Source of the DNA: Erythrobacter sp. AP23
GTDB lineage: Bacteria > Pseudomonadota > Alphaproteobacteria > Sphingomonadales > Sphingomonadaceae
Assembly (NCBI RefSeq): GCF_001542855.1
Contig: NZ_LNBY01000016.1
Span: forward strand, 62,001 to 126,000
DNA length: 64,000 nt
Reading direction: 5' to 3'
In this document: positions 1 through 64,000 of the stretch, in pieces
Numbering within the stretch: position 1 is the first letter of the stretch
Layout: every line of letters starts with the position of its first letter
Notes under the pieces: model-generated
What the model was told of the DNA's origin: nothing
Databases searched by the model: none
What the model saw: the letters and a program-made list of their open reading frames with translations, nothing else
Position numbers and translations under genes: made by a program

Positions 1-1
1 G

Positions 2-1297
2 CAGGCGGCCGAGGAGCATCCGGTCAATATCCTGATGTCGGGCCCGGCCGGCGGGGTCACCGGCGCGCTATGGGTAGCGAAGAATGCCGGCTTCAAGAAC
101 ATCCTCACGCTCGATGTCGGCGGCACCTCGACCGATGTCGCGCTGATCGAGAATCTCGAACCGCGCCGCGTGCGCACCACCGAAGTCGGGCACCTGTCGG
201 TGCGCGCCTCCTCGCTCGACGTGAAGACGGTTGGCGCGGGCGGGGGTTCGATCGCCTATGTGCCGGAGCTTACCGGGGCCCTTCGGGTCGGCCCGGAAAG
301 CGCGGGCGCCGTCCCGGGACCGGTCGCGTATGGAAAGGGCGGCGAACAGCCCACCGTGACCGATGCCAATGTCGTGCTCGGCTACCTGCCGGAAGACCTC
401 CTCGGCGGATCGTTCAAGCTCGACCGGGACGGCGCCCGTAGAGCGGTGCAGACGATTGCCGACGCGCTCGACATCGGACTGATGGACGCCGCGCGCGGCA
501 TCATCGACATCGTCAACGAGAACATGTTCGGCGCTTTGCGCATGATCAGCGTCCAGCAGGGCTACGATCCGCGCCATTTCGCGCTGATGGGCTTTGGCGG
601 GGCGGGGCCGCTGCATGTCAATGCCGTCGCCAAGCTGATGGGCAGCTGGCCGGCGATTTCGCCGGTCTCGCCCGGCGTGCTGTGCGCGCTCGGCGATGCG
701 ACGACGCGGATGCGGACCGAAACCGCGCGCAGCTTCAGCCGGCTCGCAACCGAGACTCGCGTCGAGGAACTGGTCGCGGTGCTCGACGAGATGGCCGCGC
801 AAACCCATGCCGAGCTGACCGAGGACGGCATCCCCGAAAGCCACATCACCAGCGAATTCGAAGTCGATGTCCGCTATGCCGGCCAGGCCTTCGAAGTGCC
901 GCTGACGATCGATCCCGAAACGCTCCGCTCCGAGGGCATCGACGGCATCCTGGCGCGCTTCGACGCCGAGCATCGCCGGCTGTTCACTTTCAACATGGAT
1001 ACCCCGCACGAGATCGTGAACCTGCGCGCGGTTGCGCTCGGCGAAGCGCCGCAATTGCCCGCCGCCGAGCTCGCCAGGGGCGACGGCAATGCGGACGCTG
1101 CGAAAATCGGCGATCACACGGTGTGGATGGACGGCAAGCAGCAGGACGCCGGCATCTACCACCGCGCCGAGCTCAAGCAGGGCGACACCATCCCCGGCCC
1201 CGCCATCATCACCGAGATGGATTCCACCACGCTCATCGAAACCGGCTGCGTCGCGACGATCGACGCGGTCGGCAACATCCTGATCAACCCCGCCTGA
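2..1297 (+). CDS. hyuA: Hydantoinase/oxoprolinase A subunit, N-terminus outside the window
   Basis: This is the C-terminal part of an ATP-dependent hydantoinase/5-oxoprolinase A subunit; the reading frame is open back to the first bases of the window, so the start lies upstream. The ASKHA-type nucleotide-binding motif LDVGGTSTDVALI is near the left edge and a second conserved Gly-rich stretch (GFGGAGPLHV) follows. Members of the family couple ATP hydrolysis to opening of cyclic amides (hydantoin, N-methylhydantoin, 5-oxoproline, lactams) or, in related systems, to carboxylation of ketones. The B subunit follows after 11 bases. The sequence alone does not show the substrate. It is normally a cytosolic A/B complex. 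Confidence 0.88.
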   Translation, partial: QAAEEHPVNILMSGPAGGVTGALWVAKNAGFKNILTLDVGGTSTDVALIENLEPRRVRTTEVGHLSVRASSLDVKTVGAGGGSIAYVPELTGALRVGPESAGAVPGPVAYGKGGEQPTVTDANVVLGYLPEDLLGGSFKLDRDGARRAVQTIADALDIGLMDAARGIIDIVNENMFGALRMISVQQGYDPRHFALMGFGGAGPLHVNAVAKLMGSWPAISPVSPGVLCALGDATTRMRTETARSFSRLATETRVEELVAVLDEMAAQTHAELTEDGIPESHITSEFEVDVRYAGQAFEVPLTIDPETLRSEGIDGILARFDAEHRRLFTFNMDTPHEIVNLRAVALGEAPQLPAAELARGDGNADAAKIGDHTVWMDGKQQDAGIYHRAELKQGDTIPGPAIITEMDSTTLIETGCVATIDAVGNILINPA

Positions 1298-1308
1298 GGT
1301 CACCCGCC

Positions 1309-3204
1309 ATGCCTGCAGAGATCATCCAGGAAAACACCGCCGCTTTCGACCAGGTCGCAATCGACCCGGTCACGCTCGACATCATCGAGAACGCGCTCAG
1401 GAACGCGCGGATCGAGATGGACGCGACACTGGTGCGCACCGCCATGTCGCCGGGCATCCGCGAACAGGGCGATGCCTTCCCGCTGATCGCCGATCCGGCG
1501 GGCAAGATGATCGTCGGCCAGTTCGGCAGTTTCATCGACGGCTTCCTCCGCCAGTTCGACGGGACGATCGAGGATGGCGACATGATCTTCCTGTCCGATC
1601 CCTATTCCTGCGAGGGCGCGATCAGCCATTCGAACGACTGGCTGGTGCTGCTGCCGGTCTACAAGGACGGGCGCCTGCTCGCCTGGACCGCGATGTTCGG
1701 CCACCAGTCGGATATCGGCGGCAAGGTGGTCGGCTCGATGCCGATCGACGCCAAGTCGATCTTCGAAGAGGGCGTGCGCATTCCGCCAGTCAAGATCTGG
1801 AAGAAGGGCGAATACAACGAAGACCTGATGAAGCTCGTCATGCACCAGACGAGAAAGCCCGACTGGTGCCAGGCGGACCTCAACGCGCTGATCGCCTCGT
1901 GCCGGGTGGCCGCGCGCCGGGTGATCGAGATGGCCGAACGCTTCGGCGACGATGTCTATGTCTCGGCGACGCAAGAACTGCTCGCGCGCAACCACCGCGC
2001 GATGAAGGCGCTGATCGCGCAGGCGGTGGCCGAGGAACCGGTCGGCTTCGAGGACTATGTCTGCGACGACGGGCTCGGCTACGGCCCCTACAAGATCAAG
2101 TGCACCATGTGGCGCGAGGGCGACAAGGTGATCCTCGATTTCGACGGCACAGATCCGCAATCCGCCGCCTCGATCAACTTCTATCTCAACGAGAACATGT
2201 TCAAGATGTTCTTCGGCATCTACATGATCATGGTCTTCGACCCGCAGATCCTGTTCAACGACGGGTTCTACGACCTAATCGACGTGCGGATCCCCGAAGG
2301 CTCGCTGCTCAAGCCGCAATTCCCCGCCGCATTGTCGGGCCGCACCCATGCGCTCGGGCGCATTTTCGATATCCTCGGCGGGCTGCTCGGCCAGAAGACG
2401 CCGGAATTCCTGAACGCGGCCGGTTTCAGTTCCTCGCCGCACCTGTTCTATTCGGGCTGGGACAACCGCGACAGCCGCGAGGGCGAGTGGTTCCAGCTGT
2501 TCCAGATCGGCTTCGGCGGCATTCCCGGCCGCCCGCTCGGCGACGGTCCCGACGGGCACTCGCTGTGGCCGGGCTTTACCAATGTCCCCAACGAATTCCT
2601 CGAGCGCTATTTCCCCTTGCGGATCGAGCGCTACGAGACCGAGCCCGACAGCGGCGGGGCGGGGCTCCATCGCGGCGGTAATGGCATCCACATGACCTAC
2701 CGCTTCCTCGCCGACGGGCAGATCGCAATCCACGACGACCGCTGGTTCGTGCCGCCCTGGGGTGTCAATGGCGGCCAGCCCGGCAAGCGCGCGCGCAAGC
2801 TGATCGAGCGCGCCGACGGCACCACCGAGATCGTCGGCAACAAGGTCGACGACGTCGAAGTGCGCGCGGGCGACCAGCTCCATTTCATCACCTGGGGCGG
2901 GGGCGGCTGGGGCGATCCGCTCGAACGCGATCCGCAAGCGGTGGCTCGCGAAATCCGCGAGGGGCTGGTGACAGCCGAAGGCGCGCGCGATTACGGCGTC
3001 GTCGCCGATGACGATGGCGTGGTCGACCAGCAGGCGACCGAACGCCTGCGCGCGGAAATGCGTGGGAGCCGCAAGGAAGGCGAAGTGTTCAATTTCGGCC
3101 CCGGCATCGAGCAATTGCGCGCCTCGTGCGAGGACGAAACCGGGCTTCCCGCGCCGATCCAGCCCGAATGGCACGATCACCAGACCGCCGAGGCGGCCGA
3201 ATGA
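1309..3204 (+). CDS. hyuB: Hydantoinase/oxoprolinase B subunit
   Basis: A protein of 631 residues matching the HyuB family over its full length; the stretch DSGGAGLHRGGNGI near residue 450 is the characteristic family block. It should act with the preceding A subunit in ATP-dependent amide ring opening or a related reaction. The open frame continues upstream inside hyuA, but the ATG at 1309 lies just after the hyuA stop and gives the normal N-terminus (PVTLDIIENALRNA). The stop overlaps the start of the next gene by four bases (ATGA), so translation is probably coupled. Subunit identity is secure; substrate is unknown. Confidence 0.9.
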   Translation: MPAEIIQENTAAFDQVAIDPVTLDIIENALRNARIEMDATLVRTAMSPGIREQGDAFPLIADPAGKMIVGQFGSFIDGFLRQFDGTIEDGDMIFLSDPYSCEGAISHSNDWLVLLPVYKDGRLLAWTAMFGHQSDIGGKVVGSMPIDAKSIFEEGVRIPPVKIWKKGEYNEDLMKLVMHQTRKPDWCQADLNALIASCRVAARRVIEMAERFGDDVYVSATQELLARNHRAMKALIAQAVAEEPVGFEDYVCDDGLGYGPYKIKCTMWREGDKVILDFDGTDPQSAASINFYLNENMFKMFFGIYMIMVFDPQILFNDGFYDLIDVRIPEGSLLKPQFPAALSGRTHALGRIFDILGGLLGQKTPEFLNAAGFSSSPHLFYSGWDNRDSREGEWFQLFQIGFGGIPGRPLGDGPDGHSLWPGFTNVPNEFLERYFPLRIERYETEPDSGGAGLHRGGNGIHMTYRFLADGQIAIHDDRWFVPPWGVNGGQPGKRARKLIERADGTTEIVGNKVDDVEVRAGDQLHFITWGGGGWGDPLERDPQAVAREIREGLVTAEGARDYGVVADDDGVVDQQATERLRAEMRGSRKEGEVFNFGPGIEQLRASCEDETGLPAPIQPEWHDHQTAEAAE

Positions 3205-4400
3205 GCCAGCCGCCCAATACCGGCGCCCTCAAGGGCCTGCGCGTGGTCGAGATGGGCCAGCTGCTCGCCGGCCCGTTCTGCGGCCAGCTGCTGGGCGATA
3301 TGGGGGCCGAGATCATCAAGCTCGAACCGCCCGGGCGCGGCGACCCGATGCGCGACTGGGGGCTGGGCGAGGAAAAGGTCCAGTGGGAAGTGATCGCGCG
3401 CAACAAGAAGTCCGCCACCTGCAATCTGCGCGTGCCCGAGGGCCAGGACCTCGCGCGCAGGCTGATCGCGACCGCCGATATCGTGATCGAGAACTTCAAG
3501 CCCGGTACGCTCGAACGGTGGGGGCTGGCGCCCGAGGATCTGCTGAAAGAGCAGCCGGGCCTGATTATCGCGCGGATGTCGGGCTACGGCCAGGATGGCC
3601 CCTATTCGGATCGCGCCGGTTTCGGCGGGATCGGCGAGGCGATGGGCGGCTGGCGCTACATCGTCGGCGAACCCGACCGGCCGCCGGCGCGCATGGGCAT
3701 CTCGATCGGCGACACTTTATGCGCGACCTATGGCTGCATGGGCGTGCTCGCCGCGCTCCATCACCGCGAGAAGACCGGCGAGGGCCAGGTGATCGACACC
3801 GCACTCTACGAAGCGGTGCTGCAGGTAATGGAGGGGCTCGTTCCCGAATACGATCATGGCGGGGTGATCCGCGAGCGCTCGGGCTCGATCCTGCCGGGGA
3901 TTGCGCCCTCCAACGTCTACCAGTGCAAGGACGGCCCGTTCATGATCGGGGCCAATAACGATGCGATCTTCAAACGACTCACGCAGGCGATGGGGCGGCC
4001 CGACCTCGCCGAGGACCAGGACTATGCAACCCATGTCGGGCGCGGCCGGAAGCAGGCCGAGCTCGATGCAATCATCAATGCATGGACCGCGCAGCACACG
4101 ATCGACGAGGTCGATGCGCTGATGATCGAGCACTCGATCCCGGCAGGCCGGGTCTATACCGCGAAGGACATGCTGGCCGACCCGCATTTCCAGGCGCGCG
4201 AGGCTATCGTCGAGGTCGAGACCGATGGCCGCGGCAAGCTCAGGATGCAGAACGCGTTTCCGCGCTTTTCGAAGACCCCGTCGGGCATCCGCCGGCCCGC
4301 GCCGGTGACGCCGGGCCAGCACAATGCGGAAATCTACGGCACGCTGCTCGGGATCGGCGGCGAGGAGTTGGAGCGGCTGGCGGCGCAGGACGTGATCTGA
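3201..4400 (+). CDS. CaiB/BaiF family (family III) CoA transferase
   Basis: A 399-residue family III CoA-transferase. It has the usual N-terminal block (GLRVVEMGQLLAGPFCGQLL), the conserved phrase IENFKPGTLERWGL and an Asp at 171 (SIGDTLCA) in the position of the acyl-aspartate nucleophile. Such enzymes move CoA between carboxylic acids; a few members are racemases, but the Asp context favours transfer. The ATG overlaps the hyuB stop, and the stop is fused to the start of the next gene (TGATG). A CoA transferase inside a hydantoinase operon suggests that the ring-opened product, or its deaminated acid, continues as a CoA thioester. That link is inferred. Confidence 0.88.
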   Translation: MSQPPNTGALKGLRVVEMGQLLAGPFCGQLLGDMGAEIIKLEPPGRGDPMRDWGLGEEKVQWEVIARNKKSATCNLRVPEGQDLARRLIATADIVIENFKPGTLERWGLAPEDLLKEQPGLIIARMSGYGQDGPYSDRAGFGGIGEAMGGWRYIVGEPDRPPARMGISIGDTLCATYGCMGVLAALHHREKTGEGQVIDTALYEAVLQVMEGLVPEYDHGGVIRERSGSILPGIAPSNVYQCKDGPFMIGANNDAIFKRLTQAMGRPDLAEDQDYATHVGRGRKQAELDAIINAWTAQHTIDEVDALMIEHSIPAGRVYTAKDMLADPHFQAREAIVEVETDGRGKLRMQNAFPRFSKTPSGIRRPAPVTPGQHNAEIYGTLLGIGGEELERLAAQDVI

Positions 4401-5047
4401 TGTCCTCCTCCGACCTGACGGAGAATTACGCCAAGGCCTTTGCCGGCCATCTCGAGCCGGGGAACACACCCGCGCTGCTGCTGGTCGACATGGTCGACGC
4501 CTATCTGCGCGAGGATTCGCCGCTTTTTTGCGAGACCGCTGCCGCTGCGGTGGAGCACGCCGCCGGGCTGCTCGAAACTGCCCGCGCGGCCGGACGGCAG
4601 GTCGTCTTTACCAATGTCGCCTATGAGCCGGGCGGGGCCGATGGCGGCCTGTTCTACCGCAAGACGCCGGTGCTGCGCGTGTTCGAACGCGGATCGCCGC
4701 TCGGAGAATTCCCGGACGCCTTGCAGCCGCGCGACGGCGAATGGGTGGTGACCAAGCAATACCCCTCCGCCTTCTTCGCCACCGGCCTGGCAGAGCGGCT
4801 CCACGATGCCGGGGTCGATACGTTGATCGTGGCCGGTTTCTCGACCTCGGGCTGCGTCCGCGCCTCGGCGCTCGACGCTTTGCAATACGGCTTCGCCCCG
4901 TTCGTCGTGCGCGACGCCTGCGCCGACCGCCACGAAGGGCCGCACGAGGCCAACCTGTTCGACCTGCAGGCGAAATATGCCGAAGTGGTGGGTGAAAGAG
5001 CCGCTGCCGAGATACTCACGCTGAGGCAACGCCACCTCTCACCATAA
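4400..5047 (+). CDS. Isochorismatase-like cysteine hydrolase (N-carbamoylsarcosine amidase-like)
   Basis: A 215-residue cysteine hydrolase. Asp30 (LLLVDMVDAY), Lys119 (VTKQYPSAF) and Cys152 (STSGCVRAS) form the family triad, and the Lys-Cys spacing of 33 equals that of N-carbamoylsarcosine amidohydrolase. The start overlaps the CoA-transferase stop by one base, so it is the last gene of the operon. In creatinine breakdown an ATP-dependent N-methylhydantoinase (HyuA/HyuB type) feeds an N-carbamoylsarcosine amidase, so an N-carbamoyl amino acid is a reasonable substrate. Other amides (maleamate, nicotinamide-like) are possible because the family is broad. Confidence 0.85.
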   Translation: MSSSDLTENYAKAFAGHLEPGNTPALLLVDMVDAYLREDSPLFCETAAAAVEHAAGLLETARAAGRQVVFTNVAYEPGGADGGLFYRKTPVLRVFERGSPLGEFPDALQPRDGEWVVTKQYPSAFFATGLAERLHDAGVDTLIVAGFSTSGCVRASALDALQYGFAPFVVRDACADRHEGPHEANLFDLQAKYAEVVGERAAAEILTLRQRHLSP

Positions 5048-5669
5048 TCAACTCTCGTTAATGTCATTTAAGCAAATTTGACGCGGGCGATTTCCATTAC
5101 GGCTCAAGCTTGGCCAACTCGTCGAGCACCAAGACCAGTCAGCGGGACTTGACCTGGATGGCCCAGATCAGCGCGATAGCCCGCTGGTAAAATGGAACGG
5201 GTCGACGCGGTAGAGTGTCTTATACTGCTCGCAATTCCGACTTTGGACCTGAGAAAAGTTATGGTTAGACTGACAGCACCGCTACCGGCCTTTTCAGGAC
5301 GGTCCAGAACTTTCTTCAATCAATCTTCTAGACGATCATGCACGGGTTTGGCGAGCGGGCCTTGTCCCGGATGTGCGCCTGCTTGGCGATCGGACGATCA
5401 TGGACCCGATGCTGGCGCATACGCCTACGGAATGAGCGCAAGTGAGGTGCGCTCCATCGGGCAGTCGATAGGCCGCGCCGTCCCAACTCGCCTGGCGATG
5501 GAGCGACACGATCACGGATGGGGCGAACCCTCCCAGCGCGATCGTCGATGGCCCTCGCAGCCAAGTCTCCGGGAGGTCGAAAGGTCGCAAGCCAGTGCGA
5601 CGCCTGACGAATTAACCAAAGGCCGCCACGGGGTTCTCGCGCCCCTTGGACACGGCGGCAAGGTTTTGA
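5048..5669. other. Gene-free stretch between convergent operons
   Basis: About 620 bases between two convergent genes. No frame here shows a recognisable domain or a good ribosome binding site; the longest frames read as low-complexity Arg/Pro/Ser text. The base composition is less GC-rich than the neighbours near 5048-5110. A ten-base sequence, GACGATCATG, occurs at 5331 and again at 5393. A decayed insertion or gene remnant is possible, but I could not identify one. Confidence 0.5.
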
Positions 5670-7340
5670 TTATGCGTTAAGTTTCACGAATTCCAGTTCG
5701 GGAAACCCCTCATCAGCAGATTGGTCGAGCTTGTCATAATAAGCATTCGCGCCGCCGAAATAGATCAGGACGCGCGGCGCCTTGTCGTCCCGGTTTGCGC
5801 CCATCATCCAGGAATTCACTTCATCGCCATGGGCCATCAGCGTCTGGTTGTGGATCTCTGCCGTGTGCGCGGTCCATTCGCGCTCTGCCTCTATGCGCGG
5901 CTTGAACACGTCGTATCCCTCGTGCTGCATCTTTTGCAGGCACCGGGTAATCCAGATCACATTCTGTTCGATGGACGTCGGCAGGTTCGCGAAGGGCGCC
6001 TGCGGCCCGGTCACGATGAACAGGTTCGGAAATCCGGCCACGCAGACGCCCATTATCGAGTCCGACGACCGCTCCCATTTCTCGCGCAGAGTCTGCCCAT
6101 CGGACCCGTAGATCGGGAACGCCTCGAGCGCGCCCGTATAGGCCTTGAAGCCCGTAGCAAGGACGATGATGTCGCATTCATAGTCCTTGCGCGTGGTTCG
6201 CAATCCGGTTTCGGTGATTTCCTCCAGCGGCTCGCGCTCCTTGATGTCCACAAGGGTCACATTGTCGCGATTGAGCGACGACAGGTAACCATGATCCAGC
6301 GGCGGGCGCTTGGCAAAGAGCGGATAGTCGTCGACATTCGGAGCGACCAGATCCGCGATCTCGGGATCTTCGACCTGTTCCTTCATTTTGCGGGTGATGA
6401 ACTCGGAGGCCAGGCGATTGGCTTCGGGATTGGTGAGCAGGTCGTCGAAGGTCTCGAAAACCCACCGGAAGCTGCCCGTCCAGTTCTCCTCGAAAACGCG
6501 CTGCACCTCGTCCGCCGGAGTGTCGGCAACTGTCCTGCCCGTGGGGCTGTCGAATGCCATGCCGAATGCGTGGTTACGGCATTTCTCGACGATCTCGTCG
6601 TAATTTTCCTTGATCTCCCTTTCCCACTCGGAGGTCATCGGCCTTTGCATGGCCGGCAGAATGTAGTTGGGCGTGCGCTGGAACACCGTGACGCTGGCCG
6701 CCTTTTCGGCGAGGACGGGCACCAACTGGACGGTAGTGGACCCCGAGCCGATCACGGCGATCTTCTTCCCCGCGTAATCGAGCCCCCTGGGCCAGCGCGA
6801 CGAGTGGAAAATCGGTCCCTCGAACCGGTCCAGACCTTCGATTTTCGGGATCATCGGCTCCGAGATCATTCCCATCCCGCTGATGAGAAACCTGCAGGTG
6901 TAGGTCTCGTCGGCATCCGTTGTGACCCGCCAATATCCCAGTTCGCCCAAATATTCCGCTTTGACGATCTCGGTATCCAGCTGGATGTGCGGCCACATGT
7001 CGCACTCGTCGGCCACGAAGCGCATATAGGCCTGCGTCTCTTCGAAGCCCGGATAGCGCTTTGTCCAGGACCACTTCTGCAGCAAGTCCTTCGAAAAGGT
7101 CAGGCAATAGTAATAGCTTTCGCTGTCGGTCGCCGCTCCCGGATAACAATTCCAGCTCCACGTACCGCCTATGTCCAGGGCGCGGTCGAATACGCGGATC
7201 GAAAGTCCCTCTTTGCGAAGATAGTGGATCAATGCCAGGCCCGCGAACCCGGCACCGATTCCGATCGCGTCGAAGTCCGGAGCGGGTTTGGATTCGCGCG
7301 TGGCCGTGGCCACACCGGTGCCGGTTTCCTCAGTCGTCAT
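5670..7340 (-). CDS. Baeyer-Villiger flavin monooxygenase
   Basis: A 556-residue class B flavoprotein monooxygenase. It carries an FAD motif GAGFAG (29-34), the Baeyer-Villiger fingerprint FxGxxxHxxxWP exactly (F173, G175, H179, W183, P184) and an NADPH-side motif GSGSTT (198-203). It should insert an oxygen next to a ketone carbonyl using NADPH and O2, turning a cyclic ketone into a lactone. The usual NRYPGARCD stretch reads NCYPGAATD here, so substrate handling may differ from cyclohexanone monooxygenase. The ATG at 7340 has a good GGAGAG-type site; the longer frame runs into the upstream gene. It lies 43 bases after the racemase-like gene, in the same operon. Confidence 0.92.
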   Translation of the reverse strand: MTTEETGTGVATATRESKPAPDFDAIGIGAGFAGLALIHYLRKEGLSIRVFDRALDIGGTWSWNCYPGAATDSESYYYCLTFSKDLLQKWSWTKRYPGFEETQAYMRFVADECDMWPHIQLDTEIVKAEYLGELGYWRVTTDADETYTCRFLISGMGMISEPMIPKIEGLDRFEGPIFHSSRWPRGLDYAGKKIAVIGSGSTTVQLVPVLAEKAASVTVFQRTPNYILPAMQRPMTSEWEREIKENYDEIVEKCRNHAFGMAFDSPTGRTVADTPADEVQRVFEENWTGSFRWVFETFDDLLTNPEANRLASEFITRKMKEQVEDPEIADLVAPNVDDYPLFAKRPPLDHGYLSSLNRDNVTLVDIKEREPLEEITETGLRTTRKDYECDIIVLATGFKAYTGALEAFPIYGSDGQTLREKWERSSDSIMGVCVAGFPNLFIVTGPQAPFANLPTSIEQNVIWITRCLQKMQHEGYDVFKPRIEAEREWTAHTAEIHNQTLMAHGDEVNSWMMGANRDDKAPRVLIYFGGANAYYDKLDQSADEGFPELEFVKLNA

Positions 7341-7383
7341 CGTTCTTTCTCTCCACAATTCCAGCAGCTTGTAGTTCGCGCCT

Positions 7384-8565
7384 TCAATGACCTGCCCCGC
7401 TCGACTCCCTGTCGCTGATCGCTCGAAGGGGATCGGCGGCTCCGATTTCAGCCAGAAGGTCTTCCCGATCTGCATCTCGCCGCCACATTCTCGGCCGGAC
7501 TGGTGTCGTCCGTTCGTACCGAGGCGCGGGCCTGGGCTGGACAAAGCCGTCGGCCTCGCAATAGCTCTCGCGCACCCGATTGTGTTCGTGCCCTATCGCA
7601 TCGTCCATCGTTAGGACTTCGGTAAAGCAGCAGTCGATCGGCTTCAGTTCCTCGACCCATTTCGAACGGGCCGCGGAGGCAAAAAGTGCTGACAGGCGTT
7701 CCTTCATGGCCGGCCATTTCGACCGGTCGTGCTGTGCCGAAAACAGGGGGTCCCCGCTCAAACCGACCGCTTCGAGGAACCTCGAATAGAACTTGGCTTC
7801 TATTGCTCCGATGGCGACGAACTGGCCATCCGCACATTCGTAACACGCATAGAATGGAGCCCCGCCGTCGAGCAGGTTTTCGCCGCGCCCACCATCCCAC
7901 ATGCTATTGTGCTTGAGAGACCACATGCCCGCCATAAGTGCAGCGGAACCGTCGGCCATCGCGCAGTCGATGACGCGCCCGCGCCCATCGGTCCGTGCGG
8001 CGAGCAGGGCGGATACGAAACCGAATGCGAGCAGCATGCCACCGCCGCCATAGTCGCCGATGAGGTTCAAGGGAGGCGCGGGCGGTCGATCCTCGGGGCC
8101 GAGGGCTGCAAGACAACCGGTCATCGAGATGTAATTGAGGTCATGTCCGGCCAGGGCCGAGAGCGGCCCGCTTTGTCCCCACCCGGTCATGCGGCCGTAA
8201 ACGAGTGTGGGATTGCGCTGCATCATGGCGTCGGGCCCGAGCCCGAGCCGCTCGACAACGCCTGGCCGGAAGCCTTCGATCAAACCATCGGCGGTTTCGA
8301 CGAGCCGCGCGACGATTTCGACCGATTCCGGATCCTTCAAGTCGAGCGTGATGGTCCGGCGTGAACGGAGCAGGACATCGCGCTCCTGATCCTGCGATAG
8401 GGGGTCGCTGCCGCCCGGACGATCGATGCGAATGACTTCGGCGCCATGATCGGCCAGCATCATGCCGCAAAACGGGGTCGGGCCAATGCCGGCAAGTTCG
8501 ATGACGCGCACGCCCTCGAGCACCGGCCGCATCAATTCCCGATACTCGCGGTCGCCCCGGCTCAT
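7384..8565 (-). CDS. Alpha-methylacyl-CoA racemase-like family III CoA transferase
   Basis: A 393-residue CaiB-superfamily protein of the racemase branch. The residues that matter in mycobacterial MCR are all present: His141 (AGHDLNY), Asp171 (LIGDYGGGGM) and Glu256 (AIGAIEAKFY). It should epimerise the alpha-methyl carbon of a 2-methylacyl-CoA by 1,1-proton transfer, letting (2R) and (2S) isomers both enter beta-oxidation. It differs clearly from the CoA transferase at 3201. A start at 8532 is also possible. Upstream lie a perfect 21-base palindrome and a long inverted repeat. Its presence implies a methyl-branched acyl-CoA intermediate, as expected for a terpenoid or steroid side chain; this is inferred. 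Confidence 0.88.
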   Translation of the reverse strand: MSRGDREYRELMRPVLEGVRVIELAGIGPTPFCGMMLADHGAEVIRIDRPGGSDPLSQDQERDVLLRSRRTITLDLKDPESVEIVARLVETADGLIEGFRPGVVERLGLGPDAMMQRNPTLVYGRMTGWGQSGPLSALAGHDLNYISMTGCLAALGPEDRPPAPPLNLIGDYGGGGMLLAFGFVSALLAARTDGRGRVIDCAMADGSAALMAGMWSLKHNSMWDGGRGENLLDGGAPFYACYECADGQFVAIGAIEAKFYSRFLEAVGLSGDPLFSAQHDRSKWPAMKERLSALFASAARSKWVEELKPIDCCFTEVLTMDDAIGHEHNRVRESYCEADGFVQPRPAPRYERTTPVRPRMWRRDADREDLLAEIGAADPLRAISDRESSGAGH

Positions 8566-8633
8566 CTTCTCCGCTTTCCAGACCGAAATAGAGAAGTCGG
8601 GCAGGACTTTTCATCCCTTGAGCCCCGCTTGGA

Positions 8634-8685
8634 GGCCAAGGTGAAAGAAAGGTACGGCAAGTGCGGGGGCTCCAAGACCTTGGCC
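8634..8685 (-). repeat. Nine-base perfect inverted repeat in the leader of the racemase-like gene
   Basis: GGCCAAGGT at 8634-8642 is matched by ACCTTGGCC at 8677-8685 with a 34-base spacer. It lies between the palindrome at 8733 and the start codon at 8565, so it would be in the 5' leader of the racemase/BVMO transcript and could form a stem. Confidence 0.5.
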
Positions 8686-8732
8686 ACGACATCTCTCCCA
8701 TGACCATCGGTCGACGCCGACGATCTGATGTT

Positions 8733-8753
8733 ATTTGTTAGCGTCTAACAAAT
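8733..8753. promoter_or_regulatory. Perfect 21-base palindrome, probable TetR operator
   Basis: ATTTGTTAG-CGT-CTAACAAAT is an exact inverted repeat with nine-base arms and a three-base centre. It is AT-rich in a GC-rich region and sits between the TetR gene and the racemase/BVMO genes, at a distance suited to control of the latter. Binding by the neighbouring TetR protein is inferred from position and symmetry. Confidence 0.7.
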
Positions 8754-8822
8754 TGCAGATCAAGTGTGAATGCCCGTGCGGTGCGGGCTCATGCTGGCTT
8801 GGATCAAGCGAGCGGCAATCGC

Positions 8823-9530
8823 TCAGGGGGCGATCCCGAAGGTTTCCCTCGTGGATCGACGGAAGGCCTCGAATTCCCTTGCCAGATCGACGCTCTCGGG
8901 AGCTACGAGCCACTGGTAGATCGTTCCGAAGATGAAGCTGCAGAAGCCGAATGCATAGGACTGCGCATCGACAGTTTCCGCGATCTCACCGCTGGCAATG
9001 CCTTCCTCGACCCAATGCGCGACGTCGCTTCGGTAGATCTGGTGATAGGCGGCAAGATGGGTCCGCACGTCGTTGTGCGAGCTGATCGACTCGAACCACA
9101 GGACATACATCGCCTTCATGTATCCTGTGTGGCTTGCCAGAAAGCCTTCCACCGCCCGCAGCGCCGCGAGGCACGCCTGGGCGCCGGTCTGCTCGCCAAC
9201 CTTGTTGGCGAGTTCCCGCGTCCAGCTCGTGTTGAAGTGCAGAACCAGTTGACCGAACAGTGCGTCTTTCGAGCCGAAACGGCTTGAAGCCAATCCCCGT
9301 GAATAGCCTGCCCTTTCACCGACCGATTTCAGCGTGGTGGCATGCGTTCCCTGCTCGACGATCAGTTGCATCGCAGCATCGAACATCCGGGCGTCGGAAA
9401 GGGCGGTGCGTTCAGCCTGGGTACGGCGACGCGCACGCGGCTTTTTCGGCTGCTGGATCGGCTCCGCGCCATGGACCTTGGTCACCTCGCGCAGTGAGGC
9501 CTTACCTTTCATGGGTGAGGGTGCACTCAT
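8823..9530 (-). CDS. TetR/AcrR family transcriptional regulator
   Basis: A 235-residue regulator with a basic N-terminal extension (PKKPRARRRTQAER), then a TetR helix-turn-helix around residues 50-95 (TTLKSVGERAGYSRG followed by FGSKDALF), and an all-helical ligand domain. The start overlaps the stop of the acyl-CoA ligase by four bases, so regulator and catabolic operon are translated together. It most likely represses this island and is released by an intermediate, perhaps an acyl-CoA. The palindrome 70 bases downstream of its stop is the best operator candidate. Confidence 0.88.
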   Translation of the reverse strand: MSAPSPMKGKASLREVTKVHGAEPIQQPKKPRARRRTQAERTALSDARMFDAAMQLIVEQGTHATTLKSVGERAGYSRGLASSRFGSKDALFGQLVLHFNTSWTRELANKVGEQTGAQACLAALRAVEGFLASHTGYMKAMYVLWFESISSHNDVRTHLAAYHQIYRSDVAHWVEEGIASGEIAETVDAQSYAFGFCSFIFGTIYQWLVAPESVDLAREFEAFRRSTRETFGIAP

Positions 9531-11158
9531 CGGACGTCGTCGATCCTTTCAAATTGCGTGTCGCCATTATCGACCGCTTCACGCAAGGCCTGCTTGTCTA
9601 TCTTGCCGACGCCGGTCAACGGAAGGGAGTCCATACGAGCCCAATACTCGGGTACCCAGAAATGCGCGATCCGGTCGCGTAGTGTTCCACGCAGTTTTGC
9701 GAAATCGGGGCGCTGTCCGTCAAGGGTCGTGACAATGGCCAGTGGCCGCTCCTCCCAACGCGGATCGGGAACCGCGATGACGGCGGCCAGATCGATTCCC
9801 GGCAAGCTGGCGACATGGTTTTCCAGTTCGGCCGAAGGAATCCATTCGCCGCCCGATTTGATCAGATCCTTCAAACGGTCGGTAACCTGGACATAGCCGC
9901 GGCCATCGATTGTCCCCGCATCTCCGGTATCGAGCCAACCGTCTTCGGTAAGTACCTCGGCACCGACTCCCCGGTGATAGCCGCGGGCAATCCAGGCACC
10001 ACGCAACTGAAGCCGGCCGACTGTCTCTCCGTCTTCGGCGACCGGTGATCCCTCGTCATCGACCAACCGCACCTGGACTCCGGGCACCGGCCTGCCGCTC
10101 TTGGCCCTGAGAACGCGCGCGCCGGCTCCGCTAGTGTCCGCGGCAGGATGCGACAGGACGCAAAGCGGGCTGGTTTCCGTCATGCCCCAGCCCTGGATAA
10201 GCGGAATGTCCCAATTGCGCTCGACATCGGCGATCAACCCTTCCGAAACGGCCGATCCCCCGGCAACGATGGCCCGGAAGCTCGACATGTCGATCGGATC
10301 GGTCGCATGGCCGCGCAGCAGGTCGTTGAGGATCGTGGGCACGGTTGCGGTAAAGGTCGGCGCAACGGTGCGGATCATCCGGCGTATCGCATCGGGTTGC
10401 AGATGCCGCGACGGCAGGACGAAATCGGCTCCCGCGAACCAGCCTGAAAAGGGAAGCCCCCAGGCATTGGCGTGGAACATGGGCGGTAGCAGGAGGATCG
10501 TGTCACGGTCGCTCAGGCCGAAGGCGTTCGCCGCCATGGAAGCCAGGCTGTGCAGAAATATGGTCCTGTGCGAATAGACTACCCCCTTGGGATTGCCCGT
10601 TGTGCCGGAGGTATAGCAGACTGCTGCAGCCGCGGTTTCCTGGGCAACCGGGAAATCGGCCATTGGCGCCCGGTCGGCAATGAAATCCTCGTAGGGCATC
10701 CATAGCTTTTCAAGCCCTGCGAGATTCTCCGTGTTGCCCGTGACGAGTATGAAAGTCAGGCACGGCAAGGAATTGATCTGTGGGAGCAGGTCGGCGAGCA
10801 GATCGCCATCGGCGATCAGAACTGCATCCTCCGCGTCGGCCATTACGAATGCGATCTGATCGGGGTGCAGCCGGAGGTTGAGCGTGTGCAGAACCGCACC
10901 CATCGCCGGTACGGCGAGATAGGCTTCGAAATGCGCGAAGTCGTTCCAGCTCAACGTCGCGACGCGACCATTCGGTTTCACCCCCGCCGATGCGAGCGCA
11001 GCGGCAAGGCGACGCGCCCTGTCTGCCGTTTCGGCGAAAGTCCGCCACGTGACCGCTTCGCCGTCGAAGCAGCCGATTCGGCTCGATGCGTGGATGCGCT
11101 CTCCATGGGCGAGGATCGTCGGCGTCCCCAACGGCTCGTGCATCATCGTCGCTTCCAT
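9527..11158 (-). CDS. Acyl-CoA synthetase (AMP-forming, fatty-acid type)
   Basis: A 543-residue ANL-superfamily ligase. The P-loop YTSGTTGNPKGVV is at 182-194, followed by the GWGMTETSPL adenylate motif, the hinge region DRLKDLIKSGGEWI and the C-terminal catalytic lysine block (PLTGVGKIDKQ). It activates a carboxylic acid to an acyl-CoA with ATP. The true start is the ATG at 11158, one base overlapping the kinase stop (TGATG), although the frame is open further. In this island it most likely activates the hydroxyacid released from the lactone. Chain length cannot be read from the sequence. Confidence 0.9.
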   Translation of the reverse strand: MEATMMHEPLGTPTILAHGERIHASSRIGCFDGEAVTWRTFAETADRARRLAAALASAGVKPNGRVATLSWNDFAHFEAYLAVPAMGAVLHTLNLRLHPDQIAFVMADAEDAVLIADGDLLADLLPQINSLPCLTFILVTGNTENLAGLEKLWMPYEDFIADRAPMADFPVAQETAAAAVCYTSGTTGNPKGVVYSHRTIFLHSLASMAANAFGLSDRDTILLLPPMFHANAWGLPFSGWFAGADFVLPSRHLQPDAIRRMIRTVAPTFTATVPTILNDLLRGHATDPIDMSSFRAIVAGGSAVSEGLIADVERNWDIPLIQGWGMTETSPLCVLSHPAADTSGAGARVLRAKSGRPVPGVQVRLVDDEGSPVAEDGETVGRLQLRGAWIARGYHRGVGAEVLTEDGWLDTGDAGTIDGRGYVQVTDRLKDLIKSGGEWIPSAELENHVASLPGIDLAAVIAVPDPRWEERPLAIVTTLDGQRPDFAKLRGTLRDRIAHFWVPEYWARMDSLPLTGVGKIDKQALREAVDNGDTQFERIDDVR

Positions 11159-12189
11159 CACGCGAAGCCCTCGTCTCGCGCGAAGCCTTCTGCTGCCTCG
11201 AGCAATGCCGGAACGTCGCGCTCGAGCCCCCGCTCGTAGTCCCCGTCCACTTGGCCGTTCCGAAACAGAACGTAGGCACCTTCGACGATCGCTGCGAGCC
11301 GCCAGAGCGCGAAGGCCTGGTAGTAAGCGAGGCGGTCGATCGAAAGACCGGTGGCATGGCTCCAGCGATCCGCGAGACCGCTTCCGGAGATCACACCCGC
11401 ATGGTTGGATATGCGCTGAACGAAAGCGAAGCCGAGAGGCTTGCGTTCGTCGCGATTCCACATTGCCGTGACCAGCCCGACATCGACGAGCGGATCTGCC
11501 AGGGTCGCCATTTCCCAATCGAGGATGGCATTCACCTGAGGTTCGTTCGCGTCCATGAGCACGTTGTCCAGATGGTAGTCGCAATGCACGATCCGCACGC
11601 TCTCGGGCGTCGGGACATTTTCGACCAGCCATGCGCCGAGCGTTTCGATCTGCGGCAGGTCGCGCACAGCCTCTGCGCGTCGTACCTGCCTCCACCGGCG
11701 GACCTGACGGGACACGAAGTCTCGACCTTTGGCGGCATCGCCCAAACCGGCGGGCAGCGGTTCTATGGCATGGACGCTGGCCAATGCATCGATCAGTGCC
11801 CCGCCGATCACGTTGCGGGTTGCGATGCTGTCCGGATAGGCCGGCGGCAAGGTGTCCGTGATTGCCGTCCCGTCAACGAAAAGGGTTATCGAGAAGGGGA
11901 CACCGAGTACGGTTCGGTCGTTGCAGAACAACACCGGCTCGGGGACCGGTGCGGATTGCGCGATGGCAGAGGTGAAGCGGAATTCGCGCTCTATGCCGGC
12001 TCCTGCGAATTCGGATATTGTGTCGGACGGTGGGTGGCGCAGAACCATCGGGCCGCCATCGGTCTCGAGCAAGCAGGTGACATTGGCGTTTCCTCCTTCG
12101 AGGCGGCGGACAAGGCGTGCATCGCCAATCCCCGCCTCGGTCTCGAGCCATCGCAAGAGCCGTTCCGGTAAATCGATTACAGCTTGCAC
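11158..12189 (-). CDS. APH-family phosphotransferase of the acyl-CoA dehydrogenase-associated type
   Basis: A 343-residue aminoglycoside-phosphotransferase-fold protein. Brenner-type motif HCDYHLDN (202-209) and the metal-binding DWE (224-226) are intact, so an active kinase is expected. This subfamily (fused in human ACAD10/ACAD11, separate in LvaA of the levulinate pathway) phosphorylates a hydroxyl on an acyl-CoA so that an ACAD-like partner can eliminate it. An ACAD10/11-type dehydrogenase is encoded at 16252. The frame is open upstream, but the SDR gene occupies that DNA; GTG at 12189 is the likely start and overlaps the SDR stop by 13 bases. Antibiotic resistance is unlikely from context. 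Confidence 0.82.
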   Translation of the reverse strand: MQAVIDLPERLLRWLETEAGIGDARLVRRLEGGNANVTCLLETDGGPMVLRHPPSDTISEFAGAGIEREFRFTSAIAQSAPVPEPVLFCNDRTVLGVPFSITLFVDGTAITDTLPPAYPDSIATRNVIGGALIDALASVHAIEPLPAGLGDAAKGRDFVSRQVRRWRQVRRAEAVRDLPQIETLGAWLVENVPTPESVRIVHCDYHLDNVLMDANEPQVNAILDWEMATLADPLVDVGLVTAMWNRDERKPLGFAFVQRISNHAGVISGSGLADRWSHATGLSIDRLAYYQAFALWRLAAIVEGAYVLFRNGQVDGDYERGLERDVPALLEAAEGFARDEGFA

Positions 12190-12911
12190 AGCAAACCGCC
12201 GTCGTTCGAAATGATCGAGCCGGTCATATATGGCGATCCCGCCACCCACCAAACGACTTCGGCGAGTTCCTCGGCCGTGCCTTCGCGCCCCAGGGGAATA
12301 CCTTCGACCAACTTCGCCTTGGCGCGAGCCGATATATTCGCGGTCATTTCGGTCGCGATCATTCCGGGGATGACGAGGTTGACCCGGATCGCCTGCCGCG
12401 CGAGCTCGATAGCCAGCACTCGCGTGAGACCCGCCAGCCCGGCCTTGGATGCGCCATAGGCGGCATCCCCGGTAAAGCCGCGCAGGCCCACGACCGCTCC
12501 GATGTTCACGATCGAGCCGCCAGCGCCCATATGCGGTAGCGCGGAGCGTACGAAATTGAAGGGCCCGGACAGGTTCGTATCGAGTACCGCTTGCCAGTCT
12601 TCGTCTGACAACGCATCCACCCGCCCCCCGCGATGCAGGCCCGCGTTGTTGACGAGGATGTCGATGCCGCCCCACCGCTCGGCAATTGTCGAACATGCAT
12701 CGATTGCGGCCTGCGGTTCCGCCACATCGGCCGCCAAACCCATGGCATCGCCATCGATCGCCTTCGCGCAATCCTCGATTTCCTTGCCTCGCGATAAGAG
12801 GGCGACCCGGTCGCCCTTGCTCGCCGCCAGGCGGGCAATCGCGAGCCCAAGCCCACGCGATGCCCCCGTGACGACCCATCTTCGCTTTTCGGCCTTCGGT
12901 TCAACCGCCAT
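12177..12911 (-). CDS. FabG-like short-chain dehydrogenase with the catalytic Ser replaced
   Basis: A 244-residue SDR with the nucleotide motif TGASRGLG (15-22), NNAG (88-91), and the YxxxK pair Tyr152/Lys156 (YGASK). The catalytic serine normally sits 13 residues before the tyrosine; here that position is Ala139 (NIGAVVGLRG), encoded by GCG. The fold and cofactor site look normal, so it may be a slow enzyme, use another residue or serve as a structural or regulatory partner. It lies 13 bases after the TonB receptor and overlaps the kinase gene. Confidence 0.88.
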   Translation of the reverse strand: MAVEPKAEKRRWVVTGASRGLGLAIARLAASKGDRVALLSRGKEIEDCAKAIDGDAMGLAADVAEPQAAIDACSTIAERWGGIDILVNNAGLHRGGRVDALSDEDWQAVLDTNLSGPFNFVRSALPHMGAGGSIVNIGAVVGLRGFTGDAAYGASKAGLAGLTRVLAIELARQAIRVNLVIPGMIATEMTANISARAKAKLVEGIPLGREGTAEELAEVVWWVAGSPYMTGSIISNDGGLLCKL

Positions 12912-12924
12912 TTCGAGGATCGTC

Positions 12925-15186
12925 TTAGAAGGTCTGCGTCAGGGCGACGCCCCAAGTGCGCCGGGGACGTGGGGCGCCATAGCTCCAGATACCCTGAACG
13001 TCATAGCCGATCGTCCAGCCGTCCTCGTCGGCCAAATTCTTGCCGAAGAGGCTGACGGTCGTGCGATCGAAACGGACATTGATCGATGCATCGATCAGGT
13101 ATTGACCGTCATTGCGCAAATTCGGGTTGTTGAGGAAGGTAATCTCGTGCGCGCCGATATAATGGATGTCGCCGGTTACCCAGGCCGTGGCGTTCTCGCC
13201 GATATCGGTTTCGTAGGTCCCGCCGAGGCTCCAGGTCCATTTCGGCGCACGGCGGATGTCGAGGAAGGTGGCATCGACAGGGGTGCCGGTACTGAAGATG
13301 TCGCCCACGAAATCCTTATACTCGGCGTCGAGATAGCCAAGGTTGCCGCGGAGCGTGAAGCCGTCGAACGGTAGGGCGGTCAAATCGAGCTCGAAGCCCT
13401 TGAGTTCGGCCGAAGACGCATTGATCGTTCGGTTTTCGCGTCCCGTGGAGGTGCCGGGCGCCGGAACGTCCAGATCCTGCTGCATGTCGTCGTACTTCAT
13501 CAGGAATACGGCGCCGTTGAGCCGCACCAGTCCGTTCGCGAGTTCGGCCTTGAAGCCCGCCTCGTAATTGTCGAGCGTTTCGGGATCGTAAGGTATGGTC
13601 GCCGCGCCAATCGTCGATGGCCGCCCATTGAACCCGCCACCGCGATAGCCGCGCGACCACAGCGCATAGGCCATGACGTCGTCCGTAAACTCGTAGCGCA
13701 GCGAAACCCGTGGCGTGAATTTCGACCAGCTCTCCCTGACCGGAGTCGCCATGGAGATCGCTCCGGGAAGGGTCGCGATCGGGTTCTGTTCGACCGAAGT
13801 GCCGTAGATGAAGATCGGCAAGTCGTTGACGATGCTCGACTTCTTGTCCTTGGTATATCGGGCGCCGAGCGTCAGGGTCAGGCGATCGACAATCTCGTAA
13901 TCAGCTTCGCCGTAAATCGCCCAGGATTTGTTGGTCTGGGTAACGTCCTGCGCGCTGGTCAGCAGTGGCGGACCGGCGAAGCCGATGTAATTCTTGAGGT
14001 TGATCGTATAGCGCGAATCCCAATGATATCCCCCCAGAACGAAGGTCAGTGGGCCGGCGCCGCCCTTGGTCAGCCTTAATTCGTTGGTTGTCTGCCGCCA
14101 GCGTGCCGGGCGATCAGTATGGTAGAGGGTCAGGGGTGCCGCATCGAAGTCCTGGTTGATTTCCTCGTCGGTCTTGAGCCAGCCGAAGATGTAATCGACC
14201 TGCATGTCGGATCCGATTTCGTAGGTTGCCTTGCCGATCGCCATGTCGAGTTTGAAAGTGGCGTTCTTCTCCAGCCTGCCATCCGAGATGCTGACATAAC
14301 GATCGCCCGAAGTCGGCACGCCGGGCGCTGGCGAGCACTGGTTGTAGACAACGCAGAACAGGTCGGTTGACCGGTTGATCGCTAGCAGTTGCGGCGGATC
14401 CTGTTCGGTCTTCTGATGGTCGTAGCTCAGTTGGATCGCGAGATTGTCGACCGGCTCGAACAACAGGGTGCCGGACAGGGCATAGAACTCAGATCTCTGG
14501 CCCGGCTGGTCGTAGAATGCGTTGTAGATATAGCCGTCGGACTTTTCGTAGGCGGCGCTCAGTTTGATCGCCAGATTGTCGGTCAATCCGGTACTCGCGA
14601 CGCCCTCGATCTTCCAGCTGTCGAACCTGCCATAGGTCAGGCGGGCCTTGCCGGAAAGATCGTAGGTCGGGCGTGATCGCGCGATGTTGATGACGCCGCC
14701 GGTTGCATTGCGACCGAAGAGCGTCCCCTGCGGGCCGCGCAGAACCTCGACCCGGTCGATATCGATTGCTCGCAGGAGACTTCCCGAGCTCTGACCGATG
14801 TAGATGTCGTCGAACACCACGCCGACTGCGGGGTCGACCGACTTTTCGACGTCGGCGACGCCGATGCCGCGGATGTAGACTGCGGCCACGCCTCCCGGCC
14901 CCTGCTGCGTGTCGTCGATGACGATGTTGGGTGAGGAGTCGGCGAAGTCGCGTACGTCGGAGTCGAAGCGCTTGTCGAGTTCCTCGGCAGAAAGCGCACT
15001 GATCGAGGCGGGGACGTCCTGCATGCTCTCTTCGCGTTTGCGCGCGGTGACGACGATGACATTGAGCCCCCCGGGCGTGTCCTCCTGCACTGCGTCGCCG
15101 TTATCCTGGGCATGGACGGCGGTGGTGGGCCAGACGGTGGCGGCCGCAACCGCGAGCAGGCTCACGTGTTTCACGCGATCGATCAT
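12925..15186 (-). CDS. TonB-dependent outer-membrane receptor
   Basis: A 753-residue receptor with a signal peptide (cleavage near AVHA-QD, residue 26), a TonB-box-like stretch (VIVVTARKREE), a plug domain ending near LRGPQGTLFGRNATGGVIN and a beta barrel ending in Phe (VALTQTF). This sphingomonad-type family often carries hydrophobic or complex substrates across the outer membrane. It is the first gene of the minus-strand catabolic operon, with GGGAGAGAG upstream of its ATG, so it probably imports the island's growth substrate rather than iron. Confidence 0.9.
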   Translation of the reverse strand: MIDRVKHVSLLAVAAATVWPTTAVHAQDNGDAVQEDTPGGLNVIVVTARKREESMQDVPASISALSAEELDKRFDSDVRDFADSSPNIVIDDTQQGPGGVAAVYIRGIGVADVEKSVDPAVGVVFDDIYIGQSSGSLLRAIDIDRVEVLRGPQGTLFGRNATGGVINIARSRPTYDLSGKARLTYGRFDSWKIEGVASTGLTDNLAIKLSAAYEKSDGYIYNAFYDQPGQRSEFYALSGTLLFEPVDNLAIQLSYDHQKTEQDPPQLLAINRSTDLFCVVYNQCSPAPGVPTSGDRYVSISDGRLEKNATFKLDMAIGKATYEIGSDMQVDYIFGWLKTDEEINQDFDAAPLTLYHTDRPARWRQTTNELRLTKGGAGPLTFVLGGYHWDSRYTINLKNYIGFAGPPLLTSAQDVTQTNKSWAIYGEADYEIVDRLTLTLGARYTKDKKSSIVNDLPIFIYGTSVEQNPIATLPGAISMATPVRESWSKFTPRVSLRYEFTDDVMAYALWSRGYRGGGFNGRPSTIGAATIPYDPETLDNYEAGFKAELANGLVRLNGAVFLMKYDDMQQDLDVPAPGTSTGRENRTINASSAELKGFELDLTALPFDGFTLRGNLGYLDAEYKDFVGDIFSTGTPVDATFLDIRRAPKWTWSLGGTYETDIGENATAWVTGDIHYIGAHEITFLNNPNLRNDGQYLIDASINVRFDRTTVSLFGKNLADEDGWTIGYDVQGIWSYGAPRPRRTWGVALTQTF

Positions 15187-15458
15187 GATTCTCTCTCCCT
15201 ACCAGGGGCGTAATCTCTGCTCGCGAACGCTTTTGCGGTTCTCGCGATTTACGCTCCAATCGAAACATGCCTCACTTGTTTGCTCTCGACAAGCAAATTT
15301 TATTCACGGCGATTCCGCGCCAAAGGCAAACCTATACAAGCCACTGATAAAGAAGATAAGTTCGGGATTTCCGACCTGACTTATCATTGTTGCTTGTTCC
15401 AAGCTAATAAGTATGCGAGAAGGTTTGCAACGCAAGAATGGCGAGTGGGAGAGAGTGA
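15187..15458. promoter_or_regulatory. Divergent promoter region of the catabolic island
   Basis: A 272-base spacer between the TonB receptor (minus) and SDR (plus). It is AT-richer than the genes around it. Two small inverted repeats are visible: TTTGCT/AGCAAA at 15279-15297 (seven-base spacer) and GCTTG-TTC-CAAGC at 15392-15404. They share no clear core with the palindrome at 8733. Both operons presumably start here. Confidence 0.55.
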
Positions 15459-16211
15459 ATGGCGGGTCGGCTTAGCGGAAAGGCGGCGCTCATTTCGGGC
15501 GGTGCAAGCGGCCTGGGAGAAGCGCAGGCAATGTTGTTCGCCAGGGAAGGTGCCAGCGTCCTCATTGGGGATTTGCAGACCGACAAGGGCGATGCCGTGG
15601 TGGAGAGCATCAAAGGCGAGGGCGGCGATGCGGCATTCGTGCATCTCGATGTGACTGATATGAACAGCTGGACCTCGGCCGTTGGAGAGGCAGTCTCGCG
15701 CTTCGGCAAGCTCACGACGCTGGTCAACAACGCCGGGATCTTTCACCCGGGCGGCATCGTCGAGGAAACCAAGGAAGGCTGGGATCGCATGATTGCGATC
15801 AACCAGACCGGAGTGTTCCTGGGAATGAAGGCCGCGAGCGAGGCATTGCTCGCATCGGGGAACGGCGCGATCGTCAACATCAGCTCGCTTTTCGGCCTGA
15901 TGGGCAGCCCGAACGCGATCTCATACCACGCCTCGAAAGCCGCCGTTCGGCTCATGGGCAAGGCCGGTGCTCTCGAATTTGCCAAGAAAGGCATCCGGGT
16001 GAACACGATCTTTCCCGGCCAGATCAAGACACCGATCCTTGGCGACATCTCTCCCGAACAGGACAAGGCTATCAAGGCGGCTATCCCGATGGGCGATGCG
16101 GGCGAGCCGATCGATGTGGCCTACGCCAGCCTTTACCTCGCATCGGACGAGGCAAAATATGTGTCGGGCGCGGAGATCTGGGTCGATGGCGCCTGGTATG
16201 CGGGACAATGA
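15459..16211 (+). CDS. Short-chain dehydrogenase (cyclic alcohol/hydroxysteroid type)
   Basis: A 250-residue classical SDR: GGASGLG (14-20), NNAG (90-93), catalytic Ser143, Tyr156 and Lys160, all intact. The sequence resembles the group that oxidises cyclopentanol, cyclohexanol or 3-hydroxysteroids to ketones with NAD+; Asp38 at the end of the second strand favours NAD over NADP. It starts the plus-strand operon behind a strong GGGAGAGAG site. In the proposed pathway it makes the ketone that the Baeyer-Villiger enzyme attacks, or oxidises the alcohol after ring opening. Confidence 0.88.
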   Translation: MAGRLSGKAALISGGASGLGEAQAMLFAREGASVLIGDLQTDKGDAVVESIKGEGGDAAFVHLDVTDMNSWTSAVGEAVSRFGKLTTLVNNAGIFHPGGIVEETKEGWDRMIAINQTGVFLGMKAASEALLASGNGAIVNISSLFGLMGSPNAISYHASKAAVRLMGKAGALEFAKKGIRVNTIFPGQIKTPILGDISPEQDKAIKAAIPMGDAGEPIDVAYASLYLASDEAKYVSGAEIWVDGAWYAGQ

Positions 16212-16251
16212 CGGTGGCAACATACCTTGGTAACACGGGACGGAACTGCTG

Positions 16252-17544
16252 ATGGGCTGGGACTTTTCGACCGATCCCGAGTTCGAGGAGCAACTCGAAT
16301 GGATGCGCGGTTTCGTCGCGGATGAGATCGAGCCGCTGGACCTCGTGTTTCGCGATCCCGGCGCTCATGTCGACCCGAACTCTCCGGCTGCGCGCGCCAT
16401 GGCTCCGCTCAAGGAAGAGGTGAAACGGCGCGGCTTGTGGGCCTGCCATCTCGGTCCCGAACTTGGCGGAAAGGGTTTCGGCCAGCTCAAGCTTGGTCTC
16501 ATGAACGAAGTCCTCGGGCGAAGCCGCTTCGCTCCGACTGTTTTTGGGACGCAGGCCCCGGACACCGGCAATGCCGAAATCCTCGCACGCTTCGGGACGC
16601 CTGAGCAGAAGGCCAAATACCTTCAGCCTCTCCTCGATGGCGAAATCGTCTCCTGCTATTCCATGACCGAGCCACAGGCAGGCTCCGATCCGGGCGAGTT
16701 CACATGCCAGGCGCGTCTCGACGGCGTCGATTGGGTGATCAACGGTGAGAAGTGGTTCGCGAGCCACGCCTGCATCGCCGAATTCCTGATCGTGATGGTC
16801 ATCACCGACCCTTCGGTCGCCGTGCACCAGGGCTCGACAATGTTGATCGTTCCCCGCGACACGCCGGGATTGGAATTTGTGCGCAACACCGCTGTCGGAC
16901 CGAAAGACGATATCGACAGCGGGGTGCATGGCTATCTGCGTTTCACGGATTGTCGGGTACCCGAGGCGAGCAGACTCGGCCCGGTGGGCGAGGGTTTCAA
17001 GGTCGCGCAGTCGCGGCTCGGTGGCGGAAGGATCCATCACGCCATGCGCACGGTCGGCATGCTCAACAAGGCGATGGAATACATGAAGGAGCGCGTGGTC
17101 AGCCGTGTGACGAAGGGCGAACGTCTGGCCGACAAGCAGATGGTCCAGGAAAAGATCGCCGATAGCTACACGCAAATTCTCCAGTTCCGGCTGCACGTGC
17201 TCTATGCAGCCTGGCTGCTGGATCGCGACCAGGCTTACACGCGCCCCGTGCGACGCGAGATCAGTGCCATCAAGGCCGCCATGCCGGGCGTGCTCAAGGA
17301 TGTCGTCTATCGCGCGCTCCACCTTCACGGATCGCTCGGAATGTCGAACGAAACCCCGCTCATGGATATGTGGCAATACGTGCCCGAAATGGGGATCGTC
17401 GATGGGCCCACCGAGGTGCACAAGATCGCCGTGGCTAAAGACATCCTGCGCAATACGCAGCCATCGGACGGTCCATTCCCCAGCTATCATGTGCCGGCGC
17501 GGCTGGAAGCGGCACGCAGGAAGTTCGCCGCCTACATCGACTAG
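16252..17544 (+). CDS. Acyl-CoA dehydrogenase of the ACAD10/ACAD11 type
   Basis: A 430-residue acyl-CoA dehydrogenase fold. The FAD-side motif YSMTEPQAGSDP (136-147), the block GRIHHAMRTVG (259-269), typical of the ACAD10/11 branch, and a Glu in GPTEVHK (385-391) are present. Normal members oxidise acyl-CoA to enoyl-CoA; members of this branch that work with an APH-type kinase instead remove a phosphorylated hydroxyl from a 4-phospho-acyl-CoA. Such a kinase is encoded at 11158. The gene follows the SDR by 40 bases. Whether it acts as oxidase, phosphate lyase or both needs assay. Confidence 0.88.
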   Translation: MGWDFSTDPEFEEQLEWMRGFVADEIEPLDLVFRDPGAHVDPNSPAARAMAPLKEEVKRRGLWACHLGPELGGKGFGQLKLGLMNEVLGRSRFAPTVFGTQAPDTGNAEILARFGTPEQKAKYLQPLLDGEIVSCYSMTEPQAGSDPGEFTCQARLDGVDWVINGEKWFASHACIAEFLIVMVITDPSVAVHQGSTMLIVPRDTPGLEFVRNTAVGPKDDIDSGVHGYLRFTDCRVPEASRLGPVGEGFKVAQSRLGGGRIHHAMRTVGMLNKAMEYMKERVVSRVTKGERLADKQMVQEKIADSYTQILQFRLHVLYAAWLLDRDQAYTRPVRREISAIKAAMPGVLKDVVYRALHLHGSLGMSNETPLMDMWQYVPEMGIVDGPTEVHKIAVAKDILRNTQPSDGPFPSYHVPARLEAARRKFAAYID

Positions 17545-17569
17545 CTAATTCGTTCTCCGGGAGCAGCGC

Positions 17570-18037
17570 ATGCCAGATTCAACCGACCGCGAGAGCCGGC
17601 TCGACCGGATAGAGAGCAGGTTCGCAATGCATGATCTGGTGAGCGATTACTGCCATGGCTTCGACAAGCGCAGCTGGGATCGCTTTGCGGCGATCTGGTG
17701 GCCCGATGCGATCTGGGACATCGGCCCTCCGTTCGGAAGCTTCGAGGGGATCGAGGGCATAGCGCATGTCACCGAGGACGTCCTGTGGGATGCCTGGCTC
17801 GCGTCGAGCCACTTCACCACCAATCTCGTCATTACCTTCGATGGGGCGGACATGGCCCGCGGGATGTGCGACGTGGACTGCATCGGCACTACGTCGGACG
17901 GCCAGGCGCAGACCGTTAGTGCGAGCTATTTCGACCGGTTCGAACGGCGCGGCGGCATCTGGAAAATCGCGCACCGGAAGGTGAAGATGCATCACTTCGA
18001 TCCGCTGCCCGGCGTAACCCTATCTCCACCTGCTTAG
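17570..18037 (+). CDS. SnoaL-like/NTF2-fold protein
   Basis: A 155-residue protein matching the SnoaL-like branch of the NTF2 fold (HDLVSDYCHGFDKRSWDRFAAIWWPDA near the N-terminus; a C-terminal WKIAHRKVKM strand). Relatives include aromatic dioxygenase small subunits, ketosteroid isomerases, limonene-epoxide hydrolases and cyclases. No metal or catalytic set is clear here. It sits 25 bases after the acyl-CoA dehydrogenase and eight before the hydrolase, so it is a pathway enzyme or isomerase by context only. Confidence 0.75.
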   Translation: MPDSTDRESRLDRIESRFAMHDLVSDYCHGFDKRSWDRFAAIWWPDAIWDIGPPFGSFEGIEGIAHVTEDVLWDAWLASSHFTTNLVITFDGADMARGMCDVDCIGTTSDGQAQTVSASYFDRFERRGGIWKIAHRKVKMHHFDPLPGVTLSPPA

Positions 18038-18045
18038 GAGCACTT

Positions 18046-18849
18046 ATGGCCTTCTTCGAGACCGATGACGGCGGCCACGTCTACTTCGAGCACCACCGCG
18101 GGGAAAAGATACCCGTCGTGCTGATCCACGGCTGGGGCATGTCCGGCGAGTATTGGGCATCCGCCGTCGAGGCGGTTCAAGCCGAAGGCTTCGGTGCCAT
18201 CGTCGTGGATCATCGCGGTTGCGGACGCTCGGACCGCGACTTTCCCGATATGTCGATCGATGCGATAGCCGCAGATGTCGCGGCGATTGTCCGGCAATGC
18301 GGAGTCAGCCGCATAGTACTCAACGGGTGGTCACTGGGTGCTGCGGTTGCCGTTGCTGCTGCCGATCTGCTGCGCGAACAGGTTGCGGGCATCATCCTCA
18401 CCTGCGGCGCGTCTCCCCGCTATGTTCAAGGGGAGGACTTCCCGCATGGCGGGACGGCCGAGGATGTCCTCGGTATCGGTGCCGCCATTACTTCCGACAG
18501 GCCCAACTTCTTCCGTACCCTTGCCGAAGGCGCGTGTGGCGAAGGGGCGAGCGAAGCGCTGATCGCCTGGGTCGAGCGAGGGTTTCTCGGTTCCGGGCCC
18601 AGAGCGAGTGAGACGCTTGCCGGCCTCGCTACGCTCGATCAGCGTGAATTGCTGTCGTCTTTCCCCTTCCCGATCCTGTGCATAGGCGGAGCGAAGGATA
18701 CGATTGCCGATCCGGCCATCGCCGGTTTCGCGGCCAAATGCGCCAGTAAGGGTACGCTGCTGACACTCGACACCGGCCATTCGCCCCAGCTCGAAGCTCC
18801 AACCTTGTACAATGACGCCCTGCTCGAATTTATGAGGAAGATAGCGTGA
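18046..18849 (+). CDS. Alpha/beta hydrolase (candidate lactonase/esterase)
   Basis: A 267-residue alpha/beta hydrolase. HGWG forms the oxyanion region (29-32), the nucleophile elbow GWSLG places Ser96, and the acid and base are in GGAKDTIAD and TGHSPQLEAP. It resembles cofactor-free hydrolases of ring-opening pathways. Next to a Baeyer-Villiger monooxygenase and an acyl-CoA ligase it is the best candidate for opening the lactone product. Its stop overlaps the following GTG start by four bases. Confidence 0.85.
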   Translation: MAFFETDDGGHVYFEHHRGEKIPVVLIHGWGMSGEYWASAVEAVQAEGFGAIVVDHRGCGRSDRDFPDMSIDAIAADVAAIVRQCGVSRIVLNGWSLGAAVAVAAADLLREQVAGIILTCGASPRYVQGEDFPHGGTAEDVLGIGAAITSDRPNFFRTLAEGACGEGASEALIAWVERGFLGSGPRASETLAGLATLDQRELLSSFPFPILCIGGAKDTIADPAIAGFAAKCASKGTLLTLDTGHSPQLEAPTLYNDALLEFMRKIA

Positions 18850-19991
18850 CATCTTCAACGATCGACGACCTTGCCGCGCTGCTCGCCCCTCTGCGCACGC
18901 CGTTCGAATGTAAGTCCCTCAAGGCAGGCAATCGGTACTGCATGGCACCGATGTCGCGCTACTTTGCACCGGGAGGCGTGCTGACCGAAGAGGGTGCGGA
19001 GTATTATCGCCGGCGCGCCGCAGCGGGCATCGGTACCGTCATCACGGAAGGGACGGGCGTTGCCATCGACCACTGCGTTGCGGCCGATACCGTGCCGATA
19101 TTTGACGGCGACAAAGCTCTCGCCGGCTGGGAGCGCGCGGTCGAAGCCGTGCATGCCGAAGGCGGCATGTTCGTGCCTCAGTTGTGGCACGTTGGCGGAT
19201 GCATCGATTTCAATTTCCCGGATTCGCCGCACGCACCGCTGGTAAGTCCGTCCGGTTTCGCCGGGCCGGACGTTGCCGGTGGCCGCGAAATGAGCGACGA
19301 GGATATCGCCGACACCGTGGCGGCATTCGCCAAATCGGCGCGTCATGCCAAGGACATGGGTTGTGACGCGATCGAGCTTCACGGCGCACATGGCTACCTC
19401 TTCGACCAGTTCTTCTGGGACAAGACCAACTTTCGCAAGGACCGGTACGGCGGCCCCGACATCTCGGACAGGACGACCTTCGCAGCCGAGGTCGTTGCGG
19501 CTTGCCGTGAGGCGGTGGGTGATGAATTTGCGATCATCCTACGCGTCTCCCAGTGGAAAACCTACGACTACGAAGTGAAGCTGGCGAACGATCCGGATGA
19601 AATGTATCGCTGGCTCGATCCCCTGGCCAGTGCCGGAGTCGACATTTTCCACGCGTCGCAACGACGGTTCTGGGAACCCGAGTTTACCGGCGACGACCGT
19701 AACTTCGGCGGATGGATCAAGGAAGTGACTGGGAAACCGGTCATTACAGTGGGATCGATCGGCATGAACCGAGACCTCATGGAGGATTTCGTCGAGGGTA
19801 CTTCCTCGCCAATGCTGAATCGCCTGCTCGACCTGATGAAAATGTTCGAAAGGGGCGATTTCGACCTTGTCGCGCTAGGTCGGGTCCTTCTTGCCGACCC
19901 CGACTGGCTGGAGAAAATCGAGGAGCGTCGGATAGATGAACTCACACCCTACGATCGCACAATCGCCCTGAAGCAATACGAGCATCCGTAG
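18846..19991 (+). CDS. Old Yellow Enzyme family NADH:flavin oxidoreductase
   Basis: A 381-residue single-domain (beta/alpha)8 FMN protein. The N-terminal block (RYCMAPMSRY), the substrate-binding HGAHGYL and the conserved RYGGPDISDR (active-site Tyr loop) are typical of enoate reductases. It should reduce the C=C of an alpha,beta-unsaturated ketone or acid with NAD(P)H. It lacks the C-terminal 4Fe-4S and FAD domains of dienoyl-CoA reductases. Start is GTG, coupled to the hydrolase. In the pathway it would saturate a cyclic enone before oxygen insertion. Confidence 0.87.
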   Translation: MTSSTIDDLAALLAPLRTPFECKSLKAGNRYCMAPMSRYFAPGGVLTEEGAEYYRRRAAAGIGTVITEGTGVAIDHCVAADTVPIFDGDKALAGWERAVEAVHAEGGMFVPQLWHVGGCIDFNFPDSPHAPLVSPSGFAGPDVAGGREMSDEDIADTVAAFAKSARHAKDMGCDAIELHGAHGYLFDQFFWDKTNFRKDRYGGPDISDRTTFAAEVVAACREAVGDEFAIILRVSQWKTYDYEVKLANDPDEMYRWLDPLASAGVDIFHASQRRFWEPEFTGDDRNFGGWIKEVTGKPVITVGSIGMNRDLMEDFVEGTSSPMLNRLLDLMKMFERGDFDLVALGRVLLADPDWLEKIEERRIDELTPYDRTIALKQYEHP

Positions 19992-20726
19992 CGGATCGGG
20001 ACATTCGCTTTCGATAGCCGATGGCTCGGAAGTGAACCCAGTTCGCCCCTCACCCGAACCTCGGCGCTCCAATTTGTGCGGCTGCGCGGCGCGGATACCC
20101 GGGTCAAGAATGTCTCTAGTCGGATCGGCACCCCAATGGCCCTTTCGGTGAGGGCGCATATCGAAGGCGAAATGCCTGCGAACGGCCCCCATGTTTCTGT
20201 CGAACCAGGAGTTCCGACGGGCAGCAGGCGCATTTGCAGTATGCTCTTGCACTCGGCCTCCAGCGCAGTGGGAAAACGCTGCGTGGACGCTGGGTGGAGA
20301 GGCCTCTCCGGTTGCCGATGACGCTTCACGTATCGCCGAACAGACACAGGCACCCCCCGCTTACGACGTTTCAGGCGTCGTTCTCTCAATATGGGAAGCG
20401 AACAACTCTATTAGCAGCACAGCACAGATTTTGGCGCGATCGAGCTGCCCGTTTTGGTATTGAGCGGTGCCGCAGATGGCATGTGGTCTCCGTGGGTAAG
20501 CGCCGTGCGCCCTTGATGGCTCACGCTCTGCACCGACACAGTCTTTATGCTTTTGCTCGGCTCAATCAGCGGGATAGCCTCTGGCTGGCCGCCCTGCTGA
20601 TCAGACGCGGGACTTTCCCAAGCAGGATTCGGGTCCGCCGTGGGCGACGTCTACTTCATCTGAGACCTGGCGCTGGCTAGCCATTCTCGGGACTCACATT
20701 TTGGCCGCGCGGATTTCGGGTGGCTC
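19992..20726. other. Gene-free stretch with possible decayed coding fragments
   Basis: About 735 bases with no intact gene. Short plus-strand pieces look like remains of proteins: LSNQEFRRAAGAFA near 20195 resembles the start of flavin-reductase-like proteins, and IELPVLVLSGAADG near 20445 resembles the strand before the acid residue of an alpha/beta hydrolase. They are in different frames with stops between them. I take this as degraded DNA next to the catabolic island rather than a functional locus. Confidence 0.4.
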
Positions 20727-22217
20727 TTACTCGGCAAGCTGGTGGGCCGTGCGCTCCGCGATCTCCCGTGCTGCTGCCTGATCGGATGCGAGAACCAGGC
20801 AATCCAGACGGCCAATCGCGAACTGACCGGGCGTTAAGATGACCAGGCCCTCCTTCTGGCCGGTGCGGAAGAGCAGTCTATCGCAGCGAGAGAGAACCTC
20901 GGCCAGATTGAGACCGATCAAGCCTTCGTCGCGATGGCTGAAGACGAGAAATCCGCGCCCCCGCCAGTCTCCCATGAGACGGTTTGCCAGCGTCATCGGT
21001 AACGACATTCCTCCCCATCGGCCATTGCATTCGACCCAATGCAGCTTCGCGGTCGTCTCGTCTTCTCCAATCACCACTGCATCGAAGCTGCAGCGTCCAA
21101 AAAACCCAAGACTTTGGAACAGAGTGGCAAGACACGCCGCCTCGTGGGCGAGTTTTGTCTGCAGCGCATAGCCGAACTCGCTTGGCATTCCGCCGATGAA
21201 ACGCGCTGCGCTGCCGCTGGTCGCCTGATCGAAAACCGCTTCGACGATGGGCGGGCCATCGGCGACGTGCGGAATCCACGATTGCACCGAAGGACTGCCG
21301 AGCAGTGGTCCTTCCCATGCCGTCAATTGTAGCGGGAACGGGTTGCGCCATCCTCGTTGCGCCATGAGATCCCGCAGACGCCCGGCGACGACGCTCGGGG
21401 AAAGGCCGGCATAGTCCTCGCTCGCCAACACCATATTTCCCAGCGACGCGGCGCTATGGGATAGCTTTAGACCGATAGCGCGATGCTGCATCATGAAACG
21501 TCGCATATGGCCGACAAGCGCCGCCATTCCATAGACGGAGCGATTTTCCGGAACGGCTGCCTTGCCTAGCAACCGCGCGGCCCAGCGCGCGAACCACAGC
21601 TTGTCATTTACCGCGCGAACCAGCTGTGGGTTGGGCCCGGCGACGAACACCGGAACGCCCGCGCGGTAGCCGATTTCGGCTGCGAGCAGCCAGATCGCGC
21701 CGGTCGTCATATACGGCACGAGATTGAGCGCACCCGCCCTGCTGGCCGATGCTGCCGCGGCCTCGAGAAGCGTCCCGTCGGCGATACAGGCTCGCGCGAG
21801 CGACTGGATTGGATCGGCAATCGGAGGGGCGATAACTCTGAAACTGCCAAGTCCCAATACGTCGCGGCAATAGGCTTCGAAAGCGGGCTCCCGCTCGCCA
21901 TAGACCGCGAGCAGATCGCCATCGCCTGCCAGCAGTGCCGCGCGATAGCTCAAGTGCTGGTCCGCACCGTGCTCATGCGCCAGCTGGATGCCGCTATGAT
22001 CCTCGATCAGCAACGACGGCGCGTCGACGAGACCCTGGCGGCAGTGCGGGCCGAACGGCGGCAGCCGGTCAAGGCGGGGTCGCTCGAGCAGGATATGGTG
22101 GGCGACATCTGCGATGCGCGCCTTCTCGTTCGAGTCGATTTTCGGCTCATAATCGCTGCGAAAGGTCAGTCCGGCTGCGCCCGCCGGCGGATTTTGGGAT
22201 ATGTCGGCGGCATTCAT
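20727..22217 (-). CDS. ATP-grasp/pre-ATP-grasp domain protein
   Basis: A 496-residue protein. The C-terminal half carries an ATP-grasp-like block with the Mg/ATP-ligand stretch VECNGRWGGMSLP, and an upstream strand FGRCSFDAVVIG; the N-terminal half looks like a pre-ATP-grasp domain. Such proteins form carbon-nitrogen or carbon-sulfur bonds by acyl-phosphate chemistry; the substrate is unknown. The long frame extends upstream, but ATG at 22217 overlaps the hemerythrin stop by four bases and is the better start. It is coupled with a hemerythrin and faces a class II glutamine amidotransferase 500 bases away. Confidence 0.72.
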   Translation of the reverse strand: MNAADISQNPPAGAAGLTFRSDYEPKIDSNEKARIADVAHHILLERPRLDRLPPFGPHCRQGLVDAPSLLIEDHSGIQLAHEHGADQHLSYRAALLAGDGDLLAVYGEREPAFEAYCRDVLGLGSFRVIAPPIADPIQSLARACIADGTLLEAAAASASRAGALNLVPYMTTGAIWLLAAEIGYRAGVPVFVAGPNPQLVRAVNDKLWFARWAARLLGKAAVPENRSVYGMAALVGHMRRFMMQHRAIGLKLSHSAASLGNMVLASEDYAGLSPSVVAGRLRDLMAQRGWRNPFPLQLTAWEGPLLGSPSVQSWIPHVADGPPIVEAVFDQATSGSAARFIGGMPSEFGYALQTKLAHEAACLATLFQSLGFFGRCSFDAVVIGEDETTAKLHWVECNGRWGGMSLPMTLANRLMGDWRGRGFLVFSHRDEGLIGLNLAEVLSRCDRLLFRTGQKEGLVILTPGQFAIGRLDCLVLASDQAAAREIAERTAHQLAE

Positions 22218-22705
22218 CCCGCCGTCCGGTCGGGCACCAGCGCCGTCCAGCGTGGGGCCTGTTCGCGCAGGTCCCTGAGCGCAGCGAGGAGTTCTGCCTG
22301 GCGCTCGCGAGGTATTCGGCCAAGCGCGCCGAAATGCTCCCCGCATTCGTCAGTGTGAACCTGCATGGTTTCGATCTGCGCCAAAAGTTCGGCGCGTTCC
22401 GCCGCGCTCAATTCCTGGCCCGGGCCGATGCCTCCCAGTCTGACGATGGCCGCGAGCCCGCGTGCGTGCTCGTCCTCGAAGCGGTCCACTTCCTGGGCGC
22501 CGATGAGCTTGCGTAGCTCGGGATAGAAGTGACTTTGCTCAAAGGCGATATGCGCGCCTGCGGCCAGATCGAGCCGCCGGGCAGCATCCGCCGCATCTTC
22601 ATCCCGCGCGCTGCGCAGCGCGGTCGCAATATCGTGCAAACCATGCCCGAGCACTTCGTGGTCGTGGCGAAAATCGTCGAACAGTTCGCGCACCGGATCG
22701 GTCAT
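22214..22705 (-). CDS. Hemerythrin HHE-domain protein
   Basis: A 163-residue four-helix protein with the hemerythrin-like metal ligands His15 (FRHDHEVLGHGL), His52 (GAHIAFEQSHFYPEL), a second-half HARGLA and HTDECGEHF. A di-iron site that binds O2 or NO, or senses redox state, is expected. It is the first gene of a two-gene unit with the ATP-grasp protein and is divergent from the amidotransferase gene with only 62 bases between them. Confidence 0.85.
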   Translation of the reverse strand: MTDPVRELFDDFRHDHEVLGHGLHDIATALRSARDEDAADAARRLDLAAGAHIAFEQSHFYPELRKLIGAQEVDRFEDEHARGLAAIVRLGGIGPGQELSAAERAELLAQIETMQVHTDECGEHFGALGRIPRERQAELLAALRDLREQAPRWTALVPDRTAG

Positions 22706-22767
22706 GGCGTGTATCTCCGGGATATTGCGGATGGCGGGGATGCAGACCTTCGCAGAGGAGGCAGATC

Positions 22768-23592
22768 ATGTGCCGCCTCTACGGATTTCATGCCACCGAA
22801 CCGACCAAGGTCGAATGCACCCTGGTGCATGCGCAAAACGCGCTGATGGTTCAGAGCCGGGCTGACAGATCGGGCAAGAGCCATGCCAATGGCTGGGGCG
22901 TCGCGACCTTCGAGAATGGGCACCCCCAGATCGAAAAGCAGGCCTGGGCAGCCTATCATGGCGAACACTTCCAGCGCATGGCGGCGCGGATATACTCGAA
23001 ACAGGTGCTTGCCCATGTCCGGCGTGCGACGGTCGGCGAGCCGGATGTTGCCAACACCCATCCCTTCGCGGACGACGGCTGGGCGTTTGCGCATAACGGC
23101 ACGGTGCCCAATTTTACGAAGCTTCGTCCGTTGCTGATCGATCGGCTTCCCAAGTCGCGCCATGCGCTGATCGCCGGCGAGACCGACAGCGAGCATGTCT
23201 TCCACCTGATCCGAGCGTGGCAGGTCGCGGAGCCCGAGCGTTCCACTTTCGAGATCGTTCGCGACGTCGTCGGCTGGATCGTCGCGCGGAGCGTCGAAAT
23301 CGATCCCGATGCCCGGATCGGCCTCAACATCATGCTCACCAACGGACGCGAGATGGTCGGTACCCGATATGGCCGACCGCTCCAATTCGTTGAGCGCGAC
23401 GGAGTCCATGACTGCGAGATCTGCGGCTTCCCCCATATCCACCACGATCCGCGTACCGACTACCGCGCGATCGTGCTTGCCTCTGAACCGATCAGCCACG
23501 AGGTTTGGCGCGACGTTCCCGATCGCAGCATCTACCGCGTCGGCCCGGATTGCCGGATTTCGATCGAAATGCTCGATTTGGAGCGAGTTTGA
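22768..23592 (+). CDS. Class II glutamine amidotransferase (YafJ-like)
   Basis: A 274-residue Ntn-type glutaminase. Cys2 after the initiator Met is the nucleophile (MCRLYGFHA), and the glutamine-site blocks RRATVG, NTHPF and AHNGTVPNF are present. No synthase domain is attached, so ammonia must go to a separate partner; the ATP-grasp protein encoded opposite is a candidate. A very strong GAGGAGG site precedes the ATG. Its physiological product is not established for this family. Confidence 0.85.
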   Translation: MCRLYGFHATEPTKVECTLVHAQNALMVQSRADRSGKSHANGWGVATFENGHPQIEKQAWAAYHGEHFQRMAARIYSKQVLAHVRRATVGEPDVANTHPFADDGWAFAHNGTVPNFTKLRPLLIDRLPKSRHALIAGETDSEHVFHLIRAWQVAEPERSTFEIVRDVVGWIVARSVEIDPDARIGLNIMLTNGREMVGTRYGRPLQFVERDGVHDCEICGFPHIHHDPRTDYRAIVLASEPISHEVWRDVPDRSIYRVGPDCRISIEMLDLERV

Positions 23593-23633
23593 ACGCGACT
23601 CGGCCATTCTCTCGCAAGCGATAGGTCAGGCAG

Positions 23634-23653
23634 CTACCTAGCTCACTAGGTAG
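23634..23653. promoter_or_regulatory. Perfect inverted repeat CTACCTAG-CTCA-CTAGGTAG
   Basis: Two exact eight-base arms with a four-base centre lie between the amidotransferase stop and the protease-like gene. It has no following T tract, so an operator is as likely as a terminator. Its CCTAG/CTAGG core also occurs in the palindrome at 48531. Confidence 0.55.
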
Positions 23654-23782
23654 ACTCCCTCAGGCAGCGCCAGTTGCTGAAACATGCGGCGGGAGGCCTC
23701 GGACATTTACGGATAGGCACCCGACCGTTCGCCAGCGACGGCATATTACGATCACCACGATCGCTCACGGGATGAGTTTCAG

Positions 23783-24892
23783 GTGCCCCATTCGTTTGCC
23801 ATCGGTTCAATTGCGGAGACAGCCATCCGGCTCCACTGGAGCTTCATTCTCTTTTTCACGCTTCTTTGCCTGGCGGTGTTCTTCGCGAGCGGCGCAACGG
23901 CGGCACTTACGGCCGCGATTTTCTTGTGCCTGATATTTTCCTGTATCGTGCTGCACGAATTCGGCCAAATACGAGTGGCGCGGCTTTTTGGCGTGCATAC
24001 GCCCGAAGTTATGCTGCTGCCGATCGGGGGGCTTGCCAAGCTCCAGCGCATCCCGAATGAGCCGCAGCAAGAGCTCGCCATCGCGGTGGCCGGTCCGGCG
24101 GTGAATTTCGTGCTGTTCGGCATTCTCTCGCTGGTGCTCGGCCGGTGGCCGGAACTCGATGCATTGGCCGGGCTTGCCGAAGGCGAATTCAACCTGGTCG
24201 AGCAGCTGGCGCTGTTCAATCTGGTGGTCGGACTTTTCAATCTGCTGCCCGCTTTCCCGATGGATGGCGGACGGATATTGCGTGCTGTGCTGACTTTCGT
24301 GATTGCGCGGCACAAGGCGACCAGAATCGCCGCATGGGTCGGCCAGGGAGTTGCCATTGCGCTAGCCCTGCTGGGACTGATGAGCGCAAATTTCGTCCTG
24401 CTGGCGATCGGAATATTCATCTTCTTCGCCGCCCGGTCCGAGGCGAAAGTCGATATGGTTCGCCACGCGATCGGCGGAACGCCGGTGGCGGCCGTGATGA
24501 TCACCGATCAGCCCCGCCTTGGCGCATTCGATCCCGTGCTCACTGCCGCCGAAGCACTTGTGCATTCGGATTCGACCGAATTCCCGGTTGTAGATGACGA
24601 AACTCGCCTTCTCGGGGTGGTCCTGCATCGCGAATTGATCGACGCGCTTGCGAAGGTGGGGCCGGCAGCGACAATAGGCACTGTGATGCGAAGGGACATT
24701 CCCACACTGGTTCTTTACGACAGGGCCGAAAGCGCAGTGGAGCACCTGCAGAACGGCGCGCCTGCGGTGGCCGTCGTCGATTCCTCCGGGCGCTACTTGG
24801 GGCTGGTCAACTGGCCCAACCTGCTCGAGAAGATGGCGCTCGAAAGTGCTCTTACCGGGCACCGCAAGGCGAGTCGTGCCGGGCCTATTTGA
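23783..24892 (+). CDS. Site-2 protease-like membrane protein with CBS domains and altered zinc motif
   Basis: A 369-residue M50-family protein with six or so transmembrane segments (about 15-210), then two CBS motifs (about 235-350). The expected HExxH motif reads HEFGQ (His58, Glu59, Gln62): the second zinc-ligand His is changed to Gln by a CAA codon. The third ligand region is normal (LLPAFPMDGGR, Asp161). A pseudoprotease or changed metal site is therefore possible. CBS domains usually bind adenylates and tune the partner domain. Start is GTG. A PRPP synthetase follows after 117 bases. Confidence 0.87.
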   Translation: MPHSFAIGSIAETAIRLHWSFILFFTLLCLAVFFASGATAALTAAIFLCLIFSCIVLHEFGQIRVARLFGVHTPEVMLLPIGGLAKLQRIPNEPQQELAIAVAGPAVNFVLFGILSLVLGRWPELDALAGLAEGEFNLVEQLALFNLVVGLFNLLPAFPMDGGRILRAVLTFVIARHKATRIAAWVGQGVAIALALLGLMSANFVLLAIGIFIFFAARSEAKVDMVRHAIGGTPVAAVMITDQPRLGAFDPVLTAAEALVHSDSTEFPVVDDETRLLGVVLHRELIDALAKVGPAATIGTVMRRDIPTLVLYDRAESAVEHLQNGAPAVAVVDSSGRYLGLVNWPNLLEKMALESALTGHRKASRAGPI

Positions 24893-25009
24893 TCTGCTCG
24901 CTCCGCCTGCCGGTCAGCCTGTGACCAGGGTTGCGTACTATTCCCGATGGTGCCGTCGCGGTTGTCGGACCAAGCTACCCCATCCCACTATGCAAACGAT
25001 GAAAAAGCC

Positions 25010-25999
25010 ATGCGAGACGACCCCATTCTCTTCGCACTCAACTCAAGCGAGGCCTTTGGCGAGGGCATCGCTCGGGGCCTTGGGATACCGCTTGCAGCGC
25101 ATGAGGAGCGCGAATTCGAGGGCGGCGAGCACAAGGCGCGGCCCCTCGCCGAGGTCGGCGGGCGCGAGGTCTATATTGTGCACAGCCTGCACGGCGAACC
25201 GGGGGCGAGCGCCAACGACAAGCTCATCCGACTACTGTTCTTCATAGGCGCCTTGAAGGATGCAGGCGCAGCCCGAGTGACCGCCATCGTGCCCTATCTT
25301 GCCTATAGCCGGAAGGATCGCCGGACCAAACCGCGCGATCCGGTCAGCTCGCGCTACGTCGCAGGATTGTTCGAGAGCCTGGGCACCGATCGCATCCTTA
25401 CGATAGAGGCGCACAATATCAGCGCTTTCGAGAACGCCTTTCGCACCTGCCGTCCCGAACATCTTGCTCTCGCGCGTCTGTTTGCCCGCCATCTCGTAAC
25501 CCGCCTTGGCGACGGTCCGGTGGCCGTCGTCTCACCCGATGCTGGCGGCAACAAGCGAGCCGAATTATTGCGCCACGAGCTCGAAGCTTCCCTTGGCCGG
25601 CCGATCGGGAAGGCGATCATGGACAAGCACCGCAGCAAAGGCGTTGTCTCGGGCCACTATTTCGCAGGAGACGTTGCCGGAGCGGTCGCAATCATCGTCG
25701 ATGACCTCATCAGCAGCGGCGGCACGATCCTGCGCGCTTGCAAGGCCGCCCGCGCGGCCGGCGCGGCCGATGTCTTGGCGATTGCCGCGCATGGGATGTT
25801 CACCCTCGATTCGCCGCTCTTTTCCGACGAGCAGGGCCCCGACACCGTGATCGTGACCGACACTATCCCGCTCGCCTCCCAGCTTGCCGACGAAGCGCGA
25901 GCCAAGATCGAAGTGCTCGAGGCGGCCCCGCTGGTGGCCAGCGTGATCGAACGGCTCCACTCGGGCGAGCCGGTGAGCGAATTGCTGCCTTACGACTGA
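25010..25999 (+). CDS. prs: Ribose-phosphate pyrophosphokinase (PRPP synthetase)
   Basis: A 329-residue PRPP synthetase-family protein. It contains the paired phosphoribosyltransferase-type domains, SPDAGGNKRAE in the flexible catalytic region, and the PRPP loop DDLISSGGT. It should transfer pyrophosphate from ATP to ribose 5-phosphate. The sequence differs from a housekeeping Prs (for example KHRSKGVVSGHYF in place of the usual KRR block), so this is likely a specialised second copy. The frame extends upstream but ATG at 25010 gives a normal length. It belongs to the stress-type block by context. Confidence 0.85.
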   Translation: MRDDPILFALNSSEAFGEGIARGLGIPLAAHEEREFEGGEHKARPLAEVGGREVYIVHSLHGEPGASANDKLIRLLFFIGALKDAGAARVTAIVPYLAYSRKDRRTKPRDPVSSRYVAGLFESLGTDRILTIEAHNISAFENAFRTCRPEHLALARLFARHLVTRLGDGPVAVVSPDAGGNKRAELLRHELEASLGRPIGKAIMDKHRSKGVVSGHYFAGDVAGAVAIIVDDLISSGGTILRACKAARAAGAADVLAIAAHGMFTLDSPLFSDEQGPDTVIVTDTIPLASQLADEARAKIEVLEAAPLVASVIERLHSGEPVSELLPYD

Positions 26000-26004
26000 C
26001 GGAT

Positions 26005-27129
26005 TTAAGCGTGGCTGGCCTCGGGCAGATTCGCTGCCGCCATGCGCAGATAGCTGCGCGCCCGGCGCGGCCAGCGTTCGGGCGTGCGCGGGGCCTCGTC
26101 GCGCAGGTGATCGATCGAAAGCCGTGCGCGCAACGATGCTCGGTAGCAACGGTAGAAGCGCAGCAGGCGCTGCGGTGGCCGGTCATCGAGTTCGCACGAC
26201 AGCAGATCCACGAGTGCCGGTGCAATCCACGGCGCACCCAGCATGGCGCATTCCATCCCGAGAAAGGCAATCTCGTCGAAGGGATCGCACCACCTCAGCC
26301 GCTCGTCGAATTCCAGCCGGTCTATCAGTAGTACCGGAGGCCCGGGATAGACATGTTCGGGTTTCAGATCGCCATGACCATCGACGATCCGACCTTCCCC
26401 CACACGAGATGCGATAAGGCCCTCATCGCATTCCATGAACCGCTTGAGAGCCGCAAGCGGTGGATCGACCAACTCCGTGGGCAGGTCGAAGATCGGGTCG
26501 GTCAAGCTTGCTGCGACATGCCCGATCCGTTGGTTCCACCTGTCGATCATCTGGTCGCACGAGATCGCGGGCCGGCGCTGCTCGCGGTAGAAGCGGCCAA
26601 GGGCCTTGCATACCGGCTCGAGATCGGAAGGATGCACCGCATCGCGGGCGATCAGGCGATCGAGCGCCTGATCTTCATCAAGCCGTCGCAGCACTACAAG
26701 CCAATCGACAGGCGTCCCCGGACCACCCAGGTTGAGCGTGCCGTTGTCGCTGCGCGCGACCGGGGTGACCCTAAGATAGACGCCCGGCGCGAGAATCTGG
26801 TTGATCCTGAGTTCCGCCTCGCAACTCCTCCGACGCTCCTCGAGCGGCCGGAAATCGAGCCCGCTCAGCTTCACCGGCCGTTTGAGCTTGTAGACCTCTT
26901 GCCCGGCGAGGAAGACCAGCGACATGTGCGTTTCCTTGATCTCGACCTGGGCCAGGCCGGGATCGTAGGTCTGCGGGTTTGCGAGCAAGTCGACCACTTC
27001 TGCAAGGTGGGCTGCGGCCAGGCCGCCAGCGATCTCGGCGCGTGCGACGATATGCGACAATGCGTCCGGGCGTTTCTGCTCCTGCGCCCTGCAAACGACT
27101 ACATCGGCGGGCGGCCGTTGGTCGACCAT
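26005..27129 (-). CDS. APH-family kinase of the COG2187 type
   Basis: A 374-residue protein of the uncharacterised aminoglycoside-phosphotransferase-like family often found with stress genes. Conserved parts are EIKETHMSLVFLAG, VYKLKRPVKLSGLDF, the kinase loop HGDLKPEHVY and LIDRLEFDERLRWCDPFDEIAFL. HGD and the later Asp residues are intact, so phosphotransfer is plausible; the substrate is unknown. ATG at 27129 is chosen because earlier codons are low-quality. It ends five bases from the convergent prs gene. Confidence 0.8.
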   Translation of the reverse strand: MVDQRPPADVVVCRAQEQKRPDALSHIVARAEIAGGLAAAHLAEVVDLLANPQTYDPGLAQVEIKETHMSLVFLAGQEVYKLKRPVKLSGLDFRPLEERRRSCEAELRINQILAPGVYLRVTPVARSDNGTLNLGGPGTPVDWLVVLRRLDEDQALDRLIARDAVHPSDLEPVCKALGRFYREQRRPAISCDQMIDRWNQRIGHVAASLTDPIFDLPTELVDPPLAALKRFMECDEGLIASRVGEGRIVDGHGDLKPEHVYPGPPVLLIDRLEFDERLRWCDPFDEIAFLGMECAMLGAPWIAPALVDLLSCELDDRPPQRLLRFYRCYRASLRARLSIDHLRDEAPRTPERWPRRARSYLRMAAANLPEASHA

Positions 27130-27355
27130 GGTACTTCGACTCTTTGACAAAGCTGGCACAATCCTCGCGCAAGCCAATCGTTCAAGCGTCAAACTCTAGG
27201 ACGCGCCTACCTGCCCGACAGTACGCAAATGACCGGGTGTGGCGGGCAATCGGCCACCTCCAGCGCCTGGCGCCCCGGAACATCCCGTAATTACTCATCA
27301 GCTGGGAGCGCACATCATTCGCACCGGTGCAGCAAACCTGTATGGGGAGAGGCCA

Positions 27356-29103
27356 TTGCCCGACGATTTCATCCGCAAGTCGCAAGCGGAGCGCGAAGCG
27401 GCGAATATGCCCGATCTGGCGATCGCGCGCGAGGAATTGGGCTGGGATGCCTTTCGATCATGGCTCGATTACTTACCCGGCGGCCGTCTCAACATCGCTT
27501 ACGAAGCGGTTGATCGGCATGTCGTCCACGGCCATGGCGAGCGAGAGGCCTTGCGCTGGCTGAGCAAGAACGGGGATCGCCGCAGCTTCACCTTTGCCGA
27601 GCTCAAGCGCGAAACCGACCGCTTCGCGCGGATGCTGGCCGATCGCGGGTTTGGCAAGGGTACGCGGGTTTATTCACTGCTCGGCCGGGTACCGGAGCTT
27701 TACATTGCGGCGCTCGGCACGCTGAAGGCAGGCGGCGTGTTCTGCCCGCTCTATTCGGCCTTCGGGCCCGAACCGGTGCGCTCGCGGCTCGAGATCGGCG
27801 AAGGCGAGGTGCTGCTGGTGAGCCCGCGCACCTATACCAAGAAGGTGGCACCGGCGCGCAAAAAGCTGCCGCATTTGCAACTCGTGCTGCTGACCCCATG
27901 TGCCGATCAGGCGCCCGAAGGCACGGTCGATCTCGCCCAAGCCCTCGGCGAAACAGCGGCCGAGTTCGAATGCGTCGCGACCGATCCGCAGGACATGGCG
28001 CTCCTTCATTTCACCAGCGGCACCACCGGTAAGCCCAAGGGCGCGGTCCACGTCCACGAGGCGGTGATTGCACACAATGCGACGGGCCGCATTGCGCTCG
28101 ATCTGCATCCCGAGGATATCTACTGGTGCACCGCCGATCCCGGCTGGATCACTGGCACCTCCTACGGGATTATCGCGCCGCTGTGCGCGGGCGCGACCAT
28201 GGTGATCGAGGAAGCCGAATTCGATGCCGAGCGCTGGTACGGACTGCTCGAGCGCGAGCAGGTGACCGTCTGGTACACGGCGCCCACGGCGATCCGCCTG
28301 CTGATGCGCGCTGGCGCCGAACTTGCAAAGGAACACGACCTTTCCAGACTGGGCTTCCTTGCCAGCGTCGGTGAGCCGCTTAACGCCGAGGCCGTCCAGT
28401 GGAGTGCGCGTGTTTTCGGCAAGCCGTTCCACGACAATTGGTGGCAGACCGAAACCGGCGGGATCATGATTGCCAATTACGCATCGATGGATGTGAAGCC
28501 CGGCTCCATGGGCAAGCCGCTGCCCGGTGTCGAGGCCGAGATCATGGAGGTGGGCGAGGACGCCCTCGCCCCTGTCGAAGGCGTGATGCAGCCCGGCCAC
28601 CTTGCACTGCGCGCCGGTTGGCCGTCGATGTTCCGCACTTATCTCGGCGAGCAGGAGCGCTACGAGAAGACCTTCCAGGACGGCTGGTATCTTACCGGTG
28701 ACCTCGCGATGCGCGATGCCGACGGGTATTTCTGGTTCGTCGGACGCGCCGACGATGTCATAAAGTCGGCCGGCCACCTGATCGGCCCGTTCGAGGTCGA
28801 AAGCGCACTCGTCGAACACCCGGCCGTCGCAGAGGCAGCCGTCATCGGCATGCCCGATGAGCGCGTCGGCGAGGTAGTGAAGGCCTATGTCACGCTCCAT
28901 CACGGGCACGAGCCGTCCGAGGAATTGCGCAAACAGCTCATCGCCCATGCGCGCAAGAAGCTTGGGGCCGCGATTGCACCCCGCCAGATCGAGATCAGCG
29001 ACGATCTGCCCCGGACGCGCTCGGGCAAGATCATGCGCAGGCTGCTGAAAGCACGCGAGCTGGGCCTCCCCGAAGGCGATACCTCGACGCTGGAACCGAG
29101 CGC

Positions 29104-29107
<4 letters not shown>
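27356..29107 (+). CDS. acsA: Acetyl-CoA synthetase (AMP-forming, AcsA-like)
   Basis: An ANL ligase of about 583 residues close to Bacillus-type Acs[44 protein letters not shown], the hinge [21 protein letters not shown] and the C-terminal lysine motif [11 protein letters not shown]. It makes acetyl-CoA (or propionyl-CoA) from the acid, ATP and CoA. I chose TTG at 27356 because GGGGAGAGG lies just upstream; GTG at 27239 gives a 39-residue extension without homology. It starts an operon whose next gene overlaps its stop. Confidence 0.88.
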
Positions 29108-30092
<985 letters not shown>

Positions 30093-30096
<4 letters not shown>

Positions 30097-31067
30097 CCGA
30101 GCTCACCTATCGCGAAGCCGTACGCGGCGCGATCCGCAACGCGATGCAGGCGGATGAGCGCGTCTTCCTGATGGGCGAGGACGTCGGGAGCTATGGCGGC
30201 TGCTACGCGGTCTCCAAGGGGCTGCTCGAGGAGTTCGGACCCGACCGCATCCGCGACACCCCGCTATCCGAAAGCGCCTTTACAGGTGCCGGCATTGGCG
30301 CCGCGATGGGCGGGATGCTCCCGATCGTGGAGGTCATGACCTGCAATTTCTCGCTGCTGTCGCTCGATCAGATCATGAACAATGCCGCCACTATCCGGCA
30401 CATGTCGGGCGGGCAGTTCCATGTGCCGGTGGTCATCCGCATGGCGACCGGCGGCGGGCGGCAACTGGCAGCCCAGCACTCGCACAGCCTTGAGGGATGG
30501 TACGCCCATATTCCCGGCATCCGGGTGCTGGCGCCTGCAACGGTCGAGGATGCTGCCGGCATGCTTGGACCGGCACTTGAAGACCCCGATCCGGTGCTGA
30601 TCTTCGAAAATGCGCTGCTTTACAATGACACGGGCGAGGTGAGCGAAGCGGTGTCCGTCGATATCGATCATGCCGCGATCCGGCGTGAAGGCAGCGATCT
30701 GAGCCTGGTCACCTATGGCGGCTCGCTCGGCAAGTCGCTCGCGGCGGCTGAAGAGCTGGCAGGCCATGGCATTTCGGCCGAGGTAATCGACCTGCGGGTT
30801 CTGCGCCCGCTCGACGAAGACACGGTCCTTGCAAGCGTTGTCAAGACGCGGCGCTGTCTGATCGTGGACGAAGGCTGGCGTTCTGGCAGCATCTCGGCCG
30901 AGATCATGGCGCGCCTAGTCGAGCAGGGCTTCTGGAACCTCGACGCGCCGCTTGCCCGCGTATGCAGCGAGGAGGTGCCCATCCCCTACGCCAAGCATCT
31001 CGAGGATGCAGCGCTGCCGAGCGTCGAGAAGATCGTGGCCGCGGGCCGTGCGGTCATGGGGCACTGA
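30093..31067 (+). CDS. 2-oxoacid dehydrogenase E1 beta subunit
   Basis: A 324-residue transketolase-type beta subunit ([12 protein letters not shown] at the N-terminus, [13 protein letters not shown] and VEEGWRSG-like [14 protein letters not shown] in the C-terminal domain). The open frame extends far upstream inside the alpha gene; ATG at 30093 overlaps the alpha stop. E1 beta carries part of the TPP site and the E2-binding surface. It is followed by E2 after three bases, so all core subunits are made in equal ratio. Confidence 0.9.
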
Positions 31068-31070
31068 ACG

Positions 31071-32273
31071 ATGGGCATCTTTGCCATGCCATCGCTCGGA
31101 GCAGACATGGAAGCAGGCGTCCTCGTCGAATGGTTCAAGGGACCCGGTGACCACGTCGCGCATGGCGACATCATCGCGGTGGTCGAGACCGACAAGGGCG
31201 CGATCGAGGTGGAAGTGTTCGAAGAAGGCGAGATCGAGGAGCTGCTGGTCGATGCGGGGAGCAAGGTTCCGGTCGGCACGGCGCTGGCGCGAATAGACGA
31301 CGAGGATGAGCCTGCCAAAGCTCCCGAAGCCGCCCCTGCGCGAGCTCCGCCGCCATCACCCGCGGTCGCCGAAGCGCCTACAGAAGCGCCTCCCGAACCC
31401 AGACCCGCAGTTCCTCCGCCAGCTGGCCGTCCCGTCGCTGTCGACGGTGCGCTGCGCGCCTCGCCCGCAGCACGCCGGCTGGCAAGCGAGCGCGGGTTCG
31501 ACTTGGCAACTATCGCTGGCAGCGGGCCTGGTGGTGCGATCCAGTTCTCCGATGTCGAGGCGGCAAAGCCGGTAAAGCCCGCCAAGCCCGCGCCCGCGGA
31601 AGGGGTCGACCTTGCCGCCATGCGTCGAGCGATTGCCGCTGCCATGGCGCGCTCGAAGCGCGAGATCCCGCATTACTACCTCTCGCACAGCTTCGATCTC
31701 AGCGCAGCCCTGGCCTGGCTGGAGAACTACAATGCCGAGCGCATGCCTCCCGAGCGGCTGCTGCTCGGCGCCTTGCTGGTGAAAGCCGTCGCGGTGGCAC
31801 TTACCGATTTTCCAGAGTTCAACGGGCACTATGGCGAGGACGGCTTTCGACCGATCGAGGCGATCCATGTCGGCAATGCGATCTCCATTCGCGGCGGAGG
31901 GCTGGCAGCACCTGCGATCCGCCACACAAACCGCCTGGTTCTCCCCGAGCTGATGGAACGGCTGCGCGACTTGGTCGCACGCACCCGGCGTGGGCAGTTC
32001 CGCAGCTCCGAGATCGGCGATCCGACCGTCACCGTCTCGAGTCTCGGCGAGCGCGGGGTCGAGAGTCTGTGGCCGGTGATCTACCCGCCGCAAGTCGCGA
32101 TCATCGGCTTCGGCAGCGTCCAGCAACGCCCCTGGGCCGAGCACGAAGCGCTGGCGGTCCGGCCGGTCATCACTGCCAGCCTTGCCGGTGACCATCGCGC
32201 CAATGACGGGCATCGCGGCGCACTGCTGCTGCGCCGCATCGAGGAGCTCCTCTCGCAGCCGGAGGCGCTATGA
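31071..32273 (+). CDS. Dihydrolipoamide acyltransferase E2
   Basis: A 400-residue E2. One N-terminal lipoyl domain (Lys42 in VETDKGAIEVEV), a Pro/Ala/Glu linker (85-130), a peripheral subunit-binding domain (AARRLASERGFDLATIAGSGPGG) and the catalytic domain with DHRANDG near residue 380. It carries the acyl group to CoA. No E3 dihydrolipoamide dehydrogenase follows, so a housekeeping E3 must be shared, or the redox step is handled by another enzyme. Its stop overlaps the ACP gene by four bases. Confidence 0.9.
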   Translation: MGIFAMPSLGADMEAGVLVEWFKGPGDHVAHGDIIAVVETDKGAIEVEVFEEGEIEELLVDAGSKVPVGTALARIDDEDEPAKAPEAAPARAPPPSPAVAEAPTEAPPEPRPAVPPPAGRPVAVDGALRASPAARRLASERGFDLATIAGSGPGGAIQFSDVEAAKPVKPAKPAPAEGVDLAAMRRAIAAAMARSKREIPHYYLSHSFDLSAALAWLENYNAERMPPERLLLGALLVKAVAVALTDFPEFNGHYGEDGFRPIEAIHVGNAISIRGGGLAAPAIRHTNRLVLPELMERLRDLVARTRRGQFRSSEIGDPTVTVSSLGERGVESLWPVIYPPQVAIIGFGSVQQRPWAEHEALAVRPVITASLAGDHRANDGHRGALLLRRIEELLSQPEAL

Positions 32274-32518
32274 CGTCCGAAGAGCTGCGCCAGATCGTGA
32301 TCGTCGAGATCGAGACCATTGCGCCCGACGTGGCACCGGTCGCGATCGGCGACGAGGAGGACCTGCGCGAGGCGCTCGACCTCGATTCGATGGACATCTT
32401 CAACCTCATCGTCGCACTTCACCAGCGCCTCGATGTTGAGATCCCGGAAGCCGATGCCGGGCAATTCGTCACCATCGGCGGGGCAACGCAGTGGCTGGTC
32501 GATCATGCCGGGAAATGA
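32270..32518 (+). CDS. Acyl carrier protein
   Basis: An 82-residue acidic carrier protein. Ser40 in DLDSMDIFNL is the 4'-phosphopantetheine site; the rest fits a four-helix ACP. It is translationally coupled to E2 and overlapped by, or 13 bases from, the formate dehydrogenase start. A dedicated ACP in a 2-oxoacid dehydrogenase operon is unusual: it could accept an acyl group from E2 or feed lipoate assembly. Neither is proven. Confidence 0.87.
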   Translation: MTSEELRQIVIVEIETIAPDVAPVAIGDEEDLREALDLDSMDIFNLIVALHQRLDVEIPEADAGQFVTIGGATQWLVDHAGK

Positions 32519-32531
32519 CCCATACGCACCC

Positions 32532-35189
32532 ATGGTGACGCTCAAGATCGATGGCGAGAGCGTTACCGCACCTACTGGCACCTCGATACTCGAGGCTGCG
32601 CGGGCTGCGGGCATTGCGGTCCCGACGATCTGCTGGGACCCGCGCATCGAACCGATCGGCTCGTGCCGGCTGTGCCTGGTCGAAATCCAAGGCTATGACG
32701 AGCTCGTCACCGCCTGCCAGACCGAGGCCAAAGAGGGCATGTGGGTGACGACGCACAATGCCGAGCTCGACGCGTATCGCCGCACCGAGCTTGGCTGGTA
32801 TGCCGAACACGCATCAGCCGAAGACCTCATCGCGCATCCCGACAAGGAGCTCCACCGCCTGATGGCGCGCTTCGGCATCGAGTCGGCTGGATGCGCGAGT
32901 CCTGCCAAGGCGATCGATGCTTCGATGCCGCAGATCCGTGTCGACATGGCCAAATGCATCGATTGCCTGCGCTGCGTGCAGATCTGCGAGGAGGTCCAGG
33001 GCGCCTCGGTCTGGCACGAGGTCGGGCGCGGCGACGAATCCCGGATCGTGCCCAAACATGGCGACTTGCTGAGCGAAGGCGCCTGTGTCGCCTGTGGCGC
33101 GTGCACCGACACTTGTCCCACCACTGCACTGACCGATGCCGGAGCCATGCCGGCCGACAGCTGGACGCGCACCACGTGCCCTTATTGCGGGGTCGGGTGT
33201 GAGCTCGATATCGGTGTTGCAGGCGACCGTATCGTGGCAGCGAGGCCTGCCCGCGATGCGCCGGTGAACAAGGGGCATGCTTGCTCCAAGGGCCGCTATG
33301 CTTTCGGCTTTACGCATAGCGGCGACCGCCAGACCCAGCCGCTTGTGCGCAAAGGCCGCGCATGGGAGCCCGCCAGCTGGGACGAGGCGCTCGATCATTG
33401 CGCCGCGCAGTTGGCGGAGGTCATCGGAAGGCATGGACCGGATGCAATTGGCGTACTCGCCTCCTCGCGCTCGACCAATGAGGACAGCTACGTCGCGCAG
33501 AAATTCGCCCGCCTCGCGATCGGGACCAACAATATCGATTGCTGCGCGCGCGTGTGCCACACGCCGACGGCAGCTGCGATGAAGGCGATCCTGGGCGCTG
33601 GCGCTGCGACCAACAGCTTCGACGATATCGAGCGCGCCTCGACCATCCTCGTGGCAGGTGCCAACCCGAGCGAGTGCCACCCGGTGGTGGGCGCGCGGAT
33701 CCGCCGCCATGTGGTCGCAAACGGGGCAAAGCTGATCGTGCTCGATCCGCGGGCGCAGGCGCTTTCCGAGATTGCCAGTGTCCATCTCGCCTTGAAGCCC
33801 GGGACCGACATCCCGCTGATCAATGCGATGGCCCACCACATCATCGCCTCGGACCTCGCGGACAAGGATTTCATCGCCGCGAGGCTCGACGAATTCGACG
33901 CCTTCGCCGCGCATGTCGCCCAGTTTCCGCCCGATCGCGTTGCCGACATCTGCGAGCTCGACGCCGCCGATATTCGGCGTGCAGCCGAAATCTATGCCGG
34001 CGGCGGACCGGCCTACGCAGCCCACGGGCTTGGCCTCACCGAACATGTCCAGGGAACCGAGGCGGTGATGGCGCTGGTCAACCTCGCGCTCGTCACCGGC
34101 AATGTCGGCGGGCCGGGCCGGGGCGTGAACCCGCTGCGCGGGCAGAACAACGTCCAGGGCACGGCGCATATGGGCTGCGATCCGGGTATCCTTACCGGCG
34201 CGGTCGCGCTCGAGGAAGCGAGAGGCGATTTCGAGCGCGCCTGGGGCGCCGAGCTGCCGAAAACGCCCGGGCGTCACCTGATGAAGATGATCGATGCGGC
34301 TGCTGCCGGCGAGCTCAAGGCGCTGGTCGTCATCGGTTACGACATCCTTGCAAGCCTCGCCGATGAGCACGAGACCGCAAAGGCGCTGGCAAAGCTCGAC
34401 TGCGTGATCGTGATCGACCTGTTCATGACCCGGACGGCACATGAGTACGGTCATGTTCTGCTGCCCGCCGCCTCAAGCTTCGAGAAGGAGGGGACCTTCA
34501 TGAATGCCGAGCGACGCATCCAGCGCGTGCGCAAGGCGACACAAGCGCCGGGGGCAGCGCGTGCCGATTGGGACATTCTCTGCGCTCTTGCTCGCCGGAT
34601 GGGCTGCGAAACCGGCTTCGATTTTCCCGATCCGCAAGCGATCTGGGACGAAATCCGCGCGGTCTGGCCGGCAGCGGGCGGGATCACCTATTCGCGTCTC
34701 GAGGCAGGCGGTATCCAGTGGCCGTGCCGCGGCGAGAGCGATCCCGGGACCGAAGTCCTCCATGCAAGCGAGTTCGGCCATGGCCCGCGTGCGCGGTTGC
34801 GCCCGATCCACTACCATCCCACGACCGAGCGCACCGATGCCGATTATCCGTTCCTGATGAGCACCGGGCGCAATCTCTACCAGTTCAATGTCGCGACCAT
34901 GTCGGGGCGCTCTGCCAATGCGCTCATGCGTCCGACCGACACACTTGACCTCGCGCCTGCGGACGCCGCGCGGCTTGCGCTGACAGATGGCGAACTCGCG
35001 CAGGTAGAGAGCCGCTATGGTAGTGCGATCCTGCCGGTCGCGATCGACGAGCGGGTGGTCGAGGGCCGCGCCTTTGCGACCTTTCATGACACCGAACGCG
35101 CCATCAATCGGGTGACCGGCCCGCATCGCGACCGCATGGTCGGCGCGCCCGAATACAAGGTCACTGCCGTGCGCATCAGGCCCGTTTGA
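32532..35189 (+). CDS. Formate dehydrogenase catalytic subunit (molybdopterin, NuoG-like N-terminus)
   Basis: An 885-residue Mo/W-bis-MGD protein. It has a plant-type 2Fe-2S domain (C34, C45, C48, C62), two 4Fe-4S motifs (C142/145/148/152 and C185/188/191/195), the Mo-domain 4Fe-4S (C216, C219, C223, C251) with Lys253 of CSKG, and the metal ligand Cys342 in CCARVCHTPT, the signature of formate dehydrogenases. The His/Cys cluster of NuoG/FdsA is not seen in the 100-125 region. It should oxidise formate, or reduce CO2. ATG at 32505 is an alternative start. No FdsB, FdsG or FdhD gene is in the operon; MobA follows directly. Confidence 0.88.
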   Translation: MVTLKIDGESVTAPTGTSILEAARAAGIAVPTICWDPRIEPIGSCRLCLVEIQGYDELVTACQTEAKEGMWVTTHNAELDAYRRTELGWYAEHASAEDLIAHPDKELHRLMARFGIESAGCASPAKAIDASMPQIRVDMAKCIDCLRCVQICEEVQGASVWHEVGRGDESRIVPKHGDLLSEGACVACGACTDTCPTTALTDAGAMPADSWTRTTCPYCGVGCELDIGVAGDRIVAARPARDAPVNKGHACSKGRYAFGFTHSGDRQTQPLVRKGRAWEPASWDEALDHCAAQLAEVIGRHGPDAIGVLASSRSTNEDSYVAQKFARLAIGTNNIDCCARVCHTPTAAAMKAILGAGAATNSFDDIERASTILVAGANPSECHPVVGARIRRHVVANGAKLIVLDPRAQALSEIASVHLALKPGTDIPLINAMAHHIIASDLADKDFIAARLDEFDAFAAHVAQFPPDRVADICELDAADIRRAAEIYAGGGPAYAAHGLGLTEHVQGTEAVMALVNLALVTGNVGGPGRGVNPLRGQNNVQGTAHMGCDPGILTGAVALEEARGDFERAWGAELPKTPGRHLMKMIDAAAAGELKALVVIGYDILASLADEHETAKALAKLDCVIVIDLFMTRTAHEYGHVLLPAASSFEKEGTFMNAERRIQRVRKATQAPGAARADWDILCALARRMGCETGFDFPDPQAIWDEIRAVWPAAGGITYSRLEAGGIQWPCRGESDPGTEVLHASEFGHGPRARLRPIHYHPTTERTDADYPFLMSTGRNLYQFNVATMSGRSANALMRPTDTLDLAPADAARLALTDGELAQVESRYGSAILPVAIDERVVEGRAFATFHDTERAINRVTGPHRDRMVGAPEYKVTAVRIRPV

Positions 35190-35828
35190 ATGGCAACGCT
35201 TCGCCCTCCCGATCTCGCGAAAGCGGACCGCGCGACGGCCTGCGTGGTCATTGCCGGCGGAGAGGGGCGGCGGATGGGTGGGAATAAGCCGTTCCGGCTG
35301 TTCGCCGGCAAGACCCTGCTGGCGCGCGCGCTGCGCCAGGCGGCGAGTTTCTCCAACCTTGTGGCAGTTGCCATGCGCGACACGCTAGACCTCGGCGATA
35401 TTCCTGTCATCCTGGACCCGCCCGACATGGCCGGCCCCTTGGCGGGCCTCGCGACAGGACTCGATTTCGCGCGCAGAGGGGAGCGTGAATGGCTGCTCAC
35501 CATTCCCTGCGACATGCCCTTCCTTCCCGCAGATCTGCTTGTGAAGCTGGCAAACGCACTCGATGGCCAGGCTGTGGCATTGGCCGCCAGCGGGTGGAGG
35601 ACCCATCCGGTCTGCGCGCTCTGGCATACAAGCGCTTGCGAAGCGCTCCCCGGCTTTTGCGAAAGGTCCGATCGCTCGTTGCATGGCTTCGCCGAGCATG
35701 TGGGTTTCGCCACCGCCAGATGGGGCAACGCGCCTGATCCGTTCTTCAACGTCAACTGTTCGGAGGACCTGGCGGCAGCAGCGCGTATGCTCATGCAGCG
35801 TCGTGTTCGGGAAAAGTGGGTTGCCTGA
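35190..35828 (+). CDS. mobA: Molybdenum cofactor guanylyltransferase MobA
   Basis: A 212-residue nucleotidyltransferase. The GTP-binding block AGGEGRRMGGNKPF is near residue 21 and the Mg-binding IPCDMPFL near 108. It attaches GMP to Mo-molybdopterin to give the MGD cofactor that the adjacent formate dehydrogenase needs. Its ATG touches the previous stop (TGAATG), which shows co-production with the enzyme it serves. Confidence 0.9.
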   Translation: MATLRPPDLAKADRATACVVIAGGEGRRMGGNKPFRLFAGKTLLARALRQAASFSNLVAVAMRDTLDLGDIPVILDPPDMAGPLAGLATGLDFARRGEREWLLTIPCDMPFLPADLLVKLANALDGQAVALAASGWRTHPVCALWHTSACEALPGFCERSDRSLHGFAEHVGFATARWGNAPDPFFNVNCSEDLAAAARMLMQRRVREKWVA

Positions 35829-35849
35829 TTTCCGTGTGCTTCTGCGATA

Positions 35850-35887
35850 GCCCTCGCCAGGCAGATCGTAATTCGGCTGGCGAGGGC
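35850..35887. terminator. Eleven-base hairpin in the convergent mobA/DUF6607 spacer
   Basis: GCCCTCGCCAG at 35850-35860 pairs exactly with CTGGCGAGGGC at 35877-35887 across 16 bases. It lies 21 bases after the mobA stop in a 275-base gene-free spacer. No clear T tract follows, so a terminator or structured 3' end is the likely but unproven role. Confidence 0.55.
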
Positions 35888-36103
35888 CAGTTCGAGCTTC
35901 GGTAAACCGCCGATCTGGCGTGCAGGGCGCCCCCGGCACCTTCCCGCCGTTGCGATGATGCCGTCGTTTGTGGGGATTGCTGACGTACTGATGGGGGAGG
36001 GATCGAGAACGATTTCAATTCATCGAGTCGTGACTTGAATATTCTCCCGGCTCCACACGGTTCATCGCCGAGCAGGATCAGTGGGGCCCATGTCATTCGC
36101 TTG

Positions 36104-37138
36104 TCAGTACGCGGTGCCTCTACGGGTACTCGCGGCCGCGGCAACGGGATCCGCGGCGGTCGCTTTCGCAATGAGATCTTGCGCTTCGGCGATTCCATCT
36201 GCCTCGGTCAAATCGCCGCTCTTGATTTCGTTGGCGATGGTCAGCAGACGGCCGCTGATGACGGTTCCGGTCTGCGCCTCCTCGGCGATCACGATGCCGC
36301 CATTTGATTCCGCCACCTCGCCCCACTTGGCGCGAACGGCGCGCCAGTAGCCCTCGGTGGCAGCCCAGTATTCGTCGGCGGCTTCGACGTTGTAGTCTCC
36401 GAACCTGTCGTATGTGTTGAGGACGTATTCCTGAACTACCGGCTTGAGGTCATCTTCACCGTCGGGATCGGGCATCATCTTGGTATTGTCCTGCCAGTGG
36501 ATCCAACCTGTGGGTGTCAGCTGGTGGCGATTGATCGCGGCATAGCGATCGTAAACGGGATCGCGTACCGCATCGCGGCGCGCAAGCGGGCGCCAGGTCC
36601 AATTGGAGCGCCATCGACGAATTCCCTGGCTGTCCTGCCATTCACCCCAGCCAGCGTAACGTGGACTGTCATCGACCTGATAGACCGTCTGCGACCAGCG
36701 CCCGTTGCGCAGGCGCTCGGGCATCTCCATCCATTTCCACCTATCGGGGCCGGCATAGGCGAGGATCTTCTCGGGCTCGTATTCCCAATCCTGCCGCCAG
36801 TGCTTAACGACGAATTCCTCACCTTCCGCGCCGACGACCAGCAGGTGCTGGAGTACGATCTTGGTGCCGGTATCCTCGATCACGCGGACCGATTCATACC
36901 CGCCGGAAATCTTGCGATCGAGCGGCTCGTAGCCTTCCAACCATGGCGTCGATTCCTGCATGTCGAAGCGCACCTTGTAGTCGCCCGCCATACCGAGGAT
37001 GGTCTCGCGATCGCGTTCGAAATGCGCGCGCTCGACTGCTTCGCCACGATCCTTGATCGGGCCGTCGGCAACGGCCGGTGTGGCAATAAGCGCAGTGGCG
37101 AGAAGTGCGGACCGAAGAAGTGATTTTGCAATGTTCAT
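36104..37138 (-). CDS. DUF6607 secreted protein next to a heme-type TonB receptor
   Basis: A 344-residue protein with a signal peptide (cleavage after PAVA, residue 24) and the DUF6607 family blocks (GDYKVRFDMQES, DRKISGGYESV, NGRWSQTVYQVDDSP, RWRSNWTWRPL). Function is unknown; members are often encoded next to TonB receptors, as here. It begins 12 bases after the receptor stop, so the two are co-transcribed and may work together at the outer membrane or periplasm in heme or iron uptake. Confidence 0.8.
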   Translation of the reverse strand: MNIAKSLLRSALLATALIATPAVADGPIKDRGEAVERAHFERDRETILGMAGDYKVRFDMQESTPWLEGYEPLDRKISGGYESVRVIEDTGTKIVLQHLLVVGAEGEEFVVKHWRQDWEYEPEKILAYAGPDRWKWMEMPERLRNGRWSQTVYQVDDSPRYAGWGEWQDSQGIRRWRSNWTWRPLARRDAVRDPVYDRYAAINRHQLTPTGWIHWQDNTKMMPDPDGEDDLKPVVQEYVLNTYDRFGDYNVEAADEYWAATEGYWRAVRAKWGEVAESNGGIVIAEEAQTGTVISGRLLTIANEIKSGDLTEADGIAEAQDLIAKATAADPVAAAASTRRGTAY

Positions 37139-37150
37139 GAGAGTCCTCCC

Positions 37151-39418
37151 TTAAAACTGGAAACTGAGCGATATGCTCGCATTGCGGCCGGGGCGGGTGT
37201 AGGCATCGGCCTGCGCGCTGGCGGTGGCCGGATCGATGATCGCAGCCGTTGCGGACAATCCCCTGACATCCTGCCAGTAGGCATATTTCTCGTTCGAGAT
37301 ATTGAAGATGCCGGCGCGCAGTCTGAGCGCGTCGGTGATGGCGAAGAAGGCGGTCGCATCCAGCTTCATGAAGGCGTCCGGGCGGAAGCAATCGCTTGCA
37401 CAGGCACCGGTCGTTTCTTCCAATTCCTTGCGCGCATGATGCGTCACGATCAGCTCGCCGCCGAACCGCCTTGCCGGATCGCGGTAGCCGATGCCGGCGA
37501 CCAGGTTGAGCGGATCGATCGTGTCGAGCGGGCGCGGCGCTTGCCCGGGCGTCAAGATATCCCCATCGGCATGGGCGATCGCGAAACGGGCAAAGACGCC
37601 GCTATCGAAACGGAAGTTTGCTTTCGCTTCGATGCCGTCGATTTCGGCCGCATTAAAATTGACGAACTGGAACTGCGCCGGATCCCTGGGGGTGAATGAG
37701 CCGCCGACGACCTGCTGGCTGATGAAGCCCTGATAGTCCGCCTTGAAGGCTGCAATCTGGAGCGAGATTCGGTCCGAGGAGAAACGGATACCGCCTTCCC
37801 AACTCTCGCTTCGTTCGGGTCCGAGGTCCGGATTGGGAAGCGATGTATAGCCGAAGGCGAGATTCTCGAAGAAATTGTTGACCTGATAAGGTGTCGGCGC
37901 GCGGAACCCTTGCGCATAGTTGCCGAACAGACTGACCTCTTCGGTCATCTTTGCGGTAACGCCGATTTTGGGCGACAGGCGGCTGTCCTTCTGAGCGGCT
38001 CCAGCAAAGGTCGGCAGCAAGGGATCGTCGGTCGGGTCGAGATCGTAGAAGTCGTAACGCAGGGCAGGGAAGATCGTCAGCCTGCCACCGAACAGGGCGA
38101 ACTCGCTGGCGAGGAAAACGCCACCCAGTGTGAAATCGGTCGCGGGAAATGCGCGCGTGGGAAACACTTCCCCGAAAGACGGCTCGGTCCCGTCGCGCAG
38201 GCCTTCTTGCCGCGTGAAGCTGAGGTCCCCCCCCAATGCCAAAGTCGCACGGAAGCTGTCATCGCCGAACACGCTTCGCACCTCGGCGGCAATGCCGTAG
38301 ACTTCGTTTTCGAAGGTATTCAGGCGCTCGCGGTCGGGACGTGGCGCCGCGCCCAAAGGCGAACGGTCCTCATCTGTGAACTGCACATCTTCGCCGTCTT
38401 GATAGTAGACGCTGACATGCGCGTAATCGATCGCGCCTTCCCCCGTATAGGTCCAGTCGAGCGAGGCGCGACCGCGCTCGGTATTATCGAGCGCCGTCAG
38501 GTCGTCGACGATCCAGCTCGGGAAAGGTCCGAAGACAAAGGCCGGCCCCTGCCCCGATAGCACATCGGTAAACAGTTCCGTCTCGACATATTCGCCCGCT
38601 AGACGCACGCGGTGCGTGCCATCGTCCCAAACCAGCTTTCCGAGAACGGCGTTGGATTCGCCGTCCTGCGGATTTGGAAGTGTACGACCGATGCCGACAC
38701 CGCCGACGCCGCCCTTGTTGTCGAGCTCCTGGAAATCGCGACGCGTGTAGGAGACCATCGCCGCAATATCGCCAAAGCGGTGCGCCAGGGCGACGGTCTC
38801 GGCGAATTCCTCATCGGCGCTGGAATAGGACGCCCTGACGAAGCCGCCAAAATTGTTGCCCGCATCGATAAGGTCGACTGGATCGCGTGTCGTAAAGCTG
38901 ATCGCACCCGCAAGGCCGTCGCTACCGTACAACGCCGAGGCCGGACCGCGGAGAATTTCGACAGACTTGACCAGAGAGACATCGGTGTAGCCGCCCCGTC
39001 CCGCGTCCTGCGCACCGAAGGAGAAGCCCTGTGGACTACGGATACCATCGACCTGAATCAGCACGCGGTTTCCGCCGATACCGCGAACGACGAAATCTTC
39101 ATTGCGGGCGCGGCCAGTAGAACCGAACGCTGCGCCAAACCGCGCAGGCGCCCGGCGCACCGAGACGCCGGGTTCATAACGAACCAGGTCCTTGATGTCG
39201 GTTACCAGCTCGTCCGCGATCTGCTCGGAATCGATCACGGTCACGGTGGCCGGCGCCGCTTCGACTTCGAGTGGAGTTCGGGTCGCGGTGACGACGATGG
39301 CGGCACCATCGCCCTGTGCTTCCGCAAGCTCGGCTTCGGTGGCGAAGGACGGGCTCGGAGCCAACAACCCAATGCCGAGCGCGCCGTACGACGCCATGGT
39401 GAAGAACCGTACGATCAT
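37151..39418 (-). CDS. TonB-dependent heme/hemoglobin-type receptor
   Basis: A 755-residue outer-membrane receptor: signal peptide (about 1-27), TonB-box region IVVTATRTPLE, plug blocks VVRGIGGNRVLIQVDGIR and ILRGPASALYGSDGLAGAISF, and a barrel ending SISLSFQF. It belongs to the heme/hemoglobin/transferrin receptor group by its plug and barrel motifs. The frame is longer upstream, but ATG at 39418 follows a GGGGG site and gives the signal peptide. A candidate iron-regulator site lies 28 bases upstream. Confidence 0.88.
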   Translation of the reverse strand: MIVRFFTMASYGALGIGLLAPSPSFATEAELAEAQGDGAAIVVTATRTPLEVEAAPATVTVIDSEQIADELVTDIKDLVRYEPGVSVRRAPARFGAAFGSTGRARNEDFVVRGIGGNRVLIQVDGIRSPQGFSFGAQDAGRGGYTDVSLVKSVEILRGPASALYGSDGLAGAISFTTRDPVDLIDAGNNFGGFVRASYSSADEEFAETVALAHRFGDIAAMVSYTRRDFQELDNKGGVGGVGIGRTLPNPQDGESNAVLGKLVWDDGTHRVRLAGEYVETELFTDVLSGQGPAFVFGPFPSWIVDDLTALDNTERGRASLDWTYTGEGAIDYAHVSVYYQDGEDVQFTDEDRSPLGAAPRPDRERLNTFENEVYGIAAEVRSVFGDDSFRATLALGGDLSFTRQEGLRDGTEPSFGEVFPTRAFPATDFTLGGVFLASEFALFGGRLTIFPALRYDFYDLDPTDDPLLPTFAGAAQKDSRLSPKIGVTAKMTEEVSLFGNYAQGFRAPTPYQVNNFFENLAFGYTSLPNPDLGPERSESWEGGIRFSSDRISLQIAAFKADYQGFISQQVVGGSFTPRDPAQFQFVNFNAAEIDGIEAKANFRFDSGVFARFAIAHADGDILTPGQAPRPLDTIDPLNLVAGIGYRDPARRFGGELIVTHHARKELEETTGACASDCFRPDAFMKLDATAFFAITDALRLRAGIFNISNEKYAYWQDVRGLSATAAIIDPATASAQADAYTRPGRNASISLSFQF

Positions 39419-39445
39419 GCAATCGACCCCCGAGTACCTACATTT

Positions 39446-39470
39446 GCTAATGCAACTGATTCGCAATAGC
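39446..39470. promoter_or_regulatory. Iron-box-like imperfect inverted repeat upstream of the heme receptor
   Basis: GCTAATGC and GCAATAGC form eight-base arms with seven matching positions around a nine-base centre (AACTGATTC). The spacing and AT-rich TGC/GCA core resemble a Fur-type operator. It is just upstream of an iron-related receptor; regulation by Fur is inferred. Confidence 0.5.
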
Positions 39471-39719
39471 GATGCATTTAGCAGAAGTTCAGCAGGCCGC
39501 AAGCCCGGACGAGATAGATCCGCGCGCGCCACTTCGAATCGGCAGCGCTTGGGGTGGCGCACCCCACCGGGTTCTCCCCGCTGGCCAGGGTTTTTGCTTG
39601 ACCCGACTGCTATCTGACTCGCGCCGTTCGATAAGCCAGGGCGCGACCGTCTGATCTCGAACCACCTTCCGAAAATCGTGTGTGCCCACTTCGTCAGACA
39701 GCGACTTGATGCGCTGCGC

Positions 39720-39753
39720 CTCGAACCTGCGATAGGCTCGAACCTGCGACAGG
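39720..39753. repeat. 17-base tandem direct repeat (two copies, one mismatch)
   Basis: CTCGAACCTGCGATAGG at 39720-39736 is followed immediately by CTCGAACCTGCGACAGG at 39737-39753. It lies in the spacer before the SLC13-type gene. It may be a duplication or a protein-binding array; no function is evident. Confidence 0.65.
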
Positions 39754-39970
39754 GACGTGCTGACTAACCTATTGTAGGGTCGCGTTCCGAATTTCCCGCT
39801 CTCGGAAGAAATCGGGCAAGATCGGACCGGCAGCGGAGCGATCGGACCTTGCCAGTCGACCGGCGCACGGCTGCACGCACCCGTATCGTCCCTTGCTATG
39901 TCGGTGCCATCGATGGATTCGATTGATCGCCTGCCCGCTTTGCCACAAGAACTGCGTACTCCGAACTGGG

Positions 39971-41782
39971 ATGGCCTTGAATCCGATGGCTGAATTCGTC
40001 GTTACACTGATCGATGCGTGGTCTGCATGGGTGGGCCTTGCAGTATTGATCGGGCTGTTTGTTCTCTTCGCGACAGAGAGATTTGCACCGGTAACAATTG
40101 CGGTGGTCGGGGCGGCCGTCATGCTCGTGCTGGGTTATCTTCCGCGCAGCGAGATGGAGCTGGTGTTCGCCAATCCGGCGCCCATCACCATTGCGGCCAT
40201 GTTCATCCTGACCGGCGCGCTGATCCGTACCGGCGTCGTCGAAGCGCTTGCCAGCATCGCCGCGCGGCGCACGGCGGGTCGGCCCCGCCTGTCCATCGCC
40301 GAATTGCTCGGCGGCACCTTCGTTTCTTCCTCGCTGGTCAACAACACGCCCGTCGTGATCATTCTTGTGCCGGTCGTGAAGAAGATCGCCAGCATCGCGG
40401 GCACAACCCCAAGCCGCCTGCTCATCCCGCTGTCCTATCTCTCCATTCTGGGGGGCACGCTAACACTCATCGGCACTTCGACGAATCTGCTGGTAGACGG
40501 CGTGGCCCAGCGCGCGGGCGAACCTGCATTCGGCATTTTCGAACTGACCGGGGTCGGGATCATCGCCGCGATCACCGGGACGGTCTTCCTCCTTATCGCC
40601 GGACGTTTCCTCCTTCCCGACCGCGAAGAAACCGAAGGTACCGGCGGTCGCCCGCTCGAGGAGCGTTACCTCACCGAACTGCTGGTAACCGAGGCATTCT
40701 CGGACCTCGGAAAATCGGGCGCGGAGATTGGGATCGCCAGGCGGTCGGGGGTCAGGCTCGTAGGGATCGAACGGTCCGGCCGGATCATCCGCAAGGATCT
40801 CGATAGCCAGATCGTCCAGATCGGCGACGTCCTGTTGCTTGCCGCAAATCAGGTCGAACTCCTTTCCCTAGCCGACCTGAACGACGACACGATCGGCCTT
40901 TCCCTTCGCGGACATTCGAGGGAGGGTGACACCCGGATTGTGGAAGCATCCATCTCGCCCAGCCACCCGGCGCTCGGTCGGAAACTCTCGGAAATTCCCT
41001 TTCTTGCAAAGACCAATGCGCGGATACTCGGCCTTTCGCGGGCTCGGCACCTGCCCGGCCCGAACCTGTCCAGTGTTCGCTTGCGTGCAGCCGACCATCT
41101 GCTGATCGAAGGCTCCCCAACCTGCGTCGCGGCGATCGAGAATAACGTCAATCTGATCAATATCTCGCAGCCCGAAAGCCGCCCATTTCGACGGTTTCGC
41201 GCGCCTGTCGCCATCGCCACGATGCTGGGCATCATCGCGCTCGCGTCGATCGGCGTTTGGACCATCGAACTGCTGGCCATTACGGGCGTGGCCATCGTCT
41301 TGCTGACGCGCTGCATCGATCCGGAGGAGGCGTGGCGCAGTATCGACGGTAACGTCATCGTGCTGATCTTCGGCATGCTCGCCGTGGGGGTCGGGCTGGA
41401 AGGCGCCGGAACGGTCGATCTGATCGTCGACGCGGCGCTTCCCTATCTGGCAACGCTGTCGCCGCTGCTGCTGCTGCTGGCGATCTACCTGCTGACCTCG
41501 ATCCTGACCGAGGCGGTGACGAACAATGCGGTGGCCGTCATCATGACTCCCATCGTCCTCGCGCTGGCCAAGGATCTGGGGGTCGACCCGCGACCGCTGC
41601 TGTTCGCAGTCATGTTCGCCGCCTCGGCGAGCTTTGCTACGCCGGTCGGCTACCAGACCAACACCATCGTCTATGCGGCGGGCAATTACCGCTTCAGCGA
41701 CTTCCTCAAAATCGGCGCGCCGATGAACATCGTTGTGGGTATCGCTACATGCTTGGCGATCGAATGGATGATCTGGCCCTGA
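39971..41782 (+). CDS. SLC13-type anion permease with central RCK_C (TrkA-C) domains
   Basis: A 603-residue membrane protein. Two halves of about six helices each carry the paired hairpin-like motifs VNNTPVVIILVPVV and TNNAVAVIMTPIVLALA, typical of the divalent-anion:Na+ (DASS/SLC13) group. Between them, about residues 200-390, lie two RCK_C regulatory domains. Members move sulfate, dicarboxylates or similar anions, usually with Na+. ATG at 39986 is also possible. Its neighbours are Na+/H+ and Ca2+/Na+ antiporters, which fits use of a sodium gradient. Confidence 0.85.
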   Translation: MALNPMAEFVVTLIDAWSAWVGLAVLIGLFVLFATERFAPVTIAVVGAAVMLVLGYLPRSEMELVFANPAPITIAAMFILTGALIRTGVVEALASIAARRTAGRPRLSIAELLGGTFVSSSLVNNTPVVIILVPVVKKIASIAGTTPSRLLIPLSYLSILGGTLTLIGTSTNLLVDGVAQRAGEPAFGIFELTGVGIIAAITGTVFLLIAGRFLLPDREETEGTGGRPLEERYLTELLVTEAFSDLGKSGAEIGIARRSGVRLVGIERSGRIIRKDLDSQIVQIGDVLLLAANQVELLSLADLNDDTIGLSLRGHSREGDTRIVEASISPSHPALGRKLSEIPFLAKTNARILGLSRARHLPGPNLSSVRLRAADHLLIEGSPTCVAAIENNVNLINISQPESRPFRRFRAPVAIATMLGIIALASIGVWTIELLAITGVAIVLLTRCIDPEEAWRSIDGNVIVLIFGMLAVGVGLEGAGTVDLIVDAALPYLATLSPLLLLLAIYLLTSILTEAVTNNAVAVIMTPIVLALAKDLGVDPRPLLFAVMFAASASFATPVGYQTNTIVYAAGNYRFSDFLKIGAPMNIVVGIATCLAIEWMIWP

Positions 41783-41904
41783 TGGCGCGGAGGACCTACT
41801 GTACGGCTTCAAAGGTATCGGCAAATTCCTGTCGGCGGTGGCCGAATATCGGAACGAGTAGGAGGCCATGGTCCAATAATCCCCATTCGTTTGAAACTCT
41901 TTGG

Positions 41905-41989
41905 GCGGTCCGACATTGTCTTCATGCGGACCGGGCCCCTCTGGCAAGCGTGTGCAAGCGCTTGTGATGTCGGACCGCATCGGACCGCC
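41905..41989 (+). ncRNA. Candidate cis-regulatory RNA with alternative pairings upstream of nhaA
   Basis: GCGGTCCGACAT (41905-41916) pairs exactly with ATGTCGGACCGC (41967-41978); inside it CAAGCG (41945-41950) pairs with CGCTTG (41959-41964). A further copy of the right arm, GGACCGCC at 41982-41989, could instead pair with GGCGGTCC at 41904-41911. Mutually exclusive stems ahead of a terminator-like hairpin are typical of a riboswitch or attenuator. No known class was matched. Confidence 0.5.
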
Positions 41990-42002
41990 GCCTCGCTCGA
42001 CT

Positions 42003-42032
42003 GGGGTCTTCTCCCCATCGCCCGGGCTTTTT
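42003..42032 (+). terminator. Terminator-like segment inside the nhaA leader
   Basis: GGGG-TCTTCT-CCCC (42003-42016) is followed by the self-complementary GCCCGGGC (42020-42027) and TTTTT (42028-42032). The position, 120 bases ahead of nhaA, would suit attenuation rather than the end of the SLC13 transcript only; both are possible. Confidence 0.5.
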
Positions 42033-42076
42033 ATCGGTCGTCCGATCGACGAAGCCGCCGACTACGGAGACTTGAG

Positions 42077-42148
42077 ATGAAGGCCCGCGTTTCGACACCG
42101 AAGCTACACACCCGTTATCCAGCCCCACTGCGCCGCGTGGTTGCCTGA
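42077..42148 (+). CDS. Possible 23-residue leader peptide upstream of nhaA
   Basis: An ATG behind GGAGACTTGAG opens a short frame (MKARVSTPKLHTRYPAPL and five more residues) that stops three bases before the nhaA ATG. Such spacing would couple its translation to nhaA. It is basic and has no domain. It could be chance. Confidence 0.35.
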   Translation: MKARVSTPKLHTRYPAPLRRVVA

Positions 42149-42151
42149 CCT

Positions 42152-43330
42152 ATGTTCACTTCGGCAGCGGAAGCCCTGCGCGATTTCCTCAAACAGGAGA
42201 GCGCAGGCGGTATCGTCCTGATTGCAGCGGCCGCATTGGCGCTCGTTGCAGCCAACAGCATCGCGGCAGGTGCCTATTTCAACGGTTTGCAGGTTCCGGT
42301 GGTCTTGTCCGTCGGGGGCTTCGCGATCGACAAGCCGCTGCTCCTTTGGATCAACGACGGGTTGATGGCCGTGTTCTTCTTCCTCGTTGGGCTCGAAGTG
42401 AAACGCGAGGTCGTCGAGGGACAACTGTCCAACTGGAACAAGGCGTCGCTCCCGCTTTTCGCGGCGATCGGTGGCATGGCAGCCCCGGCGCTGGTCTTCC
42501 TTGCATTGAACGCAGGTTCGCCCGAGAATGTCGCCGGCTGGGCCATCCCCGCCGCCACCGATATCGCCTTCGCGCTCGGCATCCTCTCGCTGCTCGGCCC
42601 GCGCGTGCCGGTCGCGCTGAAGGCGCTGCTGCTGGCCATCGCGGTCATCGACGATATTGGCGCCATCACCATCATCGCCCTGTTCTATTCGGGTACGATC
42701 GATACCGGAATGCTTGCCGGCGGCGTGCTTGCCCTTGCCGGCCTGGTGGTCCTCAATCGTTTTCGTGTCGGGTCGAGCATACCCTATGTGATCCTGACGC
42801 TGGTGCTGTGGGTCTTCGTGCTCAAATCCGGCGTGCATGCGACGCTGGCGGGTGTGGCGGCGGCCATGACCATTCCCATGGTCGGACGCGACGGATCCGA
42901 TCCGCTCGAACGCATGGAGCATGCCCTGCATCCATGGGTCGCGTTCCTCGTCATTCCGATCTTCGGCTTTGCCAATGCCGGCGTCAGCCTCACCGGCCTC
43001 GAGCCTGCCGACCTCCTCGCCCCGCTGCCGCTCGGCATCGCGCTGGGGCTCCTTATCGGAAAGCAGATCGGCATATTCGGTTTCGCCTATGCCGCGGTAA
43101 AGCTCAAACTCGCGAGCCTTCCCGAGAATGTCGGCTGGAGGCAGGTCCACGCGGTCTCGCTGCTGGCGGCGATCGGCTTCACTATGAGCCTGTTCATCGG
43201 CAATCTGGCTTTCGCCGATCCTTCGCAGGTCGATGCGGTGAAGCTCGGTGTGCTGTCGGGATCGCTAGTGGCGGCCCTGGCGGGATACTTCCTATTACGC
43301 GCCTCACTCCCGAAAGCATCGCCCGCATGA
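42152..43330 (+). CDS. nhaA: Na+/H+ antiporter NhaA (first copy)
   Basis: A 392-residue NhaA with the transport-site aspartates Asp137 (PAATDIAFALG) and Asp167/Asp168 (AVIDDIGAI), plus the pH-sensor region KPLLLWINDGLMAVFFFLVGLEVKRE. It exchanges internal Na+ (or Li+) for external protons. Its stop overlaps the Ca2+/Na+ antiporter start by four bases. The upstream leader has strong secondary structure. A second NhaA is encoded at 52101; they share motifs but differ along their length. Confidence 0.93.
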   Translation: MFTSAAEALRDFLKQESAGGIVLIAAAALALVAANSIAAGAYFNGLQVPVVLSVGGFAIDKPLLLWINDGLMAVFFFLVGLEVKREVVEGQLSNWNKASLPLFAAIGGMAAPALVFLALNAGSPENVAGWAIPAATDIAFALGILSLLGPRVPVALKALLLAIAVIDDIGAITIIALFYSGTIDTGMLAGGVLALAGLVVLNRFRVGSSIPYVILTLVLWVFVLKSGVHATLAGVAAAMTIPMVGRDGSDPLERMEHALHPWVAFLVIPIFGFANAGVSLTGLEPADLLAPLPLGIALGLLIGKQIGIFGFAYAAVKLKLASLPENVGWRQVHAVSLLAAIGFTMSLFIGNLAFADPSQVDAVKLGVLSGSLVAALAGYFLLRASLPKASPA

Positions 43331-44310
43331 CGATTATCCTGGCGTCCCTCGTCGGGGGACTCATTGCGCTTCTTGTCGGCGGAGAACTGCTCGTCCGCGG
43401 CGCGGTGGGACTTGCGGAAAGAGCCGGCGTTACTCCGCTCGTCATCGGCCTGGTAATCGTGGGTTTCGGGACCTCTATGCCGGAACTCGTGACCAGCGTG
43501 GAAGCGGCTCTGGCCGGGTCCCCGGCAATCGCCTGGGGCAATATCGTCGGATCGAATCTCGCCAATACGCTGCTGATCCTCGGTGCGGTCGCCCTGATGG
43601 CTCCCATCGCGATCAGGCAGGGCGCGGCCCTGCGCGACACCGGGGTGGCGTTGCTGGCGACGGTGATGCTCGTGTCGATCGCCGTCGCGGGCCTGCATGC
43701 TGCCTGGCTCGGCCTGGCGATGCTGGTCCTGCTCGCATGCTACATCGCCTATTGCTACCGCGAGGAACGCCAAGCCGCCCCCGAAATCCTGCACAATGCG
43801 CCCTATGATCGCGCCGCCGCGCTCGAAATGAGCGATAGTCGACTGCATGCACCAACGGCAAACTGGTTCAAGCCCGTCGGCATTACGCTTGCCGGGCTGG
43901 CCATCCTTGTGATCGGAGGGCGCTTCCTCGTCACCGGAGCCATCGATCTTGCGCGTCTGGCCGGTCTAAGCGAGACGCTGATCGGCCTGACCATCGTGGC
44001 GATCGGCACCTCTCTGCCGGAACTCGTGACCTCGCTTGTCGCGGCGCGCAAGGGCGAAACCGAAGTTGCATTCGGCAATGTCATCGGCTCGAACATCTAC
44101 AACCTGCTGGGTATCGGGGGCGTCACCATGCTGGTCGCGCCCGAGGCAATCCCCAGGACCTTGCTACCTGTCGATCTGGGCATCATGGCTTTCTCGGCCA
44201 TTGCGGTTTTCGGTGCCGTCTGGCTGGCCAAGGGAGTGGGGCGCTTGTTGGGTGGAACACTGGTGGCCGGCTACGGCTTGTTCCTGTTCGCGGCGGTCAT
44301 CCAGGGCTAA
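43327..44310 (+). CDS. Calcium/sodium antiporter (CaCA family, YrbG-like)
   Basis: A 327-residue membrane protein with the duplicated cation-exchanger repeats: GFGTSMPELVTSVEA...GNIVGSNLANT in the first half and AIGTSLPELVTSLVAARKGE...GNVIGSNIYNLLG in the second. These alpha repeats form the ion site of Na+/Ca2+ exchangers. Its start is coupled to nhaA, so sodium expelled or imported by one can drive the other. A larger frame on the same strand is only a shadow. Confidence 0.92.
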   Translation: MTIILASLVGGLIALLVGGELLVRGAVGLAERAGVTPLVIGLVIVGFGTSMPELVTSVEAALAGSPAIAWGNIVGSNLANTLLILGAVALMAPIAIRQGAALRDTGVALLATVMLVSIAVAGLHAAWLGLAMLVLLACYIAYCYREERQAAPEILHNAPYDRAAALEMSDSRLHAPTANWFKPVGITLAGLAILVIGGRFLVTGAIDLARLAGLSETLIGLTIVAIGTSLPELVTSLVAARKGETEVAFGNVIGSNIYNLLGIGGVTMLVAPEAIPRTLLPVDLGIMAFSAIAVFGAVWLAKGVGRLLGGTLVAGYGLFLFAAVIQG

Positions 44311-44333
44311 CGATCGAGCCGGTCGCTGGCTGC

Positions 44334-44771
44334 TCAGGCCTTTCGCAGCCGTTCGTACAGGATGCGCGTTTCCAGCAGATTGGAGATACGCAACGCGACC
44401 TCGATGACGTCGAAGGGCTTCGCCACGAAATCCTTCGCGCCCAGCGCCAGCGCCCGGCGGCGGGCCTGCAGCGTGGTGTCTGCGGTAAGCACAAGGACGG
44501 GCCGGAATTCCTCGGCCCGGTCGTAGCGCCCGAAGGCCTCGAGCAATTGGAATCCATCGACTTCCGGCATCATCAGATCGAGCAGCACCAGGTCGGGTTC
44601 GAAATCTATGTAGGTCTGGAGAGCGGATCCCGGATCGGTCAGGCATTCAATGTCGCTATAGCCCTCGCGCTCAAGCAGATTACGCAGGAGGAGGACGTTG
44701 GCCTGCTCATCGTCGATTGCCAGGATGCGGCGCGAAGTGATTTCGCTCGGGTCGATCAATTGCGCCGTCAT
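44334..44771 (-). CDS. Single-domain response regulator
   Basis: A 145-residue CheY-like receiver: acidic pocket DD (20-21), phospho-acceptor Asp65 (LLDLMMPEVDG), Thr and Lys in VLTADTT and AKPFDV. There is no output domain; the last residues form a helix. The ATG overlaps the kinase stop by four bases. It may be a phosphate sink, a phospho-relay partner or act by protein binding. Confidence 0.9.
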   Translation of the reverse strand: MTAQLIDPSEITSRRILAIDDEQANVLLLRNLLEREGYSDIECLTDPGSALQTYIDFEPDLVLLDLMMPEVDGFQLLEAFGRYDRAEEFRPVLVLTADTTLQARRRALALGAKDFVAKPFDVIEVALRISNLLETRILYERLRKA

Positions 44772-46735
44772 GGCGTGTCCTCGAAGGCGGAGGGTTGCTC
44801 TTCGGCGGGCGTATCTCGCGCTTGATCGGGACGCAGGAGGCTGAACCAGAACCGCGATCCTTGATCTAGGGGCTCGAAGCCGATCCTCCCGCCCATCGAT
44901 TCGACGAGGCTCTTGGATAGCGCAAGGCCAAGGCCCGTGCCCTCCACCCTCGCGCGGTCCTGCTGCCCGAGGCGGTCGAAGGGGGTGAAGAGCCGCTCCG
45001 CGACATCCACGGGGATTCCCGGGCCATCGTCTTCGACACGCACCTCTACATCGGTGTCGCGCAGGCGGCAGGCCAGGCGTACGAACGTGCCCTCGCGGTT
45101 GTATTTTGCCGCATTGCCGACGAGGTTGAGCAGGACCTGCATCACCCTTCTCCTGTCCGCCAGCACGGCTACCGAAGGTTCCGGCTGGGAAAGTTCGAAG
45201 GACAGGCCCGCGCTCGCAACGATGGGCGAGGCAAGCGCACGAATCTCGTCGAACAGTTCGTTGAGGTCGATCTCTTCGATCTTGAGGTCGGTTCCTCCGG
45301 CCTCGATGCTGGAGATGTCGAGCAAATCGTTGATGAGCGCGAGAAGATGGCGACCCGCTTTGGTGATCTGGCCGATGGCCTCGCGATGGCTCTTGCCGAA
45401 TTTCTCCTCGTCGATCTCGAGCAATTGCCCGAAGCCGAGAATGGCATTGAGCGGCGTACGCAATTCATGGCTGGTGCGCGACAGGAATTCGCTCTTCGCG
45501 CGGCTTGCCGCCTCGGCTTCCTCGCGTGCCGTGCGAAGCGCGTTCTCCGAGCGTCGCCGTTCGGTCATGTCGCGGGTGACCTTGGCGAAGCCCTGCAGTT
45601 CGCCGTCCTCGTTGCGCAGGGCGGTGATGACGACATTGGCCCAGAAGCGCGATCCGTCCTTGCGGATCCGCCAGCCCTCGTCCTCGGCCGAGCCGCTTTT
45701 CCGCGCGCGTTCGAGCATTTGCGCGGGCAGGTACTCGCGAGTTTCCGGCGGATAAAAACTGCTGAAATGGCGGCCCAGAATATCCTCCGCTCGCCATCCC
45801 TTGATCCGTTCCGCACCCAGATTCCAGCTGGTCACGATACCCTTTGGATCGAGTGCGAAGATGCCGTAGTCGCGCACTCTCTCGATAACGAGGCGGAAGC
45901 GTTCCTCGCTGGCCCGCAGATCGTCCTCGCGTGCACGAAGCAGTGCGCTTGCCCGCACCAGGCGCTGGGCGAGGCGCCCGACTTCGTCGGCTTCTTCGGG
46001 CATTTCGGTGAGCCGTTCGCCTTTCGCCAGCGCTTGCGCGTCGCCCTCCAGTCTGCGGACCCGGCGCACGATGCCGGTCGAAAACAGATAGACCGCAGAC
46101 AAGCTCCCCAGGAGACCGACGAGCGCGCTCACCGCAGTTAAGATTAGGAAACCGCGGCGCACGTCGTCCACCCTCGCGCGGCGCTCGTCGAGCACGACCG
46201 CCTCGCGTTGCTGGATGTCGTCGATCGAGCGCCGCAATTCGTCGAGCGCCAGCTTGTTGTCGGTCAGCGCCGGTTCGACCTCGCCCGAGGTGTCCATGCC
46301 GCCCTCGGCCAGCTCGACGATCTCCCGCAGGCCTTCGCGCTTGTCTCGCTCGATCAGGCGCAGGTCTTCGAAATGGCTGCGGACGATGGTGTCCTCGATA
46401 GCGGAATCGAGCCGAGCGATCGTCACCGGCACATCTTCCTGCGCCTTGCGGTAAGGTTCGAGGAACCGGTCTTCACCGGTCAACACATACCCGCGCACGC
46501 CAGCCGCCGCTTCGGCGAGCAGCGCGTGGACCTGGTATGTATCGCGTTGGATCGCGAAGGCGCGGCGCACATCGTCCTCAGCGCGCGTTTCGGCATTGCT
46601 GGCCAGGTAAAGCGACACCAGCGATCCAAGCAGCACGGCGAGGGGCAGGACGATGACGACCAGGCCCTTTACGGCCAGCGGACGGTCGGCCCAGAACCGG
46701 GCCAGGGCGGGGATTGGGGCGGTGCCCGCGCGCAT
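44768..46735 (-). CDS. CHASE3-PAS sensor histidine kinase
   Basis: A 655-residue membrane kinase: TM1 at about 22-44, a CHASE3-type periplasmic helical domain (50-190), TM2 at about 195-218, HAMP, PAS (270-395), HisKA with His423 (SHELRTPLN), and HATPase_c with N/G boxes (LVGNAAKYN, DDGPGI, GTGLGLALS). It should autophosphorylate in response to an unidentified signal. The ATG at 46735 lies four bases after the upstream regulator stop; the longer frame is spurious. Confidence 0.9.
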   Translation of the reverse strand: MRAGTAPIPALARFWADRPLAVKGLVVIVLPLAVLLGSLVSLYLASNAETRAEDDVRRAFAIQRDTYQVHALLAEAAAGVRGYVLTGEDRFLEPYRKAQEDVPVTIARLDSAIEDTIVRSHFEDLRLIERDKREGLREIVELAEGGMDTSGEVEPALTDNKLALDELRRSIDDIQQREAVVLDERRARVDDVRRGFLILTAVSALVGLLGSLSAVYLFSTGIVRRVRRLEGDAQALAKGERLTEMPEEADEVGRLAQRLVRASALLRAREDDLRASEERFRLVIERVRDYGIFALDPKGIVTSWNLGAERIKGWRAEDILGRHFSSFYPPETREYLPAQMLERARKSGSAEDEGWRIRKDGSRFWANVVITALRNEDGELQGFAKVTRDMTERRRSENALRTAREEAEAASRAKSEFLSRTSHELRTPLNAILGFGQLLEIDEEKFGKSHREAIGQITKAGRHLLALINDLLDISSIEAGGTDLKIEEIDLNELFDEIRALASPIVASAGLSFELSQPEPSVAVLADRRRVMQVLLNLVGNAAKYNREGTFVRLACRLRDTDVEVRVEDDGPGIPVDVAERLFTPFDRLGQQDRARVEGTGLGLALSKSLVESMGGRIGFEPLDQGSRFWFSLLRPDQARDTPAEEQPSAFEDTP

Positions 46736-46739
46736 GCCG

Positions 46740-47384
46740 TCAGGCCACCGCAGAGGCCATTTTGACGGCCAGGACGGCCGCCTGGGTCCGGTCCGCCACA
46801 CCGAGCTTGCCAATGATGCGTTCGACGTGAACCTTGACCGTCGCCGGGCTGATCTCGAGCTCGCGCGCGATCTCCTTGTTGGTGAGGCCCTCCGCAACAT
46901 GCGCCAGGACGTCCTGCTCGCGCGGCGTCAGGACACGGGCGGGGTCGCTCGCGCCATGCGGCATCGCGGTCTCCCGCATGGCGGCGCCCACCAGATCGAG
47001 CGGCAGCGCAGACTGTCCCGCCATGACCTGGTCTATTGCGGCTCGCAGATCGCCGATGGCGGTATCCTTCAGCACGTAGCCTGCAGCCCCTGCGGCAAGC
47101 GCTTCGCGGACATAGGCGGGCATTTCGTGGAGGGTGAGCATGATGACCTTGGCCGGCAGGCCCAGTGCGGCGATTTGCCGCGTCGCCTCCAGTCCGTCGA
47201 TACCTTCGCCCAGCCGGACATCCATCAAGACGATATCGGGTGAGAGCGAGCGGGTCAGCCCGATCGCTTCCTCCCCGGTCGACGCCATCCCGGCAATTTC
47301 GATACCGTCGCCGGCCAGTACCGCCGCGAGCCCTTCACGCGCGAGCTGATGGTCATCCACGATCAGAATACGAACCTTGCCCAT
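46740..47384 (-). CDS. NarL/FixJ-family response regulator
   Basis: A 214-residue two-domain regulator: receiver with Asp55 (IVLMDVRLGEG) and a C-terminal LuxR-type HTH (LTPREQDVLAHVAEGLTNKEIARELEISPATVKVH). It should be phosphorylated by the upstream HisKA_3 kinase and bind DNA as a dimer. It is three bases after that kinase. The palindrome at 48531, just ahead of the operon and of divergent ompW, is a candidate site. Confidence 0.92.
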   Translation of the reverse strand: MGKVRILIVDDHQLAREGLAAVLAGDGIEIAGMASTGEEAIGLTRSLSPDIVLMDVRLGEGIDGLEATRQIAALGLPAKVIMLTLHEMPAYVREALAAGAAGYVLKDTAIGDLRAAIDQVMAGQSALPLDLVGAAMRETAMPHGASDPARVLTPREQDVLAHVAEGLTNKEIARELEISPATVKVHVERIIGKLGVADRTQAAVLAVKMASAVA

Positions 47385-47387
47385 CGA

Positions 47388-48494
47388 TCACAGCCCCCGT
47401 GGCAGCTTTGCTTCGACAATGACGCCGCCGGTTTCGACAACGCTCCAGTCGAGCGTTCCACCGATTGTCGACATGCGTTCCTTCATACCCTCGATGCCGA
47501 CATGGTAACCCTCCTCGATCATCGGCGAACCGTCTTTGAAGTTCTTCGGGCCGCAGCCGCGATCCTCGATGCGTAGCGAAGGGCGCGCGATGCCGCTTGC
47601 CACTTTTGCCGAGATGGAAACCCGGCAAGCGCCTCCGGCGTGCTTGCGGATATTCGAAATCGCTTCCTGCGCGACGCGATACAATGCGGTTTCGACATGG
47701 GCCGGAAGACGACCCGCATCGGCATCGATCCTGCGCTCGACGGTATAGCCATCCTGCTCCATGCCATCCGCAAGTGCATTGAGCGCCGCAACGAAGCCGA
47801 GATCGTCGAGAATGGTTGGCCGCAATCCCGAAATGACTGCGCGCAACTCCCTTACCAGCCCTCTGGCAATATGCGTGAGCTCGCCCCGCTGCCCTTCGGC
47901 GATGCCATTAGCAGACGCATCGCCGGCGCCCTCCAGCATGCGGACCAGGGCCGTCGCCGTCTGCGCGACACCATCGTGAAGCTCGTAGGCCACCCTCCGA
48001 CGTTCTTCTTCCTGGGCAGAGAATATGCGTCCGACGAGATGCTCGAGGCGGTGTTCGCGTTCCCTGAGGGCCGCAAGAAGGCGCGCCATCTTTGTTTCGC
48101 GCTCCACCCGGTCGATCGCATTGCCCATCATGTCTAGCAGCATCCTGCACGCGTCCCGGTCCTCTTGATCGGCAATGTCGTCGAGCGTGTCGAAACCCTC
48201 GACGAGTACCGTGCCCAGGACGAGATGCTCCTTGCCGGGGGCGCTGATGCGGAACCCGTTGCCCGCTTCTTGGCGGACGATCCTGCCCGAGCGGCTGCCG
48301 AGAAACAGGGCGAGCCTCGTCGCGCATTCTTTCAATGCCGTTTCGAGTTGGCCGGATTTGGCTTCCACCAGTTCCCGCCCGCTCGTCGACAGCAGGCGTA
48401 GCCGCGCCGCGCGCGCTTCTGCGGCACGGTAAAGCTCGCGCAGTTCCGCGATCGTCTCGACGTCGCTGGCGAGGGCAGGGAGGTCGTGCTGCAT
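47388..48494 (-). CDS. Cytosolic HisKA_3 sensor histidine kinase
   Basis: A 368-residue kinase with no membrane segment. An N-terminal region of unknown sensing (about 1-135) is followed by a coiled helix, the HisKA_3 dimerisation block with His173 (ELHDGVAQTATAL) and an HATPase_c domain (HVGIEGMKERM). It pairs with NarL-type regulators. ATG at 48494 gives the start; ATG at 48536 would overlap the palindrome and is less likely. It is the first gene of the four-gene operon. Confidence 0.88.
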   Translation of the reverse strand: MQHDLPALASDVETIAELRELYRAAEARAARLRLLSTSGRELVEAKSGQLETALKECATRLALFLGSRSGRIVRQEAGNGFRISAPGKEHLVLGTVLVEGFDTLDDIADQEDRDACRMLLDMMGNAIDRVERETKMARLLAALREREHRLEHLVGRIFSAQEEERRRVAYELHDGVAQTATALVRMLEGAGDASANGIAEGQRGELTHIARGLVRELRAVISGLRPTILDDLGFVAALNALADGMEQDGYTVERRIDADAGRLPAHVETALYRVAQEAISNIRKHAGGACRVSISAKVASGIARPSLRIEDRGCGPKNFKDGSPMIEEGYHVGIEGMKERMSTIGGTLDWSVVETGGVIVEAKLPRGL

Positions 48495-48530
48495 CGACGG
48501 CACTCTAAGGGTTCGCACACAAAAGGCATA

Positions 48531-48556
48531 GGCCATCCGGCCTAGGCCGGGAGGCC
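48531..48556. promoter_or_regulatory. 26-base imperfect palindrome between the kinase operon and ompW
   Basis: GGCC-ATCC-GGCCTAGGCC-GGGA-GGCC has 11 of 13 positions symmetric around CCTAGG. It lies in the divergent spacer, about 40 bases from the kinase start and 120 from ompW. Control of both by the NarL-type regulator is plausible and untested. Confidence 0.5.
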
Positions 48557-48676
48557 AGCCATCCGGCGGATTTGGGTAGGGAGGCGTCGACCTATCTCGG
48601 CCGGTGTCGATGGACGAGCCATCGCGATCAATTCAACGGGCGGCTCCGAAAGGGCGGCCTTTCAGGGACACCGAGC

Positions 48677-49351
48677 ATGTCTAGGAACAGTTTATTAGTC
48701 GCCGCCGCCATACTCGCCTTGCCGATTGCAGCCCCCGCTGCGGCGCAGGAAGCGGGTTCGGTCCAAATCAAGGGCTTCGTCACCGGCGTCCTCCCCGATG
48801 GCGAGATCACGGAAGTGGAGACGGACCTGATCGGCCTGCCCGCCGGATCGCAGACCCGTGCGACGGATTCCTACGTCCCGACGGTCGCGATAGAGTATTT
48901 CGTCTCGCCGAACTTCTCGTTCGAGACGATCTGCTGCGTCACGCCGCATGACGTGCGCGGCACTGGCGGGCTTGCCGGTGCCGAGCTGATCGACGATGCG
49001 ATCATCCTGCCTGCGTCTCTCACGGCGAAGTATCATTTCGACCTCGGTGGCGGACTGAAGCCATATGTCGGCGCCGGCCCGACCTATTTCCTGATCTTCA
49101 GCGAGGACGTGGGTGCCGACGCGGCGGCGCTCGGCGTAACCGACACCGACCTTTCCGACGAGCTCGGCTTCGTCGTCCAGGCCGGTTTCGATGTCCCGCT
49201 CAACGACCGGGGGCTTGGGCTCTCGCTCGATGCCAAGCGCTATTTCGTCGGAACGACCGCGACGTTTTCGGCCGGCAATACCGTGGCGCTGCAGACCGAA
49301 CACGATCTCGACCCGTGGGTCGTAAGTGCCGGGCTCGCCTTCCGCTTCTGA
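48677..49351 (+). CDS. ompW: OmpW-family outer-membrane protein
   Basis: A 224-residue beta-barrel protein with a signal peptide (cleavage near AAAQ-EA, residue 24), the block GGGLKPYVGAGPTYF and a C-terminal Phe (AGLAFRF). OmpW proteins form narrow hydrophobic-lined eight-strand pores. The start at 48677 is chosen for the signal peptide. It faces the two-component operon and may be its target. Confidence 0.87.
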   Translation: MSRNSLLVAAAILALPIAAPAAAQEAGSVQIKGFVTGVLPDGEITEVETDLIGLPAGSQTRATDSYVPTVAIEYFVSPNFSFETICCVTPHDVRGTGGLAGAELIDDAIILPASLTAKYHFDLGGGLKPYVGAGPTYFLIFSEDVGADAAALGVTDTDLSDELGFVVQAGFDVPLNDRGLGLSLDAKRYFVGTTATFSAGNTVALQTEHDLDPWVVSAGLAFRF

Positions 49352-49410
49352 CCTTTCTGCCTATCGGCCCGCCACATGAGGTGCGCGGGCACTAATCCAG
49401 GAGAGCAAAT

Positions 49411-49947
49411 ATGAAAACGAATCTTCTTGCAGCCGCCGCAGCAGCCACCGTGGCCTTCGCCGTACCCGCCTCGGCCGGTGAGGCTGGCGCGCCGATCACG
49501 ACCGAAGAGGTCGAGGCGGCACAGAAGGAATGGGGTGACGGCATCATCGCCATCAGCCGCGTGCATGCCGACGGCGGCGATTACACCGCCCGCGCCCGCG
49601 AACATCTCGACGATCTCTACAATTACGACCATGGCACGGTGCTCTTCAAGCCGACGCTGGCTGCCGAGGACCAGTTTCGCGGTACCTATGACGAGGCGTT
49701 GAGCTACTTCGTCACCGGTATGCGTGCAGAAGACAGCGGTTTCGCGATCAAGGGCTGGACCGACGTGCGCTTCGAGAATGAAGGCATTGTTACCGATGAC
49801 GACAATGCCATGGCCATGGGCAACTATTACTTCACCGGTCCCGACGGTTCGGTGACCAAGGTCGAATACACCTTCGGCTATGTTCGCGACGAGGATGGCG
49901 ATCTGCGCATTAACGTCCATCACAGCTCGATGCCCTTTTCTTCCTGA
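49411..49947 (+). CDS. Secreted SnoaL/CaMKII-association-like protein
   Basis: A 178-residue protein with a clear signal peptide (cleavage after ASA, residue 22) and an NTF2-like fold, including the C-terminal strand pair YVRDEDGDLRINVHHSSMP found in CaMKII-association-type domains. Role is unknown. It lies 59 bases after ompW and ends just before a strong terminator. Confidence 0.75.
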   Translation: MKTNLLAAAAAATVAFAVPASAGEAGAPITTEEVEAAQKEWGDGIIAISRVHADGGDYTARAREHLDDLYNYDHGTVLFKPTLAAEDQFRGTYDEALSYFVTGMRAEDSGFAIKGWTDVRFENEGIVTDDDNAMAMGNYYFTGPDGSVTKVEYTFGYVRDEDGDLRINVHHSSMPFSS

Positions 49948-49962
49948 TCCGTGCACCCAAGG

Positions 49963-50007
49963 ATCGGCGGCCACGACGTTTGCCTTCGTGGCCGCCGATT
50001 TATTTCT
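49963..50007 (+). terminator. Strong intrinsic terminator
   Basis: A perfect 14-base stem (ATCGGCGGCCACGA, 49963-49976, with TCGTGGCCGCCGAT, 49986-49999) has a nine-base loop and is followed by TTATTTCTT. It closes the ompW transcript. Confidence 0.88.
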
Positions 50008-50070
50008 TGAACATTGCCCGGCTATGCGCGGGATCGACCACCATTCTTGATCGAGAAGGAACAGCTGGAC

Positions 50071-50727
50071 GTGAGACTGCTTTGGGGAATCGCTCTCTTC
50101 ACGTGTGCCTCGGCAATCGCCTCGCCGGTGGCTGCCCAGGACGAGGCCTTCGAGTTCTGGCTCAACCCTTCGATCTCGACCGATCTCGACGGGGATACCG
50201 GCATCGAGCTCGAAACCGCGCAGCGCTTTCGCAGCAGCGACGACGGTCGGGTCGATGCCTATTTCGCGCGCCTGTGGCTCAAGCAGGCAATCTCCGACGA
50301 GGTCACGCTTGCCGGGGCCGTCGAACGCCGGATCAACGATGGCGGAAACGACGAACTGCGCGTGATGCAGCAATTGTCCGGCAGCCATGGCATTCTTCGT
50401 ACACGCCTGAGATTGGAACAGCGTTTCGTCGACAACGCCGATCGCATGGGATTGAGGTTGCGCCCCAGACTCGGAGTATCGGTTCCGCTAGACGCCGCCG
50501 GTCGCTGGTCGGTCAAGGCGGATGCAGAACTGTTCTGGACCTTGCGCGGGAACAACCTTGGCAGCGACGAGGGCATCACCGGGTTGCGTAATCAGGTCGG
50601 CGTGTCTTACGACGTCAGCGACAATCTCTCGCTTGGCCTGATCTATCTGCGCCAGCAAGATTTCGAAGACAACGCGCCCGACGAAATCGGGCACGCTCCG
50701 CTCGTCTCGATAGAGATTTCTTTCTGA
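50071..50727 (+). CDS. DUF2490 outer-membrane-type protein
   Basis: A 218-residue protein with a signal peptide (cleavage near PVAA-QD) and repeated amphipathic strands ending in Phe (VSIEISF), the pattern of DUF2490 barrel proteins. Function is unknown. GTG at 50071, behind AAGGAA, is preferred; the longer frame adds a non-signal stretch. It follows a terminator, so it has its own promoter. Confidence 0.8.
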   Translation: MRLLWGIALFTCASAIASPVAAQDEAFEFWLNPSISTDLDGDTGIELETAQRFRSSDDGRVDAYFARLWLKQAISDEVTLAGAVERRINDGGNDELRVMQQLSGSHGILRTRLRLEQRFVDNADRMGLRLRPRLGVSVPLDAAGRWSVKADAELFWTLRGNNLGSDEGITGLRNQVGVSYDVSDNLSLGLIYLRQQDFEDNAPDEIGHAPLVSIEISF

Positions 50728-51082
50728 CGCTACTTTTGGGCGACCGCATCGGCGGTCGGCAGCGCGAAATCCGGATGGCGTCAGGCTCCCTCCGACAGCC
50801 AACCGCCGCTGGCTTGTGCCTGCAGCGAATTCCGGCACGACACCCGAGTTCATCGGTGCCCTTTTAGGCTACGGTCGAAATGGCAGGAGAGTGCAATGCG
50901 CTCGCGCCGGAAGATGGCCGAAGCGCTTCAAGCTCGTGATCACTCGTCCCCCAGACGACTGAGAATGCCATCGGGATAGGCGCATTATGATTACGCGCCG
51001 ACTGGCCGCGAGATGGTAGCGTACAAGGCCCGCTTCGGCCCCTGCACGGCAGAAATCTGGCGTGCGCCCTATCCGATCCCGG
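50728..51082. other. Gene-free stretch after the DUF2490 gene
   Basis: About 355 bases. A hairpin CGACCGC-ATCG-GCGGTCG at 50741-50758 probably ends the DUF2490 transcript. A 27-codon frame at 50896 has an AGGAGAG site but no other support. I see nothing else. Confidence 0.55.
50741..50758 (+). terminator. Hairpin after the DUF2490 gene
   Basis: A seven-base perfect stem with an ATCG loop sits 13 bases after the stop. There is no T tract, so efficiency is uncertain. Confidence 0.5.
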
Positions 51083-52108
51083 CTAGCGGTCGCCAAGCGT
51101 GCCGGTCTCGGCAGGATCGGCCGGCCAGTCCGTCTCCTCCTCGCCGCGGGTCTTCCACAGCGAGTAGAGCACGCCGGCGGCAATCAGTGCACCGGTGACA
51201 CCCAGGCTGATCCAGGCCGGGAATTTCGCGCCGGACAGCACGAAATCGGTCACGAAGATTTTGCTGCCGATGAAGACGAGCACCGCTGCCAATGCGTACT
51301 TGAGGTAGTGGAAACGGTGGACCATCGCAGCAAGTGCGAAATAGAGCGCGCGAAGCCCAAGGATCGCGAAGATGTTGGAGGTATAGACGATAAAGGTATC
51401 GGTCGTGATCGCGAAGATCGCGGGTACGCTGTCGAGCGCAAAGACGAGGTCGGCGAGATTGATCACGACCAACGCCAGCAGCAATGGTGTGGCCGCGCGG
51501 ACCATGCGCCCGGTCTTTTCGTCGCGCACCTTGACGAGGAACTTTTGACCATGGAGCTCGGGCGTCACGCGCATGTGGCGGCTGATCCACTGCACCGCCG
51601 GATTGCTGCCCACATCCATCGGCTCGTCCCCGGCGAAAAACATCTTGATGCCGGTGAAAACCAGGAAGGCGGCGAAAATATAGAGGACCCAATAGGCCTC
51701 GGCCAGCAACGCGGCGCCGCCCGCGATCATCAGGCCGCGCAGCACGATCACTGCCATGATTCCCCATAGCAGCGCGCGATACTGGTATTTCGGCGGGATG
51801 GCGAAATAGGTGAAGATCAGGCTTATCACGAAGACATTGTCGATCGACAGCGCCTTTTCGATGAAGAACCCCGTGAAATATTCGATTCCTGCGGTTTCGC
51901 CGCGCTGGAACCACACCCAGGCGCCGAAAAGCAGCGCCACGCCGATGTAGAAGGCCGACAGCTTGAGGCTTTCGCCAATCCCGAGCGCACGATCCTCCTT
52001 GTGGAGAACGCCGAGATCGAACGCGGTCAGGACGATGACGATGGTCAGGAATGCGGCCCAGAACCAGATCGGAGTGCCGAGCCAGTCGGCGAACAAGAAT
52101 TCAAGCAT
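51083..52108 (-). CDS. TerC/Alx-family membrane protein
   Basis: A 341-residue integral membrane protein with about nine helices and the conserved acidic blocks FFIEKALSIDNVFV and VINLADLVFALDSVPAIF that mark TerC. Family members export Mn2+ or help metal loading of exoenzymes, and Alx responds to alkaline pH. Its start overlaps the NhaA stop by eight bases, so pH or sodium stress may link the two. Confidence 0.88.
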   Translation of the reverse strand: MLEFLFADWLGTPIWFWAAFLTIVIVLTAFDLGVLHKEDRALGIGESLKLSAFYIGVALLFGAWVWFQRGETAGIEYFTGFFIEKALSIDNVFVISLIFTYFAIPPKYQYRALLWGIMAVIVLRGLMIAGGAALLAEAYWVLYIFAAFLVFTGIKMFFAGDEPMDVGSNPAVQWISRHMRVTPELHGQKFLVKVRDEKTGRMVRAATPLLLALVVINLADLVFALDSVPAIFAITTDTFIVYTSNIFAILGLRALYFALAAMVHRFHYLKYALAAVLVFIGSKIFVTDFVLSGAKFPAWISLGVTGALIAAGVLYSLWKTRGEEETDWPADPAETGTLGDR

Positions 52109-53303
52109 TGGCGGGGATACTATCGAAAGTTGAGTGGGTACGCGGCGCTTTGGCGAGGACCGACATGCCGATCATCGCCGAGGCCAGCGAACCAGATAGC
52201 ACACCCATCTTGACCGCGTCGACCTGTTCCGGATCGACGAAGGCCAGGCCGCCGATGAACAGGCTCATTGTGAAACCGATCCCGGCGAGACAGGAAAGGC
52301 CGTAGACGTGGCGCCAGGTCACCCCCGGAGGCATCGTCGCAAGGCCCGACCTGACCGCGATCCAGCAGGCGCCGAAAATGCCGGCCTGCTTGCCGACGAC
52401 GAGACCAGCCGCAATGCCGAGCGAAAGCGGCGCGAGCAGTGCTTCGAGTCCGGCGCTGGCGAAGGATACACCGGCATTGGCGAAGGCGAAGATCGGCAAA
52501 ATCAGGAACGCGACCCAAGCGTGCAACGCGTGCTCGAGCCGTTCGAGCGGGCGCTCGTCACCTGTGGCGATCGGCACGAACATCGCCGTCAACACCCCGG
52601 CCAGCGTTGCATGAACGCCCGATTTGAGGACGCAAATCCACAGGAATGCGCCCAGTAGGAAATAGGGGATGGTTCGCGCGATACCCATGCGGTTGAGCAG
52701 CAGCATGCCCGCTGCCGGTACCATCGCCAAGCCGAGCGCGGCCACATTCATGTCTTCGGTATAAAACAGAGCAATGATCGCGATCGCACCGATATCGTCG
52801 ATGATCGCAATCGCCAGCAGCAGTGCCTTGAGCGCCACCGGCACGCGGCTGCCCAGCAATGCGAGAAGGCCGAGCGCAAAGGCGATGTCGGTTGCAGCGG
52901 GAATTGCCCAACCGCGAATATTCTCTGGCGATCCCGCATTAATCGCGACGAATACCAGCGCGGGCACAGCCATTCCGCCGATGGCAGCGTAGACCGGGAG
53001 CGCGGCTTGTTTCCAATTGCGCAGTGCTCCGGTGACGATCTCGCGTTTTACTTCCAGTCCGATCAGGAAGAAGAACAACGCCATCAATCCGTCGTTGATC
53101 CACAAAAGCAATGGCTTGTCGATCGCGATCAGATCGCCTGCGGTGAAGTTCACTGGCGTAGCGAGGAAGCTCTTGTAATCGTCCAGGAGGGATGAATTGG
53201 CGATCGCCAGCGCGATGGCAGCCGCCACGATCAAGATGATGCCGCCGGCACTTTCGCTGGCGATGAAGGCGCGCAGGCGCTCTGCGGGACTTGGCTTGGT
53301 CAT
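52101..53303 (-). CDS. nhaA: Na+/H+ antiporter NhaA (second copy)
   Basis: A 400-residue NhaA with Asp139 (PAATDIAFALG) and Asp169/Asp170 (AIIDDIGAI). It exports Na+ for H+. Compared with the copy at 42152 it has an extra N-terminal segment and a different C-terminus. It is cotranscribed with TerC instead of a Ca2+ exchanger. Its upstream spacer is pyrimidine-rich and shows none of the stems seen before the first copy. Confidence 0.93.
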   Translation of the reverse strand: MTKPSPAERLRAFIASESAGGIILIVAAAIALAIANSSLLDDYKSFLATPVNFTAGDLIAIDKPLLLWINDGLMALFFFLIGLEVKREIVTGALRNWKQAALPVYAAIGGMAVPALVFVAINAGSPENIRGWAIPAATDIAFALGLLALLGSRVPVALKALLLAIAIIDDIGAIAIIALFYTEDMNVAALGLAMVPAAGMLLLNRMGIARTIPYFLLGAFLWICVLKSGVHATLAGVLTAMFVPIATGDERPLERLEHALHAWVAFLILPIFAFANAGVSFASAGLEALLAPLSLGIAAGLVVGKQAGIFGACWIAVRSGLATMPPGVTWRHVYGLSCLAGIGFTMSLFIGGLAFVDPEQVDAVKMGVLSGSLASAMIGMSVLAKAPRTHSTFDSIPANA

Positions 53304-53369
53304 GGGAAAAGGGGGCGACGACCGGAGGGGGAGGGTTGGGGATGGGGGTTCCGGCCGCCGCCCGATGGG

Positions 53370-53579
53370 TCAGCCTGCGAGGCCGCGCCCATAATAATGC
53401 CGCTGGAGGGCGACGATCTTGTCCTTGAGACGAAGGCGCAGCCGTTTCATTGCTTTCAGATCCTCGCGCGCGAGCGCCGATTTGGAGGTGTCGATGAGGC
53501 GATTGAGATTTCGATGCTCGCGCATCAGCTTGCGCAGATAGGGTTTCATGATCTTCTCGTCGGGGGACTTGCGGGTCAT
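53370..53579 (-). CDS. YdcH/DUF465 small protein
   Basis: A 69-residue basic, helical protein. The family stretch REHRNLNRLIDTSK is followed by a second helix (LKAMKRLRLRLKDKIVALQRHY). GGAGAG places the start at 53579. Such proteins are soluble coiled coils with no known role. It is 67 bases upstream of nhaA. Confidence 0.8.
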   Translation of the reverse strand: MTRKSPDEKIMKPYLRKLMREHRNLNRLIDTSKSALAREDLKAMKRLRLRLKDKIVALQRHYYGRGLAG

Positions 53580-53679
53580 GTGCTCTCCATCATTCGTCGA
53601 AGACAATATGTCGGACGCCGCCTCGATAATCTAATTCGAATCTCATGCCTCAATCGATAAGTTATGCTAATCGGGCGTC

Positions 53680-54594
53680 ATGCCCAGCCTGAGACAATTC
53701 GAAATCTTCGTGCGGCTTGCCGACACCGGCAACATGGGGGAGGCCGCTGCCGGGCTCGGCTTGACGCAGCCTGCGCTGAGCCAGCAACTGCGCTCGTTGG
53801 AGGAAACCTTGGGGCTGCGCCTGTTCGAGCGTGTACCCAAGGGCATGCAACTGACACCGGCCGGGCGCGACCTCGTTGCCGGGGCGCGCAGCGTGATCGC
53901 GGCTGCGCGCGATTTTCGCGATGCCGCCGATCATATCGCGGCCCGGCCCGCCGGATCGATCCGCTTCGGCGTCACGCCCACCATGGGCCCCTATCTGCTG
54001 CCCGGCGTGATCAAGGTGCTGCACGAACGTTATCCCGACTTGCGCCTGTTCATGCGCGAAGGCATCCCATCCATACAGCATGCCGAACTCGAGGCCGGCG
54101 AACTGGACATGGTCCTTTCTCCCCTTCCGGTCGTCGGGCGCGGCTTGCGGGTCGAGCCCCTGTTCCGCGAGCCGTTGCGGATCGTCGCTCCCCCCGATGA
54201 TCCGCTACACGACAGTGGCAATCTCACGAGGGAGAATTTCCACGGGCGTACCTTTCTCACGCTCGATCATCGCCATCACTATCATCGTCAGCTTCTGGAG
54301 ATCTGCGACCAGCTCGGCGCATCGGTTCTGTCGGATTACGAAGGAACCAGCCTCGATGCGCTCCAGCAGATGGTCGGGTCAGGCGTGGGCCTGGCGATCC
54401 TCCCCGAATTGTACATCCGATCCGACGCCGGCGGGCTGGACGTCGTGCGGATTGCCGAACCGGAAGGCTGGACCGAATATCGCAGTCTCGCCGCAGCCTG
54501 GCGTCCGACGGCGGCCTATGCCGACCTCTACGCCGAAGTGTCCCAAATTATCGCCGACGAGGCGCGCAAACGGGCGAACTTGCAAACGGCTTAG
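53680..54594 (+). CDS. LysR-family regulator, OxyR-like, lacking the peroxidatic Cys
   Basis: A 304-residue LysR regulator: N-terminal HTH (about 1-60, LRQFEIFVRLADTGNMGEAA, TQPALSQQL) and a periplasmic-binding-like sensor domain. Aligned without gaps to OxyR around Cys199-Cys208, Cys199 is replaced by His200 while the resolving cysteine is kept as Cys209 (HHYHRQLLEIC). It therefore should not sense H2O2 by the usual disulfide. It lies upstream of the redox genes that follow and probably regulates them or its own divergent promoter. Confidence 0.85.
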   Translation: MPSLRQFEIFVRLADTGNMGEAAAGLGLTQPALSQQLRSLEETLGLRLFERVPKGMQLTPAGRDLVAGARSVIAAARDFRDAADHIAARPAGSIRFGVTPTMGPYLLPGVIKVLHERYPDLRLFMREGIPSIQHAELEAGELDMVLSPLPVVGRGLRVEPLFREPLRIVAPPDDPLHDSGNLTRENFHGRTFLTLDHRHHYHRQLLEICDQLGASVLSDYEGTSLDALQQMVGSGVGLAILPELYIRSDAGGLDVVRIAEPEGWTEYRSLAAAWRPTAAYADLYAEVSQIIADEARKRANLQTA

Positions 54595-54676
54595 AAGTGC
54601 CGGCCAGCGCCGATGCCCGCCCGCCGTCCTCCAATTCGATTGACTTCCACCGATGCGCCGCACACGCAGACCGTCA

Positions 54677-55798
54677 ATGGCGACGGCTGGACCAGACCTG
54701 GTGCTCATCGGGGGCGGGCATGCGCATCTCGGAGTGCTGGCGGACTGGGTGCGCAATGGACGCCCCGGCGGGCGCACACTGCTCCTCTCGCCGCATCGCC
54801 ACGCGCGCTATTCGGGCATGATCCCGGGCACCGCCGCGGGTGAATACGCACTCGACGACGGATTGATCGATCTTGCTGCGCTGGCCCGACTTGCCGGGGC
54901 CGAACTGGTGCTGGACCGCTGCGCGGCCATCGATCCAGACCAACGGATCATCACGGCCAAGACCGGGCGGCAGATCCCCTATGACCTCTGTTCGATCGAT
55001 ACCGGGGGCGTGGGCCAAGCGCGAGTTATCCTCGGCGACGACCCGCGGATTCTCGACGTGCGCCCGATCGGCGACTTCCTTGTTCGGCTAGACCAGCGGA
55101 TCGATGGCGCTTCCGGAAAGGGAAGCCATGTCGTTGCCGTCGGGGGCGGGGCGGGCGGCGTCGAACTCGCATTCGCACTGCACCGCCGCTTCGAGAGCAT
55201 CGACGCCCGCGTTACTCTGGTCGCTGGCGAGCCAGGCCTCTTGCCTGGTTTCTCGCGCCTGGCACAGGGACTGGCCAGACGCGCAATGGCACGCAAGGGC
55301 ATCGAATTAATCGAAGAGGATGCCCGGTTCGAAGAGGGCCGATTCATGGTGGGGGACCAGTCGATCGAACCGATCGATTTGGTTGTCGCCTCGCTCGGCG
55401 GCGGCGCGCCCGAATGGCCCGGCGCCAGCGGCATCGCGGTAACCGAAGATGGCTTCATTGCGGTCGACCGGCATCAGCGGTCGCTGTCGCATCCCCATAT
55501 TTTCGCCGCGGGAGATGTCGCGCAGCGGCAGGACATTACCGTTCCGCGATCGGGCGTCCATGCCGTCCATACCGGCCCGGTACTGGCCTCCAATCTGCGG
55601 CGAACGATCGTCGGTAAGGACGGGCTCCAAAGTTACAGGCCGCGCCCGGCCAGCCTCTATCTCATCTCGACTGCCGACGGAATGGCGATCGCCAGCTATG
55701 GCCCGTTCGCCGCACACGGGCGTTGGGCGGGACGGCTCAAAGGCTGGATCGACACCCGTTGGGTCGCGTCTTTCGCCAAGCTGGCGCACACGGTGTAA
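54677..55798 (+). CDS. SelD-associated-type NADH dehydrogenase (FAD oxidoreductase)
   Basis: A 373-residue FAD/NAD-linked oxidoreductase. The N-terminal FAD block GGGHAHLGVL (12-21), the middle NAD block GGGAGGVELAFAL and the late FAD block HIFAAGDVAQ belong to the TIGR03169 group related to NADH-quinone and sulfide-quinone reductases; some members are fused to SelD. No SelD domain is present here. It should pass electrons from NADH to quinone or another acceptor. ATG at 54677 is chosen as the family N-terminus. Confidence 0.8.
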   Translation: MATAGPDLVLIGGGHAHLGVLADWVRNGRPGGRTLLLSPHRHARYSGMIPGTAAGEYALDDGLIDLAALARLAGAELVLDRCAAIDPDQRIITAKTGRQIPYDLCSIDTGGVGQARVILGDDPRILDVRPIGDFLVRLDQRIDGASGKGSHVVAVGGGAGGVELAFALHRRFESIDARVTLVAGEPGLLPGFSRLAQGLARRAMARKGIELIEEDARFEEGRFMVGDQSIEPIDLVVASLGGGAPEWPGASGIAVTEDGFIAVDRHQRSLSHPHIFAAGDVAQRQDITVPRSGVHAVHTGPVLASNLRRTIVGKDGLQSYRPRPASLYLISTADGMAIASYGPFAAHGRWAGRLKGWIDTRWVASFAKLAHTV

Positions 55799-55843
55799 CC
55801 GACGGCGCAGCGACCGCGAACAGCCAAGCTACGGAAGGACCCC

Positions 55844-57982
55844 ATGAAGAAGATCCTCATTATCCTGGCTCTTGCTGCGCTGATCGCGGCCTACTTTTTC
55901 TTCGGTCTCGGAGATTATCTGACGGTCGAAGGGATCAAGCAGGTCGCGGGCGAAGTCGGCGGCTATTACCGGCGCAATCCGGTGCAGGTCATTGCGCTGT
56001 TCTTCCTCGCCTACGTCGCGGTTACGGCAGCCTCTTTGCCGGGCGCAGCAGTGATGACACTGGCCGCGGGCGCGCTGTTCGGCGTGTTGGTCGGGACGAT
56101 CGTGGTCTCCTTCGCCTCGACGCTGGGCGCCACGCTGGCTTTCCTCGCTTCGCGCTATGTGCTGCGCGACAGCATCGAGGCGCGCTTCGGCGAGCGGTTG
56201 AAAGCCGTAAATCAGGGGCTGGAGCGGGATGGGGCCTTCTACCTCTTCACCATTCGCATGATCCCGCTGTTCCCCTTTTTCGTAGTGAATCTGGTGATGG
56301 GTCTTACGCGGATCCGGGCGTGGACCTATGCCTGGGTTAGCCAGGTCGGCATGCTGCTCGGCACGATCGTCTATGTGAATGCGGGAACCCAGCTTGCGCG
56401 GATCGACAGCCTGGCCGGGATCGCTTCGCCCGCCGTGCTCGCTTCCTTCGCGCTGTTGGGCATCGCGCCCTGGTTCGCCAAGGCGATCATCGCCTGGATC
56501 AAGAGGCGGAAAGTCTATGCGGGCTTCGACAAACCCAAGAGCTTCGACCGCAATCTGGTCGTGATCGGCGCCGGTTCGGCGGGCCTCGTCTCCTCGCTCA
56601 TCGCGGCCACGGTGAAGGCCAGGGTCACGTTGGTGGAAGCGCACAAGATGGGCGGCGACTGCCTCAATACCGGCTGTGTGCCGTCGAAGGCGCTGATCAA
56701 GAGCGCCAAGGTGGCCGAGCAGATGCGGCATGCCGACCGTTACGGGTTGGAGGCGGCCGAGCCCGAGGTGCCCTTCGGCAAGACCATCGAGCGCGTCATG
56801 GGCGCAATCAAGGCGATCAAGCCGCATGACAGTGTCGAGCGCTACGAAGGGCTCGGGGTCGACGTGGTCGAGGGCTATGCCAAGGTGATCGACCCGTGGA
56901 CGGTCGAGATCGCCCGCAACGATGGGACAACGCAGCGTTTGACCACCCGCGCGATCGTGATTGCCGCAGGGGCCGAACCGTTCATTCCGCCAATCGAGGG
57001 GCTGGAAGGCAGCGGCTATCTCACCAGCGACACCATGTGGGATGCCTTTGCCAAGATGGAGCAGGCGCCCACGCGTGTCGCTGTGCTTGGGGGCGGGCCG
57101 ATCGGTTGCGAACTCTCGCAGGCGCTGGCCCGGCTGGGATCGCGCGTGACGCAGGTCGAATTGGAAGACCGCGTGCTGGGGCGCGAGGATATCGAGGTCT
57201 CGGCGCTGGCGCAGGCATCGCTCGAGGCTTCGGGCGTGAGGGTGCTTACCGGGCACCGCGCCGTGCGGGTGGAGCAGGGGCAGCTTGTTGCCGATCACAA
57301 GGGCGCGGACGTGGCGATCCCTTTCGACACGCTGATCGTCGCCGTGGGCCGCGCGGCGCGGCTGAAGGGCTACGGGCTCGAGGATATCGGCATCGACACC
57401 GACAAGACGGTGGTGACCGACGAGTTTCTCGCCACCAAATTCCCCAATATCTACGCAGCGGGCGACGTGGCCGGTCCGTTCCAGTTCACCCACACCGCCA
57501 GCCACCAGGCCTGGTTCGCCAGCGTCAATGCGCTGTTCGGCCAGTTCAAGCGGTTCAAGGCGGATTACCGCGTGATTCCCGCCGTGACCTTCCTCGACCC
57601 CGAGGTGGCGCGTGTCGGGATCAACGAGAGCGAGGCGAAAGAGCAGGGGATCGATTACGAGGTCACCCGCTACGACCTCGACGATCTCGACCGGGCGATT
57701 GCCGAAAGCGAGACCAAAGGGTTCGTCAAAGTGCTCACCCCGCCCGGCAAGGACACGATCCTGGGCGCGACCATCGTCGGCGCGCATGCAGGAGAACTTC
57801 TGGCCGAATACGTGCTGGCGATGAAGCACAAGCTCGGCCTCAACAAGATCCTCGGCACGATCCATTCCTATCCGACCATGGCCGAAGCCAACAAGTTCGC
57901 CGCCGGCGAGTGGAAGAAGAAGCACAAGCCCGAAGGCTTGCTCAACCTCGTCGAGAAATACCACGCCTGGCGCCGCGGATAG
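55844..57982 (+). CDS. TVP38/TMEM64 membrane domain fused to a disulfide oxidoreductase
   Basis: A 712-residue fusion. Residues 1-215 form a TVP38/SNARE-associated-type membrane domain (ASLPGAAVMTLAAGALFG, RMIPLFPFFVVN). Residues 235-712 form a class I pyridine-nucleotide-disulfide oxidoreductase: FAD motif GAGSAG (242-247), redox pair Cys273/Cys278 (GDCLNTGC), NAD block GGGPIG and AAGDVAG. The mercuric-reductase C-terminal cysteine pair is absent. It likely moves electrons to a membrane-bound or small thiol/quinone partner. It shares an operon with the DoxX-like protein. Confidence 0.88.
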   Translation: MKKILIILALAALIAAYFFFGLGDYLTVEGIKQVAGEVGGYYRRNPVQVIALFFLAYVAVTAASLPGAAVMTLAAGALFGVLVGTIVVSFASTLGATLAFLASRYVLRDSIEARFGERLKAVNQGLERDGAFYLFTIRMIPLFPFFVVNLVMGLTRIRAWTYAWVSQVGMLLGTIVYVNAGTQLARIDSLAGIASPAVLASFALLGIAPWFAKAIIAWIKRRKVYAGFDKPKSFDRNLVVIGAGSAGLVSSLIAATVKARVTLVEAHKMGGDCLNTGCVPSKALIKSAKVAEQMRHADRYGLEAAEPEVPFGKTIERVMGAIKAIKPHDSVERYEGLGVDVVEGYAKVIDPWTVEIARNDGTTQRLTTRAIVIAAGAEPFIPPIEGLEGSGYLTSDTMWDAFAKMEQAPTRVAVLGGGPIGCELSQALARLGSRVTQVELEDRVLGREDIEVSALAQASLEASGVRVLTGHRAVRVEQGQLVADHKGADVAIPFDTLIVAVGRAARLKGYGLEDIGIDTDKTVVTDEFLATKFPNIYAAGDVAGPFQFTHTASHQAWFASVNALFGQFKRFKADYRVIPAVTFLDPEVARVGINESEAKEQGIDYEVTRYDLDDLDRAIAESETKGFVKVLTPPGKDTILGATIVGAHAGELLAEYVLAMKHKLGLNKILGTIHSYPTMAEANKFAAGEWKKKHKPEGLLNLVEKYHAWRRG

Positions 57983-58011
57983 CAGCGCGCGCGGGTCAAT
58001 GGAGATTACCC

Positions 58012-58443
58012 ATGCTTGCCAGGATTTCCCTTCTCATCATGCGTGTCGGCACCGGCATGCTGCTCGTCCTGTGGGGCTGCGTCCGGCTGCTGGGTGACGG
58101 CATGGGCACCAAGCTGGCCGAAAAATACTACGGCGGTGTCGGTGCGGCCAATTCCTTCCAGCTCGCCTTCGCGACCGTAGAAGTGGTGATCGGTGTGCTG
58201 GTCGTGCTGGGCCTCTTCCGCCGCTACTCGCTGATTGGCTCGGCGATCATTCTCGTCGGCGGCGCCTTTCCGATCTGGCGCCATTTCCTCGACCCGTTCG
58301 GGCGCTACCTCTTTGCCAATCCCGAAGATGCGAACCTGCTGTTCTTCCCTTCGATCACCGTGGCTGGCGCGGCGCTTGCGCTGATCGCTTTTCGCGAACA
58401 TGACACGCTGGCGCTGGACAGCCTGTCGAAGCGCAAGGACTAA
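58012..58443 (+). CDS. DoxX-like small membrane protein
   Basis: A 143-residue protein with four predicted membrane helices and the pattern of DoxX/DoxD-type small quinone-linked proteins. GGAGAT precedes ATG at 58012. It sits 29 bases after the disulfide oxidoreductase fusion and may be its membrane partner; this is context only. Confidence 0.7.
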   Translation: MLARISLLIMRVGTGMLLVLWGCVRLLGDGMGTKLAEKYYGGVGAANSFQLAFATVEVVIGVLVVLGLFRRYSLIGSAIILVGGAFPIWRHFLDPFGRYLFANPEDANLLFFPSITVAGAALALIAFREHDTLALDSLSKRKD

Positions 58444-58462
58444 CCGGTCGGCGGGGGCACAT

Positions 58463-59740
58463 TTGGAGATATTCGACCAGTTCCGCGGGCTTGCCGGCAT
58501 TGCCTTGCTGGTATTGCTCGCGTGGGGATTGTCGGAGAACCGCGCCGGGCGTCCGTCCCTGGGCTGGATCGCAGGCGCGCTTGCGCTGCAGGCTTTCCTC
58601 GCGCTCCTGATCGTGCGGGTGCCGATCGTCTGGGATGCCGTGACCTTGGCAAACGATGCGGTTGCCGCGATCGAGCGCGCGACGCTCGACGGCTCGTCCT
58701 ACATGTTCGGCTATCTCGGCGGCGCGCCGCTGCCATTCGAGCTGAAGGAAGGCACCGAGGCGCCGGTCGTCATCGCCTTCCAGATCCTGCCGCTGGTGAT
58801 CGTCTTCTCCGCGCTTGCCGCGCTGCTGTGGCACTGGGGCGTGCTGCGCTGGCTGGTGAACGGCCTATCCTACCTGCTGCGCCGCACGCTCAAGGTCAGC
58901 GGTGTGGTCGGTCTGTCGGGCGGGGCGAACATGTTTCTCGGCGTGGTGGAAAGCCCGCTGGTCGTGCGCGCCTATTTCGCCAAGATGAGCCGCGCCGACC
59001 TGTTCCAGGTCATGGTGCTGGCGATGGCGACGATTAGCGGCGCGATCCTGATCCTCTATGCTACGACCCTGTCGCGGACCGTACCCGATGCGGTGGGGCA
59101 TATGATCTCCGCCTCGCTCATCTCTTTGCCCGCCGCGCTGCTGGTGGCGAAACTGATGGTGCCGGGGGAAGGGGACGATGCCGACAGCGAAGAACCGACG
59201 CGCAACGAGGCCGGGCTGAAATACGAATCGAGCATCGATGCGATCATCAAGGGCACGATGGACGGCATGCAGCTGTTCCTCGCCGTGATCGCGGTGATCA
59301 TCGTGGTCTTCGCACTGGTTTCGCTGACCGATCAGGTGCTTGCGCTGTTGCCGCTGGTCGATGGCGACCCGCTGACGCTGAAACGCCTGTTCGGCTGGGC
59401 TTTCGCGCCACTGATGTGGTTGATCGGCGTGCCCTGGGGCGAAGCGCAGGCGGCGGGCAGTCTGATGGGCACGAAGGCAATCCTCAACGAATATGTCGCC
59501 TATCTCGAGCTTGCGGCGCTGCCCGATGGCACTTTCGCGCCGCGCAGTTTGCTGATCGTGACCTATGTCCTGTGCGGCGTCGCGAATCTCGCCAGTATCG
59601 GCTTGCTCGTCTCGACCATCGGGACGCTGTGCCCCGAACGGCGCGGGGAAGTCGCCGGGCTCGGCATCCGCAGCTGGATTGCGGGCAATATGGCCACGGC
59701 GATGACCGGTGCGTGGATCGGCCTGATAAGCTGGGGCTGA
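58463..59740 (+). CDS. Concentrative nucleoside transporter (NupC/CNT family)
   Basis: A 425-residue membrane permease. The CNT signature SGGANMFLGVVESPLVVRAY and GVPWGEAQAAGSLMGTKAILNEYVAY (second half) are present. It imports nucleosides with H+ or Na+. The start is TTG at 58463 behind GGCGGGGGC. A CDP-alcohol phosphotransferase follows. Confidence 0.85.
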   Translation: MEIFDQFRGLAGIALLVLLAWGLSENRAGRPSLGWIAGALALQAFLALLIVRVPIVWDAVTLANDAVAAIERATLDGSSYMFGYLGGAPLPFELKEGTEAPVVIAFQILPLVIVFSALAALLWHWGVLRWLVNGLSYLLRRTLKVSGVVGLSGGANMFLGVVESPLVVRAYFAKMSRADLFQVMVLAMATISGAILILYATTLSRTVPDAVGHMISASLISLPAALLVAKLMVPGEGDDADSEEPTRNEAGLKYESSIDAIIKGTMDGMQLFLAVIAVIIVVFALVSLTDQVLALLPLVDGDPLTLKRLFGWAFAPLMWLIGVPWGEAQAAGSLMGTKAILNEYVAYLELAALPDGTFAPRSLLIVTYVLCGVANLASIGLLVSTIGTLCPERRGEVAGLGIRSWIAGNMATAMTGAWIGLISWG

Positions 59741-59747
59741 TACGAGG

Positions 59748-60353
59748 ATGTTCGACGCCAAGCTCCGCCCGCTGATCGACCCGCCGCTCAACCGGGTCGG
59801 CCTTGCGCTGGCGAAAGCGGGAGTGTCGGCCAATCTGCTGACCTTCACCGGGCTGGCGCTGGGATTGGGCGGTGCGCTCGCCATCGCTTTCGGACAGCAT
59901 GGCATCGGGCTGCTGCTTATTATCGCCAACCGCTTGCTCGACGGGCTCGACGGGGCGGTCGCCCGCGCCAATGGGCCGACATCGCTGGGCGGCTATTTCG
60001 ATATCGTCGCGGATTTTGCCTTCTACGTTTCGATCCCGCTGGCATTCGGCATTTTCGATCCGGCGAATACCCAGGCCGCGCTGGTATTGGTCGCGAGCTT
60101 TGTGCTCACCGGAGTCAGCTTCCTTGCCTTCGCCGTGATCGCCGCAGAACGCGGCGAGGAAACCGCGGCGCATGGGAAGAAGAGCTTCTTCTATTCCACC
60201 GGGCTGGCGGAAGGCGGCGAGACGATCGCCGTGTTCCTTGTCTTCACCCTGTTTCCCGGCTGGTTCGTGCCGATCGCCTATGGCTATGCCGCGCTATGCG
60301 TGCTGACCGTATTCCAGCGCAGCGCGATGGCGATCGCGCAGTTCAAGGATTGA
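59748..60353 (+). CDS. CDP-alcohol phosphatidyltransferase
   Basis: A 201-residue membrane enzyme with the CDP-alcohol motif DGxxAR...G...D...D (DGAVARANGPTSLGGYFDIVAD), with seven rather than eight residues between AR and G, as in the YnjF-like branch. It transfers a phosphoalcohol between CDP and a lipid or alcohol. Substrate is unknown. Its 3' end overlaps the convergent DUF1499 gene by 11 bases. Confidence 0.85.
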   Translation: MFDAKLRPLIDPPLNRVGLALAKAGVSANLLTFTGLALGLGGALAIAFGQHGIGLLLIIANRLLDGLDGAVARANGPTSLGGYFDIVADFAFYVSIPLAFGIFDPANTQAALVLVASFVLTGVSFLAFAVIAAERGEETAAHGKKSFFYSTGLAEGGETIAVFLVFTLFPGWFVPIAYGYAALCVLTVFQRSAMAIAQFKD

Positions 60354-61140
60354 GCCGCGCGGCAACGGCCTCGCGCAATTCCGCAATCCGCGCCGCATTT
60401 GCGCCGAGATCGCTGACGCCGACGCGCGAGACCGAGCGGAAATCGATCTGCCCATCGGCAATGCGGGCCACGACATCGTCCTTGAAGCCGAACCAGAAGG
60501 TTTCGGCAACGCCTTCGACCCGGCTGTTCGCCATGTCCGAAGTGACGTCGTCGAAGCCCATTTCCATCATCGCTGCGGCCACGGCAACCATGGCCTCGTC
60601 CTCGCTCGCCGAACCGATCGGCAGGGGAGCGAGGTCGGGATAAGCCTCAGCGATCACTTGGGCATGCGACTGATCGGCGAGCGGCGCCTCGCTATTCGCC
60701 CACATCTCCAGTTCGCCCAGGGGGATGCGGTAGTCGTTGAGGGGATTGGCCCCGCCGGCAGCACGCGCGTCGAGCGTCACCTGCGAGAATGCAGGTGGGT
60801 TCTCGACATCGGTAGAAACATCGTGGATCGGCGGAATCTCCGCCGCCTGCCCACGAACATAGGCCAAGCCGCCGAAGATGCCGAGCGGGACCAGCAGCGC
60901 GATCAGCGAGAGCAGCCAGCCGGTCCTCGGCTTGCGGATGAGCACGACGATCAGCGAGATCAGCGCGATGAGGGCGACCGCGCCCAGGAGGATCGGCCCC
61001 GTTCTGATCGTCAGCGTGCCGAGGCCCGTCTGCCAGCTCCACAGCCCGAACTTCGTGCCGAGTGCCGCTACCGCGAAATACACCGGGAGCAGCAGGGCGA
61101 GGGCAAGGGCGAGGCGGCTGTGCCAGGGTGAGCTTTTCAT
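60343..61140 (-). CDS. DUF1499 membrane protein
   Basis: A 265-residue protein with three N-terminal membrane helices (about 8-95) and a C-terminal soluble DUF1499 domain (SRVEGVAETFWFGFKDD, SRVGVSDLGANAARI). Function is unknown. It overlaps the convergent CDP-alcohol gene by 11 bases. Confidence 0.82.
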   Translation of the reverse strand: MKSSPWHSRLALALALLLPVYFAVAALGTKFGLWSWQTGLGTLTIRTGPILLGAVALIALISLIVVLIRKPRTGWLLSLIALLVPLGIFGGLAYVRGQAAEIPPIHDVSTDVENPPAFSQVTLDARAAGGANPLNDYRIPLGELEMWANSEAPLADQSHAQVIAEAYPDLAPLPIGSASEDEAMVAVAAAMMEMGFDDVTSDMANSRVEGVAETFWFGFKDDVVARIADGQIDFRSVSRVGVSDLGANAARIAELREAVAARLNP

Positions 61141-61204
61141 GCCCGTCTTGTAGCGCGGCGCCTGCGGACTGCAACCGCGCGACGATGGCGTAATGGTGTC
61201 GACG

Positions 61205-62608
61205 CTACTCCTTGGCAGACAACAGCAGATAGCCCCAGGCCGGCAAGGTGATTGGTTCTCCTTCGTTCACGGTGACCGGGCGATCGTCGGGAAAGGCGGA
61301 ATAGCTGCCGTCCGCCAGCGCGCTGGTCGGCGTGACGGTGACTGCCTCGCCGCTGAAATTGAACAGGCCCACGACCTTGTTGCCTTCGTCCCGGCGCGCC
61401 CAGGCGAAGACCTGCTCGGGCCGGTCGGTTTCAAGCTTGTGCATGCGCGCGCCCCACTGACCGTTGGCCAGCACCGGATTGGCCTTGCGGAAGTCGATCA
61501 GCGCTTCGAGCAGCTCGCCATAGGTGCAGTCCTCGCCCTGGCTCCAGTCGATCGGATCGCGCTCGAAGAATTCGAGCCGCTTGGCGTTGCAGGCCTCCAT
61601 CCCGTTGTGGATCAGCGGCAGGCCTTCGCCGGTAAAGGAAAGCACGGTCATCGCTTCGAGTGCGGGACCGTAATTCTCCTCCATCGTGCCTTCCCACGCA
61701 TTGGAATCGTGGTTCTCGATATAGGTCATGCGCATGGCACTGCGCGGCCACAGGCTCTCGTTCTCGGCATAATAGCCATAGAAGCTGGTGGCATTGCCCC
61801 TGCCCTGCGCGACATTTTTGGAGGTGTTGTGCCAGTCCCATGCATAGGTCGCGTCGAAGGCGGCGTGGTGGAAGGCGGTCTCCTGCACTTCGCCGAGCAT
61901 GAAGACCGGCCTGATCGCTTCCAGCCGCGCGCGCGCGGTTTCCCAGAAATCGAGCGGGACATAACCTGCGACATCGGCGCGATAGCCGTCGACGCCGAAT
62001 TCGCGCACCCAATATTCCATTGCTCCGCCCACATGCTCGCGAACGCCGGGCTTGGACCAGTCGAGGTCGATGATATCCGACCAGTCCCACCACGGGGTCG
62101 GGCGGAAATCGCCTTTCCAGTCCTTTTCGTACCAATCGGGATGCTGCGCCGCGAGGTCGTTGTCCCAGGCGGTGTGGTTGGCGACGAGGTCGAGGATGAC
62201 CTTGAAGCCCTGGGCATGGGCGGCATCGACGAAGGCGCGGAAATCCTCTTCGGTACCGAATTCGGGATTCACCGCGTAATAGTCTCGCACGGCATAGGGG
62301 CTGCCGAGCGTCCCTTTGCGCTTCTCCTCGCCGATCGGGTGGATCGGCATCAGCCAGAGGATGTCGACACCCAGCTCCTTCAGCCGTGGGAGCTGCTCCT
62401 GCGCCGCCGCGAAAGTGCCCTCGGGCGTGAAGTGGCGCGTGTTGATCTGGTAGAGCACCGCATCTTTCGACCATTCGGGATGGGTGATCGTGACCTTGTC
62501 CCGCGCCTCCCAAGCGGTCGTTTCCGGTTCGTCGGCGCCCCCCGACATCGCGTAGGCGGTACCCGCCACGAGGGTGATCGCGGCTGTGGCGGCGAAGAGT
62601 TTACGCAT
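61205..62608 (-). CDS. Exported alpha-amylase-family glycoside hydrolase (GH13)
   Basis: A 467-residue GH13 protein with a signal peptide (about 1-20). Conserved regions: DLVANHTA (I), GYRADVAGYVP with the nucleophile Asp (II), MLGEVQ with the acid Glu (III) and ENHDSN with the third acid (IV). It hydrolyses or transfers alpha-glucans in the periplasm or outside. It overlaps the MFS gene by eight bases, which suggests uptake of the products by that carrier. Confidence 0.9.
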   Translation of the reverse strand: MRKLFAATAAITLVAGTAYAMSGGADEPETTAWEARDKVTITHPEWSKDAVLYQINTRHFTPEGTFAAAQEQLPRLKELGVDILWLMPIHPIGEEKRKGTLGSPYAVRDYYAVNPEFGTEEDFRAFVDAAHAQGFKVILDLVANHTAWDNDLAAQHPDWYEKDWKGDFRPTPWWDWSDIIDLDWSKPGVREHVGGAMEYWVREFGVDGYRADVAGYVPLDFWETARARLEAIRPVFMLGEVQETAFHHAAFDATYAWDWHNTSKNVAQGRGNATSFYGYYAENESLWPRSAMRMTYIENHDSNAWEGTMEENYGPALEAMTVLSFTGEGLPLIHNGMEACNAKRLEFFERDPIDWSQGEDCTYGELLEALIDFRKANPVLANGQWGARMHKLETDRPEQVFAWARRDEGNKVVGLFNFSGEAVTVTPTSALADGSYSAFPDDRPVTVNEGEPITLPAWGYLLLSAKE

Positions 62609-64000
62609 GGTGTGTCTCCTGAGGGATGGCGGCCTTGACCCGCTGCATGGCAAGCGCGGCGATCAGCCAGCTCGCGGCGGCGAACAGCATGGTCCAGATC
62701 GGCTCGCCCGGGAAAAAGGCTTGCATGATGCTGCCCATCACCGTCGCGACCAGCAGCTGCGGCACCACGATGAAGACGTTGAACAGGCCCATGAAAATGC
62801 CAAGCTTGGCCTGCGGCAGATTGCTCGCCAGGATGGCGTAGGGCATGGCGAGAATACTCGCCCATGCGATGCCGATCCCGACCTCGGCCAGCAGGAGCGT
62901 GGTGGCATCGCGGACGAGGAAGAACATCAGAAAGCCGATTGCGCCCAGCGTCAGGCAGATCGAATGGGTCATTACCTTCCCGACCTTGCGGCTGAGCCAC
63001 GGCAAGAGTGCGAGAGCGGCGATCGCAGCGACACCATTGTAGACCGTGAACAGGACGGTGACCCAGTTCGCGCCTTCGTTATAGGCGACGCTTGCCGTGT
63101 CGGTGCTGCCGAAAACGTATTGCGTGACCACGGGTGTGGTGTTGATCCACATGATGAACAGCGCCGACCAGCTGAAGAACTGGACCAGCGCGAGGCGTTT
63201 CATAACCTCGGGCATACCCGAGAAATCGCCGACGATGCTGGAGAGCATGTTCGTCGTGCGGCCCTTCTTGGCGAGCGAAATGCCGATCGCGCTGAGGACT
63301 CCGTAGGCGGCGAGCAGCGCGCCGAGCAGGAAGACCTCCTTTTCCAGCCCGAGGCTATCGACCGAGATGACCACGATCAGCCCGGCGAGCATCCACAATG
63401 CGCTGCCGAGATAGCTCTTGCTGGCCAGCGCGCGGACCGGCTGGGCGGGAGCGGTCTCTTCCCCTGCGGCGAATGCGGCCTGCTCTTCGGGGCTGTATTC
63501 CTTGGTGGTGACGATGGTCCACATGACGGCGGTGAACAGCGCGATTCCGCCGGCCCAGAAGCTCCACTTCACCGTGTCCGGAATACCGCCATCCGCCGCA
63601 ACATTGCTGACGCCCATCTGTTCGAGAAACCAGGGGAAGATCGAGCCGACCACCGCCCCCGCGCCGATGAAGGCGGTCTGCACCGCATAGCCCGCGGCGT
63701 GCTGGTCCGCCCCCAACATGTCGCCAACGAAGGCGCGAAAAGGCTCCATCGAGATATTGAGCGAGGCATCGAGCAGCCACAACATTGCCGCGGCGAACAG
63801 CAATGGCGCGCCGAACGCCGGGCTCAGCGGCATCAGGAACAGCGCGATCGCCGAAAGGATCGCGCCGGTCAGGAAGTAGGGACGGCGGCGACCGAGGCGG
63901 TTCCAGGTCTTGTCCGAAAGATGGCCGATGATCGGCTGGACCAGCAGGCCCGTCAGCGGTGCGGCGACCCACAATGCCGGCAGATCGTCGATGCTCGAAC
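62601..64000 (-). CDS. MFS sugar transporter (SLC45/GPH-like), N-terminus outside the window
   Basis: The C-terminal part (about 460 residues) of a 12-helix MFS permease; the frame is open to the right edge, so the start is beyond 64000. The block [28 protein letters not shown] is the hallmark of sucrose/maltose-type carriers. With the coupled amylase it should import maltose or malto-oligosaccharides. Confidence 0.87.

Follow-up and report, generated by a model that had tools for sequence, protein, structure and literature searches.

A terC RNA before nhaA in Erythrobacter sp. AP23 and a candidate competing-helix platform in related leaders

The lithium and sodium riboswitch classes Li+-I (nhaA-I), Li+-II (nhaA-II), and Na+-I (DUF1646) share with the leader described here their place before nhaA, and passages of PMC9646797 state translational control for Li+-I and Li+-II. 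The Mn2+ riboswitch yybP-ykoY (RF00080) accompanies TerC-family genes, acts as an ON switch, and has a possible link with alkaline pH; according to passages of PMC9603457, the alx leader of E. coli, which belongs to this family, responds to alkaline pH as well as to Mn2+. The closest described system is terC RNA (RF03067), whose covariance model has 59 positions, in contrast to the 177 of yybP-ykoY. Our literature search found no paper on the terC motif, on RF03067, or on terC as an alphaproteobacterial structured RNA, and we know of no ligand for it.

The window, a stretch of 64,000 nucleotides from Erythrobacter sp. AP23 (contig NZ_LNBY01000016.1, positions 62,001 to 126,000), was scanned with 4227 Rfam covariance models, which identified a full-length terC RNA at 41923-41982 on the plus strand (65.9 bits; cut-off 39.9). 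No other Rfam family reached its cut-off anywhere in the window, and a permissive scan of 41500-42400 gave two further weak matches, both below their cut-offs. The models for nhaA-I, nhaA-II, and DUF1646, which we take to have been among the 4227, matched neither in the window scan nor in the permissive scan, and yybP-ykoY was absent from the window and, at an E-value of 0.001, from the genome of this strain. The best terC RNA score among the matches listed for the order was 68.6 bits. The leader has the full 59-position match, the P1 and P2 helices, and the leader position of the family, as well as the invariant core sequences flanking P2, CCGGGCCCCUCUG and GAUGUCGG; it differs in that the gene behind it is nhaA rather than terC, and in that the place of a further hairpin (hairpin A) and of a long-range helix, both treated below, lies outside the 59-position model. 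By its covariance-model match, the leader element is a member of a known orphan cis-regulatory family and not a new riboswitch class, and a terC RNA at the start of an nhaA and Na+/Ca2+ exchanger transcription unit is the best explanation of the locus. The initial annotation, which had supposed a structured, probably cis-acting RNA before nhaA and had been unable to match it to the lithium and sodium classes, was correct on both points; the novelty that it had considered for this leader was not borne out. The features of the locus are as follows.

41891-41919 (+), promoter-like pattern, TTGAAA at 41891-41896, 17 nt, CATTGT at 41914-41919; recurs in related leaders
41905-41916 (+), 5' arm GCGGTCCGACAT of a 12-bp repeat, complement of 41967-41978; within the promoter-like pattern and peculiar to this copy
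41923-41982 (+), terC RNA (RF03067), model positions 1-59, score above the curated cut-off
41926-41934 (+), 5' strand of P1, pairing with 41970-41978; A41930, opposite A41974, is unpaired
41944-41965 (+), P2 hairpin, 41944-41951 with 41958-41965; covariation in the family
41970-41978 (+), 3' strand of P1, partner of 41926-41934
41977-41995 (+), place of hairpin A; 3' strand degenerate, three of eight bases differing from relatives
42035-42046 (+), what remains of the long-range partner site, complementary to 41979-41990 at 10 of 12 positions (83%)
42066-42070 (+), GGAGA, ribosome-site motif of the short ORF; relatives have GGAG at the aligned position
42077-42148 (+), 23-codon ORF, probable DUF465 remnant; DUF465 genes stand at the same place in relatives
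42152-43330 (+), nhaA, Na+/H+ antiporter (PF06965, 477.8 bits)
43327-44310 (+), Na+/Ca2+ exchanger family gene (PF01699), overlapping the end of nhaA

Both conserved helices were supported by comparison of homologous leaders, a check that the initial annotation had suggested along with the covariance models. In the leader alignment, P1 and P2 were 97.9% paired with 60 two-sided changes, compared with 24–41% pairing in slid controls; these changes lay mostly in P2 (three of five pairs) rather than in P1 (one of seven). The stretch 41900-41990 folded better than its shuffles (z = -2.87; 1 of 200 as good), and the longer stretch 41880-42080 gave a z of -2.00 with 7 of 200 shuffles as good. The window copy belongs to 86 leaders with the tail GATGTCGGACCG[CT]ATCG, 83 from the window's family and three (L047, L056, and L057) from elsewhere in the class. 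Opposite the invariant A within P1, these leaders have A (46), G (39), or C (1), and the same position in other terC RNAs is most often T (25 of 35).

The tail-type leaders combine the terC RNA with a putative platform of two competing helices. Hairpin A, located 3' of P1, was present in 82 of the 86 leaders and had at least 8 bp in 79, compared with 3.0% of shuffles. In alignment A2, which holds 73 of the 86 (L109, which lacks the hairpin like three others of the 86, is among the 13 left out), its seven pairs were 97.8% paired against 19–42% in slid controls. One pair is G-C in some leaders and A-U in others (23 cells), the remaining pairs vary by G-U, and the one of seven pairs with a two-sided change was not above shuffles in this alignment. 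The entire hairpin A is complementary to a site roughly 25 nt upstream of the start codon, the end of which lies 22–37 nt from that codon in the 22 leaders printed. The resulting long-range helix had an energy of -24.2 kcal/mol with the leader's own partner site, compared with -18.0 for the sites of other loci and -15.2 for shuffled partners, and 0 of 10000 permutations, which leave relatedness in, were as good (n = 69). In the RNAalifold consensus of the 23 nhaA leaders that make up alignment A1 (of 29), P1 and long-range pairs were mixed, and we did not rely on this consensus alone.

With P1 forced in place of hairpin A, predicted ribosome-site exposure was higher by 0.153, compared with -0.012 when the stretch in between was shuffled (n = 66; 50 leaders above control; Wilcoxon p 2.5e-6). 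In an initial count of 74 leaders, P1 opened the ribosome site (by more than 0.05) in 38 and closed it in 7, with the rest changing by at most 0.05. With P1 forced, the 5' strand of hairpin A was in downstream pairs with a mean probability of 0.63. These folding predictions suggest that P1 exposes the ribosome site, and the support for the platform is throughout thermodynamic or comparative. Both the long-range and the P1-forcing tests (69 and 66 leaders) were run on leaders whose hairpin A had 7 bp or more and whose start codon lay 60–130 nt away, so that the four leaders without the hairpin are in neither; start codons throughout were assigned by our own heuristic. L191 is an Erythrobacter metagenome-assembled genome with an NhaA 87% identical to that of the window; its leader had similar predicted exposure in both states (0.36 with P1, 0.39 with hairpin A). 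For the short leaders of TerC genes, pairing of P1 to the ribosome site had an energy of -10.9 kcal/mol for a leader's own site and -10.1 for the sites of others (98 of 5000 permutations; n = 39, with several start codons that look misassigned), and such pairing in these leaders is only modestly supported.

On this basis, we infer a translational ON switch. A signal would stabilise P1, whose bases overlap the foot of hairpin A; the long-range helix would then form, upon which the ribosome site would open and expression would rise. Judged from gene content only, the signal would be tied to alkaline or cation stress, with pH, alkali or divalent cations, and carbonate as the candidates. We give a probability of roughly 0.65 to this main reading, in which a terC RNA leads the nhaA unit, a signal-stabilised P1 turns expression on, and the signal is one of alkaline or cation stress. 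The competing helices make it possible to design mutants with opposite predictions. What this analysis adds is the putative platform of the window's bacterial family, together with the list of genes downstream of terC RNAs.

The window copy belongs to the four tail-type leaders that lack hairpin A. Its long-range helix was little used in the predicted folds (probability 0.10 unconstrained, 0.01 with P1 forced), and P1 itself had a probability of 0.02 in the unconstrained fold. Predicted exposure of the ribosome site was 0.29 with P1 forced, 0.05 with the 5' strand of P1 blocked, and 0.07 unconstrained. The drift of hairpin and helix and these P1 values point to a copy with a preserved core and a drifted platform, and the loss of hairpin A leaves its own switching state uncertain. 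The short frame behind it does stop at 42148, three bases before the ATG of nhaA at 42152, as the initial annotation had noted when calling it a leader frame; from its position, a DUF465 gene cut short is a more probable reading than a leader peptide with a regulatory role. At the same place, L191 has an intact ORF with the same MKAR start, continuing through the printed stretch. The 23-codon ORF had no match among Pfam profiles, that of DUF465 (PF04325) included, and its similarity to the DUF465 leader ORFs was borderline (67 of 1000 shuffles as good). No ribosome-site motif was found within 12 nt before the nhaA start, and nhaA probably relies on ribosomes translating the short ORF that ends three bases upstream.

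These features bear on a reading that we regard as doubtful, though the best of the alternatives: the window copy might be a decaying relative with a core kept by recent descent and no switching, and nhaA might be under promoter-region control through a rare element shared with a second nhaA operon. The absent hairpin, the shortened first ORF, and the little-used long-range helix agree with this reading, as does the element TCCGACAT-N(0-4)-TGTCTTC, which occurs at 41909-41923 (+) and 53599-53615 (-), before both nhaA operons, and nowhere else in the 3.4-Mb genome (0 expected in shuffles of the window). The intact core, with a score close to the best of the matches listed, and the change that P1 still makes to the predicted exposure of the ribosome site argue against it. 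The second operon lies in the window on the minus strand, without a terC RNA, and the genome has three nhaA genes in total.

51083-52108 (-), terC gene of the second nhaA operon
52101-53303 (-), nhaA of the second operon
53373-53579 (-), DUF465-like gene of the same operon, scoring slightly below the cut-off (23.9 against 25 bits)
53680-54594, LysR-type regulator, divergent from the second nhaA operon

The shared element may be the site of a common regulator or a trace of common descent. In a tree of NhaA proteins, that of the window had no firm placement, and the row for the third copy is a wrong ORF.

The gene content that bears on the signal was obtained from terC RNAs of the order, the class, and the phylum. 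At an E-value of 0.001, terC RNA had matches in 192 of 396 order genomes, 52 of 385 class genomes, and 64 of 398 phylum genomes, the nine phylum genomes outside the class all belonging to family f199. We examined 162 RNAs, comprising the own-genome, order, and class loci plus 100 stretches chosen from the matches listed (103 RNAs). From the order, the best 90 of 150 matches listed by E-value were taken, plus one from the class scan; from the class, all matches but four were taken, and L003 and L004, which were below the cut-off, were dropped. Genes were named by phmmer against 26 representatives and then by Pfam matches of the representatives; two labels, the L102 and L090 types, were without a Pfam match or unscanned.

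A same-strand downstream gene was assigned for 157 of the 162 RNAs, leaving five without assignment. The first gene was most often TerC (56, of three types), followed by DUF465 (44), a repeated link that offers a clue to this uncharacterised family, and Bax1-I (13). NhaA, zinc ribbon, and DUF4112 proteins each came first in seven, Usp in six, TerB in three, a lipoprotein-like family in three, the L159 family in two, and beta carbonic anhydrase in two. An alpha carbonic anhydrase, a P-type cation ATPase, a CitMHS transporter, a Tim44-like protein, a lipid kinase, the L090 type, and the L102 type were found once each. The nhaA gene was present in 29 loci, of which 23 also had DUF465 and six, the window included, did not. 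Ribonucleotide reductase, a candidate target, was rejected, as it vanished once the loci were oriented. Among 22 further loci of the phylum scan, the gene was TerC in seven, lipid kinase-like in four, zinc ribbon in three, and DUF465 first and then TerC in two; the remaining six were four DUF475 genes, one Na+/Ca2+ exchanger of the same family as the gene after the window nhaA, and one locus (L280) read at the wrong spot. In L275 and L280, the printed stretch is not the RNA. The DUF475 proteins (L275, L276, L277, and L281) match the TerC model too.

This list suggests a theme of ion and pH homeostasis, into which the lipid kinase, Usp, and Tim44-like genes do not obviously fit, and it narrows the candidate signals to a few that can be tested together. 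More speculatively, terC RNA could be the shared direct sensor (of pH, an alkali ion, or carbonate) of an alkaline- and cation-stress regulon, with a previously undescribed bistable platform in the window's family; its members might then include TerC, DUF475, NhaA, the Na+/Ca2+ exchanger, the P-type cation ATPase, exported carbonic anhydrases, and Bax1-I. That terC RNA instead senses Mn2+, as do the yybP-ykoY riboswitches found with other TerC-family genes, we consider improbable. The idea is in keeping with TerC genes as the commonest first genes and with the response of the alx leader to Mn2+ and alkaline pH, as described in PMC9603457; carbonic anhydrases and NhaA fit pH better. Moreover, of the 39 order genomes with a match to yybP-ykoY, 26 also carry terC RNA (14 of the 19 in which that match exceeds its cut-off), and since the two RNAs coexist, they are not substitutes, which makes Mn2+ less likely as the signal of terC RNA. 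These counterarguments are not decisive.

Turning to the DNA 5' of the RNA, the promoter-like pattern points to a likely transcript start at about 41923-41926. Its geometry is identical in related nhaA leaders. TTG[AGC] was found 30–45 nt 5' of the core in 137 of 161 loci (mean of 20 in shuffles, largest 31), namely in 75 of the 86 with the window's tail type and 62 of the 75 others, and the promoter hexamer scores averaged 7.1 compared with 5.7 in shuffles. In a column-by-column count, the promoter position was fixed enough to show in the 86 but not in the other 75. A strict sigma-70 scan found no promoter here, and the promoter is proposed because the pattern recurs across loci.

This pattern places the initial annotation's proposal of a switch in another light. 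Its perfect 12-bp inverted repeat (41905-41916 with 41967-41978) exists, and so do a perfect 10-bp repeat (41904-41913 with 41980-41989) and the second copy of one arm (TCGGACCGC at 41970 and 41980). The conserved P1 and P2 nest inside the 12-bp stem, which is not itself the conserved stem of the family: with the pattern TTGAAA-17-CATTGT, its 5' arm falls in the spacer and the second (-10) hexamer, and the arm may be present because it is part of the upstream element shared with the second operon rather than of the RNA. Across 161 loci (L095, which has no exact core, was omitted), the window arm was the longest upstream complement, 159 of the others having 5–9 nt and one 11 nt. The 12-bp stem recurred in none of the 160 other loci, nor in L191, the closest relative found, and was rejected as a conserved switch; the two exclusive pairings put forward as a switch involve DNA upstream of the likely start and were likewise absent from these loci. 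The T-run of the supposed terminator is present (TTTTT at 42028-42032), but a scan for intrinsic terminators, as a GC-rich hairpin with a T-run, found none here (shuffle mean 0.5). Only in the window's leader, among the 29 before nhaA, is the RNA followed within 95 nt by TTTTT, and an intrinsic terminator was rejected.

The 12-bp stem might still matter in longer transcripts, for example if transcription runs on from the transporter gene that ends at 41782; there it would open P1. In predicted folds of transcripts from 41840 or 41783, the stem had a probability of 0.96–0.98 and P1 one below 0.01; from 41880 or 41900, however, P1 won (0.97) alongside the 10-bp stem, and given the lack of the 12-bp stem in all 160 other loci we hold such a role to be quite unlikely. 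A new Li+/Na+ riboswitch class, or else a divergent nhaA-I, nhaA-II, or DUF1646 RNA, would suit the position before nhaA, where passages of PMC9646797 place lithium and sodium classes in other bacteria, but is very improbable given that terC alone exceeded its cut-off, that the permissive scan had none of those classes, and that terC RNAs stand before TerC as the first gene far more often (56 of 162) than before NhaA (7 of 162).

With terC RNA retained as the identity of the leader, several of its other loci can be described. A second terC RNA in the genome of this strain (L002; contig C1, 241083-241136; 51.9 bits) precedes a small gene without a Pfam match, lipoprotein-like by eye, of the family that also follows terC RNAs in L074 and L161. 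Carbonic anhydrases come directly after terC RNAs in L109, L087, and L149 (two beta, one alpha), and the one beta enzyme scanned had a weak match to a TAT signal. In family f77, the gene after the terC RNA is a YegS-like lipid kinase (L035, L272, L273, L274, and L278), outside the ion and pH theme. Divergent pairs of terC RNAs, about 100–130 nt apart, stand before TerC and DUF4112 in L069, L070, and L099.
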